From a virus, in IMG/VR virus record IMGVR_UViG_3300026320_000015, positions 1 through 41,044 of that record: 41,044 nucleotides of DNA, one strand, 5' to 3'. How positions within the stretch are numbered: position 1 is the first letter of the stretch; each line of letters starts with the position of its first letter. Positions 1-41,044 of this stretch are shown here, one piece after another. Both the position numbers and the translations under genes were made by a program. The notes beneath the pieces are model-generated. The model searched no databases. It was not told the origin of the DNA and was given only the letters and a program-made list of their open reading frames with translations.

Positions 1-188
1 GCCTTTTGCGGCCTCTGCCTCACGCGCTTGCGGCTGTCGGTGCTGATGGCGACGTGCGCGCGGTTGAGGATATCGGCGATCTCATCCCAAGAAGCATCGC
101 AGGTGATCGGCCTCAATTTGCCGGCCCAACGTTTCTCCCACCGCATGATCTCGCGCACCAGCAGGACCAACTCCTCGCGGTGGCTCAT
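1..188 (-). CDS. Hypothetical protein, truncated by window edge
   Basis: Open reading frame that begins at an ATG at 188 and runs off the left end of the window after about 62 codons (N-terminus MSHREELVLLVREIMRWEKR). Its ATG overlaps the TGA of the upstream gene in an ATGA junction, as at most joins in this operon. The visible part is charged and helical, with a segment like DASWDEIADILNRAHVAIS that could be a small helix-turn-helix. I do not recognise a family. The downstream end is missing, so function cannot be judged. Confidence 0.55.
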   Translation of the reverse strand, partial: MSHREELVLLVREIMRWEKRWAGKLRPITCDASWDEIADILNRAHVAISTDSRKRVRQRPQK

Positions 189-346
189 TGCGGCTCGTTG
201 TCTTGCCATTCGGGGTGGTTCTTCATGCGCTCGCTTTGATCACGGGAAAACCAGACTGTCCCCCCAAGATCACGCCCGAGCAGTTTTTCGGCAGCAGCAC
301 GCGGGATATATCCTGCTGGCACTTTAGCATCGTCAGGCGCGAACAC
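185..346 (-). CDS. Small hypothetical protein, GTG start
   Basis: A 53-residue frame from a GTG at 346 to a TGA at 185, lying between two convincing minus-strand genes and sharing an ATGA overlap with the next one. The product is soluble and charged, with no motif I recognise. The start is uncertain because no clear Shine-Dalgarno precedes the GTG; a second GTG lies 8 codons in. Tight packing of the operon is the main support. Confidence 0.45.
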   Translation of the reverse strand: MFAPDDAKVPAGYIPRAAAEKLLGRDLGGTVWFSRDQSERMKNHPEWQDNEPQ

Positions 347-384
347 CGAGTTCTTGTAACTTTTTTAGATTACTAACCATTCTT

Positions 385-612
385 TCATTGCCATGCCCAG
401 CGCTTGAAACGTTTCCAGATCGACAGCCGCGGTTGCCAAAGATTGCCCTTACATATTTTCAGCCACGTTTCGTGAGCGTCACGACCGCCAACAGCAAGAC
501 ATTTGCTGAGGTCCAAATAGCTGCCTCTCTCTCGAAAGAACTGACATGACCCGCATACCTGCTGCTCAAGGGCTGGAAGGTTCTTCAGCTTCTCGATCTC
601 GTCGGTGATCAT
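385..612 (-). CDS. Small Cys-rich protein, possible zinc binder
   Basis: About 75 residues. The ATG at 612 overlaps the TGA of the upstream gene in an ATGA junction, which is why it is preferred over an in-frame TTG at 618. The product carries a CGSC pair followed by two more spaced cysteines (SKCLAV, KICKGN), a pattern that could hold a zinc ion. The C-terminus is basic and Trp-rich. Family not recognised. Confidence 0.6.
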   Translation of the reverse strand: MITDEIEKLKNLPALEQQVCGSCQFFRERGSYLDLSKCLAVGGRDAHETWLKICKGNLWQPRLSIWKRFKRWAWQ

Positions 613-866
613 TGCCAAGTCACCTCTCCCGGCACCTCGCGCTCGAACATGACCGCGTCCGGGAACTGGGACACCACCATGTCGACGAACTCGCCGCGCA
701 TCTTGTCGTCGGAGACGCTGGCGATGATCTCGGCGCTCAGGCTCATGAGGACGCCGAGGGCCTGCTCACCACACAGGTGACCATCCCGAACAGACGCGTT
801 GATCTGCGCGCGGATGGTCCGCTTCAGCGTCGCGATCTGTTCGAGGTGGTCGACCTGGTCCATCAT
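609..866 (-). CDS. Hypothetical phage protein
   Basis: 85 residues starting MMDQVDHLEQ, mostly helical, with no transmembrane segment or recognised domain. It overlaps its upstream neighbour by a few bases (TGATG type) and the downstream gene by ATGA, so the group is probably translated in a coupled way. I do not recognise the family. Confidence 0.6.
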   Translation of the reverse strand: MMDQVDHLEQIATLKRTIRAQINASVRDGHLCGEQALGVLMSLSAEIIASVSDDKMRGEFVDMVVSQFPDAVMFEREVPGEVTWQ

Positions 867-1054
867 GCCTCTAGTCTGCGCTTGCGGGCCAAGATGGCGT
901 CAGCCAGATGTGCTACCTCAGCGCTGGTGGCATCCTCTGCGCAGAACTGTTTGGCAATTACCACGGCATGGCCGCGAGTCGATAGGTTGCGCATGAAACT
1001 GCTGGGGATAGAGGCCGCCCGCTCATCGAAGCACACCTCGTACATGTCTGACAT
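863..1054 (-). CDS. Hypothetical phage protein
   Basis: 63 residues from an ATG at 1054 (MSDMYEVCFDERA). The start was chosen because a GGAG lies 7 bases upstream; an in-frame start at 1087 has no such site. The protein is small and soluble, with a C-terminal helix rich in Ala and Arg. No domain recognised. It forms an overlapping junction with the next gene at 863-866. Confidence 0.6.
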   Translation of the reverse strand: MSDMYEVCFDERAASIPSSFMRNLSTRGHAVVIAKQFCAEDATSAEVAHLADAILARKRRLEA

Positions 1055-1120
1055 CGCGCGTCTCCATTGTAAGTAGCACGCGCGCATTTATTGCACCGAC
1101 TCGGTGACGGTCAACACCGG

Positions 1121-1399
1121 CTACGGCTGGTCCAACAGCTTCTCGTCCTTGGCGTCTGGAGCTTTGAGACGATCAGGGTTGGCATTACGCCATGCAAGAA
1201 GACGGGCGATACCGCGGTCTATTGCAGCCAGTTGGTCGGCATCGCATCCCAACTCAATGCATTTCTGCCGATATAACGGCAACGTCAGTGCGAAAGCATT
1301 GTCCTTAGCCAGGAAGCACATCCACTCGTCTTCCGGGACGATGCTGTCGTCCTTCGCCTTGCGGATCGTGCCATAGAACTTCGAGTCGAGCTTTTCCAT
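1121..1399 (-). CDS. Conserved-looking hypothetical phage protein
   Basis: 92 residues beginning MEKLDSKFYGTIRKAKDDS, starting 1 base after the stop of the upstream winged-helix gene. The N-terminal half, with its EDEWMCFLAKDNAF stretch, has the look of a conserved small phage protein, but I cannot attach a function. The C-terminal half predicts a helical arm with a basic patch (IARLLAWRNANPDR). No membrane segment. Confidence 0.65.
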   Translation of the reverse strand: MEKLDSKFYGTIRKAKDDSIVPEDEWMCFLAKDNAFALTLPLYRQKCIELGCDADQLAAIDRGIARLLAWRNANPDRLKAPDAKDEKLLDQP

Positions 1400-1400
1400 G

Positions 1401-1685
1401 TCATGCTGGCCCCAGCCGGTACGTGCTGCTGTCCTCGCCGATGCCCCTCAAGATCGTGAGGCCGTGCCTCTTCAAGCACTTCTGCATGCGGGTCAAGAAC
1501 ACGCTGATAGTTCCATCCGCCCGCCGCTCCCCGTGGCGCCAGACGATCAGGCGGATCTCGTCGATCGTCAGCTTCCCGTGGTTGCGGAGCGCCTCGTAGA
1601 CCAGCGCCCTCCCGTTACGTGACCGGTGGTTGAGCTTGAACCCGAGCTCCTCGGCGGTCGGCAACTTCTCGCAGTATTTGCACAT
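1401..1685 (-). CDS. Free-standing OmpR-type winged-helix protein (probable regulator)
   Basis: 94 residues. After a short N-terminus with a CKYC pair, residues about 28-92 resemble the C-terminal DNA-binding domain of OmpR/PhoB response regulators: a helix with LTIDEIRLIVW, a recognition-helix-like SVFLTRMQKCLKRHG, then a wing ending in ILRGIGEDSSTYRL, which echoes the usual RGxGY hairpin. There is no receiver domain. It could act as a phage transcription factor that does not depend on phosphorylation. The fold assignment comes from pattern similarity only. Confidence 0.55.
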   Translation of the reverse strand: MCKYCEKLPTAEELGFKLNHRSRNGRALVYEALRNHGKLTIDEIRLIVWRHGERRADGTISVFLTRMQKCLKRHGLTILRGIGEDSSTYRLGPA

Positions 1686-1701
1686 GTCTTGCTCCTGGAT
1701 G

Positions 1702-2586
1702 TTATTCGGCGGCGCAGAACATGTCGCTCTGGCTCTCTATCGCGTAGAGGTTCCTGCATGCTTGCTGCCAGTAGATTTCTTTGAGTTCGACGCCAAGGAA
1801 CTTGCGGCCCAGCTTCAGGGATTGGGTGCCCTCAGACCCTATTCCCATGAACGGCGACAGGACGACGTTGCCGGGATTCGACCACATGATCAGCGCTCGG
1901 TCGATCACATCTAATTGCAGAGGACATAAATGACGCTCATCACGCTCTGACCTAGCCACCTTGACGTTGAGGACGTTGGTCTGGTTGACCGTCATCCATA
2001 CGGGCGATGCCCACTCCTGCCACTGTTCGAGCGGGAAATCTTCCGGCGTGTGAGAGATGAGTTCCGGGTTGTCGCCAGGCTTGATGAACGTCATCAGGTA
2101 GTCCGGCATGCCCCCTCGTGACTTCGAGCTATCCTTCTGCAACTGCTTGTATAGGAGGCCGACGTGCTTCGTCCGCGTCATCTCCACGACCGGGCATTTC
2201 CATATCGTCCTGCGCCCGTGGAGTATCCACCCGGCGTCCTCGTGGATGCGGATGATCTGCCCGGAGAAATCTTTGATGCCGATCGCGCCGTCCCTCCACT
2301 TCGTCATCGGCAGGTCGGAGCAGTGCACGGCCGTCAGGCGTCCAGGCATCGTCACGCGGAACTTCTCGCGCACCATGTACGCGTAGTGCTCGGCGAACTC
2401 GGCGTCGGTGGAGTTGCCCATGTCGGCGGCAGAGGCGGAGTACACGAACAGCGACCCGAACGGTGGGCTGTAGACGGAGAAACCGACGCTGTCTGACGGC
2501 AGCTGCGATATCACGTCCACGCAGTCGCCGTGCACGGCCTGCCAATTCGTTCCCTTTTCCGAGTTCAGGCAGCGGATTCCAGCCAT
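1702..2586 (-). CDS. DNA (N4-cytosine or N6-adenine) methyltransferase
   Basis: 294 residues. It has the permuted order of beta-class DNA amino-methyltransferases: catalytic motif IV, SPPF, at residues 40-43, and the SAM-binding FMGIGSEGT motif near the C-terminus, followed by LGVEL. An SPP-type motif IV is common in N4-cytosine enzymes, but that does not settle the base modified. There is no partner restriction endonuclease nearby, so self-protection from host restriction is the likely role. Its start overlaps the end of the helicase gene upstream by 22 bases, suggesting coupled translation. Confidence 0.88.
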   Translation of the reverse strand: MAGIRCLNSEKGTNWQAVHGDCVDVISQLPSDSVGFSVYSPPFGSLFVYSASAADMGNSTDAEFAEHYAYMVREKFRVTMPGRLTAVHCSDLPMTKWRDGAIGIKDFSGQIIRIHEDAGWILHGRRTIWKCPVVEMTRTKHVGLLYKQLQKDSSKSRGGMPDYLMTFIKPGDNPELISHTPEDFPLEQWQEWASPVWMTVNQTNVLNVKVARSERDERHLCPLQLDVIDRALIMWSNPGNVVLSPFMGIGSEGTQSLKLGRKFLGVELKEIYWQQACRNLYAIESQSDMFCAAE

Positions 2587-3959
2587 GGTGCGAGCCTCGC
2601 GTTGTGGGTTGGATTATAAGCTTCTTTCCTGGTCGGAGATTTTCCTGCAGCGCGCAACATCGCTCCGCGCATGGCCTCCTTCATCGCGATGTGACTGCCA
2701 GCCTTGCGGTCGATGACGCGCCCGATCTCGGTCTCGCCCTCGGCGACGATCAGGTGCACGATGACCTTGCGCTGCTGGCCGAACCTCCAGCAGCGACGGA
2801 CGGCCTGGTACCACGTCTCGTACGAGTAGGATCGCCCCAGGAACGCCATGCGCGCGCAGTGGGACCAGTCTGACCCGAAGCCTATCATCGACGGCTTGCC
2901 GATGAGGACATCAACCTTCCCCAGCGCGAAAGCCGTCAACTTCTCCTCCTTCTCGTCGATCGACTGCGATCCGCGGACCTCGGTGGCCCGCGGGATCGCC
3001 CTGCGGACCGCGTCGGCCTCGTAGTCCGTGTCCACCCACACGATCCACGGCTGGTCCTTCTCGACCTCGACGACCGCCGCCGCCACCTCGGCGCGGGCCT
3101 CGCTGGTCTGCCGCTTGACCTCGTGGATGGTGGTGGCACTCAGGGTCGGCGCGCCGAACAGGTCGGCGAGGTCCCTGTCGATGCGACTGTCGCGGGCCCG
3201 GTGCCTCACGACCTCGAACGGAGGAAGTATGAACCCGTCGTCCCTGTCGCCCAGGTCGGACGGCTTCTCGGCCATCCTCGCCCACGATGCCATCCAGTCC
3301 CAGAACGCCGTCACTGCGTGACCCTTCAGTCGCCACTCCTGCGACGCCGTGGAAGTGTCGTTGATGAAGAACCTGGACAGCATCTCGTTGGCGGACATCA
3401 CGTCCAGGAACTCGGCGTAGTTGCCAAGCTCCATGTGGTCGTTCGGCGCTGGCGTCGCCGTGGCGACCGCCTTGAACCTTATCCCGTTGAATATGCTGAT
3501 CAACGCCTGCGTCGTCTTCCCCGTGAACGACTTCAGGATCGATGCCTCGTCCAGGGATATCGCCCCGAAAGACAACGGGTCCAGTTTGTCGACTCGGTCA
3601 TAGTTGCAGATGTTGATCATCGGCGGCCCGACTACCGACGACTGATCGCGGACGACCCTGGCCTCGTAGCCCCACTTCGTGGCCCGCCGCTGAGTCTGCC
3701 ACGCAACGGCCAATGGCGTCAGGATCAGAGCCGGTCTGTTGGTGGTCTCGATGATCTTCTGGCACCATTCAAGTTGGCACTCAGTCTTGCCAAGACCCGT
3801 ATCGAGGAACAGGCCGGAACACCCGGCGCGAAGCATGAAATCCACGGAGTGGACCTGGAATGGGAAGAGATGGGAAGCCAACTCCGGGACCTTTCCCAGA
3901 CCGCGCTCAGTCGCTCGAATAGCTTTGCTGGCGAGGAACGCGGCATATTCCTTGTTCAT
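2565..3959 (-). CDS. SNF2-type SF2 DNA helicase/translocase
   Basis: 464 residues. A FPFQ entry motif is followed by a Walker A-like DTGLGKTE at 53-60, an LDEAS motif II at about 136-140, TATPAPN motif III at 167-173 and a C-terminal motif VI region with QAVRRCWRFGQQRKV. This order is typical of SNF2-like translocases carried by phages. Such enzymes move on double-stranded DNA in replication, recombination or modification. It overlaps the methyltransferase gene, and pairing of the two functions is frequent in phages. The start ATG at 3959 has only a weak ribosome site. Confidence 0.88.
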   Translation of the reverse strand: MNKEYAAFLASKAIRATERGLGKVPELASHLFPFQVHSVDFMLRAGCSGLFLDTGLGKTECQLEWCQKIIETTNRPALILTPLAVAWQTQRRATKWGYEARVVRDQSSVVGPPMINICNYDRVDKLDPLSFGAISLDEASILKSFTGKTTQALISIFNGIRFKAVATATPAPNDHMELGNYAEFLDVMSANEMLSRFFINDTSTASQEWRLKGHAVTAFWDWMASWARMAEKPSDLGDRDDGFILPPFEVVRHRARDSRIDRDLADLFGAPTLSATTIHEVKRQTSEARAEVAAAVVEVEKDQPWIVWVDTDYEADAVRRAIPRATEVRGSQSIDEKEEKLTAFALGKVDVLIGKPSMIGFGSDWSHCARMAFLGRSYSYETWYQAVRRCWRFGQQRKVIVHLIVAEGETEIGRVIDRKAGSHIAMKEAMRGAMLRAAGKSPTRKEAYNPTHNARLAPWLESAA

Positions 3960-4113
3960 GTTCGGATGGCCTGGCTAGAGGATGTAATTTGTGTGGAACC
4001 CATCCATGTCCTCCCGCCGCTATCCGCATACGAATTTCCCGGAAAGCTTCGAGGATGGATTTTCTCAAATCATCTTCCGCGTCATATTTTGGATCGTCAA
4101 CACCGTCGCTCAT
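3907..4113 (-). CDS. Hypothetical protein overlapping the helicase start
   Basis: 68 residues from ATG 4113 to a stop at 3907, so the last 17 codons overlap the helicase gene. The first 45 residues are acidic then helical (KYDAEDDLRKSILEAFREIR) and look like real coding. The end is Ser- and Gln-rich and less convincing, as it lies in the overlap. No family recognised. It fills the gap between two well-supported genes. Confidence 0.45.
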   Translation of the reverse strand: MSDGVDDPKYDAEDDLRKSILEAFREIRMRIAAGGHGWVPHKLHPLARPSEHEQGICRVPRQQSYSSD

Positions 4114-4131
4114 GCGACCATAGAGATACGG

Positions 4132-4299
4132 CTAGCGTTGCGTAGTCAACACCACGAGATGATCTTCGTCTGCGATCTCGACCACTCTGCAGCCGTCCGG
4201 AATATCCATCATCATGGCCTTGGCCATGGCGGATTGAGACGTGTCGCTCTTGGTGCCGAGCAATGGCTGGCCATCAGGCAACAAAACCACGTACCTCAC
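4132..4299 (-). CDS. Small hypothetical protein, GTG start
   Basis: 55 residues from a GTG at 4299 that overlaps the TGA of the RuvC-like gene (GTGA). A longer frame exists upstream, but it runs antiparallel to the resolvase reading and is a shadow; the coupled GTG is the natural start. The product, MRYVVLLPDGQPLLGTKSD onward, looks like a compact beta-rich domain with no cysteine cluster and no membrane segment. Function unknown. Confidence 0.6.
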   Translation of the reverse strand: MRYVVLLPDGQPLLGTKSDTSQSAMAKAMMMDIPDGCRVVEIADEDHLVVLTTQR

Positions 4300-4835
4300 C
4301 GCGGTGCTCCCGAGAACAGCGGTGTCACCATCGCGCTGGACAGCGGGTTGGCCTCGCCACAGCCGAGTGACCAGATTGCCGCGGCGTCCGACTCGTCCTC
4401 GTTCGTCACCGGCCAGCGCAGCGCGCGGCAGCGGTCGAACACCAACTTCTTGCCCTCGCCCTTTGGGATGCGGCCGGCCCCTAGGAGGTGCCGACGGGCA
4501 TCCTGGACGCTGACCGCTTTGATGATCGGGATCTTGCACTTGGCCGCCACCGCCTCCACCACGCCGATCGCGCCGCGCAGCATGGCGAACGTCTCCTCTT
4601 TCATGCCGATTTCCATGCCGGCGGCTAGGGACAACCCTTGCTCGTAGAACAGCATATCGACGTTGAAAGAGCCGAAGAAGTCGAAGCAAAATTCGGCAAG
4701 GAGTGCGAGACGGTGAGGCCTAGATTTCCCACCCTTCCGTAAGTCCCAGGTCCGCATGGATGGTTTGCCAATGGCAGAGCCATAGGCGACGCCGGTGGTC
4801 GTCGCTATGTCCATGCCGACGATGAGTGGGCTCAC
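4296..4835 (-). CDS. RuvC-like Holliday junction resolvase
   Basis: 179 residues with the RNase H-like fold signature of phage RuvC-type resolvases. GMDIATTTG near the N-terminus gives catalytic Asp9, YEQGL gives Glu65, and a C-terminal NEDESDAAAIW carries Asp147 and Asp150. Such enzymes cut four-way or branched DNA so that replicated phage DNA can be packaged. The start is a GTG overlapping the stop of the upstream gene (GTGA). The length is normal for the family. Confidence 0.85.
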   Translation of the reverse strand: MSPLIVGMDIATTTGVAYGSAIGKPSMRTWDLRKGGKSRPHRLALLAEFCFDFFGSFNVDMLFYEQGLSLAAGMEIGMKEETFAMLRGAIGVVEAVAAKCKIPIIKAVSVQDARRHLLGAGRIPKGEGKKLVFDRCRALRWPVTNEDESDAAAIWSLGCGEANPLSSAMVTPLFSGAPR

Positions 4836-5008
4836 AATCGAGTTTCCGATACTACCGGGATTCGTGCGGCCTTTGCAGCCGCCTCTCTGGCATCGAGATA
4901 TATGTCGAGCGCGTCAATAACAGCCGCGTTCTCAGCGTCAGACCATAGTAGTTTGGCAAGCAAATGTTTGCGCGCATGATGAAGAGTCTCCTCCTCCCTG
5001 GAAATCAT
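4832..5008 (-). CDS. Small helical hypothetical protein
   Basis: 58 residues beginning MISREEETLHHARKH, from an ATG that overlaps the upstream stop (ATGA at 5005-5008) to a TGA that overlaps the resolvase GTG. It is almost wholly alpha-helical and Ala/Glu-rich. No known domain. Both junctions being overlapped is strong evidence that it is a real gene in the operon. Confidence 0.65.
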   Translation of the reverse strand: MISREEETLHHARKHLLAKLLWSDAENAAVIDALDIYLDAREAAAKAARIPVVSETRL

Positions 5009-5667
5009 GCTGCTGTTCCTTTCGACGTACCCCAGCCGCCAGCAGGACTGGTGACGTTGTCATCCTTGCGTGCGATCGCATCCTCCAGCGGCTTGATGCC
5101 CTTCTGGAGCGTGGACTGCCCCTTGTGGTGCCCTGAGAGCCACGCCTGTGAGAGTTCGTTGGCCGAGTACTGCCCCGGCACGTTCGCCGTAACGCCTTCC
5201 AGGCCGGCCCTCTCGCCGTCCTCGTAGGCAGCCTGCATGGGATCGCCGGCCGGCTTGTCAGGGCCGAACAGGTCGAGCTGGTTGAGGTCGATCCGCTTGC
5301 CCATCGTGTGGCCGATCCAGCGGGCCACCTGCAGCCGGTTCTTCACCTCGCCGACTACCTTGGCCTCCTTCTTCGGACCAGCCGTCAGCGCGTCGGCGAT
5401 CTGGAAGTGCAGCTTCAGGAATCCCTCGGCCTTGGCATCCGCCACGACCTCCTTCAGCACCTTCTCGGCCACCTTTAGCTTGGCGAGGGCGTTGTTCCAT
5501 AGGCTGCGGTGCTGCAGGAAGCTGGCCTGGATCGCCTCCTGGTTCCCGCCGTTATCGCTGAGATGAAGGTCGCGGCCATTGCCACCAGCTCCGGCCTTCG
5601 CTGCTCTTGCCGCCTTCGACCGGCCGTCGATCTTGCCCGACTTGTTCGTCTTTGCCTTCTTTGCCAT
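5005..5667 (-). CDS. Protein with C-terminal ribosome-modulation-factor-like domain
   Basis: 220 residues from an ATG at 5667 (MAKKAKTNKSGK); a GGAA lies 8 bases upstream. A lysine-rich, disordered N-terminus is followed by a helical middle. The section at about residues 140-190, with AAYEDGERAGLEG and then LSQAWLSGHHKGQ, has the spacing of the RMF family (A-x-x-x-G-x-x-A-G-x-x-G, then AW-x-x-G). RMF dimerises ribosomes in bacteria. Alphaproteobacterial phages often carry this domain in longer proteins of unknown role. An alternative earlier start at 5724 seems less likely. Confidence 0.6.
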   Translation of the reverse strand: MAKKAKTNKSGKIDGRSKAARAAKAGAGGNGRDLHLSDNGGNQEAIQASFLQHRSLWNNALAKLKVAEKVLKEVVADAKAEGFLKLHFQIADALTAGPKKEAKVVGEVKNRLQVARWIGHTMGKRIDLNQLDLFGPDKPAGDPMQAAYEDGERAGLEGVTANVPGQYSANELSQAWLSGHHKGQSTLQKGIKPLEDAIARKDDNVTSPAGGWGTSKGTAA

Positions 5668-5887
5668 CGTCTGTTTCCGGCAGCGGTGTGAAATAGACGA
5701 ATTCACGCCCGCTGCTGGCGTCAATCATCCTTATGGATTCGAACGTAAATGGCCACTTGTCAGGTGGGACAGATGGATCACCAAGGTTCAATATGACCCA
5801 CGTCGGGTCGTCAACTTTAAAAGTGCAGACGGCCGGCACCAATTCCCTGCCGACCATGAACTTGGCGACTATCTCGAACTCGTACAT
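5552..5887 (-). CDS. Hypothetical protein, first gene of leftward block
   Basis: 111 residues from an ATG at 5887, preceded by a run of eight T and an AGGA ribosome site. Residues 1-75 (MYEFEIVAKFMVGRELVPAV onward) look like a small beta-rich domain. The last 36 residues lie in the 116-base overlap with the RMF-like gene and are low-complexity, so the true functional part may be only the N-terminal domain. No family recognised. Confidence 0.55.
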   Translation of the reverse strand: MYEFEIVAKFMVGRELVPAVCTFKVDDPTWVILNLGDPSVPPDKWPFTFESIRMIDASSGREFVYFTPLPETDDGKEGKDEQVGQDRRPVEGGKSSEGRSWWQWPRPSSQR

Positions 5888-6004
5888 GGACGTTTCCTAA
5901 AAAAAAGCTGACGACGCCAGGACCGGAGGGATTGGGGGCGATGGACCCGACCCTGGCACCGCAGATGGTGACTTAGCAAGGCGCACCACGAACCATGCGG
6001 AACG

Positions 6005-6316
6005 CTAATCCCGCGCGGGACGCGGCGTCAACAGTGCGGTGAATTCTCCCCATGTCGACGCTTCCACTGGCCGCCAATGCGGGCACGCCCGTCCCAGCCA
6101 AATTCTGTCCGTCCCGATGCATCTACACCCGTCCAGCGCGCATGTCCCATAATTGTCGGCGATGTAGTCGGACAGGCCGTAGTGATTCGGTGCGTGCACG
6201 GTGTTGACCTCGACGCGATACCATGACGAAATGCAGGGACTAGGTGCGATGGGGACCTTTCCCGTCGGGCACCGCGGGGCTTGACGGCTCCCAGAAAGAC
6301 ATTCTCCTGACCTCAT
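6005..6316 (-). CDS. Small Cys-containing hypothetical protein
   Basis: Up to 103 residues, with the start unsure. The convincing part begins near VHAPNHYGLSDY and holds a compact CALDGCRCIG cluster and one further Cys-His (ACPHW), a plausible metal site. Upstream codons are Pro- and Ser-rich and may not be translated; a GTG about 40 codons in is an alternative start. It is the outermost leftward gene, downstream of a possible promoter at 6386-6414. Confidence 0.4.
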   Translation of the reverse strand: MRSGECLSGSRQAPRCPTGKVPIAPSPCISSWYRVEVNTVHAPNHYGLSDYIADNYGTCALDGCRCIGTDRIWLGRACPHWRPVEASTWGEFTALLTPRPARD

Positions 6317-6385
6317 CGCGCTCCCGTACAGAGCAGGTCAAGGATGTCGACCCGCGGAATCAATCCCTAGCGTTAGCGCTGGCAC

Positions 6386-6414
6386 ACTATACGAGACGTT
6401 GCGGATTCACAGAA
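6386..6414 (-). promoter_or_regulatory. Possible leftward promoter
   Basis: Read on the minus strand, a good -10 (TATAGT at 6386-6391) stands 17 bases after a poor -35 (TTCTGT at 6409-6414). Next to it lies a GC-rich inverted element around AGCGTTAGCGCT (about 6371-6380), which could be an operator. The region 6317-6461 holds no convincing gene, so it is the natural place for the promoter of the leftward DNA-metabolism block. Confidence 0.3.
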
Positions 6415-6461
6415 TTATCAACAGCACAATGCTGGTTGACGAACGCATGACGGTGGGATTA

Positions 6462-6502
6462 CAAAAAGAAACCGGCGGGAGGAGTGACCCTCGACCGCCG
6501 GT
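6462..6502 (-). terminator. Rho-independent terminator, minus strand
   Basis: ACCGGCGG (6471-6478) pairs with CCGCCGGT (6495-6502), with an inner GAGG/CCTC extension. On the minus strand the stem is followed at once by TTCTTTTTG (6462-6470). This is the classic layout of an intrinsic terminator. No protein gene ends just upstream of it, which supports a short non-coding transcript reading into it. Confidence 0.65.
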
Positions 6503-6542
6503 CTAAACTGGATGATGCCTTGCCGGTAGCCATCCAGCACTT
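6462..6542 (-). ncRNA. Candidate phage small RNA of about 80 nt
   Basis: On the minus strand a promoter-like pair (TTGACG at 6571-6576, 16-base gap, TATGTC at 6549-6554) would start RNA near 6542. The transcript would contain a first hairpin (CTGGATG 6508-6514 paired with CATCCAG 6531-6537) and finish at the terminator at 6462-6502. A promoter, a compact two-hairpin body and a U-tract with no good open frame fit a small RNA. The role is unknown; it sits between two divergent operons. Expression is inferred only. Confidence 0.4.
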
Positions 6543-6548
6543 GAGAAC

Positions 6549-6576
6549 GACATAGCATCTATATCGTTCCCGTCAA
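6549..6576 (-). promoter_or_regulatory. Candidate sigma70-type promoter of the small RNA
   Basis: Minus-strand TTGACG and TATGTC boxes separated by 16 bases. The -35 matches 5 of 6 consensus positions. It lies just upstream of the two-hairpin region that ends in an intrinsic terminator. Confidence 0.4.
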
Positions 6577-6824
6577 CCCCTAAAAATCCGGCAAAAACCA
6601 AGGCGCGCGTTGAGGCCTCGCGTGTGCTGCTGCTGATCACACCACAACCACCAGGGACAAGATCCCGGGATCGAGGAAATGTGCCCATGTTCCAGACATT
6701 TGCCCTCGCGCACGCAGGTAACCCCCTCTTGCTTTCTTCCTTTGTTGTTTTGCCTCCCCAAGAAGGGAAACAAGAGATGAAGGTAGGAAGAGAAGGGAAA
6801 CTCTGTACTGGAGAGCAATCTTTC

Positions 6825-6853
6825 TTAAACAAACTAGCAGGGGAACGTATACG
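6825..6853 (+). promoter_or_regulatory. Possible rightward promoter before the helicase operon
   Basis: TTAAAC (6825-6830) and TATACG (6848-6853) with a 17-base spacer, about 65 bases ahead of the first rightward gene. Each box is only a partial match to sigma70 consensus, so this is a weak call supported mainly by position. Confidence 0.3.
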
Positions 6854-6918
6854 CGCGACCCGCGCGCGCGACACCAGTTTTGGACCAACGGTTGCAAATC
6901 GGTGAGGGAGGCGAAGCG

Positions 6919-7092
6919 ATGAAGGTGTCCAACAGGTTCGTGGCGATAGCGTTGCGGCCGCGGTCGCCAGACGAGGTGACGCTCGACTTCAAGATCACGG
7001 GCAAGACGATCACGATCACGAGGGACGAGCTGCGGCACCTCTACGTGATGATGGCGCAGATGAACGACACAATGGCGGGGGGCAAGGGATGA
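6919..7092 (+). CDS. Small hypothetical protein ahead of helicase
   Basis: 57 residues from an ATG at 6919, chosen because GGGAGG lies just upstream. The sequence (MKVSNRFVAIALRPRSPDEV onward) looks like a small mixed alpha/beta protein with a final helix. Its stop overlaps the helicase ATG (ATGA at 7089-7092), so the two are translated together. No family recognised. Confidence 0.65.
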   Translation: MKVSNRFVAIALRPRSPDEVTLDFKITGKTITITRDELRHLYVMMAQMNDTMAGGKG

Positions 7093-8597
7093 ACAGGGAA
7101 TTGTGGGAACACCAGCAGCAAGGATTGGACGACTTGCGGGCATCGATTCAGCAGGGTGTGAGGCGGGTCGCGTGTCAGAGTCCCACCGGGAGCGGCAAGA
7201 CGCTGATGGCGGCGGCGATAATCGACGGGGCGATCCGCAAGGGCAACCGGATGGCGTTCGTGGTGAACGCGATCGGTCTCATCGACCAGACGGTGGAGGC
7301 GTTCTACGCCGAGGGGATCCGGGACATCGGGGTGATCCAGGCGAACCACTCGATGACGGACTGGGCGAAGCCGGTGCAGGTGTGCTCGATCCAAACGCTA
7401 AAGTCGCGGCGGGCATATCCAGAGGCGAAGATCGTCGTCATTGACGAGTGCCACTCCCTCCACGATTTCCACAAGCAATGGCTGTCTGATCCAGACTGGC
7501 AGAACGTTCCTTTCATTGGATTATCGGCGACGCCGTGGTCCAAGGGGCTCGGCAAGTACTTCCAGTCGCTGCTGGTCATAGCCACGACGCAGGAACTCAT
7601 CGACAAGGGGTTCCTGTCCAAGTTCAAAGTGTACTGCACCGGGCAGCCGGACTTGTCCGAGGTGAAGGTCGTCGCCGGCGAGTACGTCAAGGATCAACTG
7701 TCGGACGCTATGTGCGGCGGGACGCTAACGGCGGACATCATTGACACGTGGAAGCGCATGTGGGGGAAACCGAACACGCTGGTGTTCTGCGTGGACAGGA
7801 AGCACGCCGAAACAGTGCACTACCGGTTCCAGGAGGCGGGCGTTCAGTCGGCGTACCAGGACGGCGAGACGCCATCGGCAGAGCGTCAGGAGATCAAGCG
7901 CGGGTTCCACAACGGACAGATCGACGTCGTGTGCAATATCGGCACGCTGACGACGGGCGTGGATTGGGACGTGCGCTGTCTCGTGCTAGCGCGGCCGACG
8001 AAGTCCGAGATACTGTACACGCAGATTATTGGACGGGCGCTGCGTACTGCCACCAACAAAGACCACGCTCTAATCCTGGACCATTCGAACTCGACGATGG
8101 AACTCGGGATCGTTACTGACATCCATCATGACCACCTGGATGACGGGAAGCCGAACGGGAAGGCTGACGCGGTGAAGCGCAAGAAGCCGCTGCCGCGGGC
8201 GTGTCCGGACTGCGCGGCGATTGTTCCGCGGCTCAACCGCACGTGCACGGAATGTGGCCATATGCTCCCACTGGCGTCGGGCGTGGTCGAGCGTAACGGC
8301 GTGCTGGTCGAGTACGTCCCGGGTGCGGTGCAGAAGACGGGGCCGGCGCTGAGCCGGCAGTACACGTCGGCCGAGAAGCAGCTATTTTACTCCCAGCTGC
8401 TACAATACTGCCGCGAGAAAGGCAGCCAGGACGGCCGCGCGGCGCACATGTTCCGGGAGAAGTTCGGTGTATGGCCGAACTACATGCAGAAGATACCGAC
8501 GGAGGTCTCGTTCGAGGTTGCGCAGTGGATTCGTTCGCGCAACATTGCGTTCGCGAAGTCTCAGAAGCCGAAGCCGTTCCTGCAAGCGGCAGAGTGA
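7089..8597 (+). CDS. SF2 DEAD/DEAH-type helicase with zinc ribbon
   Basis: 502 residues. Walker A SPTGSGKT at 31-38, DECH motif II at 119-122, SATP motif III at 146-149 and QIIGRALR motif VI at 312-319 give a full SF2 helicase core. After it comes a zinc ribbon (Cys372/375 and Cys386/389) and a helical C-terminal region. The arrangement resembles phage replication or recombination helicases related to the UvsW/RecG-like and type III restriction groups. A role in phage DNA replication or repair is inferred from the family. It is separate in type from the SNF2-like helicase of the leftward block. Confidence 0.9.
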   Translation: MNRELWEHQQQGLDDLRASIQQGVRRVACQSPTGSGKTLMAAAIIDGAIRKGNRMAFVVNAIGLIDQTVEAFYAEGIRDIGVIQANHSMTDWAKPVQVCSIQTLKSRRAYPEAKIVVIDECHSLHDFHKQWLSDPDWQNVPFIGLSATPWSKGLGKYFQSLLVIATTQELIDKGFLSKFKVYCTGQPDLSEVKVVAGEYVKDQLSDAMCGGTLTADIIDTWKRMWGKPNTLVFCVDRKHAETVHYRFQEAGVQSAYQDGETPSAERQEIKRGFHNGQIDVVCNIGTLTTGVDWDVRCLVLARPTKSEILYTQIIGRALRTATNKDHALILDHSNSTMELGIVTDIHHDHLDDGKPNGKADAVKRKKPLPRACPDCAAIVPRLNRTCTECGHMLPLASGVVERNGVLVEYVPGAVQKTGPALSRQYTSAEKQLFYSQLLQYCREKGSQDGRAAHMFREKFGVWPNYMQKIPTEVSFEVAQWIRSRNIAFAKSQKPKPFLQAAE

Positions 8598-8625
8598 CGC
8601 CACAGTGATTGTATTTTGTGGCCTA

Positions 8626-8656
8626 TTGACAACCGTTTTGATTTTACGTCATGTAA
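8626..8656 (+). promoter_or_regulatory. Promoter/operator of the HTH-GHKL cassette
   Basis: A perfect -35 TTGACA (8626-8631) lies in the gap after the helicase gene. The matching -10 is weak, but at its expected place sits a small inverted repeat TTAC-gtcat-GTAA (8644-8656), a possible operator for the HTH protein encoded downstream. A GGAG precedes the first gene at 8681. Confidence 0.4.
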
Positions 8657-8680
8657 GTGTCCCGAATATAGGAGACTCAC

Positions 8681-8923
8681 ATGGCAAAGGCGGCACAGAC
8701 AAACAGCAAACGTCAGAAGTTCGAGGAATTGGTGGCAAGACGTGTTCCAAGCGTGCGGAAATCGATCGCTGTTCTGCGTCACCTGACGAACCACAACGCA
8801 TATGACTTCAAGGAAACGGATTGGAAGAAGATCCTTGGTGTGATCCGCGAAGACGTAGATGCCCTTGAAAGGGCAGCAATGAGCAAGGGCGGTAAGGAGG
8901 CGGATCTCAGCTTCTCGCTCTAG
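8681..8923 (+). CDS. Small hypothetical protein, first gene of cassette
   Basis: 80 residues with a clear GGAG ribosome site. Basic N-terminus, then two or three amphipathic helices (VRKSIAVLRHLTNHNAYDF and the following region), no cysteine cluster or membrane segment. Codon use here is less GC-biased than in neighbouring genes, as in the next two genes, so the three may have been acquired together. Family not recognised. Confidence 0.6.
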   Translation: MAKAAQTNSKRQKFEELVARRVPSVRKSIAVLRHLTNHNAYDFKETDWKKILGVIREDVDALERAAMSKGGKEADLSFSL

Positions 8924-8948
8924 CCATAAGATGGAGGCTAGGACGCTA

Positions 8949-9452
8949 ATGGCAAAGAACTCTAATGTGGTCCATCTGTCTGGCAAAGCAGTGTCCAAGC
9001 CTTCGCGAAAACGGATCGATCTCGGCAAACCGACGATCGACTTGCTGCTCGCTACGAAAGCGGTTGTCGAGCGCGATCTTGCTCAGGGATTCATTACAGA
9101 GGAACGGCTTCGTTTCACCATTGAGGCTCGCAAAGAGGAAGCAAAAAAACTCCGAGCAAAAGGGTTGTCAGTAAGGCAGATCGCAAAGGTAACTGGAGTT
9201 AGCAAGAGTTCGGTAGCGAGTGATCTTTCTGTCCATAAACCGGACGGAAAACGTCCAGAAACTGGACAGAGTAAAACGGCTACACCAAAAACGCTAAGTC
9301 GTTGTCTCGCTCATGTCAGAAGAACGATCTCGGAAGTTTGGCATGAACTTTCGTTGGAAGAGAGATTGTGTCTGTTCTCTGAGATACGCGCTGAACTCGA
9401 CGACCTAGAAAGAAAGATCCATGAAAATAACTCCCCACGTCAACCTTCTTAG
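8949..9452 (+). CDS. Helix-turn-helix DNA-binding protein
   Basis: 167 residues from an ATG at 8949, chosen for the GGAGG 11 bases upstream; an ATG at 8931 lacks a site. Around residues 65-95 the sequence KLRAKGLSVRQIAKVTGVSK followed by SSVASDL is a classic helix-turn-helix of the resolvase/MarR-like type. The C-terminal third is a separate helical domain (ISEVWHELSLEERLCLFSEI). It overlaps the GHKL ATPase gene by 32 bases, so the pair is probably co-translated. It may be the regulator of the cassette or a DNA-targeting subunit. Confidence 0.75.
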   Translation: MAKNSNVVHLSGKAVSKPSRKRIDLGKPTIDLLLATKAVVERDLAQGFITEERLRFTIEARKEEAKKLRAKGLSVRQIAKVTGVSKSSVASDLSVHKPDGKRPETGQSKTATPKTLSRCLAHVRRTISEVWHELSLEERLCLFSEIRAELDDLERKIHENNSPRQPS

Positions 9453-10815
9453 GTCGCTTCGTGGCGAACGCATCGACTACGTTTTGCTGGTCGGCGAAGG
9501 AATCGACAACGCCTTTGACGCCGCTGCGAACATTGTCAGGGTGACGATCGAGAACGACGAAGTCAGTTTCAAGGATGATGGCGTCGGTATCGATCGCGAT
9601 CATATCGCATCAGTTTTTAGTCTTGGCGACCACGGTCGTATGGCAACGACGCAGTTGGGTCGGTTTGGAATTGGTATCAAAGCCCAGGCTGTCAATGCTG
9701 GGAATGTCTTCTATGTCGAGTCTACGTCGAAGGACGGGCATGTGTATGTTGAGGTGGATTGGCAGAAGATATTGCGGAGCGGGGAATGGACGATCGAAGA
9801 TCCGAGATGGAAGCCAGTAGTTGTCGGGAAGCCGACAGGAACGATGATTTCCATAGCGCAGTTGCGCAAGGCACCACAGGTCACTCTTGATAGGATAGCG
9901 TCCCAGGTTTCGCTTCGATTCCACCCAGCGATTGCTGCTGGCAAGAAAATCTACCTGAATGGGGCACGGGTTGGACTTCTGGATGAACCACGTATGATGG
10001 ATATCATCGAGAAAAAAATCCAACTTTCTGAGGGGAGAGGAGCCAGCATCAGGGCCGGAGTTCTGTCTCAACCGTCCAAGCTCCACCATGTCCATGTTGG
10101 ATACGGACATCGTGTGATCATGCCTGAGTCTTCATTGGGATGTGGTCAATATGGCGGCCTCAACAAGATGTTTGCCCGTGTTCATCTTCATGGGAAATGG
10201 CATCTGGCGAAGTTCAAAGATGATCTAACAGACGAACAAGAGAGAGATGAGCTTGAGGAGGCAATCGAGCACGTACTCCAGCCGATTTTGGAAAAGTGCA
10301 GTTCCGCATCAATGTCGGCCAAGATTATCGAGATCGGAAATGCGCTGAACAGTCTTTTGCCTCCTAAGTTCTCGGGAGCGCGACCCAAGCGAGAGCGCGA
10401 AAGGAATCCTGGAGAAAAGAAATCAAAAAAGTCAGGCGTTGTCGATGCGAACAAATCTGAGAATGATGGTCCGGCAAGGTCAAAGCGTCCTCCTGATGAC
10501 AAGCTTCTTATAACTTTCGATGGTGTTGCGGAACAGGATGGAATTGGAAGTTTCGCGCGCGGCAATGCCCGCAATTCCCATAGAGTGAATCTGTCCAGAG
10601 AGCATCCTGACGTAGCTATGTTGATAGAATATCGTGAACGAAAATTTGCCGTCCGATGTCTCTACATGATGGCAATTTCTATCTTTCTAGTAGGTATTCG
10701 CGAGTACGGTGCTCAACTCAGTTTGTTTGATGATAACCCGACATTTGGGCAGCAGGTCGCAAAATTACTGTCGATGCAGGGAGAAGATGAAATCCCTCAG
10801 CCAGTAGTCGCCTAA
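9421..10815 (+). CDS. GHKL-type ATPase (HSP90/MutL/MORC-like fold)
   Basis: 464 residues. The N-box is seen as GEGIDNAFDA (Glu26, Asn30, Asp33), the G1 box as DDGVGID (52-58) and the G2 box as QLGRFGIGIKA (78-88). These mark a Bergerat-fold ATP-binding domain. A middle domain of about 200 residues, a charged linker (about 310-360) and a further C-terminal domain follow. There is no histidine-kinase H-box, so a sensor kinase is unlikely. Its partner is the overlapping HTH gene. The role is unknown; related proteins are found in DNA repair, chaperones and some defence systems. Confidence 0.8.
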   Translation: MKITPHVNLLRSLRGERIDYVLLVGEGIDNAFDAAANIVRVTIENDEVSFKDDGVGIDRDHIASVFSLGDHGRMATTQLGRFGIGIKAQAVNAGNVFYVESTSKDGHVYVEVDWQKILRSGEWTIEDPRWKPVVVGKPTGTMISIAQLRKAPQVTLDRIASQVSLRFHPAIAAGKKIYLNGARVGLLDEPRMMDIIEKKIQLSEGRGASIRAGVLSQPSKLHHVHVGYGHRVIMPESSLGCGQYGGLNKMFARVHLHGKWHLAKFKDDLTDEQERDELEEAIEHVLQPILEKCSSASMSAKIIEIGNALNSLLPPKFSGARPKRERERNPGEKKSKKSGVVDANKSENDGPARSKRPPDDKLLITFDGVAEQDGIGSFARGNARNSHRVNLSREHPDVAMLIEYRERKFAVRCLYMMAISIFLVGIREYGAQLSLFDDNPTFGQQVAKLLSMQGEDEIPQPVVA

Positions 10816-10816
10816 A

Positions 10817-11176
10817 ATGGCAGAGCGCATTCCTCTCTCCGAGCAACTAGACGAGATCCGCGCCGAGTACACCCGCCGCTGCCAGATGTACCCGGAGATG
10901 GTGATCCGCGGCCAGATGCGCCAGGAGGCGATGGAGTTCAAGCTCGCCCGGATGGCGGCGGCATACTCTACGCTGGTGTGGCTGCTCAAGAACGCGGAGC
11001 ACATCCGGGAGTGGGTGATCCTTGCGGCGAAGTATGGCGGCAAGACTGAGGCAGCAGAGCAGTTCATGGACGCGCCGCCGGACGTGCTGCCAGCAGAACT
11101 GCAATGGGAGGAACCGGATGGCGAGACGCAAGCGCAAGCACATTCCGATGAAGGAGAAGTTCTAGCAAATGGCTAG
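10817..11176 (+). CDS. Hypothetical helical protein
   Basis: 119 residues starting 1 base after the GHKL stop. Residues about 1-80 form a helical, charged domain (SEQLDEIRAEYTRRCQMYPE then MEFKLARMAAAYSTLVWLL). The tail is acidic and overlaps the start of the following split gene at 11118. No family recognised. GC content rises again here, so it belongs with the standard phage genes rather than the cassette. Confidence 0.65.
   Translation: MAERIPLSEQLDEIRAEYTRRCQMYPEMVIRGQMRQEAMEFKLARMAAAYSTLVWLLKNAEHIREWVILAAKYGGKTEAAEQFMDAPPDVLPAELQWEEPDGETQAQAHSDEGEVLANG
11118..11165 (+). pseudogene. 5' fragment of a gene split by a homing endonuclease
   Basis: An ATG at 11118 with an excellent GGGAGG site (11105-11110) opens a frame reading MARRKRKHIPMKEKF and then a TAG. 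The basic start and HIPMKEK look like the N-terminus of a small phage HNH-like protein whose remainder (KLAATLLALGHVPYEQAK onward) resumes at about 11688 inside the next open frame. The intervening ~520 bases code for an HNH homing endonuclease. I read this as an insertion that left a 15-codon stub. The join is inferred from the pattern, not from an alignment. Confidence 0.5.
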
Positions 11177-12059
11177 ACCAGCAGCGATTCCCCTAAGTGC
11201 TGGGATGACACTAGGCAGATGGACATTGCTTTACCAAGTCGGTGGAGGGCGGGTTAATCGTTCCCGATGGTATTGTAGATGCGATTGCGGGACGGAGAGA
11301 CCCATCAAGCCTCAGCATTTACGGACCGGGATGTCGAGATCGTGCGGATGTTTGAAGAAAGAGACAGCCGGTTGCCAGAGTAGAACTCACGGCGCGTCAA
11401 AAACCCAGGAATATAGAATCTGGGCCGCTATGATGAATCGATGTCATTATGCAACGATCGATGCCCAACGGGGGAAAACTTATGCTGGGTATCGTGCGCG
11501 GAATATAATCGTTTGTGAGCGCTGGAGGATTTTCGAGAACTTCCTAGATGACATGGGGATGAGGCCATCACGTCAGCATTCTCTTGATAGAATCGACAAC
11601 GATGGGAATTACGAACCAATAAATTGTCGGTGGGCTACCGCAAAGGAGCAGAGGAACAATCAGCGTCGTCGTATCAGCACGAAGGTTAAGCTTGCTGCAA
11701 CTTTGCTTGCGCTAGGTCATGTTCCTTATGAACAGGCAAAGACGATGACTGCGGACCAGATAATTTCTCTCTATCATTTCGACCACAACATTCTTCACGC
11801 AATTGATCCTATAGATGAACCGTGGAATCTCACTCCGATGTTGGTGGCGGCACACCGGGAGAAATCCCGCCGGGACACCAGCATCGTGGCCAAGGTCAAA
11901 CGCCTCCGTCAAGCGCCTACCGTGGCCGCTGGGAAGCCGAAGCCGAGGTCCAGTAGTTCCGCCGTGGTTGACGCCAAACGCGCTACGGACGTTCCTAGGC
12001 GCTCTTGGGGCATCCCCGGGATGCGCAAGAAACTCAACGGGGAAGTGGTGCGGCGATGA
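11169..12059 (+). CDS. HNH homing endonuclease fused to the 3' part of the split host gene
   Basis: 296 residues in two parts. Residues 1-170: a Cys module (CRCDCG at 36-41, SCGCL at 58-62) and an HNH-type region with HSLDRIDNDGNYEPINCRW (137-155), typical of phage-borne homing endonucleases. Residues from about 172: KVKLAATLLALGHVPYEQAK, then DQIISLYHFDHNILHAI and PWNLTPMLVAAHREK, a pattern seen in small phage HNH-like proteins (FDHxxxHA). The first part has lower GC and different codon use. Fusion of the two by insertion is inferred; the second part may still be functional as the C-terminal domain. Confidence 0.7.
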   Translation: MARPAAIPLSAGMTLGRWTLLYQVGGGRVNRSRWYCRCDCGTERPIKPQHLRTGMSRSCGCLKKETAGCQSRTHGASKTQEYRIWAAMMNRCHYATIDAQRGKTYAGYRARNIIVCERWRIFENFLDDMGMRPSRQHSLDRIDNDGNYEPINCRWATAKEQRNNQRRRISTKVKLAATLLALGHVPYEQAKTMTADQIISLYHFDHNILHAIDPIDEPWNLTPMLVAAHREKSRRDTSIVAKVKRLRQAPTVAAGKPKPRSSSSAVVDAKRATDVPRRSWGIPGMRKKLNGEVVRR

Positions 12060-12202
12060 AACCGGCCAAGAAATGCATGGACTGCGGCGATCCGATCATC
12101 GGGACGAACAAGACCAACTCCGGCCGCTGCCCCGATCCGCCCCCACCCCCACCCCACCCCGGTCTTTGGGAGGGGTCGATCGCCATCCATGGCGTCGCCT
12201 GA
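12056..12202 (+). CDS. Tiny Cys- and Pro-rich protein
   Basis: 48 residues from an ATG overlapping the previous stop (ATGA at 12056). It begins MKPAKKCMDCGDPIIG, with a CMDC knuckle, a third cysteine after 15 residues and then a run of prolines. It could be half a zinc ribbon. A longer in-frame start at 12005 lies within the upstream gene and is less likely. Real but weakly supported. Confidence 0.45.
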   Translation: MKPAKKCMDCGDPIIGTNKTNSGRCPDPPPPPPHPGLWEGSIAIHGVA

Positions 12203-12547
12203 CGATGCCGGAGCTGGCGCCGGCGCTTTCATAGCGCTTACAGCAGATACGGACCTTGCCGACAAGCGCCTGCAACACAGCAACAACTAGCCATCGAACA
12301 CGTAATGGACAGATACGAGTCGGTGTCGAGGCGCCTGGTGGCGCCTGGTGGCGCGTGGTGGCGCCTGGCGCGTGGTGGCGCGTGGTGGCGCGTGGGAACT
12401 GTCACCAAAAGCCAGTTGAGCGTTATGTCCGTTCGGTTACTGCGCCTGCGGTACCGACGAGGAAGCGCTGCCCGACGTGCTGGTGTATAGACGTGCAGAA
12501 GCGGGAGACTGCTTTCAAGAGACGAAAAAAAGCAAAAAAGAGCCAAC
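12203..12547. other. Non-coding region upstream of promoter copy A
   Basis: About 345 bases without a convincing gene. It holds the 10-base tandem repeat at 12331-12396 and an A-rich stretch (about 12520-12540) that could act as an UP element for the promoter at 12555-12583. A Cys-bearing open frame in 12420-12550 has no usable start codon and was not called. Confidence 0.5.
12331..12396 (+). repeat. Tandem repeat of a 10-base GC-rich unit
   Basis: Roughly six to seven copies of a 10-base unit, gcgcctggtg or gcgcgtggtg, one of them shortened to 7 bases. The unit length is close to one helical turn. It lies in a gene-free region about 160 bases ahead of a strong promoter. It may be a protein-binding array, a recombination hot spot or simple slippage. 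Confidence 0.8.
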
Positions 12548-12552
12548 TTAGC

Positions 12553-12632
12553 TGTTTACATTCCCGACACTGGTGTCTATAAATCGACTCGTCACCTGGG
12601 CCCCAGGCCCGCCTCAAAGAGGAGACCAGACG
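12553..12632 (+). promoter_or_regulatory. Duplicated promoter-leader, copy A
   Basis: A near-consensus promoter with -35 TTTACA (12555-12560), a 17-base spacer and -10 TATAAA (12578-12583). A transcribed leader follows with the near-palindrome CCTGGG-C-CCCAGG (12596-12608) and an AGAGGAGA ribosome site before the ATG at 12633. Almost the same 78 bases occur inverted at 18162-18237 (4 differences by eye). An A-rich tract upstream may be an UP element. It drives the rightward run of mini-genes 12633-16800. Confidence 0.75.
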
Positions 12633-12800
12633 ATGACAATAGTTCAGTATTTCCCCAACATCCAGCAGGCCACCGACCACCTCGCCCGTCGCGGGTTCGA
12701 ACTCACCACGCGCGGGTCGTTCGTGAACTTCGAGGAAGGCCTCGACGCGCAGATGCACCAGGACTGCACCGGCATCTTCGTCCGCTACGCCAGCATTTGA
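12633..12800 (+). CDS. Small hypothetical protein under promoter copy A
   Basis: 55 residues, first gene after the duplicated promoter-leader, with a GAGGAG site in the leader itself. The sequence MTIVQYFPNIQQATDHLARR onward is compact, alpha/beta, with no cysteine cluster. Being first under such a strong promoter suggests high or early expression. Function not recognised. Confidence 0.65.
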   Translation: MTIVQYFPNIQQATDHLARRGFELTTRGSFVNFEEGLDAQMHQDCTGIFVRYASI

Positions 12801-12811
12801 GGGGGGCACAC

Positions 12812-12964
12812 ATGACCGCCATCCTCGGCATCATCGCGGCTATCCTCGGGATGGTCGCGGCCTACAACTCAGACTTCATCATGGCCGGCGTGTTCATTAC
12901 CGGCGGCATGTTCTTCGCCTACGAGCTGGCCTTCGGCCGTACCTTCCAGGGAGGTCCGTTATGA
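12812..12964 (+). CDS. Small membrane protein
   Basis: 50 residues from an ATG at 12812, preceded by a GA-rich site (gaggggggc). Two hydrophobic segments (AILGIIAAILGMVAA and FIMAGVFITGGMFFAY) would give two short membrane spans. It overlaps the next gene by ATGA at 12961-12964. It could insert in the host inner membrane. No family recognised. Confidence 0.65.
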   Translation: MTAILGIIAAILGMVAAYNSDFIMAGVFITGGMFFAYELAFGRTFQGGPL

Positions 12965-13185
12965 AGCAACCGCGCGACATGACCAGAAGGCAGTTCGACG
13001 CTGCACTTAGACAGCACGGTTTCCGCAAGGTGATTCTCTGGCTCCAGGACACTACGGGTCAATGCCAAGGTACATCCTGGGGCATGGTGATGAACCGCAG
13101 GGGGAAGACTTTGTACCGAGCCTCGCTGGCCAAGGCGATTAGCGAGCGCGACGCGCATGTTGTCAAAACGGGGGGGCTGTCATGA
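12961..13185 (+). CDS. Small basic hypothetical protein
   Basis: 74 residues, MKQPRDMTRRQFDAALRQHG onward, coupled by ATGA junctions at both ends. A short helix is followed by a beta-rich stretch (VILWLQDTTGQCQGTSWGMV). It could be a small nucleic-acid binder, but there is no recognised domain. Confidence 0.65.
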   Translation: MKQPRDMTRRQFDAALRQHGFRKVILWLQDTTGQCQGTSWGMVMNRRGKTLYRASLAKAISERDAHVVKTGGLS

Positions 13186-13547
13186 GCATGAACTGGCACC
13201 AGCGCCGGCATGGTTGGACATGCAGCGAGTGCGGCACGTTCAACGAGGAAGGCGGATACAACTGCGACGGCGAGGAATGCGAGGTGGACCGCGAACGCGA
13301 AGTCCGCGACTATGTGCGCCGCAGCCTCATCCATCGCTACCGTCAGGAGTGGAAGCGCGACGGCGGCGACCCCACTCGGCTCCTCGCCAACTCCGAGAGT
13401 GGCATGCTGTATCGGGTGCGCCGGTTCTCCGGGCACGTCGGGCTAACCTACTTCGTGCTCGTCCCGGGCGGCTACACCTACCGTCCTGATCGCTACCGCG
13501 TGCCGGATAGCGTCGTCAGGCGGGCCATCGAGCACTTCTTTGGATGA
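13182..13547 (+). CDS. Protein with N-terminal RanBP2-like zinc finger
   Basis: 121 residues. Residues 12-33 read WTCSECGTFNEEGGYNCDGEEC, matching the W-x-C-x2-C...N...C-x4-C pattern of RanBP2/NZF fingers, which bind RNA or ubiquitin in other systems. A helical then beta-rich C-terminal domain (SGMLYRVRRFSGHVGLTYFV) follows. In a phage a nucleic-acid role is the simplest idea. Start at ATG 13182, overlapping the previous stop. Confidence 0.65.
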   Translation: MSMNWHQRRHGWTCSECGTFNEEGGYNCDGEECEVDREREVRDYVRRSLIHRYRQEWKRDGGDPTRLLANSESGMLYRVRRFSGHVGLTYFVLVPGGYTYRPDRYRVPDSVVRRAIEHFFG

Positions 13548-13570
13548 CGAGACACGGAAGCGGTGAACAG

Positions 13571-13816
13571 ATGAAAACCGATAGAGCGTGGCTTGCAGGA
13601 TTTGATGCGGGGATCGTCGGATTTGCCGCCGGCAATAACCCTTACAAGCGTCGAGAATATCACCGTGCATGGGAGCGTGGACGAAACAGCGGTCGCCTTT
13701 CTTCTAGTCTAGACATCGAACAAATGCAGTTGCGTCAATCCCGTCTGGACAGACGGGGCGACACGGAAGCGGTAGGAGCAAGAGATGACCAAGACCAAGA
13801 CAGACAAGCAGGCTAA
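13571..13816 (+). CDS. Ribosome-modulation-factor-like small protein
   Basis: 81 residues from ATG 13571. Residues 5-42 (AWLAGFDAGIVGFAAGNNPY and then AWERGRNSGR) follow the RMF pattern of A-x-x-x-G-x-x-A-G-x-x-G-x-x-NPY and AW-x-x-G. The tail is charged, low complexity. RMF-type proteins bind or hibernate ribosomes. This is the second such protein in the window and the closer in size to true RMF. Function in the phage is inference. Confidence 0.6.
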   Translation: MKTDRAWLAGFDAGIVGFAAGNNPYKRREYHRAWERGRNSGRLSSSLDIEQMQLRQSRLDRRGDTEAVGARDDQDQDRQAG

Positions 13817-13952
13817 ACTTGATCGCGCTGTAGCGATCGAGCGCGATCTCCGCCGCCATATCGCGGAAGGCGTTTTGAACGAGATAGAGGCCGCGATCGA
13901 ATACGCACGACAGACCGGCAAAGCTTGGAATTGGAAGCATGAGCGGTGTTGA
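13785..13952 (+). CDS. Small helical hypothetical protein
   Basis: 55 residues from ATG 13785, with AGGAG 12 bases upstream, overlapping the end of the RMF-like gene by 32 bases in another frame. The product MTKTKTDKQAKLDRAVAIER onward is lysine-rich then helical, ending in WNWKHERC. No domain recognised. Confidence 0.55.
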   Translation: MTKTKTDKQAKLDRAVAIERDLRRHIAEGVLNEIEAAIEYARQTGKAWNWKHERC

Positions 13953-14008
13953 CGGCTCCCGCCATGCCGTTGCTATGTGACGGCATTGGGGCCAAAATTC
14001 CGCAGCTC

Positions 14009-14022
14009 GATGGAGAACCACC
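14009..14022 (+). promoter_or_regulatory. Shared translation leader, copy 1
   Basis: GATGGAGAACCACC directly before the ATG at 14023, containing the GGAG ribosome site. The same string recurs before three other genes (14412-14425 plus, 17341-17354 minus, 17591-17602 minus in shortened form). The identity extends past the ribosome site, so it may be a bound leader or a duplicated gene start. Confidence 0.6.
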
Positions 14023-14364
14023 ATGCAAGTGAAGTGTCTGGAGATACGTGACAAGGGGACGTTCATCCCGGTGATCTGCATCAAGCCGGTGCCGGACAAT
14101 GAAGGCCAACGATACCTGCTGCGTCGCGACGGCTATAGCGGTACCGCTGCCGAGACTTGCGTCATCGTGATCAAAGGTCAGTGCCGCGGCGTCTCATATG
14201 ATCCTTACAGCTGGTCCGATGGTTCACGCACCATGAAGGTCGCGCACGATCATATCGAAAAGAATTGGAGCGCGCTGGTGGACGGCGACGTGGTCGATGT
14301 CCAATACATCCTCGGCGAGACCGACAAGCCGAAGGTGTCCGAGCGCGTCACGTCGCTGGTCTGA
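14023..14364 (+). CDS. Hypothetical protein with shared leader
   Basis: 113 residues, MQVKCLEIRDKGTFIPVICI onward. It appears beta-rich, with no membrane segment. The start is fixed by the GGAG in the shared leader. No family recognised. It is followed by a short gap and a second gene with the same leader. Confidence 0.65.
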   Translation: MQVKCLEIRDKGTFIPVICIKPVPDNEGQRYLLRRDGYSGTAAETCVIVIKGQCRGVSYDPYSWSDGSRTMKVAHDHIEKNWSALVDGDVVDVQYILGETDKPKVSERVTSLV

Positions 14365-14411
14365 CGCTGGCTTGGGGCGGTGGGGAAATGATCCTGCCGC
14401 ATGAATGCAAC

Positions 14412-14425
14412 GATGGAGAACCACC
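14412..14425 (+). promoter_or_regulatory. Shared translation leader, copy 2
   Basis: Exact repeat of GATGGAGAACCACC immediately before the ATG at 14426, about 400 bases after the first copy. The match stops at the start codon, so the coding parts are unrelated. Confidence 0.6.
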
Positions 14426-14608
14426 ATGGATGACTGTGATTTTGCTGATCCGGGTGGCCGCTCAGCATTGCGAGCGGCACGCGCAGGCAATCCTCGTAAT
14501 CTGCCTTGCCCGACATGCAAGCAGCCTAATCGCCTCACGCCGGCCGACGTTAGCCGCGGCTATCAGTGTGATGAGTGCGCCGACCGTGCAGAAGGTTTTG
14601 GTTATTGA
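14426..14608 (+). CDS. Small zinc-ribbon protein
   Basis: 60 residues from ATG 14426, fixed by the shared leader. Two knuckles, CPTC and CDEC, separated by about 17 residues, give a zinc ribbon of the kind seen in small phage and archaeal transcription-related proteins. The N-terminus is acidic. The role is unknown. Confidence 0.65.
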   Translation: MDDCDFADPGGRSALRAARAGNPRNLPCPTCKQPNRLTPADVSRGYQCDECADRAEGFGY

Positions 14609-14619
14609 CGCTGGCCTGG

Positions 14620-14645
14620 GCGGGTAGAGCGTGAACTCTACCCGC
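14620..14645 (+). other. Strong mRNA hairpin without U-tract
   Basis: GCGGGTAGAG pairs with CTCTACCCGC across a 6-base loop, a perfect 10-base-pair stem just after the zinc-ribbon gene. No T-run follows, so it is not a standard intrinsic terminator. It could protect mRNA 3' ends or mark an RNase site. Confidence 0.5.
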
Positions 14646-14704
14646 ACGGGGCACCGTTGTAGCGGTAGCCACAACCACGAAGACGATGAAGGAAGGACGT
14701 TCTT

Positions 14705-15217
14705 ATGATTGCGTTTCAACAAATCAAAATTGTGTCTCTCGCCATGGCGGCATCATTGCCCGTGCTCTACCTCGGGTTCGGTGCCGAGGCGACGCGGTTC
14801 ACGGAGAGGCAATTCGCGCAGTACGTGGGACGCTGCGCCACCGACGTGGGGTTCTACGAGCGCCACATGCGGTGGTGCGAGGGGGCCTACCGGGTGACGT
14901 ACCACAAGGCGCCCCGCCACGCCCGTGCGGTGGCTCAGGAGATGACTTACGAGCCAGCCGCTACTGGGGAGCGGGTCACCGTCACGCGCGACCACCAGGC
15001 GTCTGGCGAGAGCGGCCCGGCTGACCAGTTTATCGCCCTCCAGACGGCGACCGACGTGCAGCGCATGCCGTTCTTCGGGCTGGCACTCGGCTGGTTTCCC
15101 GGCGCGATCAATCTCGGGACCAACACCATCAGCGCGCCGCAGGTCCAGGAGGCGCGGGCTGAACGGCCGCGCATCGTCACGACCTACTACGTGAAGAAGG
15201 TGGTCGCCAGCCAATAG
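14705..15217 (+). CDS. Hypothetical exported or membrane-anchored protein
   Basis: 170 residues with a GGAAGGA ribosome site. Residues 7-27 (KIVSLAMAASLPVLYLGFG) form a signal peptide or membrane anchor. The rest is soluble, with two cysteines (44 and 58), and could be periplasmic. A C-terminal stretch IVTTYYVKKVVASQ ends the protein. No family recognised. Confidence 0.6.
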   Translation: MIAFQQIKIVSLAMAASLPVLYLGFGAEATRFTERQFAQYVGRCATDVGFYERHMRWCEGAYRVTYHKAPRHARAVAQEMTYEPAATGERVTVTRDHQASGESGPADQFIALQTATDVQRMPFFGLALGWFPGAINLGTNTISAPQVQEARAERPRIVTTYYVKKVVASQ

Positions 15218-15219
15218 GC

Positions 15220-15260
15220 GGCTCCGGCCTAGGGGAGCCGGGTTGTAGGATCCGGCTCCC
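15220..15260 (+). other. Overlapping alternative hairpins
   Basis: Segment GGGAGCCGG (15233-15241) can pair either with GGCTCC upstream (15220-15225) or with CCGGCTCCC downstream (15252-15260, 9 perfect pairs). The two folds exclude each other, the arrangement used by attenuators. No U-run follows the second stem. It lies between two genes of the operon, after the stop at 15217 and before the ATG at 15291. Confidence 0.4.
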
Positions 15261-15290
15261 ACGGGGCGGGTCTTGAAAGGAACGACAAAG

Positions 15291-15545
15291 ATGAAAATCA
15301 CCATCGAGAACACCACCAAGATCGTGAACCTCGTCATCAATGGCGTCAATGTACCTGCCCGCGTCTGGCAGGGCGAGAGCGCGGATGGCATTCCGGTTCA
15401 GGCCTTCATCACGCGGATTGCGCCAGAGATAGAGGAAAGCAATCCGAAAATCGACGAATTGACCGCAGGATTCGAGCATGAACTCCAGCGTCAAGCGAAG
15501 CCGCGTCAGACCGTTGCAGAAATCCCGTTGAGGTTGATTTTATGA
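15291..15545 (+). CDS. Small hypothetical phage protein
   Basis: 84 residues from an ATG at 15291 with AAGGAA upstream. The N-terminal MKITIENTTKIVNLVING onward, followed by VPARVWQGES and GIPVQAFITRIAP, has the look of a widespread small phage protein of beta type, but no function is known to me. The C-terminus is helical and basic. Confidence 0.65.
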   Translation: MKITIENTTKIVNLVINGVNVPARVWQGESADGIPVQAFITRIAPEIEESNPKIDELTAGFEHELQRQAKPRQTVAEIPLRLIL

Positions 15546-15557
15546 TCGGAGACGAAC

Positions 15558-15782
15558 ATGACCCTCATCATTCCGATAGGCAGGGCACCGCGGCAGACGG
15601 TCCGGACGCGCGAGTGCGTCACCTTCAAGTGCGCCCATTGCGGCAGCGAGCAGGTCACGAAGGACGGCGACCTTGAGTGGGACAAGCTCACCCAGAAGTG
15701 GGTCGTCAAGGTGGTGTTCGAGACGGCCTACTGCTGCAACTGCGGGACGGACACGAGGCTGGTGGGAGAGGTGATCTCATGA
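15558..15782 (+). CDS. Small zinc-ribbon protein
   Basis: 74 residues with a CGGAGA site. CAHC and CCNC pairs about 32 residues apart (roughly 25-28 and 59-62) indicate a zinc ribbon. Between them is a beta-hairpin-like stretch. It overlaps the following membrane-protein gene by ATGA. Function unknown. Confidence 0.65.
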   Translation: MTLIIPIGRAPRQTVRTRECVTFKCAHCGSEQVTKDGDLEWDKLTQKWVVKVVFETAYCCNCGTDTRLVGEVIS

Positions 15783-16000
15783 ATCCGTTGAAATTCGCAT
15801 GGGAGATTACAGCGGGATTCGTCTTGTTCGTCTTCGGACTTGCCTGCTGCGGCGCTCCGATCTTCTTCATCTTGTGGCTGGTCTATGCGTATGGGATCAG
15901 CATCGGTTGGGTCCTGCTGGGAGTTCTCCCGTCGATTTTCGCCATTGCCGCGTTCGCTGCGGTCTGCCGGCATGCGCAGGGAGTCAGGTTCCCATGGTGA
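15779..16000 (+). CDS. Small membrane protein
   Basis: 73 residues from ATG 15779 (ATGA overlap). Two long hydrophobic helices (about residues 9-38 and 41-62) would span the inner membrane, with a short basic C-terminus. Small paired membrane proteins of this kind are common in phage accessory regions. No family recognised. Confidence 0.65.
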   Translation: MNPLKFAWEITAGFVLFVFGLACCGAPIFFILWLVYAYGISIGWVLLGVLPSIFAIAAFAAVCRHAQGVRFPW

Positions 16001-16110
16001 GTTGGCTGCGCGACATCGACTGGACCGACCTATGGGACGCCGCCGCGGTTGCGTTGTTCATGCTGGCCCTGGTAATTTGGGCTGACTACGCGGGGGACTT
16101 TGTGAGGTGA
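15994..16110 (+). CDS. Very small membrane protein
   Basis: 38 residues, MVSWLRDIDWTDLWDAAAVA onward, with one hydrophobic helix (AAAVALFMLALVIWA). The ATG overlaps the previous stop region by 7 bases, and a GGGAG lies upstream. Its end overlaps the next gene start. Short but supported by packing. Confidence 0.5.
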   Translation: MVSWLRDIDWTDLWDAAAVALFMLALVIWADYAGDFVR

Positions 16111-16112
16111 CG

Positions 16113-16313
16113 ATGACTGGCGAAGAACTCCGCGACATGAGGGTGGCGGCTGGTGTCACCCGCGAGCAGCTCGGCAAGTTCCTTGGCTGGCGCGGGACGC
16201 CGCTGACCATCGACCGGAACGTCCGCAAGTTGGAGCAGCAGAACCATATCTTCCCGGAGGTTGCCAGGAATGTTCGGAAGTTCTTCGCTGGGGCCAGGGA
16301 AGGTGCGTCGTGA
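16113..16313 (+). CDS. XRE-like helix-turn-helix protein
   Basis: 66 residues from the ATG at 16113, chosen because GAGG lies 6 bases upstream; a GTG at 16107 is possible. MTGEELRDMRVAAGVTREQL and the following GKFLGW are a typical start of an XRE/Cro-type HTH, and the rest fits a small DNA-binding domain. It could be a local regulator of this operon or of the duplicated promoters. Sequence pattern only. Confidence 0.6.
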   Translation: MTGEELRDMRVAAGVTREQLGKFLGWRGTPLTIDRNVRKLEQQNHIFPEVARNVRKFFAGAREGAS

Positions 16314-16486
16314 CAGACTCAGAGATGAGGATGTTGCTGCTGTGGGACCACGGGCGCATGGACACCTGCGATATCGCCGAACTCACAGGTTCCTTGGAAT
16401 CGGCGGTGTGCAGCATCCTCTGGCGTCTCCGCGAGGATCGCCGGCGTGACAGACAACATCTACCCCTAACCGCCAAGGAGTCGTGA
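16310..16486 (+). CDS. Small HTH-like protein, GTG start
   Basis: 58 residues from a GTG overlapping the upstream stop (GTGA at 16310). The pattern MDTCDIAELTGSLESAVCSI followed by LWRLRED is a short helix-turn-helix. It ends where the next ATG begins (TGATG at 16484-16488). Two small HTH proteins in succession suggest a regulatory unit. Confidence 0.55.
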   Translation: MTDSEMRMLLLWDHGRMDTCDIAELTGSLESAVCSILWRLREDRRRDRQHLPLTAKES

Positions 16487-16800
16487 TGAGGCAGCCACGC
16501 GACCCGATGGCCAACGTTGTCCGCCACACCTGGACCGAGCGCATAGACGACAGGGCGTTCGCGGCGATCGCCGAGTTCAGCGAGACCCATCACGGGCACG
16601 TATTCGCGGCGTCGACGTTCCTGCTGGGGGAATCCGGCATGTGGATGCACAGGCGCGCCGCCCGCGAGAAGGTCGAGCAGAAGTTATCCGAGGAACTGCG
16701 CCGCGGCGACCACATGGTGTGGACCAGTCTCGGAGGCTACTTCCATCACCGCCACGGCATGCCATGCATCGGCAAGATACAGGATTTGAACCGCGCCTGA
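16486..16800 (+). CDS. Hypothetical protein, last gene of rightward operon
   Basis: 104 residues with an AAGGAG site. Helical and basic (RAAREKVEQKLSEELRRGDH), with a His-rich tail YFHHRHG. No domain recognised. It ends just before the convergent hairpin at 16820-16846. Confidence 0.6.
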   Translation: MRQPRDPMANVVRHTWTERIDDRAFAAIAEFSETHHGHVFAASTFLLGESGMWMHRRAAREKVEQKLSEELRRGDHMVWTSLGGYFHHRHGMPCIGKIQDLNRA

Positions 16801-16809
16801 ACATTGCCT

Positions 16810-16846
16810 AAAAAGAGTGGGCCGGCGAGGTGCGACCCTCCCGGCC
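16810..16846 (-). terminator. Intrinsic terminator of the leftward mini-operon
   Basis: GGCCGG (16820-16825) pairs with CCGGCC (16841-16846), with an inner AGG/CCT extension. On the minus strand it is followed after a few bases by CTTTTT (16810-16815). It sits between two convergent operons and would stop the leftward one; it may also slow the rightward one. Confidence 0.5.
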
Positions 16847-16865
16847 TCCCTTCTGAGCAAATTCG

Positions 16866-17339
16866 TTATTCTAATTCTTCCGCCATCTTGGTGATGGCAA
16901 CTCGGAATGCCGCATCGCCAGGAACGTCCAGCAAATCGTCAACGATGAGCTTGAGCGTGTGGTTATCGGCATGGCGTTTCACCACGTCGATGATCTGGAG
17001 GGGCCTGTTACGTGCTTCGGGCAAGTGCATATCGGTTGGCTTGGTGAGATCTTTGCGGCGTTGCTTTTCGGCCATGGTGGTGAGGAAAGCGCGCTTGCCG
17101 CCATTTATCTTGAACTGGAATCCTGTCGGTGCGGGAATGCTGTCAGGATCAGTAAGCGTCCATGTCCATCGGCCATCGTCGAGTTGCATGGTTGTGAACT
17201 CGAATCTGTGGCGCGCTTCGGGGCCAAGCTCTCTGATTGCGGCAGCGATGGCGTCATTTTGCTTGTCCCAGGACTTCTCGGGCGCTGGTGTCGCTACGGT
17301 CGGCAGGTTCCTCATGTTGGCGTTGGTCATGGCGATCAT
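16866..17339 (-). CDS. Hypothetical protein with shared leader
   Basis: 157 residues from the ATG at 17339, fixed by the shared GATGGAGAACCACC leader (17341-17354). Helical N-terminal region, a beta-rich middle (FEFTTMQLDDGRWTWTLTDP) and a C-terminal helix set (LKLIVDDLLDVPGDAAFRVA). No cysteine, no membrane segment. Family not recognised. Last gene of the leftward operon. Confidence 0.65.
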   Translation of the reverse strand: MIAMTNANMRNLPTVATPAPEKSWDKQNDAIAAAIRELGPEARHRFEFTTMQLDDGRWTWTLTDPDSIPAPTGFQFKINGGKRAFLTTMAEKQRRKDLTKPTDMHLPEARNRPLQIIDVVKRHADNHTLKLIVDDLLDVPGDAAFRVAITKMAEELE

Positions 17340-17340
17340 C

Positions 17341-17354
17341 GGTGGTTCTCCATC
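17341..17354 (-). promoter_or_regulatory. Shared translation leader, copy 3
   Basis: Minus-strand GATGGAGAACCACC one base before the ATG at 17339. Same string as the two plus-strand copies at 14009 and 14412. Confidence 0.6.
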
Positions 17355-17408
17355 TTTGGCGGTTGGGCTGAGGCTCGATAGTGGCACCTGAAGTGTCACC
17401 GTCGCGCG

Positions 17409-17588
17409 TCACCTAATCCCGCCGCCGAGAAGAGGCATCGCTAGGACTTCTTCAATAATTGCTGGAACATCGTTCTTTGTGGTTCGCCCATATCCAGGGT
17501 TATGAATTTCACTTAGAGCCAACTGCAATGCCCGCCTGATCTGAGCGAGTTCTTGAACGCTGATGATGCGATCATCATACCTATCCAT
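17409..17588 (-). CDS. Small hypothetical protein with shared leader
   Basis: 59 residues from the ATG at 17588 (MDRYDDRIISVQELAQIRRA). The start is set by the leader GATGGAGAACCA just upstream; a longer in-frame reading to 17825 overlaps the membrane-protein gene and is a shadow. Mostly helical, ends in a Gly-rich tail. No domain recognised. Confidence 0.6.
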   Translation of the reverse strand: MDRYDDRIISVQELAQIRRALQLALSEIHNPGYGRTTKNDVPAIIEEVLAMPLLGGGIR

Positions 17589-17590
17589 TT

Positions 17591-17602
17591 TGGTTCTCCA
17601 TC
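17591..17602 (-). promoter_or_regulatory. Shared translation leader, copy 4 (shortened)
   Basis: Minus-strand GATGGAGAACCA just ahead of the ATG at 17588. It lacks the last two bases of the other copies but keeps the GGAG and AACCA. Confidence 0.55.
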
Positions 17603-17629
17603 TGGTTCGAAGCCGTCTGGGCTTCGGGA

Positions 17630-17649
17630 GGCGCTCCCGAAGGAGCGCC
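17630..17649 (-). other. UUCG-capped hairpin between minus-strand genes
   Basis: On the minus strand GGCGCTCC, TTCG, GGAGCGCC form an 8-base-pair stem closed by a C(UUCG)G tetraloop, an extra-stable RNA loop. A second stem (GAAGCC/GGCTTC, 17609-17625) follows. No U-run, so it is more likely an mRNA stabiliser or processing signal than a terminator. Confidence 0.5.
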
Positions 17650-17659
17650 CGGCCGAAAC

Positions 17660-18160
17660 TCAATGCTGCTTGCTGTTGATCGCCAGCGCTGCCCATGCCC
17701 GGGTACCAGCGTAGATGAGGGCGGGGATCGATGCACCGAGCGCAGCGCCCGTGACCGTCATCCAGTGGTAGGTGCTGTCGGGAGCGCCGGAACCGAAGGC
17801 CAGGGCGTTGAGCGCTGAGCTCCACCCGAAGGCGGCGATCAGGGCCGGGTTGGCGAACCGGGCGACCGCCTTGTTCGACTTCGTCCCGGCGGTAACTACC
17901 ATCGCCACCTCGAGGCTGACGATCAAGAGGTCTAGGCCGACCGCCATCGCGGTGCCTTCCAGGGCGGGGCAGCCGGTGACGATGCTGATGCCGTGAGCGA
18001 GGTGGGTGAGGCTGAGGCCGAGCAGGACGCTGATGACCGTCCCGAGACCGGCGGCGGGGCCGTACTGCTTGGCGACGCGGGCGGCCGTGGAGCTCTTGCG
18101 GGCGCGGCGGATGGTAGGCTTGGCCTGGGGAAGGGCTACGATGTTGGTGGGGTTTTTCAT
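17660..18160 (-). CDS. Phage membrane protein with several spans
   Basis: 166 residues from the ATG at 18160, chosen because the GAGGAG in the duplicated leader lies 8 bases upstream. A basic N-terminus (RRARKSSTAARVAK) precedes about four hydrophobic segments, for example GTVISVLLGLSLTHLAHGI, GLDLLIVSLEVAMVV and AALGASIPALIYAGT. First gene under promoter copy B. The layout resembles small integral membrane proteins of mobile elements; no exact family is claimed. Confidence 0.7.
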   Translation of the reverse strand: MKNPTNIVALPQAKPTIRRARKSSTAARVAKQYGPAAGLGTVISVLLGLSLTHLAHGISIVTGCPALEGTAMAVGLDLLIVSLEVAMVVTAGTKSNKAVARFANPALIAAFGWSSALNALAFGSGAPDSTYHWMTVTGAALGASIPALIYAGTRAWAALAINSKQH

Positions 18161-18161
18161 C

Positions 18162-18237
18162 TGGTCTCCTCTTTGAGGCGGGCCTGGGGCCCTGTTGACG
18201 AGTCGATTTATAGACACCTGTTTCGGGAATGTAAACA
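18162..18237 (-). promoter_or_regulatory. Duplicated promoter-leader, copy B
   Basis: Minus-strand copy of the 12553-12632 element: -35 TTTACA (18230-18235), 17-base spacer, -10 TATAAA (18207-18212), the GGGCCC-centred near-palindrome and the GAGGAGA ribosome site, leading to the ATG at 18160. Only four differences from copy A were found by eye over 78 bases, two in the spacer and two in the palindrome. A T-rich stretch upstream mirrors the A-rich UP-like tract of copy A. Confidence 0.75.
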
Positions 18238-18263
18238 GGAAAATGAGAAAAAATCAGCCAATG

Positions 18264-18293
18264 TTGACGATTTCTCGCCGTTGTGCGTAGGCT
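18264..18293 (+). promoter_or_regulatory. Possible rightward promoter of the holin/sugar region
   Basis: TTGACG (18264-18269) and TAGGCT (18288-18293) with an 18-base spacer, placed back to back with promoter copy B. Only the -35 is strong. Position before the first rightward gene at 18320 is the main support. Confidence 0.3.
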
Positions 18294-18319
18294 CGTGAGT
18301 CTTTCCAGTGAGAAATCCG

Positions 18320-18493
18320 ATGACCTACGTCTTCATATGGGTAGTCAGCACCAGCAGCCTCGGTGCAGCCATGTCGTCTGGCACCGTTGAATTCCCGACT
18401 GAACAAGCCTGCGAGGCAGCAAGAAAGGTATTCAACGACGAGTTCAAGTCATTTCCCGGGACGATGCGCACCGTGTGTCTCAAGAAGGGCTGA
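18320..18493 (+). CDS. Small exported hypothetical protein
   Basis: 57 residues from ATG 18320 (MTYVFIWVVSTSSLGAAMSS), with a short hydrophobic signal-like N-terminus. Two cysteines in the mature part could form a disulfide in the periplasm (EQACEAARKVF and RTVCLKKG). An upstream in-frame GTG at 18308 is possible. This type of short signal-plus-core protein is common in alphaproteobacteria and their phages. Confidence 0.6.
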   Translation: MTYVFIWVVSTSSLGAAMSSGTVEFPTEQACEAARKVFNDEFKSFPGTMRTVCLKKG

Positions 18494-18495
18494 AC

Positions 18496-18954
18496 ATGCA
18501 GGACTTGCACGCGATTCGGCCTGTGGCGGACAGCCGGGACATCTCTCCGGACGGCCGGGTGGCCACGATCAAGGTCCTGCTGGTCGGCGGGGCGGTCGTG
18601 ACGCTGACCCTGCCGGTGCACGCCATCGACGCCTGGGCGTCCGAATTTAACGAGTTGTTCCATCTCCTGCGGCGCATGAAGTATCCCGGCGGTGGGGTCA
18701 TCCTGCGCGAGCCGAACACGTTCGGCGTCACTACGAGTCCAGACCAGCGCGGTTGCGTGCTGTTCGGGTTCGACCCGGAGACGCCGCGGGAAACCAGCTT
18801 CAAGGTGCCGGGGTTGACGGCACTGGACTTTGGCCGGCAAATCTTATCCCACGCCGCCGACGTGCTGACGCCGGCGGAGCGCAAGCAAGCGCTGGATCAA
18901 CTGCCTGCCGACGTGCGGCCGCGCGGAAAGATCATCATGCCGGGAGGGCGGTGA
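18496..18954 (+). CDS. Hypothetical protein
   Basis: 152 residues from ATG 18496 with an AAGG nearby. Alpha/beta pattern, with DGRVATIKVLLVGGAVVTLT early and a helical C-terminal region (LTPAERKQALDQLPADVRPR). No membrane segment. Family not recognised. Joined to the next gene by a TGATG overlap. Confidence 0.6.
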   Translation: MQDLHAIRPVADSRDISPDGRVATIKVLLVGGAVVTLTLPVHAIDAWASEFNELFHLLRRMKYPGGGVILREPNTFGVTTSPDQRGCVLFGFDPETPRETSFKVPGLTALDFGRQILSHAADVLTPAERKQALDQLPADVRPRGKIIMPGGR

Positions 18955-19142
18955 TGAGATGGCAGCGGGGAAGGGCGACCTTGATGGAAACGACCATCAT
19001 GATTCTGGTATTCGCGTTGGCCGCCTTCTTTGTCGTGGTCGCAGTATGGGCTGCGTTCGGAGTTCACCCGCGCGCGACGATGATCTTCGTGGGTGTTGCT
19101 ATGATAGCTGGAGGCTTTGCGTTCAGCCTATGGAGGGAATGA
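18954..19142 (+). CDS. Small two-span membrane protein
   Basis: 62 residues from ATG 18954, with GGGAGG just upstream. Two hydrophobic helices (TTIMILVFALAAFFVVVAVW and FVGVAMIAGGFAFSLW) joined by a short loop. Its end overlaps the acyltransferase start. No family recognised. Confidence 0.55.
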   Translation: MRWQRGRATLMETTIMILVFALAAFFVVVAVWAAFGVHPRATMIFVGVAMIAGGFAFSLWRE

Positions 19143-20233
19143 TGGGCTTCGAACTCCTCCATCCGAAGAACGACCGCGACAAGTGGCTGCGGACGATCTA
19201 CCAATTGCCGCAAGCGTTGCAGGACGTTCATTGGACGCCTGACTACATGGCGGCGGAGGAGTCGCGCGGGCACACGCCGCGGCTGGCAACTTACACCTAC
19301 CGCGACTACGTGGTGGCGCAACCGATCATCATCCGGGACGTGTTCCCGATGGAGATCGGTCCAGTGACGGCGGAGCCGACGATCGAAGATCGACCGTTCT
19401 GGACCTGCCGAGACGTGTCGAGCCCCTACGGCTACGGCGGCCCGGCGACGAACCACGGGCCGCAACTCTATGAGTGGTTCAACCAGGCGTTCACAAGCTG
19501 GGCGCTGGAGAACCGCGTCGTCACCGAATTCTGCGCGCTTCACCCGTTCATGACGGCACACCAGCTCGGGCTGTTCAAGGCGGTGCCGACCATCCATACG
19601 GTGACGCGCAAGCATGTCGTCTGGATCGACCTCAAGGGAGACTTTGCGGAGCAGTACCACGCCAACCGGAAGGCAGGCATAAAGAAGGCGGAGAGGGAAG
19701 GCATCAGCGTCGTCAGAGACCATCAGTCCGACGTGTTCATCAAGATGTATCGCCTGACGATGCTGCGCAAGCAGGCGTCGGCGCGTTGGTATTTTGCGGA
19801 CGAGTACATCAAGGCACTGTGCGACATCGGGACTGTATTTTATGCCCGCATTGGTGCCATCGTCCAATCTGCCGCGCTCATGCTCATGATGAAGGATGGG
19901 ACGGCCTACTACCACCTCGCCGCGAACTCCGACCTCTACCCGAGGGCTTGTGCCAACGATCTGCTGGTCCACGAGATGGCCGAGTTTGCGGTGCGCAACG
20001 GCTGCAAGCGCCTCCATCTCGGCGGTGGCGCGACGTCGGACCCGGCAGACCCGGTATTCTTCTTTAAGTCCGGGTTCTCCGACCTGCGCGCGCCGGCGAT
20101 GTCCTACTTCCAGGTGTTCGACGAGCAGACTTATGCGGGGCTATGCGCCGAGAAGAAGCGCAGGGAGGTGGCCGAGACGGGGACGGAGTTCGGCACCAAC
20201 TTCGAGCCACTTTATCGACGGGAGGCGTCATGA
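19142..20233 (+). CDS. FemAB/GNAT-type acyltransferase
   Basis: 363 residues from the second of two adjacent ATGs, chosen for its better spacing from GGAGGG. Markers are DVSSPYGYGGP (91-101), the basic helix YHANRKAGIKKAEREG (172-187), and a long C-terminal GNAT-like half with TAYYHLAANS, ANDLLVHEMAEFA and LHLGGG, then FFKSGFS. This matches the double-GNAT FemAB-like group often linked with cell-envelope or polysaccharide synthesis. It could acylate a sugar or amino group of the nonulosonic acid made by genes downstream; that link is inference. Confidence 0.75.
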   Translation: MGFELLHPKNDRDKWLRTIYQLPQALQDVHWTPDYMAAEESRGHTPRLATYTYRDYVVAQPIIIRDVFPMEIGPVTAEPTIEDRPFWTCRDVSSPYGYGGPATNHGPQLYEWFNQAFTSWALENRVVTEFCALHPFMTAHQLGLFKAVPTIHTVTRKHVVWIDLKGDFAEQYHANRKAGIKKAEREGISVVRDHQSDVFIKMYRLTMLRKQASARWYFADEYIKALCDIGTVFYARIGAIVQSAALMLMMKDGTAYYHLAANSDLYPRACANDLLVHEMAEFAVRNGCKRLHLGGGATSDPADPVFFFKSGFSDLRAPAMSYFQVFDEQTYAGLCAEKKRREVAETGTEFGTNFEPLYRREAS

Positions 20234-20598
20234 CTCCTTACAACAAATTTAAGGATGCACTTGAACGCATAGCCAGCGGCTCAGTAAAGGACCCAGTTGC
20301 GTTAGCAAAGAATGCATTGTCGGGTACAGGTCCGAGGACTCAAAATCTCATCGGTAAAACCTCAGGGAGGCTGACTGTCTTCGAAAAAGCAGAATTGACT
20401 CATGCATTTGGTGGCAAGAACAAGCAGATGTGGCTTTGCAAGTGCGCATGCGGCAACATGAAAAAAGTATCAACCAAAGATTTTAACGGCGGATACGTCT
20501 TGTCGTGCGGATGCCTTCTTACTGAAGCTAGAAGCTTGAATATGAAACGTTATCATCATCGGAGGGATAAAATCCTCAACGATGAGGAAGTTGCATGA
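20230..20598 (+). CDS. Small protein carrying a homing-endonuclease-type Cys module
   Basis: 122 residues from ATG 20230. Residues 1-34 (MTPYNKFKDALERIASGSVK onward) look like the start of a short phage protein. Residues 36-100 carry WLCKCACG (68-75) and LSCGCLLTE (91-99), the same Cys layout as the homing endonuclease at 11169 (CRCDCG, SCGCL), but no HNH motif follows. Lower GC than the neighbours. Probably a truncated homing-endonuclease insertion fused to a host gene; function uncertain. Confidence 0.6.
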   Translation: MTPYNKFKDALERIASGSVKDPVALAKNALSGTGPRTQNLIGKTSGRLTVFEKAELTHAFGGKNKQMWLCKCACGNMKKVSTKDFNGGYVLSCGCLLTEARSLNMKRYHHRRDKILNDEEVA

Positions 20599-21434
20599 AA
20601 GTCTACCGCGGCCAGCCCGGAGGTCAGGTCACCGTCGAGGACGGTGGCAAGGTCACCGTGCTGCCGTCCGTCAACGCCAAGATGGGTTTCTCCTGGGGCA
20701 GCGGTGGGGCCGAGGCGTCCCATCTGTCGCTGGCGCTGGCCGAGAACGTGCTAGGCGATCATGAGGAGGCAGTCCGGTTCTACCAGCGCCTGAAGCACCG
20801 CACCGTCATGTCATGGACCAAGTCCAGCCAGTGGTCGATCAGCGAGAAGGACTTGCTATCCCACATCGAGGACATGCGCCAGAACGAGCGGGAGTCGTCC
20901 CAGGCCAAGGCGATGGTGGCCCAGCAGCCCGCGCCGGTGGTCTACGAGGGCGGGACCGGGATAGGCGGTATCCCGATCAAGCGCAGCCAGCAAGATAACG
21001 GGCCTGGACCCATCGTGACCCAGGAACGACGCCAGGAGCCCGCTAGCGTACCAATGCCACTAGCGGCCATGTGGACCTATCCAGAATCAAAGTCTTCCCA
21101 CGGGTCTCCTATGGAGCGTGGCGAGGCCATTCCTGACGACTGGCCCGAGAAGGTGGACGGCTTCCGGGCGACGGCCGGCGACTTCGTGACCGGGACGCGC
21201 CTCGTTTACTGCCTCGTCCTGTGCGGGTGCTATTCATGGCAGGACGCGGCGCAGGTGCCGGAGGAGAGACTACGGGCGATCCCGCAGTGGGGCGATGCGC
21301 TGATGGCAGAGATGATGGAGGTGTTAGCGAAGCGCAACATCACCTACGTCGTCAAAGAGAAGCGCCAGCAACTGTTGGCGTCGGCGCTGGCGAAGCTCAC
21401 TCCGGAGGAAAAGGAGGCGATGGGACTGTCGTGA
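20595..21434 (+). CDS. Hypothetical protein, DUF6166-like N-terminus
   Basis: 279 residues. The N-terminal region with FSWGSGGAEASHLSLALAEN, then FYQRLKHRTVM, resembles the DUF6166-type pattern (GF-x-WGY-x-G-x-GPA-x-LALA) of small phage and plasmid proteins. The middle is low complexity. The C-terminal part has its own helical domain (WQDAAQVPEERLRAIPQWGD) and ends in ALAKLTPEEKEAMGLS, which recurs in the gene at 21627. Function unknown. Confidence 0.65.
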   Translation: MKVYRGQPGGQVTVEDGGKVTVLPSVNAKMGFSWGSGGAEASHLSLALAENVLGDHEEAVRFYQRLKHRTVMSWTKSSQWSISEKDLLSHIEDMRQNERESSQAKAMVAQQPAPVVYEGGTGIGGIPIKRSQQDNGPGPIVTQERRQEPASVPMPLAAMWTYPESKSSHGSPMERGEAIPDDWPEKVDGFRATAGDFVTGTRLVYCLVLCGCYSWQDAAQVPEERLRAIPQWGDALMAEMMEVLAKRNITYVVKEKRQQLLASALAKLTPEEKEAMGLS

Positions 21435-21625
21435 CCGACTTAAGCAAGCCAGAACGCGAGATAGCCCGCGAGATGCGGAAGTGCGAGCCGGCCTGCGTCG
21501 AGCCGAAGTGCAACGGAAAGAACCCATGTCTGCTCGGCAGGGACGAGGACGGCGAGTACATCTGTCCATTGTCCAGATATCAGAGCAACTGCGGGCGCAT
21601 GCTCTATAATTCACGGTGGAGATGA
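21431..21625 (+). CDS. Small Cys-rich protein, GTG start
   Basis: 64 residues from a GTG overlapping the previous stop (GTGA at 21431). Six cysteines (for example CEPACVEPKC and CLLGR, then CPLSRYQSNC) could bind a zinc ion or an iron-sulfur cluster. Basic tail. The longer in-frame reading from 21221 is a shadow. No family recognised. Confidence 0.6.
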   Translation: MTDLSKPEREIAREMRKCEPACVEPKCNGKNPCLLGRDEDGEYICPLSRYQSNCGRMLYNSRWR

Positions 21626-21626
21626 C

Positions 21627-21917
21627 ATGACTAACGAGAACAACGCGGCGCTGAAGGCCATGGCCAAGGAGGCGCTGGAGCTGCTTGAGGGCCGGCGCGC
21701 TGTTGTCAGCCAGGCGGACAGGAACATTGCGACCACCCTCGTGCGCCTGGCCGAGGCAGTCGCGTACGGCGCGCCGAGGACTCCGCAGCGGTCGTTCCAC
21801 CACGACGAGCATGACCCGACCGGCCTGCCGTCCACCCTGCAGCAGGAGGCCGAGCGCAACGCCGCGCTGGCGAAGCTCACACCGTCCGAGAAGCGGGCGC
21901 TGGGGTTGCCAGGATGA
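21627..21917 (+). CDS. Small helical protein
   Basis: 96 residues starting 1 base after the previous stop. Mostly helical, with a His/Asp-rich loop (FHHDEHDPTG) in the middle and the C-terminal AALAKLTPSEKRALGLPG, nearly the same ending as the 20595 gene. The shared tail may be a docking or degradation signal. No family recognised. Confidence 0.6.
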   Translation: MTNENNAALKAMAKEALELLEGRRAVVSQADRNIATTLVRLAEAVAYGAPRTPQRSFHHDEHDPTGLPSTLQQEAERNAALAKLTPSEKRALGLPG

Positions 21918-22063
21918 CAGGTTCAGAACATGAGACGCTGGATGTCCTGCGTACTCTCTTGAACGGATTTCTGGCTCTCGGCCTAATAGGCGGTTCAATT
22001 TTAGTCGTGTGTGGTTTTCTTTGGCTGGCAGATTGGATGGCGAGGAATAAGCCATTGTTTTGA
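21914..22063 (+). CDS. Single-span small membrane protein
   Basis: 49 residues from an ATG overlapping the previous stop (ATGA at 21914). One hydrophobic helix (LNGFLALGLIGGSILVVCGF and a few more residues) and a basic C-terminus. It lies directly ahead of the holin, so a helper in lysis is possible but unproven. Confidence 0.55.
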   Translation: MTGSEHETLDVLRTLLNGFLALGLIGGSILVVCGFLWLADWMARNKPLF

Positions 22064-22109
22064 TTTCCTCACCCTACCATCACGCTGGATAACCAAGAAA
22101 GGAAGCAAA

Positions 22110-22409
22110 ATGTATCCGAACCAAGATCAAGTTCTGGGACTAGTTCGTAACTTGCTCGCGCTCGGCGGCGGCGTTGCCATCGGTCGCGGTTGGATAACCG
22201 GCGAGCAGTTGGCGCAGATCGGTGGCCTGGCCGGCGGTCTCGTGCCGGTGGTTTGGACGCTGTTCGCTCATACCGACGGTGCCAAGCTTGCCGCCGTGGC
22301 GGCGCTGCCAGATGTGAAGAAGATCATCACGGTGGCGGCACCGACAAGTGATGCGGTGAAGGTGGCTGTGACAGACTCGTCGCAGCCGAAGATTTCGGCT
22401 GTTCCGTGA
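22110..22409 (+). CDS. Putative holin, Pam3-gp28-like
   Basis: 99 residues with an AGGAAG site. The order of a short N-terminal helix, the phrase GRGWITGEQLAQIGGLAGGL and a membrane helix PVVWTLFAH matches the Pam3-gp28 type of putative holins (membrane helices around a GWIT/GFI-x-x-E-x-A motif). Holins make the inner-membrane hole at lysis. No endolysin was identified beside it. A longer in-frame start at 22011 is a shadow. Confidence 0.6.
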   Translation: MYPNQDQVLGLVRNLLALGGGVAIGRGWITGEQLAQIGGLAGGLVPVVWTLFAHTDGAKLAAVAALPDVKKIITVAAPTSDAVKVAVTDSSQPKISAVP

Positions 22410-22450
22410 TTCAACAACTTCCCTGAAAGGGGAGGTAAAAGCGGGGCGAC

Positions 22451-22813
22451 ATGAGCAGCATTTGGTCTTTATTCGGAAGTTCATCCTGCGAGACTGAGAC
22501 GGCTGCAGCGACCCGCCACACGCAGGTAATGAACCAGCTAAGCGTACTGATGACGGCAGTCGGTGCGATGGCTGGAAGTCAATCAACCCAAATCGACATA
22601 TTGAGGCAGATCATGACAGACATCGAGAACCTGACGGCAGCAGTGACGGGCCTCCAGACGGCCTCGGCGGCGGCGGCAAACGCCATCGAGATGGAACTGG
22701 CGAAGATTTCTGCCGCCAACACCGGGAACGACCCGGCCATCGCAGCCGCGGTAACGAGCATCCAGGGCGTCACGGCGGCGCTCACGGCAGAGGCGGCGAA
22801 GATCACGCCCTGA
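22451..22813 (+). CDS. Helical, Ala-rich hypothetical protein
   Basis: 120 residues. The central part (IDILRQIMTDIENLTAAVTG onward) has a heptad-like pattern of a coiled coil and the tail is Ala/Thr-rich (AAAVTSIQGVTAALTAEAA). No membrane helix. It could be a small structural protein. It ends 2 bases before the NeuB-type gene. Confidence 0.6.
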   Translation: MSSIWSLFGSSSCETETAAATRHTQVMNQLSVLMTAVGAMAGSQSTQIDILRQIMTDIENLTAAVTGLQTASAAAANAIEMELAKISAANTGNDPAIAAAVTSIQGVTAALTAEAAKITP

Positions 22814-22815
22814 CC

Positions 22816-23661
22816 GTGACCCAGCGATGCACGATAATTGCCGAGGTAGGCGTCAATCACGACGGCGACCTCGGCAAGGCGCTCCACCTCTGCGACGCGG
22901 CGAAGTATGCGGGCGCGGACATCGTCAAGTTCCAGACTTATTTGCCGGATCTCAGCATCCGCAAGGGCAAGGATTATGACCTGTTAGTCAGGCTGGCATT
23001 ACCGCTTGAGGATTTCTGGCGCATCTCGAAGCACTGCAAGGAGATAGGCATCGAGTTCTGCTCGACGCCAGATGATCTCCTAAGCCTCCAGTTCCTTGTT
23101 GAGCACTGCGGCGTGAAGCGCATCAAGCTCGGGTCTGGCTCGCTGCTCTACGAGCCGCTGGTGGACGCGGCGTTCGATATCGGGTTGCCGGTCTTGCTCA
23201 GCACCGGGATGGCGACTGAAGATGAGATCATGTCCGCCATAAGACGACAGGAGGATCGCTATGGCTATGATCGTGAATTACCAGATGATTGGGCCACGAT
23301 CATGCATTGCGTTAGCCTCTATCCGTGTCCTCTTGAACTGGCCAATGTGAAAGCCATCGAGAGTATGCAAGATAAGTTCGGTGATGTCGGCTATAGCGAC
23401 CACACGATCGGCAACTACGCGATCCTCTCCGCGGTAGTGTTGGGTGCGACTGTTGTCGAGAAGCACTTCACGCTCGACAACGAGGACGCGGGACCTGACC
23501 ATTGCATGTCGGCGACTCCGGAGCAATTCGAGCGGATGGTCATGAAGATCAGGCAGACCGAGATCGTCTTGGGCCACGGCCGCAAGGAGCCCAGCGAGGA
23601 GGAGTTGGCGATGATCGGGCGCATCCGGAAGGACGCGGAAGGGTTCCAGCCGGGGCTATGA
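22816..23661 (+). CDS. neuB: NeuB-type nonulosonic acid synthase, core domain only
   Basis: 281 residues from a GTG at 22816. The TIM-barrel signature is complete: IAEVGVNHDGD (8-18), KFQTY (38-42), FCSTPDD, KLGSGSL, LSTGMATEDEI, HCVSLYPCPLELANVKAI, GYSDHTIGN and the metal/substrate region VVEKHFTLDNEDAGPDHCMS. This family condenses phosphoenolpyruvate with N-acetylmannosamine or a 2,4-diacetamido hexose to form sialic or legionaminic acid. The usual C-terminal SAF (antifreeze-like) domain of about 60 residues is missing. Which sugar is made cannot be decided; the LegC-like neighbour favours a legionaminic-type product. Confidence 0.85.
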   Translation: MTQRCTIIAEVGVNHDGDLGKALHLCDAAKYAGADIVKFQTYLPDLSIRKGKDYDLLVRLALPLEDFWRISKHCKEIGIEFCSTPDDLLSLQFLVEHCGVKRIKLGSGSLLYEPLVDAAFDIGLPVLLSTGMATEDEIMSAIRRQEDRYGYDRELPDDWATIMHCVSLYPCPLELANVKAIESMQDKFGDVGYSDHTIGNYAILSAVVLGATVVEKHFTLDNEDAGPDHCMSATPEQFERMVMKIRQTEIVLGHGRKEPSEEELAMIGRIRKDAEGFQPGL

Positions 23662-23852
23662 TGATGGCGAAGCCTGATCCATGGCACAACGATCCAAAAC
23701 TCCACGACATTGAGATGCGTCTTTGGCGCATTGAGAACGCGTTGATATTTTTATTGCGTTCTCACATCGAGCCGAAGTTCCGACAAGACGGATTACCTGA
23801 CGACAATGCTGACAAGATGCAGATTGATACTATTTTGCATGGGGAGAGATGA
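23658..23852 (+). CDS. Small hypothetical protein
   Basis: 64 residues from an ATG overlapping the NeuB stop, with three ATGs in a row. Acidic and helical (LHDIEMRLWRIENALIFLLR) with a short charged tail. A spacer gene between two sugar genes. No domain recognised. Confidence 0.55.
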   Translation: MMMAKPDPWHNDPKLHDIEMRLWRIENALIFLLRSHIEPKFRQDGLPDDNADKMQIDTILHGER

Positions 23853-23855
23853 GAG

Positions 23856-24539
23856 ATGAAAGTTCTGGGGGTCATCACCGCGCGCGGAGGTTCGAAGCGA
23901 CTTCCCAACAAGAACACCGCCATGCTCGGCGGGAAGCCGTTGATCGCGTGGTCGATCGAGGTGGGACTGGCGACGTGCCACCATGTGGTCCTGAGCACCG
24001 ACAGCGAGTTCATCGCCGGAGTGGCCAGGCAGCATGGCTGCAAGGTCATCATGCGCCCGCCTGAGCTGTGCGGCGACGCCGACCACGTGAGCGTCGTCAT
24101 CCATGCCGCCAGGAACGCCGAGGACGGTCCCTACAACGCCGTGCTGCTCCTCCAGCCGACGTCGCCGTTCCGTGACGAACGGGACGTGGTGGCAGCGCAG
24201 AAGGTGATGGAGGACACAAGCGCCGACTCGGTCATCTCCGTCGTCGAGTTTCAGAAGTCGGACACCCTGTTCACACTCGGCCATGCCAACAGGATGCGGG
24301 GTGCCGGTGAGAGGGATACGGTCTACACGCCGAACGGGGCCATCTACCTCATCAAGTGGGATCACCTGCTGGAGAAGGGCGACTGGTATGACCCGCACGC
24401 TTACGCCTACGTCATGCCGCCGGAGCGCTCGCTCGACATCGACACGCACGCGGACTTCGAGGCAGCCAGGGCGATGCTGGACGACCAGGGGCGGTTCGAC
24501 CCGGGGGTAATCGCCAAGAAGGTGACGGCACCGGCATGA
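23856..24539 (+). CDS. neuA: CMP-nonulosonate cytidylyltransferase (NeuA/LegF type)
   Basis: 227 residues starting MKVLGVITARGGSKRLPNKN. ITARGGSKRLPNKN (7-20) is the CTP-binding signature of the CMP-sialate synthetase family; LLQPTSPFR near residue 100, PNGAIYL and DIDTHADFEAA complete the core. It activates a 9-carbon acid with CTP so that a glycosyltransferase can use it. The gene lies 3 bases after its small neighbour, in the same run as the NeuB-type and aminotransferase genes. Full length for bacterial NeuA-type enzymes without an extra domain. Confidence 0.88.
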   Translation: MKVLGVITARGGSKRLPNKNTAMLGGKPLIAWSIEVGLATCHHVVLSTDSEFIAGVARQHGCKVIMRPPELCGDADHVSVVIHAARNAEDGPYNAVLLLQPTSPFRDERDVVAAQKVMEDTSADSVISVVEFQKSDTLFTLGHANRMRGAGERDTVYTPNGAIYLIKWDHLLEKGDWYDPHAYAYVMPPERSLDIDTHADFEAARAMLDDQGRFDPGVIAKKVTAPA

Positions 24540-24748
24540 GAGACCAAGTCGTTCAAGTTGATGAAGGATTTTCCTGTATCGTCGATGGGAAGTTGTTCGG
24601 TCCATATCGTTATAGGTCCGAGGCTGAAAATATGTTGTTCGCACTTAGGATAGCCTTGGATATGATGGGCGATCGCAATCCGAAGATGCTCATCAAGAAG
24701 GAGAGAGGAATTGTTCAGCGTCCAGGCGGTGGTGGACGCGGTTCTTAG
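24536..24748 (+). CDS. Small hypothetical protein
   Basis: 70 residues, coupled by ATGA to the cytidylyltransferase gene. A beta-rich start (FSCIVDGKLFGPYRYRS) and a helix (ENMLFALRIALDMMG) end in a basic, Gly-rich tail. Its end overlaps the aminotransferase start in another frame by 38 bases. Function unknown. Confidence 0.6.
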   Translation: MRDQVVQVDEGFSCIVDGKLFGPYRYRSEAENMLFALRIALDMMGDRNPKMLIKKERGIVQRPGGGGRGS

Positions 24749-25826
24749 TGTTACGGGGGGGCCAGCCAGCCACCACCGGCCGGTCGTCACCGACGAGGAC
24801 GTGCTGGCGATAGCGGACCAAGCCCGGCGGCTCGATTCCTACCACTACATCAACCTGCTGCAGGAACGGCTTAAGGACAAACTCCAGGTCAAGCATGCCA
24901 TCGCCGTTTCTAGCGGCACCGCGGCGCTGGAGTTGGCCCTGCACTTGGTGGGGGTGAAGCGTGGCAATACCGTGCTGCTGCCGACGCTCTCGTTCGTGGC
25001 CGCGGCTAACGCTGTCATCAGGGCTGGAGCAAAACCCGTTTTCCTGGACTCCAGCAAACATGATTTCGGGATCGATCCTCACCGGTTCGGAGAATATCTG
25101 GCGTGCAATGAACCACCGAAGGCTGTCATTACGGTTCATTTGCTAGGTCATCCATGCAAGATGTCAATCGTTAACGGATTGGCTGAAGCCTATGGCGTTA
25201 CCGTCATCGAGGACGCAGCTGAGGCTATCGGTTCGTCCATATCAGTTCACGCCTCCGACCGCTGGAAACTATGCGGTTCCTGGGGCGCAGTCTCTGTCCT
25301 CAGCTTCAACCTCAACAAAGTGGTGACGTCAGGCGGTGGTGGCGCGCTGCTGACGGACGACGATGAGTTCGGGGCCAGGGCGCAGCACCTCGCCACCACC
25401 GCCAGGGTCGCGCACCCGTGGCTGGTCGAGCACGACGCGGTCGGCTGGAATCACCGCATGCCGATGCTGTCGGCGGCACTGTGCAGCGAGCAGGTCAAGC
25501 GGTTGGACTACCTGCTGGCGGCCAAGCGCGGGCTCGCCATGGCCTACAAGGCGGCGATAAACGGGATGGACGGCGTTGCGTTTCACGAGGAGCCGGGCGG
25601 CACGTTCTCGAACTTCTGGATGCCAACGATCCTGGTACCTCCCGGGAAGCGCGACGCGGTGTTGACCGCATTGCACGAACGGGGGGTAATGGCCCGGGCG
25701 ATTTTCACGCCTATGCACCGGCTAAGGATGTACCGCCATGATGAAGATTATCCGGTTGCTGACGAGATTTTTGCGCGGGCGATCTGCCTTCCCGCAGGCA
25801 TCGAACTCGCCAGACGCTTCGCTTGA
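24711..25826 (+). CDS. DegT/DnrJ/EryC1 aminotransferase, LegC-like
   Basis: 371 residues from a TTG at 24711, chosen for the GGAGAGAGG site immediately upstream. PLP-enzyme marks: AVSSGTAALELAL (65-77), IEDAAEAIGS (166-175) and SFNLNKVVTSGGGG (198-211) with Lys203 as the probable PLP lysine; the last motif is close to the FNGNKIITTGGGG of LegC-type enzymes. LegC adds the 4-amino group to a UDP-4-keto sugar on the way to legionaminic acid. The C-terminal end overlaps the next small gene by 89 bases. The sugar specificity is inference. Confidence 0.82.
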   Translation: MFSVQAVVDAVLSVTGGPASHHRPVVTDEDVLAIADQARRLDSYHYINLLQERLKDKLQVKHAIAVSSGTAALELALHLVGVKRGNTVLLPTLSFVAAANAVIRAGAKPVFLDSSKHDFGIDPHRFGEYLACNEPPKAVITVHLLGHPCKMSIVNGLAEAYGVTVIEDAAEAIGSSISVHASDRWKLCGSWGAVSVLSFNLNKVVTSGGGGALLTDDDEFGARAQHLATTARVAHPWLVEHDAVGWNHRMPMLSAALCSEQVKRLDYLLAAKRGLAMAYKAAINGMDGVAFHEEPGGTFSNFWMPTILVPPGKRDAVLTALHERGVMARAIFTPMHRLRMYRHDEDYPVADEIFARAICLPAGIELARRFA

Positions 25827-25971
25827 ATATGAGGTAGCGCTGACGCGGCTTGAAAACTTCCAGAAGGCGCTCGATGAAGGCTACCAAATCAATTGGGGCA
25901 AGGTCGATCGCGCCTATGAAGAGAAGTTCGGCGAGACGCCACAGGAGACTTGGAAGCGATATCATCGCTGA
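25738..25971 (+). CDS. Small hypothetical protein overlapping the aminotransferase
   Basis: 77 residues from ATG 25738, the first 29 codons overlapping the aminotransferase gene in another frame. The C-terminal part (YEVALTRLENFQKALDEGYQ onward, ending TPQETWKRYHR) looks like genuine helical coding. The real start could be later. No domain recognised. Confidence 0.5.
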   Translation: MMKIIRLLTRFLRGRSAFPQASNSPDASLEYEVALTRLENFQKALDEGYQINWGKVDRAYEEKFGETPQETWKRYHR

Positions 25972-26045
25972 AAGGCCGCCGGCCGATGTTGACGCCGACT
26001 CGCGTTCCGTTGCTAGGGTTATCCACGGAGATGAGGAGAACACCG

Positions 26046-26231
26046 ATGAGGGAACCGTTTATTGAGCAGACTCCGTCCGGAGGTTGGATCTACGGTTGGA
26101 GATATCCGCAGCCGTGGTGGAAGTTCTGGGCCAAGGATCGAAGGTCGTGTTATCCGGCTAAAACACACGAAGAAGCCATAGAAGGCTTTGCCGAACTTAA
26201 GGCGCTGTATGAACGGCTTGGAGTGCTCTGA
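26046..26231 (+). CDS. Small aromatic-rich hypothetical protein
   Basis: 61 residues from ATG 26046 with AGGAG 10 bases upstream. It has WIYGWRYPQPWWKFWA, a Trp-rich stretch, then a helix (TKHE-like HEEAIEGFAELKALYERLG). Could bind sugars or membranes through its Trp residues. No family recognised. Confidence 0.6.
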   Translation: MREPFIEQTPSGGWIYGWRYPQPWWKFWAKDRRSCYPAKTHEEAIEGFAELKALYERLGVL

Positions 26232-26253
26232 TCTAACGAAGAGGAGGACGAAC

Positions 26254-26481
26254 ATGGGTTGGATATCGAGGATCATACCGAAGTGGCTGCGGGCTCAGCC
26301 GTCCGAGACGATCAGGCCGGAGATGCCTAAGCCGTACGGATCGAACAACCATCTGAACGCGCCGTCGCAGCCATCGCGGGCGTCTCTGCCGATACCGCCG
26401 GGACCGATACTGCAGGGCGGCAACGTTGGTTCGACAGCGTCGATCGTCGATAACCCGTCGTGGCCGCAGAAAGGGAACTGA
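26254..26481 (+). CDS. Small Pro/Ser-rich hypothetical protein
   Basis: 75 residues with a GAGGAGG site. The start MGWISRIIPKWLRAQPSETI is amphipathic, the rest Pro/Ser/Asn-rich and probably unfolded. Its stop overlaps the NeuC-like ATG (TGATG). No family recognised. Confidence 0.55.
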   Translation: MGWISRIIPKWLRAQPSETIRPEMPKPYGSNNHLNAPSQPSRASLPIPPGPILQGGNVGSTASIVDNPSWPQKGN

Positions 26482-27719
26482 TGCGCATCGCCCTCATATC
26501 TGGCAGCCGGTCGGACCGCAACGCGCTGGTCATGGTTAGAGACAAGCTGTTCGAATCCGGTCATAGCGTAACGTGGATGGAACTTGGTCCTGCGGCAATG
26601 GTGGGGCATCGCGTATTGGCTTTGCCGAAAGAGCCGTGGTTGCCAATAACTGCAGTAGAGAAGGCACTCGTGTGGGTCAGTCTGCAGGGGATCGGGGAAG
26701 ACGGAAACAGGTTCGCCGATCTGGTAATCCTGCACGGTGACCGCCATGAAGTTCTCGGTGCGGCAGTTGCCTGCAATGTGATGGGCATCCCGATCGCCCA
26801 CATCGGCGGTGGCGACATCACTGAGGGTAGCCAGGACGATAGCTTCCGCCACGCCATCACCAAGCTGTCGCACCTGCACTTCGCGTCGAACCAGGACTCT
26901 GCCGACCGGATCGTCCAGATGGGCGAGGAGCCGGACCGCGTCCATGTCACCGGGTGCCCGGGGATCGATATGGTGATGGCGACGCCGACGTTGAACAAAG
27001 CTGACACGTTCGCGGCGGTCGGCCTATGCGCCCCCTCAGCTACCGAATCCCAATCCTATTGGATGACCAAGGAATGGCGCGAGATGGGAGAGCGTCCAGC
27101 GCCCCAGAGAAGCCTCCTGGTGCTGTTTCACCCGAACACCCTGGGTGACGCCGCTTCCGACCTAGAGGCTCTCAGCGTGGCCCTGGCGCGCAGGACGGAG
27201 GCATTGGTGCTGCTGGGGCCTAACGCGGACGCCGGAGGCGACCTCATCCGCCGGGAGTGGCAGCGCCTCGCCCAGAACCGTCCCGACACCGTCTACCACG
27301 ACAACGTCGAGCCGCAGGTGTTCTACTCGCTGCTGAAGTGGTGCGACGTGCTGATCGGGAACTCGTCGGCGGGGTTCTACGAGGCACCGTGCTTTGGGAT
27401 TCCCGTCGTGAACATAGGTGATCGGCAAGAAGGACGATCTCGTCCATGCAACATGTTGTTTCACCCAAATTTAGGACCGGAAGATATTGCTGGTGCCATC
27501 GATTATACGATCAGGGCTACTCCTGCACCGATTGAACTGAGAGAACCTGTCACAAACACCTACGGCGACGGCCACGCTGCCGAGCGCATCGCCAAGGTGA
27601 TAGGCGGGATCAGTGACCATAAATCATTGCTGCGTAAGAAATTCTTTGGATATATCGACTTGGTCCATCACACGGAGGTCGAGGCGCTAGCATCATTCAA
27701 CAAGAAGGTAACGAAATGA
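26481..27719 (+). CDS. neuC: Hydrolysing UDP-GlcNAc-type 2-epimerase (NeuC/LegG type)
   Basis: 412 residues from ATG 26481. The GT-B fold marks are LVILHGDRHEVLGAA, IPIAHIGGGDITEGSQDDSF followed by RHAITKLSHLHF, VTGCPGIDMV, VLFHPNT and the C-terminal GNSSAGFYEAPCFGIPVVNI followed by GDRQEGR. All are typical of NeuC/LegG-type epimerases, which turn UDP-GlcNAc (or a bacillosamine relative) into ManNAc-type sugars and UDP. This makes the substrate of the NeuB-type synthase. The gene is full length. An upstream GTG at 26460 is less likely. It ends by ATGA overlap with the next gene. Confidence 0.88.
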   Translation: MRIALISGSRSDRNALVMVRDKLFESGHSVTWMELGPAAMVGHRVLALPKEPWLPITAVEKALVWVSLQGIGEDGNRFADLVILHGDRHEVLGAAVACNVMGIPIAHIGGGDITEGSQDDSFRHAITKLSHLHFASNQDSADRIVQMGEEPDRVHVTGCPGIDMVMATPTLNKADTFAAVGLCAPSATESQSYWMTKEWREMGERPAPQRSLLVLFHPNTLGDAASDLEALSVALARRTEALVLLGPNADAGGDLIRREWQRLAQNRPDTVYHDNVEPQVFYSLLKWCDVLIGNSSAGFYEAPCFGIPVVNIGDRQEGRSRPCNMLFHPNLGPEDIAGAIDYTIRATPAPIELREPVTNTYGDGHAAERIAKVIGGISDHKSLLRKKFFGYIDLVHHTEVEALASFNKKVTK

Positions 27720-28021
27720 TCATAGCAGCGGCAGCGATCTCTCTACTGGCGCAGGGATGGATAGAACCCGCGCACACCAAGATGGATTCCGACCAAGTTG
27801 TTCCAGTCCAATATCCCCGCGCACCGTCCCGCGAGGAGATGGACTGGCGGCGCAGGCACTACGAGATACCGCGCTATGCGCCATACACGCCCGGCTACGG
27901 CCCGTACATCGAGGATGGCCATCCAAGGTGGCAAGGAACGCGGAACCCGTACTACCGCGAGGAATACCCGCGCATCGAGTACCCGCGCGTCTATCGCTGC
28001 TGGCGCGACGGACCGTGCTGA
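27716..28021 (+). CDS. Exported Tyr/Pro/Arg-rich small protein
   Basis: 101 residues, coupled by ATGA. Residues 1-13 (MIIAAAAISLLAQ) are a short hydrophobic signal-like stretch. The rest is rich in Tyr, Pro and Arg, with YAPYTPGYGPY and YREEYPRIEYPR repeats, and ends CWRDGPC, which could form a disulfide. It may be a periplasmic or surface protein. No family recognised. Confidence 0.55.
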   Translation: MIIAAAAISLLAQGWIEPAHTKMDSDQVVPVQYPRAPSREEMDWRRRHYEIPRYAPYTPGYGPYIEDGHPRWQGTRNPYYREEYPRIEYPRVYRCWRDGPC

Positions 28022-28323
28022 TGTGGGAGGTGTTCGTCGAGTTTCTTGTCCTGTTCATCGCCGCCGGCTGCGGCTTTATCGTCGGCGTCGGCTTCATGGC
28101 GATTGTGCTGGCTGCAATGTTGCATCACAGGGACCGCAAGATCAACCGACTGACAATTGAAATTCATGGACTGCACAAGGAGTTAGCTGATGCAATCGGA
28201 AACAACGACCGCCAGGACGAGCATCCAGATGTGGGACGACCTCCACCGACAAGTCCAATGGGGGACGTGCCCGGAGCCGGCAGTAGCCCGCTGGGCGATG
28301 CGTCGGTGGGGCGGAAGGGATAA
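28021..28323 (+). CDS. Membrane-anchored protein with disordered tail
   Basis: 100 residues from ATG 28021, overlapping the previous stop by 1 base. One long hydrophobic segment (about residues 6-38), a charged helix (LHHRDRKINRLTIEIHGLHK) and a Pro/Gly/Ser-rich tail. The tail overlaps the methyltransferase gene by 134 bases in another frame, so the real end could be functional or a by-product. It is reminiscent of inner-membrane spanin subunits, but that is a guess. Confidence 0.45.
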   Translation: MWEVFVEFLVLFIAAGCGFIVGVGFMAIVLAAMLHHRDRKINRLTIEIHGLHKELADAIGNNDRQDEHPDVGRPPPTSPMGDVPGAGSSPLGDASVGRKG

Positions 28324-28828
28324 GGACGCCAAGGGCAGCGTTCACCTTCTCGATGTTGGCTGCGGCGTCGGAGCGATGGCGTTCTGGCTGGCGAACAATG
28401 GATTCCTGGTCGACGCGGTCGACGCTTCGGCAGAGGCAATCAAGCGGGCAGAGCATCTCTACGGCAACGTATACCCGCACTCGCTGCGTTTCTTCGCAAT
28501 GGAAATAGCCGATCTGGGTGGATGGCGTCCTGATAAATGGAACGGCATCGTCGATATATGCTGTCTCCAACACGTCGACGATCTTGATGAGGCATTGAGG
28601 CGCGTCATGTGGTTGCTCGAACCCGGCGGCCAATTGCTGTCGATCATGGCCTGCGCCGACCACAGCCCGGTGATGAGGGATGAACTGAAAGGCGCGACGT
28701 TCCACAGGTTGACGCAGGGCGAAGTCCATCGTCACTTCATGCGGTTCTCGGCCGTCAAGCTGGAGTCTACGACTCACACCGACAACGGCGCGAACATCTC
28801 GCACTGGATCATCGAGGCAACGAAATGA
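28190..28828 (+). CDS. Class I SAM-dependent methyltransferase
   Basis: 212 residues with an AAGGAG site 7 bases before ATG. VHLLDVGCGVGAMAFWLANN (51-70) is motif I, VDAVDAS (74-80) motif II and IVDICCLQHVDDLDEAL the post-III region. The pattern is that of small-molecule or sugar methyltransferases rather than DNA enzymes. In this position, after the NeuC-type gene, it may methylate the sugar or the finished glycan. Substrate not known. Confidence 0.8.
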   Translation: MQSETTTARTSIQMWDDLHRQVQWGTCPEPAVARWAMRRWGGRDKDAKGSVHLLDVGCGVGAMAFWLANNGFLVDAVDASAEAIKRAEHLYGNVYPHSLRFFAMEIADLGGWRPDKWNGIVDICCLQHVDDLDEALRRVMWLLEPGGQLLSIMACADHSPVMRDELKGATFHRLTQGEVHRHFMRFSAVKLESTTHTDNGANISHWIIEATK

Positions 28829-28847
28829 AACTACGTCTAGTTGAACC

Positions 28848-29024
28848 GTGAGAGCGATCGAAAAACGAGCCTTGAAAGTTAAATGCCCCTATTGTCCGGC
28901 CAAGTCTGGGGAGAACTGCCGTCCCTTCTATTTTGGCGGAACATGGGGAAAGGGTTCTCCCAAGCTTCACAAGCAACGGCTTGATGTCGTGCGAAAACGT
29001 GAATCAAGGAAGGCTAACAAATGA
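28848..29024 (+). CDS. Small zinc-finger protein, GTG start
   Basis: 58 residues from a GTG at 28848, overlapping a mini-frame (MKLRLVEP, 28825-28851). CPYCPAKSGENC followed by a downstream histidine (KLHKQRL) is a common CxxC...C...H finger of phage and actinobacterial small proteins. Stop overlaps the next ATG (ATGA at 29021). Role unknown, perhaps nucleic-acid binding. Confidence 0.55.
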   Translation: MRAIEKRALKVKCPYCPAKSGENCRPFYFGGTWGKGSPKLHKQRLDVVRKRESRKANK

Positions 29025-29395
29025 GTGAGAAATGCTTTCGTTGCGGAAAGCTGCTTCCTGAGAGCTATACGATGACGATTGGCGACCCTCAAGGATCGCC
29101 AGCCGATGATATCGGCTGGCACTGGATTAACGCCGCCCCTCATGCGGCCTCTGGTGGGACCATGGTTCCCGTATGCAACAAATGCGATCCGCCTCCGGTC
29201 TTCATCCCCCGCGCCCAGCACGAAGCGCTGATGGCGGCGGTAGAGGCCCTAGCGGATATAATCGACAGAGGCACCATTACGTTGATCGCCCATACACACA
29301 CCAACGAAGATGTGATTCAAGCCTTGAGCCAAGGAGCAAAAGAACTCACTGCCCTCCGCGCCGCCGGCATCGATCCATCGGAGGACAAGACATGA
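29021..29395 (+). CDS. Zinc-binding hypothetical protein
   Basis: 124 residues. CFRCG near the N-terminus and CNKC about 45 residues later (roughly 5-8 and 52-55) form a zinc ribbon; the C-terminal half is helical (HEALMAAVEALADIIDRG and later). No family recognised. Ends by ATGA overlap with the coiled-coil gene. Confidence 0.6.
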   Translation: MSEKCFRCGKLLPESYTMTIGDPQGSPADDIGWHWINAAPHAASGGTMVPVCNKCDPPPVFIPRAQHEALMAAVEALADIIDRGTITLIAHTHTNEDVIQALSQGAKELTALRAAGIDPSEDKT

Positions 29396-29880
29396 GCGAT
29401 AAACCAAGGTCAATATTAGAACGCGATTGGCCGTATCCAGGCGATATTGAAGGACAACCCACTCCGCCACTACCGGAGGAGATCGCGGGACTGATCGAGC
29501 GGCTACGAGAAGCCTCAACTATAGTTGCTGCGGAAGGCGCTACCGCCCTCCGCGCGTTGGTGCAGGAGAACGAGAGGCTACGAAAGGAACGCGACGAGCG
29601 ACTACAGGCAAAAGCTGAGCGCATCACCGAACTCGAAGCCGAGGTGCGCCGGCTTCAGAACAATGAGGTAAACGACTGCGATCTTCTCGGCATGCACGAG
29701 CGACGCATCGCCGAACTCAAAGCCGAGCGCGACGCCATCCGGGCGAAGACGATAGAGGAATGCGCGCAAGCTATCGAACGAAGCCACGACGCATACAGCA
29801 GCGAGTGTAAAGTTCATTATGCCAAACGCATCCGCGCTCTCGGTCAGACGGATGAGGCGAAGGTCCATCAATGGGACTAG
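29392..29880 (+). CDS. Coiled-coil hypothetical protein
   Basis: 162 residues from ATG 29392 (ATGA junction). After a Pro-rich start, residues about 30-125 are a long charged coiled coil (LRALVQENERLRKERDERLQ and onward). This class of phage protein with repeated Arg/Glu heptads is often of unknown role. The longer frame from 29173 is a shadow. Confidence 0.6.
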   Translation: MSDKPRSILERDWPYPGDIEGQPTPPLPEEIAGLIERLREASTIVAAEGATALRALVQENERLRKERDERLQAKAERITELEAEVRRLQNNEVNDCDLLGMHERRIAELKAERDAIRAKTIEECAQAIERSHDAYSSECKVHYAKRIRALGQTDEAKVHQWD

Positions 29881-29888
29881 TCAAGACT

Positions 29889-29905
29889 TAGTAAAATCTA
29901 GTAAA
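29889..29905 (+). repeat. Two TAGTAAA direct repeats before the packaging genes
   Basis: TAGTAAA at 29889-29895 and 29899-29905, exactly 10 bases apart, in an AT-rich gap just before the start of the packaging region. They could be -10-like boxes, a small operator or part of a terminase recognition site. Confidence 0.35.
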
Positions 29906-29913
29906 TTGCAACA

Positions 29914-30300
29914 ATGCCAGCAGGAGCCAAGCCAGGTGAGCGCCGCGGAGGTCGCGGCAAGAACACGCCGAACAAGAAGACAATCGGCGAGGCATCGGCG
30001 CGCCAGCAGATGCGCGAGCGGGCACAGGACGAGATCGTAAAACCGACCCATTACGACTCCTTGGATCAGATGCGCATCATCGCCGGAACGCTTGCAAGAA
30101 TGGCCGACAATGAGGTTGCCTCAGGAAAACCAGACAAGAAGTTTGCCAAAGAACTGCTGGAGGCCGCACATCGGGCTTACACGAACATAGCGCCCTACGA
30201 GCACCGCCGTCTGGCGACGCTGGAGCCTGCGATGGAGACGGTGATCAAGCCGGACGGCAGCGTGCATGTCACGATTTCGCGAACAGATTCGGAGCTTTAA
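29914..30300 (+). CDS. Possible small terminase or DNA-binding protein
   Basis: 128 residues. Basic, disordered start (GAKPGERRGGRGKNTPNKKT) then a helical domain (QMRERAQDEIVKPTHYDSLD onward). It is the first packaging-region gene, with no clear ribosome site. Position upstream of the large terminase is the usual place of a small subunit, but I cannot identify an HTH or a family match, so this is a positional guess. Confidence 0.5.
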   Translation: MPAGAKPGERRGGRGKNTPNKKTIGEASARQQMRERAQDEIVKPTHYDSLDQMRIIAGTLARMADNEVASGKPDKKFAKELLEAAHRAYTNIAPYEHRRLATLEPAMETVIKPDGSVHVTISRTDSEL

Positions 30301-30756
30301 ATGGCCATCAAGTTCGAGACAGCGGACGGGAAAGTCCACACGGTTGGCGGGGACGACCCAAAGGTGAAGGCTCCAGCTGTCGGGATATTGGCGAAGTTCT
30401 CGGGCATAGGGCGCGCTGAACCTCCTGATGTGGGGCGAACCAAGCGGTTGGAGGCCCGGGTTGAAGCGCTGGAACAACTCGCGGCGGCTCAATCCAAGCA
30501 GGTCACGGCTCTTGCGGCGACGCTCAAGTCGATGCTTGAATCGATGCTTGTGAACAACGCAGACACCGTTGCTATTCACAAGCCTGTTCATGCTGATGTT
30601 CACACCGTTGTTCACACAAAATCTGTCGACAAGGATGTGAACAGCGCATCGAACCGGAAGAAATATCGACGCGAATGGACTCGTGACAGCCGTGCCGCCA
30701 AGAAGCTCGGGCTGACGGTCGCCGAGTATCGGTCCAAGAATGAACGCCCCGATTAG
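30301..30756 (+). CDS. Coiled-coil protein before the large terminase
   Basis: 151 residues beginning at the base after the previous stop. A coiled coil (RLEARVEALEQLAAAQSKQV onward) and a basic C-terminal end (NRKKYRREWTRDSRAAKKLG). Its last 17 bases overlap the terminase start. It may also be a small-terminase candidate. No family recognised. Confidence 0.55.
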   Translation: MAIKFETADGKVHTVGGDDPKVKAPAVGILAKFSGIGRAEPPDVGRTKRLEARVEALEQLAAAQSKQVTALAATLKSMLESMLVNNADTVAIHKPVHADVHTVVHTKSVDKDVNSASNRKKYRREWTRDSRAAKKLGLTVAEYRSKNERPD

Positions 30757-32131
30757 GCATGCTAAGGCCACCAAACCTCAAAAGTTCGAAAGCTGGGGTT
30801 CGAAGGGTCCTAACGTAGGACAGATTAGGGCTGAACCTGTCCTTGCTGGTCCATGCCGACACATCTGTTTGGTCGGTGGTTCAAGATCCGGGAAAACATT
30901 CCAGCTCGTGCGCGCTGTCATCGTCCGCGCACTTAGGGGCGCTCATTCTCGCCACGTGATCCTGCGGTTCCGCGAGAACGCCGTTTGGCGCTCGATCGGT
31001 CTCGACACGTTTCCGTCCGTGATGCGCACCTGCTTCCCTGGCATCCCATATTTACCAAGGCGTGCTGACGGGTTCTTTCAGTTCACGAACAAGGCTGAGG
31101 TCTGGCTTGGCGGGCTGGACGAAAAGGAGCGCGTCGAGCGTATCTTGGGTCAGGAGTTCGTGACGCTGTACCTCAACGAATGCAGCCAGATACCGTATAG
31201 CTCCTACCTGATGGCGACGACGCGCCTTGCCCAACAGATTACGGGCCTCCGGCAGCGCGCATATTTCGACTTGAACCCGACTGGCAAAGGGCATTGGACG
31301 AACCAGTTGTTCGGCCAGAAAAGAAACCCGCTGTCGCACGAGCCGCTAGCCAACCCCGACGACTACGACCGCGTGTTCATGAATCCCCGGGACAATGCCG
31401 ACAACCTCTCGCCGGAATATCTGGCCTCGATGGCGGCGTTGCCCGAGCGGCAGCGCAAGCGGTTTTACGAGGGGGTCTACGTCGATGAGACCGAGGGCGC
31501 GTTATGGACCTACGACACGATAGAGCGCTGCCGCGCACCCCATCCCGGCGACGATGCCCTCCAGCGCGTTGTGGTGGCCGTGGATGCGTCCGGGGCGTCC
31601 GGGCGCGAGGACCTGCAGGCCGACGAGATCGGCATCGTGGTGGCCGCGCTGGGCCAGGACGGGCATGGCTACGTCCTGGCCGACAGGTCGTGCCGGGAGT
31701 CGCCCGCGGTTTGGGGCAAGGTCGTCGCCAAGGCGGTCGAGGACTTCGACGCGGACTGCGTGGTGGCCGAAAGGAACTTCGGCGGCGACATGGTGCGGTT
31801 CGTGATCAAGACGGCTGCCCCCAAGGTGCTGGTCAAGATGGTGACCGCCAGCCGCGGCAAGGTGGTGCGGGCCGAGCCGATATCGGCGCTCTACGGCGAC
31901 GAGAAGACGCCGTCCCGGGTTCACCACGTCGAGCGGTTCCCGATGCTGGAGGAGCAGATGTGCGCTGCCACGACGATGGGATACATGGGAGAGGAGTCGC
32001 CAGATAGACTCGATGCCATGGTGTGGGCGATGACAGAACTGATGCTAAAGGGGCAGACGCCTGTTATGGTCGGGCCGATCATCTCATCCAGGCAGGTCGT
32101 ACCGCACGGCACTCATGAGGGTTACCAATGA
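30740..32131 (+). CDS. Phage terminase large subunit
   Basis: 463 residues. Walker A GGSRSGKT (46-53), Walker B-like VTLYLNE (141-147) with catalytic Glu147, a FDLNPTGKGHW coupling motif (176-186), and an RNase H-type nuclease domain with Asp282 (VAVDASG), Glu344 (VVAERNFGGD) and Asp425 (RLDAMVWA). This ATPase-nuclease cuts and pumps the phage DNA into the prohead. Size and motif order are standard. It starts within the end of the coiled-coil gene, so translation is coupled. Confidence 0.93.
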   Translation: MNAPIRHAKATKPQKFESWGSKGPNVGQIRAEPVLAGPCRHICLVGGSRSGKTFQLVRAVIVRALRGAHSRHVILRFRENAVWRSIGLDTFPSVMRTCFPGIPYLPRRADGFFQFTNKAEVWLGGLDEKERVERILGQEFVTLYLNECSQIPYSSYLMATTRLAQQITGLRQRAYFDLNPTGKGHWTNQLFGQKRNPLSHEPLANPDDYDRVFMNPRDNADNLSPEYLASMAALPERQRKRFYEGVYVDETEGALWTYDTIERCRAPHPGDDALQRVVVAVDASGASGREDLQADEIGIVVAALGQDGHGYVLADRSCRESPAVWGKVVAKAVEDFDADCVVAERNFGGDMVRFVIKTAAPKVLVKMVTASRGKVVRAEPISALYGDEKTPSRVHHVERFPMLEEQMCAATTMGYMGEESPDRLDAMVWAMTELMLKGQTPVMVGPIISSRQVVPHGTHEGYQ

Positions 32132-32322
32132 ACGATGATTTGGGTTCTTTGGCGCGTTTAGTTTCAATCAAGCCAATGCAGATATGCAAGAATTGTCGCT
32201 TCAGTCATCATCTTTCGGGGGAGGTGATGAGTTGTCGCCGAAGATCACCGTCCGAAAGCGGCTTAGACAAATGGCCGCAAGTCACTTGGGACGAATGGTG
32301 CGGGGAGTATGAGCCGCGATGA
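32128..32322 (+). CDS. Small zinc-finger protein
   Basis: 64 residues, ATGA-coupled to the terminase. CKNCRFSHHLSGEVMSC and a later Cys (EWCGEY) make a likely C4 zinc site typical of small phage proteins in this position. Role unknown. Confidence 0.6.
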   Translation: MNDDLGSLARLVSIKPMQICKNCRFSHHLSGEVMSCRRRSPSESGLDKWPQVTWDEWCGEYEPR

Positions 32323-32528
32323 ACGACACCATTCCCACCGAGATCGTGCAGGAGATCAAGGCCCAGGTCCCTGGCTGCGCCACGCTTTTCCTAAAGAACG
32401 GCGACGTCATCATGATCCAGATAGCCGTCAAGGAAGTCCGCAAGGTCATCGGCCAGAAGGACGCCAACGGCAAGCAGGTCTATAACTTCGAGTGGGGCGT
32501 CGGCACCCAAGTGATCGAGAGGGACTGA
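32319..32528 (+). CDS. Small hypothetical protein
   Basis: 69 residues, ATGA-coupled. Mixed alpha/beta with KDANGKQVYNFEWGVGTQ near the end. No cysteine cluster or membrane helix, no family recognised. Coupled to the terminase run. Confidence 0.6.
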   Translation: MNDTIPTEIVQEIKAQVPGCATLFLKNGDVIMIQIAVKEVRKVIGQKDANGKQVYNFEWGVGTQVIERD

Positions 32529-32529
32529 G

Positions 32530-32709
32530 ATGGGTAATCTGAACCAAGCATTTCTCAATCTTCGATCAGCCATCGATTTTGAATGTGAACGCGGTGGTGA
32601 AGACAGGAAAGTCGAGGTCAACCTTAGGGATCTCATCGAGATCATTTCATGGATTGAGGACATCAAAGACAACGATCACGTCGATGCATCCGGTTTTTTT
32701 AGGAATTAG
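32530..32709 (+). CDS. Small hypothetical protein
   Basis: 59 residues from an ATG 1 base after the previous stop. Acidic and helical (LIEIISWIEDIKDNDHVDA). Ends 2 bases before the portal gene. No family recognised. Confidence 0.55.
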   Translation: MGNLNQAFLNLRSAIDFECERGGEDRKVEVNLRDLIEIISWIEDIKDNDHVDASGFFRN

Positions 32710-32711
32710 CG

Positions 32712-34571
32712 ATGGCAAGGACACCACGGCAGACGCAGACGGGCGGCACGGCGAACAGCCCGGTTGACCCGGTATCCAGCGGCCCCACCCGCGGCGCGTC
32801 CGACCTTGCCGGAACTCCCAACACCCCGACTATCGACCCACGCGCCGTTACCATGGCAGGTCAAACACTTAGTCCACCAGGGCCACCCATCTCTCCCAGC
32901 GACAACATGTCGTGGGGACCGATCCCCGTCCTGACCGACGGGATGACGTTCTACGAGCTGGGCCAGACGGGTCTCCGCCAGTTCAGCGGTTGGGTCCGGG
33001 AAGAGTTCCTCCAGACGCTCATCGGCCGCCAGGGCGCGCAGAAGTTCCGCGAGATGCGCGACAATGACGCGCAGGTCGGCGGGATGCTATTCGCGATCGA
33101 GGCGACGATGCGGAAAGTGGAATGGCGCGTCGATCCCGCGGAGGATGGCGGCGGTGGAAAGGAGTTCTCCGACTTCATCGAGTCGTGCATGAACGACATG
33201 TCCAGTTCATGGACCGAGACCGTTAGCGACCACCTATCGTTTCTCACCTACGGGTTCGCGTGGTCGGAGTTGGTCTACAAGAAGCGCCTCGGGCGCAAGC
33301 CTGGGATAGATCCACGACGGCCCGGACAAGAACTGCCGGCGAGCGAGTACGACGACGGCAAGGTCGGGTGGCGTCGCATGCCAGGCCGCTCGCAGGACAC
33401 GCTCATCAAGTGGTTCTTCGACCAAAACGGCCAGCCCAAGGGCGTCACCCAGCAGCCGTGGGTGGGGCCGCTCATCGACATGCCGATCGACAAGGCGATC
33501 CTGCACCGGCCGACGCACTACAAGGGGAATCCCGAAGGACGCTCCATTTTGAGGAATTCATACGTCCCGTACTACTATAAGAAGCGCCTGCAGGAGCAGG
33601 AGGCTATCCTGTTCGAGCGTCTCGGTGGCGTGCCGGTGATCTACATCCCGGGGCAGATATTGCAGCTCGCATCAAAGGGCGACGCAAACGCGTTGGCGCA
33701 GGTCAACATGTACAAGCGCATCGCGGTGAACCTGCGGGCAGATGAGCAGATGGGACTAGTGCTGCCGTCCGACACCTACGAGGGGACGAACGGACCGACG
33801 AGCGTCAAGCAGTACGAGTTCCAGTTGGTCGCGCCGCAGATGCGCGCGGCATCGATCAACCTCGACCAGACCATCACCCGCTACAGCACGTCGATGCTGA
33901 CGTCTGTGCTGGCGGATTTCCTCACGCTCGGGCATGAGGCGCGCGGGACGCAGTCTTTGGCGGTGACCAAGGTCGATATGTTCATGCAGGCCATCGAGGG
34001 CTATCTCAACTCGATGGCCCAGGTGTACAACAAGTACGCCGTCACGAGATTGATGGACTTCAACGGCATGGACCTGGACATGCAGCCGAAGATCAAGCCG
34101 GACTTGGCGCAGCGGGTCGACCTCGACGTGCTGTCGAACTACGTCCTGCGGATGGCGCAGGCCGGCATGCCTCTGTTCCCTGACGAGGAGGTCCAGACCT
34201 ACCTCAAGGACGCCGCCGGGCTGCCGGACATCGACGATTCCCGAGCCATGCAGGCGGCAGGTCTCCTCCCAGAACAGCTCGATATGAAGGACGAGCAGAG
34301 CGAGGTGCAACTCGACCAGCTGAAGAATCCGCCGCCGCCCGCAGGTGGTTTCGGCGCGAAGCCGGGAGGGGCAAAGCCGCCCGCCAACGACAAGCAGCAG
34401 AAACGTGCGAACCTAGAGACGATGCTCAAGGGCGCGATCGCGCAGCGGATGGTCAGGCACGCTGGGCCGAAGTACGGGGTCAGGACGGCTGGCCATGTCC
34501 ACAAGAGCAACCACAAGCAGCCGTCGGTGCGGAGGTTGACGCGGATGCTGCGGGAGGTTCAGGCTGGTTGA
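32712..34571 (+). CDS. Phage portal protein, DUF935 / Mu gp29-like
   Basis: 619 residues. A Pro/Thr-rich unordered start of about 70 residues is followed by a portal core: RDNDAQVGGMLFAIEATMRK, then EWRVDP (the wing), YGFAWSELVYK, the stem-region helix AILFERLGGVPVIYIPG, and LGHEARGTQSLAVTKVDMFM, typical of the DUF935 family. Portals form the dodecameric DNA-entry ring. A basic, Lys/Arg-rich C-terminus follows. Slightly longer than many gp29-like portals because of both tails. Confidence 0.85.
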   Translation: MARTPRQTQTGGTANSPVDPVSSGPTRGASDLAGTPNTPTIDPRAVTMAGQTLSPPGPPISPSDNMSWGPIPVLTDGMTFYELGQTGLRQFSGWVREEFLQTLIGRQGAQKFREMRDNDAQVGGMLFAIEATMRKVEWRVDPAEDGGGGKEFSDFIESCMNDMSSSWTETVSDHLSFLTYGFAWSELVYKKRLGRKPGIDPRRPGQELPASEYDDGKVGWRRMPGRSQDTLIKWFFDQNGQPKGVTQQPWVGPLIDMPIDKAILHRPTHYKGNPEGRSILRNSYVPYYYKKRLQEQEAILFERLGGVPVIYIPGQILQLASKGDANALAQVNMYKRIAVNLRADEQMGLVLPSDTYEGTNGPTSVKQYEFQLVAPQMRAASINLDQTITRYSTSMLTSVLADFLTLGHEARGTQSLAVTKVDMFMQAIEGYLNSMAQVYNKYAVTRLMDFNGMDLDMQPKIKPDLAQRVDLDVLSNYVLRMAQAGMPLFPDEEVQTYLKDAAGLPDIDDSRAMQAAGLLPEQLDMKDEQSEVQLDQLKNPPPPAGGFGAKPGGAKPPANDKQQKRANLETMLKGAIAQRMVRHAGPKYGVRTAGHVHKSNHKQPSVRRLTRMLREVQAG

Positions 34572-34843
34572 TGGTGTCGAGATCTGGAAAAGCCAAAAAG
34601 ATAGCCGCTGCTCAGGAAGCCTATTTGGCCGCCACTGCTGGGCGTACCGCTGCAAGCGACAGGGTTGTGGCAGCCGAGCATGAACTCATGAGTGCCAGGG
34701 CTGAGCGTGAGCGGTATGAACAACAGGTAGATGATGCGATGACTAGGTTATCCCGTTTGGGCGCGCAGTCGGAGCCGATTTATCTGAGCAACCATCCTAA
34801 AATAATGTTGGACGCACTCCTGCCATCGATAGAGTTGCCATGA
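34571..34843 (+). CDS. Small coiled-coil protein
   Basis: 90 residues from an ATG overlapping the portal stop (TGATG). A long Ala/Glu/Arg-rich coiled coil (SDRVVAAEHELMSARAERER) with a short helical tail. It ends by ATGA overlap with the radical SAM gene. It may be a small head-associated or accessory protein. No family recognised. Confidence 0.55.
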   Translation: MVSRSGKAKKIAAAQEAYLAATAGRTAASDRVVAAEHELMSARAERERYEQQVDDAMTRLSRLGAQSEPIYLSNHPKIMLDALLPSIELP

Positions 34844-36450
34844 GACCTCTCCGCATAGCGCTAGGTGACCTGAGTTACTTCACCGAAGGCAACTTCGGGA
34901 ACCTATACGTCCCGCTGAACCTCGGCTACCTCGCGTCTTACGTGAAGGCTAAGTTCGGCAGGGACGTTGAAATAAAACTGAAAAAAAAACCTTCGGAAAT
35001 GCTTTCGCTGGTCCGGGACGAACGTCCGGACCTGATCGGCCTGTCCGCCTATTACTGGCAGGAGGAACTCAACAAGCTGTTTGTGCGCAAGGTGCGCGCC
35101 ATGACGGGCTATCACCCGATGATAGTCATCGGAGGCCCGTCAGTTGATAGCGACCTCGCCGAGCAGGACGATTACCTGCGTCGGCACCCAGGCGTGGACA
35201 GGCTGGTGGTCAACGAGGGCGAGGATGGCCTCGCCACGGTCGTGGGGACGCTGCTGGGAGGTTCTGATGCCTCGGTCGCCATAACCCACCCCGAGCGCGT
35301 CGGGCTCTCCACGGACCTCGCCAGCGTGCCATCGCCGTACTTGGACGGGACGCTGGACGAGTTCCTTAACGGGCCGTTCCAGCCGATGATCCAAACGTCG
35401 AGACTTTGTCCGTATACTTGCAGCTTTTGCGTGTCCGGAAAGAGCCGTGGCAAGCTGCGCGTCTTTCCGATGGAGCAGGTCAATGAGGAAGTCAAATTTA
35501 TTGCAAGTCGTTTCGCCGACAGACCTGACCACATCCTTTACATCGTTGACGAGAACTTCGGTATCCTCGGTCGCGACGTTGACGTGGCTAAGACCATCCG
35601 CGCAAGCATGGATTCGGCCGGCTATCCGAAGCGGGTATTCTACTACAACGACAAGCGATTCACCCAGACCAGCCGAGATGTCCAGGAAGTGCTAGGCGAC
35701 GCGTGCCACCACGGCGTCTGCCTGTCGCTCCAGAGCGAGAACCCGGAGACGCTCAAGGCCATCCGCCGCCGCAACTTGACCGACAACGACATCCGTTCGG
35801 CGATCGCGTGGGCCCACGGACTCGGGTTGACGGTCAGCACCGAACTGATCTTCGGCCTCCCATGCGAGACGCGGGCGAGCTTCCTGGCTCTGTTGGACAA
35901 GTGCGCGAGGCTCGGGTTCGACAAGGTGCAGTGCTACAACCTCATCGTGTTCGACGGGATCGAGATGAACCGGCAGGCGTACCGGGACGAGCACAAGTTG
36001 GTGACTAAGCGCCGGCCCATCAACGCGCATTCATTGGTGCTCAATGGCGAGGCGTGCGCCGAGACGGAGGAGGTTGTGGTTCAGTCCAGCAGCATTTCGT
36101 TCGACGACTACCGCCTCGTGCGGGCGATGAACGTGATGTTCCACGCGGTGTTCGTGCTGGGGGTGCACCGGGAGTTCTTCCGCGAGCTGGTGGACTCCGG
36201 GCAGTCGTTGACGGCGTTCTTCGAGCGGTTCTTGACGCCGATGTGTGATGATGACCCAATAGGTAATGCTCATTGCAGGTTCCTCTACGAACTGGACGCC
36301 GCGATCCGCAAGGAGTTAGGCGGCCACGCGCTTCACGATGGACGCGTGGTGAAGATTCAGCCGGTGTTCGCCAGTAAGCTGGCGAAGGCGACGTGGGTGC
36401 CGGAGGTGATAGCCAGGATAGCGCGGCAGCGGGTGGAGGTGGCGGCGTGA
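34840..36450 (+). CDS. B12-binding-type radical SAM enzyme
   Basis: 536 residues. Residues 1-130 are a Rossmann-like B12-binding-type domain (LNLGYLASYVKAKFG, IGLSAYYWQEE, IVIGGP). Then comes the radical SAM core with CPYTCSFC (Cys190, 194, 197), the CX3CX2C cluster site for a 4Fe-4S cluster, with YIVDENFGILGRD and a long C-terminal region. The usual DxHxxG cobalamin ligand is not seen, so the B12 use is uncertain. Such enzymes methylate or rearrange sugars, lipids or antibiotics. It is ATGA-coupled inside the head gene run; a role in glycan modification is inference. Confidence 0.82.
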   Translation: MRPLRIALGDLSYFTEGNFGNLYVPLNLGYLASYVKAKFGRDVEIKLKKKPSEMLSLVRDERPDLIGLSAYYWQEELNKLFVRKVRAMTGYHPMIVIGGPSVDSDLAEQDDYLRRHPGVDRLVVNEGEDGLATVVGTLLGGSDASVAITHPERVGLSTDLASVPSPYLDGTLDEFLNGPFQPMIQTSRLCPYTCSFCVSGKSRGKLRVFPMEQVNEEVKFIASRFADRPDHILYIVDENFGILGRDVDVAKTIRASMDSAGYPKRVFYYNDKRFTQTSRDVQEVLGDACHHGVCLSLQSENPETLKAIRRRNLTDNDIRSAIAWAHGLGLTVSTELIFGLPCETRASFLALLDKCARLGFDKVQCYNLIVFDGIEMNRQAYRDEHKLVTKRRPINAHSLVLNGEACAETEEVVVQSSSISFDDYRLVRAMNVMFHAVFVLGVHREFFRELVDSGQSLTAFFERFLTPMCDDDPIGNAHCRFLYELDAAIRKELGGHALHDGRVVKIQPVFASKLAKATWVPEVIARIARQRVEVAA

Positions 36451-36833
36451 AGACCATCAAGACAGACACCGTCGAGTACGTCATCCTGGATGAGGGAGAA
36501 CGCCTGAAGTCGACGACCCTCATCTCGCGCAGCGGTACGGGATGGCAAGGTCAGCTTTTCCTGGAAACGATCAAGGCTACGAACAGCGCATGGCATACGG
36601 GACAGACTGACGGGAACGGTGGAATAATCGTGCGTATTCCAAGCGTCGATGAGGTTGTCGATCGCGCTGTCGAGTTGGTCGAGAAGACGATCACTGCTAT
36701 GGAGAAACATGGCTGGAGCGTCGAGATGGCGACCGCGGATGAACTATTGGATCATGGCGGCGGTCGGGCAGGTTTCGTGGTAAACAGTGGATATGGCAAA
36801 GCAGATCAGGGCAGCCCGCCACAAGGTGGCTGA
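36447..36833 (+). CDS. Hypothetical protein after the radical SAM gene
   Basis: 128 residues from a GTG overlapping the radical SAM stop (GTGA at 36447). Beta-rich start (TVEYVILDEGERLKSTTLIS) then a helix set (EVVDRAVELVEKTITAMEKH). The tail overlaps the next gene by about 41 bases. No family recognised. Could be a partner of the radical SAM enzyme by position. Confidence 0.55.
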   Translation: MKTIKTDTVEYVILDEGERLKSTTLISRSGTGWQGQLFLETIKATNSAWHTGQTDGNGGIIVRIPSVDEVVDRAVELVEKTITAMEKHGWSVEMATADELLDHGGGRAGFVVNSGYGKADQGSPPQGG

Positions 36834-37188
36834 AAGAGAGAAAGAATTTACAGCAAAGGAACTGGCTGAGTCCGTAGGTAGGCCGGTATCAAAGATCCAT
36901 GGATGGACGAAGGCTGGTTTTCTTTCAAAGTTTTACGGAAGACGGAAATATCACAATTCTGCCGTGGGTGAAGTTCTTCTCATCGATTGCCTGGAACGTT
37001 TGGGAATCGATCTGAAGTGGTCGAAACTTGCCTATCATCCATTCCCGTTGGACGGCTTTGTCGTCGTTGGCCGCAACAAATCAGGCAGCCACTACTGCCA
37101 CACGATGGCATCTATCAGAAAGTCTGATCTCGACCATCTCAGCGAGGTCACCATGATCATAAATGTCAACAGGCTTCGCCGTGGCTAA
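36793..37188 (+). CDS. MerR-like winged HTH protein
   Basis: 131 residues from ATG 36793 (a GTG at 36787 is an alternative). After a basic start, EFTAKELAESVGRPVSKIHG and WTKAGFLSKFYGRRKYH form a MerR-like HTH and wing, then a small C-terminal domain (DGFVVVGRNKSGSHYCH). It may be a regulator or, as in some phages, a small terminase-like DNA binder. Lower GC than the portal. Overlaps the Mu F-like gene by 26 bases. Confidence 0.55.
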   Translation: MAKQIRAARHKVAEREKEFTAKELAESVGRPVSKIHGWTKAGFLSKFYGRRKYHNSAVGEVLLIDCLERLGIDLKWSKLAYHPFPLDGFVVVGRNKSGSHYCHTMASIRKSDLDHLSEVTMIINVNRLRRG

Positions 37189-38350
37189 GATTGTCCGCGC
37201 GGCCCGCCACTACCAGCAGCGAAACGACCCGCTTAGGCGCATCGCCGACCGGGCGATCCCCGGCGTCAAGCGTGACCTCCTGGCGTCGCTGAAGGGGCTG
37301 CGGGAACTCATCCCCTCAGACGTGGCCGACAAATATGCGCGCCACGCCGACTGGACCGGGTTGAAGGACGCCGTCGACTGGCATCATTTCAGGGAATCTC
37401 TGAAGGGCGTGTTCGGGCAGATAGGCAAGGCGCGCGAGGCGGGGGCGCAGCACGGTGCAACACAGATCAATACGGCGTTTGCTCAGCGACGCCGTGCCGT
37501 CCGCTACCGTAAAGGCGAGCTAGCCCTAACATGGTATTGGGATTATGCGACTGATCCGCCTTTGCTGAAGTGCATCGATGATCCTTCCAAGTTGTTCAGC
37601 AAAGTCATTGAGAGAACTGAAGAGTTCAAGAAGGATGCCAACGACCAGTATGCCTTCGACCTCTACAGTCAGGAAGTCCAAGACGAGCTGCGCGCCGCCC
37701 AGGATGCCCTCATCGTCGGGCTGGAGCAGGATGTCCGCGATTCTATCGACGCCATCATCATGGATGCGGCACAGCAGGGACTAGGACCGGAGGAGATCGT
37801 CGACAGCATCCGCGACCTGATCGGGCTCACCGACAGGCAGGTTGCTGCCGTCGGCAACTACCGGTCCATGCTGGAGAACCTCGACCCTGGCGCGCTGGAC
37901 CGGCAATTGCGCAATGTCCTTGAGGACGACGTTGTCCAGCAGGCCATCGACGACCAGACTGATTTGGCCGCGGCGTACATCGACAAGATGACGGACGACT
38001 ATGTTGACAACTACCTGGATTATCGGGCCGAGACGATCGCTCAAAGCGAGGTGACTCGCGCGGTGAACGCAGGCCTCCAAGATTCTTACTCGCAGGCGAT
38101 CGATCGAGGAGTGTTCCCGTCCGAGGCGGTGCGGCAGTTCTGGCGCATCAATCCTGACGCTTGCGAGATATGCCAATCGATCCCGGACATGAATCCGGAC
38201 GGCGTTGCCATGGACGAGGCGTTCGACAGCATCGACGGGCCGCAGGACGCGCCGCCTGACCCACATCCGCACTGCTTTTGCAGCCTTGAAATTGTGACGG
38301 ACCTGGATATGGTCTCCGCCGACAGTGTTGACGATGGGGAAGCGGCATAA
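37163..38350 (+). CDS. Mu F-like minor head protein
   Basis: 395 residues. Long helical N-terminal part and then the head-morphogenesis region AETIAQSEVTRAVNAGLQDS, with CEICQS and PPDPHPHCFCSLE near the C-terminus, the CxxC...HxxCxC set found in Mu F/SPP1 gp7-type minor head proteins. These bind the portal and are needed for head assembly and DNA release. It normally follows the portal at once; here four accessory genes separate the two. The start ATG at 37163 overlaps the HTH gene. Confidence 0.82.
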   Translation: MSTGFAVAKIVRAARHYQQRNDPLRRIADRAIPGVKRDLLASLKGLRELIPSDVADKYARHADWTGLKDAVDWHHFRESLKGVFGQIGKAREAGAQHGATQINTAFAQRRRAVRYRKGELALTWYWDYATDPPLLKCIDDPSKLFSKVIERTEEFKKDANDQYAFDLYSQEVQDELRAAQDALIVGLEQDVRDSIDAIIMDAAQQGLGPEEIVDSIRDLIGLTDRQVAAVGNYRSMLENLDPGALDRQLRNVLEDDVVQQAIDDQTDLAAAYIDKMTDDYVDNYLDYRAETIAQSEVTRAVNAGLQDSYSQAIDRGVFPSEAVRQFWRINPDACEICQSIPDMNPDGVAMDEAFDSIDGPQDAPPDPHPHCFCSLEIVTDLDMVSADSVDDGEAA

Positions 38351-38416
38351 TAGCGGTCATCCATGGTCAAATGGAATCTAGACGCCTCACCGCTTACGTC
38401 CCGTAGGGAGGCAAAC

Positions 38417-39487
38417 ATGAGAATCATAGCCATCTTACTAGCCCTGTGGTCAGGGTGCGCAATAGCGGCAGAACTACCGCGGCCAAAGCCAGCGCCACCA
38501 GCTAAGCCGGCGGCCGCGCCTATGGTTGGTGGCCCGGTAGACGGCCTCGGGAGGGCCGGCATTGCGTTGTTCAATCAAGGTAAGGATGTGTTTAGTCGGG
38601 TTTTCACGCCAGAGACTGGACTGGGTCCGTTATTCAACAATGTCGGTTGCGCGGCATGTCACGAGGTTCCCGTAGTAGGCGGGTCAGGTGGTTTCAACGA
38701 AGACGATGTGGATGTCGAGCGCCACGCCGCCGCCGACGATCAACCGTCCTGTAACGAGTTGACCACGTTTGGTGGTCCTGTTTTCAGGGAGCAAGCAGTA
38801 CCGGGCGCAATAGTTCCCTCAATCCCCGGCAACGCAGGTGTGCGTATTGGCCTGCGCTCGACACCTGCCCTGTTTTCGTCCGGTTCAATTGACGCGGTTT
38901 CCGAGGAAACCATCAGCGACAACGCTAGGCGCAACAATGGCGGACGCGCCGCGAAGCTACCGAACGGTAAGATCGGAAAATTTGGACGCAAGGCGACTGA
39001 CCCGGATTTGGCTGGTTTCGTGCGTGGAGCATTCGCGACGGAACAGGGTATAGATTCCCCCAGCGAGATCAGCGAGACTGACCTTTTGCTGGCCACGTTT
39101 TTCATCGCCAATCTCGCGCCACCTGACGCGCAGGCAGATGCACAAGGGTCCAAAGTCTTTCACGATATAGGGTGCGCCAGCTGTCACATCCCCAGTCTTC
39201 CGACCGAGAAGGGGAAACATGCGTTCTTGTATTCCGACCTTCTGTTGCACGATATGGGGCCCGGCCTAGCTGATCTATGCAAGGGAGTGGCGGCGACCAA
39301 AGAGTTCCGCACCGAACCTTTGATGGGGCTGAGGTTTCGGTCCAGGTTCCTCCACGACGGGCGTGCAGAGCGTCTTTCCGCCGCGATCACGAGCCACGGA
39401 GGTCAGGGTCAAGCGGCGGCAGACAAGTTTGTGCGGTTGAATGAGCGGGATCGTAACGCTTTGATGAAATTCCTAAGCGGCCTCTAG
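38417..39487 (+). CDS. Exported di-heme cytochrome c, DHOR family
   Basis: 356 residues from ATG 38417, chosen for the GGGAGG site 6 bases upstream; an ATG 54 bases earlier is not needed. Signal peptide MRIIAILLALWSGCAIAA, a Pro-rich linker, then GLGPLFNNVGCAACHEVP with the first heme site C78-A-A-C81-H82 and GCASCHIPS with the second, C253-A-S-C256-H257. FLHDGRAERLSAAITSHGGQ (311-330) matches the C-terminal hallmark of di-heme oxidoreductase-like proteins. It needs a host with c-type cytochrome maturation and would act in the periplasm. A phage-encoded copy is very unusual. Confidence 0.85.
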   Translation: MRIIAILLALWSGCAIAAELPRPKPAPPAKPAAAPMVGGPVDGLGRAGIALFNQGKDVFSRVFTPETGLGPLFNNVGCAACHEVPVVGGSGGFNEDDVDVERHAAADDQPSCNELTTFGGPVFREQAVPGAIVPSIPGNAGVRIGLRSTPALFSSGSIDAVSEETISDNARRNNGGRAAKLPNGKIGKFGRKATDPDLAGFVRGAFATEQGIDSPSEISETDLLLATFFIANLAPPDAQADAQGSKVFHDIGCASCHIPSLPTEKGKHAFLYSDLLLHDMGPGLADLCKGVAATKEFRTEPLMGLRFRSRFLHDGRAERLSAAITSHGGQGQAAADKFVRLNERDRNALMKFLSGL

Positions 39488-39516
39488 TGCGGTGAAACAG
39501 AAAAGGAGACCGCCAA

Positions 39517-39852
39517 ATGAGCAAAGAAGCTGACGACGCGGTTCTGGTCGCCCTCCAGCAGCACCACGGCACGATCATCCTGAACAATCCGTCGAAGGCG
39601 CTGATCGCCGTCGGCAAGGAGAATACCGAGCTTCACGAGGAGATGGACCGCTGCCACCGGGAGTTGGACATCTACCGCAACGCGCTGACCGTCATCGCCT
39701 ACCTGTCGTGGGTCGAGGTCGGAAGTGTGGACAGTGCTTTCGGCAAATGTCAGACTCTGGCAAAGGCAGCGCTGTCGCAGCTTCAGATGGCTGGTTCAGA
39801 CTTGGCGCTGCTTAGGCAGACCACCCAGAGGAAAACCGATGTCGGAAACTAG
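39517..39852 (+). CDS. Hypothetical protein
   Basis: 111 residues with AAAAGGAGA upstream. Helical, with a central coiled coil-like ENTELHEEMDRCHRELDIYR and a second helix pair. No membrane segment and no recognised family. Its end overlaps the coiled-coil gene at 39839 by 14 bases. Confidence 0.6.
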   Translation: MSKEADDAVLVALQQHHGTIILNNPSKALIAVGKENTELHEEMDRCHRELDIYRNALTVIAYLSWVEVGSVDSAFGKCQTLAKAALSQLQMAGSDLALLRQTTQRKTDVGN

Positions 39853-40177
39853 CACCACCATCCAGACGCCGGCGCAAGATCTGAAGGACGCCGAGGCTGC
39901 GCTCACCCGCGCCGAGCAGGCCGAGACGCTGGCCCGTCAGGTCGTCCGGGAGAAACGCGTCAATGTCATGCGCGTCCAAGTCAAAGGCATGGGCAGCGCT
40001 ATCCAGGACGCCCACATCAACCTGACGCTGGCCAACCTGGAACTGTCCGACGCCGAGGCTAACGAGACGCGCGCTACGCAAAGAACAGCCAAGGCGCGGC
40101 AGAACGTTGACCATGCACAACGTGGGCACGTTGTCGCATTGCGGGAGTCGCGGACGATCAACGCGCAAGTGGCTTGA
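39839..40177 (+). CDS. Coiled-coil protein, scaffold-like in shape
   Basis: 112 residues from ATG 39839 with GAGG nearby. Nearly all coiled coil (DAEAALTRAEQAETLARQVV and LTLANLELSDAEANETRATQ). Small all-helical proteins in this position can be head scaffolds or accessory proteins, but there is no sequence evidence for either. Confidence 0.55.
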   Translation: MSETSTTIQTPAQDLKDAEAALTRAEQAETLARQVVREKRVNVMRVQVKGMGSAIQDAHINLTLANLELSDAEANETRATQRTAKARQNVDHAQRGHVVALRESRTINAQVA

Positions 40178-40178
40178 C

Positions 40179-40361
40179 ATGGCGAACGGTGGCGTCCTTC
40201 CGACTGAAGAGGGCACAGGTATTTTGATATTGCCTGAACCGATCTCCGATGGAGAAGTCGAGATTATCCTGGCCTTGGTCTCTCCAGATGTTCGTGATGA
40301 ACTTGAGAAAATCAGGAAGATGAAACGATGGGCATCGCCGCATACAGCAACGCCGAGATGA
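40179..40361 (+). CDS. Small hypothetical protein
   Basis: 60 residues from ATG 40179. It begins MANGGVLPTEEGTGILILPE and then has a helix (VEIILALVSPDVRDELEKIR). The longer frame from 40107 is a shadow. No family recognised. It overlaps the next gene by 34 bases. Confidence 0.5.
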   Translation: MANGGVLPTEEGTGILILPEPISDGEVEIILALVSPDVRDELEKIRKMKRWASPHTATPR

Positions 40362-40669
40362 GGCTGTACGACCGCCTCGGGCCTCTGGCCAAGGCGGCGA
40401 TTGGCAACGCGCACCGCATCCTGGACGTCGCGTTCTGCCTCAACCAGTTCCAGCGGGGACGGGAACCGATCGAGCGCGGTGGCGAGTTCTATCCGGCGCC
40501 CGCGTTCAACAGCCCGGATGGCGATGCCGAGTTCGCGCGCTGGATCGAGGACAAGGTGATCCGCAGGGACGCGAAGATGTCCCTAGACCAACTCACCTTG
40601 ACGCCGATGCGGACAGGTCCCGTGACGAAGCGCGCCATGCGTGCTAATGCTGTCCGCGGAGCCCGGTAG
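40328..40669 (+). CDS. Hypothetical phage protein
   Basis: 113 residues, MGIAAYSNAEMRLYDRLGPL onward. Helical with a basic C-terminus (KRAMRANAVRGAR). No cysteine cluster. No family recognised. Last gene before a short gap (40670-40711) that holds nothing recognisable. Confidence 0.55.
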   Translation: MGIAAYSNAEMRLYDRLGPLAKAAIGNAHRILDVAFCLNQFQRGREPIERGGEFYPAPAFNSPDGDAEFARWIEDKVIRRDAKMSLDQLTLTPMRTGPVTKRAMRANAVRGAR

Positions 40670-40711
40670 GGACGCCAGGATCAACCCTGAAGGGCCGCTG
40701 TAGCATCGCCA

Positions 40712-41035
40712 ATGACCCTCATCAGATTGATGGAAAGTACCTTATACAAATCGCCAGGGACTATCATCGTCAGCCGAGACGACGACGGCGTCCATCATTT
40801 CTCCAGTTCCGAACGTCCAGACCGCATCATCATCGACATCCACAATCTGAGCATCGGCTTCGGCTGGATGAACGTGAACAGCGTCCAGAAGACGATCACC
40901 TTCTCGCTAGACGGGGAAGTTTTGGTGTATCGTCGCATCGGCAAAGACCCCCACGGCTGGTGGGTCTGCGATCGGGTGCATGATGGCGATCAATTTCACG
41001 AAGGCGATAGAGCTTCAGGTAGTCCGCAAGCTTAA
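40712..41035 (+). CDS. Hypothetical protein at right edge
   Basis: 107 residues, beta-rich (TIIVSRDDDGVHHFSSSERP, IDIHNLSIGFGWMNVNS). No clear ribosome site. No family recognised. Its end overlaps a possible next gene beginning at 40983. Confidence 0.55.
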   Translation: MTLIRLMESTLYKSPGTIIVSRDDDGVHHFSSSERPDRIIIDIHNLSIGFGWMNVNSVQKTITFSLDGEVLVYRRIGKDPHGWWVCDRVHDGDQFHEGDRASGSPQA

Positions 41036-41044
41036 GTCCCACGC
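40983..41044 (+). CDS. Possible start of next gene, truncated by window edge
   Basis: Open frame from ATG 40983 to the window end, about 20 codons (MAINFTKAIELQVVRKLKSH). It overlaps the 40712 gene in another frame. Too little is visible to judge function; it is listed because the residues look like real coding and the operon style has overlaps. Confidence 0.35.
   Translation, partial: MAINFTKAIELQVVRKLKSH

Follow-up and report, generated by a model that had tools for sequence, protein, structure and literature searches.

The stretch of DNA analysed here, hereafter the window, is 41,044 bases long and makes up an entire IMG/VR virus record, which is linear. A muF-like head morphogenesis gene, preceded by terminase and Mu-type portal genes, is followed by a gene for a di-heme cytochrome c of the DHOR family. 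The features of this locus are as follows (L006 to L009 are contigs of related phages).

37163..38350, + strand: head morphogenesis (muF-like) gene, upstream (PHROG 3517, E 1.1e-38)
38363..38387, + strand: remnant start of a small ORF (M-x-KWNLDA...), aligned with L009 4075-4099 and L006 8635-8654, both with the ORF uninterrupted
38405..38411, + strand: ribosome-binding site AGGGAGG (Shine-Dalgarno), read from the sequence; AGGAGG in the second phage, L008
38417..39487, + strand: DHOR gene, exported di-heme cytochrome c, 356 aa (PF06537 match, predicted structure, second phage copy)
38417..38470, + strand: signal peptide, aa 1-18, with an AxA-type site before Glu19 (MRIIAILLALWSGCAIAA/E), from the alignment and, as for all signal peptides here, by eye
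38648..38662, + strand: heme site 1, C78-A-A-C81-H82 (aa 78-82), invariant in 92 of the 92 DHORs compared
38750..38752, + strand: Cys112, partner of Cys288, a pair confined to one clade
38987..38989, + strand: Arg191, in the column of the bCcP/MauG inter-heme Trp (alignment)
39041..39043, + strand: Glu209, acidic, aligned with the bCcP/MauG distal Glu (alignment to 3o5c/1iqc)
39173..39187, + strand: heme site 2, C253-A-S-C256-H257 (aa 253-257), both Cys invariant, His in 91 of 92
39278..39280, + strand: Cys288, partner of Cys112
39395..39397, + strand: His327, predicted distal ligand of the C-terminal heme, invariant in 92 of 92, in a column that aligns with MauG position 294
39517..39852, + strand: small conserved phage gene, downstream (tblastn, 78-96% in L006, L007, L008 and L009)

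The reading frame is uninterrupted. An earlier note, made from the sequence, had described the product as an exported DHOR-family cytochrome and proposed a search against PF06537. The Pfam search bears this out, with a match of 97.5 bits (E 8.3e-28; cut-off 22) that covers the C-terminal part of the protein (profile positions 321-498), while the N-terminal heme region gives a weak match to the same profile (positions 45-78, 15.7 bits). DHOR is the sole Pfam family to match at E <= 0.001, and the bCcP family (CCP_MauG) does not appear. The NCBIfam profiles for hydrazine synthase gamma and for MauG match far under their cut-offs (18.4 bits against 443.85 for TIGR03791, MauG), and a PHROG search with the protein matched no family. 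All the residues that test for membership of the family are present: two CxxCH, Asp274, His278, HDG at 313-315 and His327. The strong ribosome site that had been noticed is indeed there, and in similar form in the second phage. An alternative start at an in-frame ATG (38363, 374 aa) was dropped: in L008 that frame is shut by a TAG, making 38417 the likely start. Within the signal peptide, Cys14 aligns with a Cys of the nearest bacterial homologues, some of which are lipoprotein-like.

An AlphaFold2 model built on a 72-row alignment (pLDDT 89.6) has MauG as its top PDB neighbour (Z 16.3, 241 residues, 3.5 A), with bacterial cytochrome c peroxidases (bCcPs) and YhjA (Z ~15.8) and hydrazine synthase gamma (15.6) further down; among the viral structures of BFVD nothing matched at E <= 0.001. 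The predicted fold is that of the MauG/bacterial cytochrome c peroxidase type. The ligands of the C-terminal heme appear to differ from those of both. When run on MauG, the DHOR profile scores 23.3 bits with the Y294H mutant and 18.6 with the wild type; in the mutant, profile positions 326-365 align with chain residues 256-295, and in the Tyr294 entries whose match spans this domain the alignment stops at chain residue 293. Profile position 364, that is His327, corresponds to MauG residue 294 if no gap intervenes, and the equal aligned lengths suggest that none does. The Tyr294 of MauG is thus replaced by His327, and the column aligned with the distal Met of classical bCcPs is likewise an invariant His. 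As His327 is both invariant and aligned to MauG position 294, the C-terminal heme is predicted to be bis-His (His257/His327), against His/Met in bCcP and His/Tyr in MauG. Elsewhere in the protein, the Glu209 column holds E or D in 90 of 92 DHORs and E in every viral copy, and the Arg191 column varies across the family (W 47, K 24, R 14). Cys112 and Cys288 are found together in exactly seven of the 92 sequences, all within the clade of the window gene; they look like a private pair of this subfamily, possibly a disulfide.

When 2.9 million viral contigs were scanned with the DHOR protein, one other contig came up, IMGVR_UViG_3300012923_000140 (L008), in keeping with the rarity in phages that had been claimed. 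Its DHOR protein is 95.5% identical in amino acids and occupies the same position, after the muF-like head gene where the earlier note had placed the window copy. The DNA of the two phages matches in blocks of 79-97% identity and their insertions differ; since they diverged in this way, a shared assembly is ruled out, and the identical gene order in an independent contig excludes an assembly chimera and upholds the view that the gene belongs to the phage genome. The two copies differ by 50 synonymous and 16 nonsynonymous substitutions (dS 0.21, dN 0.02, omega 0.095), in line with the omega of other phage genes (0.05-0.21, a comparison that excludes the radical SAM gene, whose row is out of frame and misaligned). 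By this measure, purifying selection is shown to act on the DHOR gene in both of these diverged phages.

The search of related phages, also proposed earlier, returned this one relative with the gene and three cleanly without it, so that neither a chimera nor a loss from all relatives, which would have refuted the earlier reading, is what was found. L006, L007 and L009, of the same phage group, retain muF (63-69% identical to that of the window) and the downstream genes; two of these three contigs are mutually identical over the region. At the DHOR site they hold an 80-aa ORF starting MSKWNLDAYVASLPDM or MAKWNLDA..., of which the window retains just the first 25 bases, so that the left junction lies at 38387. 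The remnant is interrupted by a TAG in L008, and there the right junction can be read as L008 11688-11691 = L006 9039. Because the three relatives without DHOR carry the small ORF in its place, the gene is inserted cargo, absent from close relatives. The DHOR gene has a third-position GC of 0.61, while the neighbouring phage genes that were compared range over 0.62-0.84. The L006 slot additionally contains an RLIG1-like RNA ligase domain, so the site seems to accept varied cargo. What lies here has the marks of an auxiliary or moron gene: host-like, inside a phage genome, missing in close relatives and conserved in one.

Other insertions and cargo were seen in these phages. L009 has an AP2/HNH endonuclease gene at the end of muF (3494-4009), followed by a second muF C-terminal piece, and the muF-like genes of L008 (9001-10542) and L009 (2125-3513) each hold an in-frame insert near aa 117; the position is shared, the sequences differ. 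Between portal and muF-like gene the window holds a B12-binding radical SAM gene (34840-36450) that is absent from L006, L007 and L009; the L008 counterpart (6214-8658) contains an intein, weakly matching HNH and inserted at the CxxxCxxC motif, that the window copy does not have, and in L009 the slot is taken by a different, apparently exported protein of 135 aa (991-1398). The portal gene of L006 (3618-6494) is split by an insert that resembles an intein and includes a homing endonuclease domain of the LAGLIDADG type, and tblastn finds the same split in L007. In the window itself, a cluster at 22816-27719 (NeuB-like synthase, cytidylyltransferase, DegT aminotransferase, UDP-GlcNAc 2-epimerase) suggests synthesis of a sialic-acid-like sugar, and the left end has two helicase genes on opposite strands (1702-3959 and 7089-8597) and a DNA methylase gene.

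The nearest bacterial proteins, about 39-48% identical, come from metagenome-assembled genomes of KSB1, Gemmatimonadota and Eisenbacteria; for the subfamily (L025-L028, L031, L132) the alignments give about 37-48% identity. The window lineage forms one clade with this subfamily (99/96 support) at the end of a long stem, about 1.4-1.5 changes per column to the phage pair; the Cys112/Cys288 pair, being confined to the clade, is evidence for this placement that does not depend on branch length. On this phylogeny the phage gene is a descendant of the Gemmatimonadota/KSB1/Eisenbacteria subfamily. The host is another matter: such DHORs are found in 58 of 298 Gemmatimonadota genomes at E <= 1e-25, close ones are present in Acidobacteriota as well, and the gene therefore does not assign a host. 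A prophage search with the portal protein matched none of the 298 Gemmatimonadota genomes, which taken alone says nothing of the host, and the window has no tRNA. A Pfam scan of 20 window proteins brought up no heme-maturation gene, so DHOR would need a host that makes c-type cytochromes.

The window gene has counterparts in other viruses. In no fewer than nine more IMG/VR contigs a complete DHOR adjoins genes for phage structure or replication, a lower bound given that the alignment-based scans rest on short patterns. With gene contexts read from our own ORF calls, the gene lies between terminase and portal in L108, immediately after sheath, tube and tape measure in L112, among tail genes in L114, near a tail fibre gene in L110 and L111 (L107 has the architecture of L111), next to head structural and internal virion protein genes in L118, and among replication genes in L109 and L119. 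A tenth case, L121, is given less weight, as it is a short contig with an adjoining terminase fragment; L106/L120 and L113, whose surroundings are not demonstrably phage, were left uncounted. Both CxxCH, Asp274, His278, HDG and His327 are kept throughout, with the single exception of an HDG-to-QDG change in one. On the tree these viral copies fall into at least three more groups, one of them also with two bacterial proteins. A single viral origin, with all viral copies in one clade, is rejected (p-AU 1.5e-4), as is a union of the window lineage with the L107-L112 lineage (p 5e-5), these AU values being somewhat optimistic since the tree was already known when the groups were defined. By this phylogeny, unrelated phages acquired DHOR genes several separate times. 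Seven viral DHORs were scanned against PHROG, and no family matched. In INPHARED the only match was to MT836197, an unannotated fecal record; weak and partial, at 23-28%, it was judged unconvincing as a phage DHOR. The libraries searched yielded no phage c-type cytochrome of the DHOR kind, and the literature searched did not describe a DHOR in any phage (subscription journals and preprints were outside its scope). A study of viral nitrogen-cycle genes did not observe cytochromes or other electron carriers in its phages (PMC8115048), and the viral cbb3 oxidase subunit I sequences found in marine viromes in 2012 belong to a different protein (PMC3474794). Taken together, we think it fairly probable that exported di-heme DHORs are recurrent, independently captured cargo of environmental phages, through which the host envelope is altered in its redox or iron chemistry.

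What would such a protein do? The earlier note had it keeping periplasmic electron flow or metal redox active during infection; the modelled fold and the residues favour instead an enzyme of the peroxidase type. After infection the gene would be transcribed together with the head genes; the protein would be exported via the host Sec system, its two hemes being attached by the host cytochrome c maturation system, and would act in the periplasm or envelope. There, H2O2 would be reduced at the N-terminal heme, with Glu209 as the acid of the pocket, and electrons would come from host cytochromes or cupredoxins by way of the predicted bis-His C-terminal heme; this division of roles between the hemes is carried over from bCcP and MauG. 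The benefit would be a peroxide-free envelope in the infected or lysogenised cell. Some Salmonella prophages carry periplasmic superoxide dismutases, and the logic would be alike. We see about an even chance that this late-region cargo is indeed an exported, H2O2-reducing di-heme cytochrome c of the peroxidase type, using host electron carriers. To be sure, Arg191 sits where bCcP and MauG have their inter-heme Trp, the operon partners of remoter bacterial DHORs indicate iron, and no firmly assigned reaction for the DHOR family was found in the literature searched. We place the peroxidase first, with iron handling as its main rival, a ranking held with middling confidence.

The rival would have DHOR oxidise or reduce iron at the surface or in the periplasm, in concert with host uptake of the imelysin/EfeO or Feo type, and so feed the infected cell. 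It draws on plasmid homologues in Azospirillum and Rhodobacteraceae, found in imelysin-DHOR-imelysin-DUF1513 operons, on Thermus plasmid homologues beside iron/hemin or siderophore ABC genes, and on the same-strand neighbours of the 74 bacterial DHORs scanned, which include imelysin (6), Rieske (7), FeoA/FeoB, an iron-dependent repressor and Nramp. We nevertheless find it rather unlikely for the phage protein: the closest bacterial subfamily (L025-L028, L031, L132) has no iron-type neighbours in its readable surroundings, which give no peroxide context either, and no iron gene was found among the phage proteins scanned. Improbable, too, is a selfish or neutral passenger of a mobile cassette, of no benefit to the phage. 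The cargo of the slot does differ among relatives, with an RNA ligase domain in one and an endonuclease inside the muF end in another, yet the scarcity of nonsynonymous changes between the two phages and the repeated capture of DHOR by unrelated ones speak against neutrality.

MauG-type enzymes oxidise protein side chains, and the place of MauG among the best structural matches, with a B12-type radical SAM gene nearby, raises the idea of an oxidase that modifies an envelope protein of host or virion, for example to change a receptor or shield the virion. This we hold very doubtful, as the position of Tyr294 is taken by His327, and the Y294H mutant of MauG loses both the bis-Fe(IV) state and TTQ synthesis; the MauG profile also scores far under its cut-off, and no substrate gene is evident. 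Random bacterial DNA or a chimera in a viral contig, for which the low third-position GC might speak, is scarcely credible in view of the independent contig with the same order, the low omega, the clean insertion site and the parallel cases in unrelated phages.

A secreted heme enzyme captured time and again by unrelated phages would imply that the redox or iron chemistry of the envelope limits infection or lysogeny in environmental bacteria; phages may repeatedly gain when the envelope of the host cell acquires extra redox chemistry. Most phage metabolic genes, to our knowledge, have cytoplasmic or photosynthetic functions; as the earlier note proposed, a phage DHOR is plausibly an auxiliary gene of a new kind. 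With it, viruses join a bacterial family, and genes, residues and an empty-site comparison are at hand for testing.

Among known systems, the closest is the DHOR family PF06537 itself, with which the window protein shares an HMM score over the cut-off, two CxxCH, LLHDMG, HDGRA, the invariant His327 and a complete C-terminal domain; it differs in being encoded by a phage and in being shorter than its nearest bacterial relatives, with loops deleted after residues about 175, 215 and 268. The Gemmatimonadota/KSB1/Eisenbacteria subfamily has the same Cys112/Cys288 pair and an RTEPLMGLRF-like block, whereas its members are bacterial, longer and outside phages. MauG, bCcP, YhjA, BthA and hydrazine synthase gamma resemble it in predicted fold (Z 14-16), two heme c sites and a distal acid; by contrast with the Tyr of MauG or the Met of bCcP, the phage protein has a predicted distal His, at ~17-22% identity. 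The DHORs of other phages (L107-L112, L114, L118, L119, L121) are likewise complete, yet of separate lineages. Salmonella prophage SodC is also an exported oxidative-defence enzyme carried by a phage, but a Cu/Zn enzyme with known host and role, where the phage DHOR is a cytochrome.
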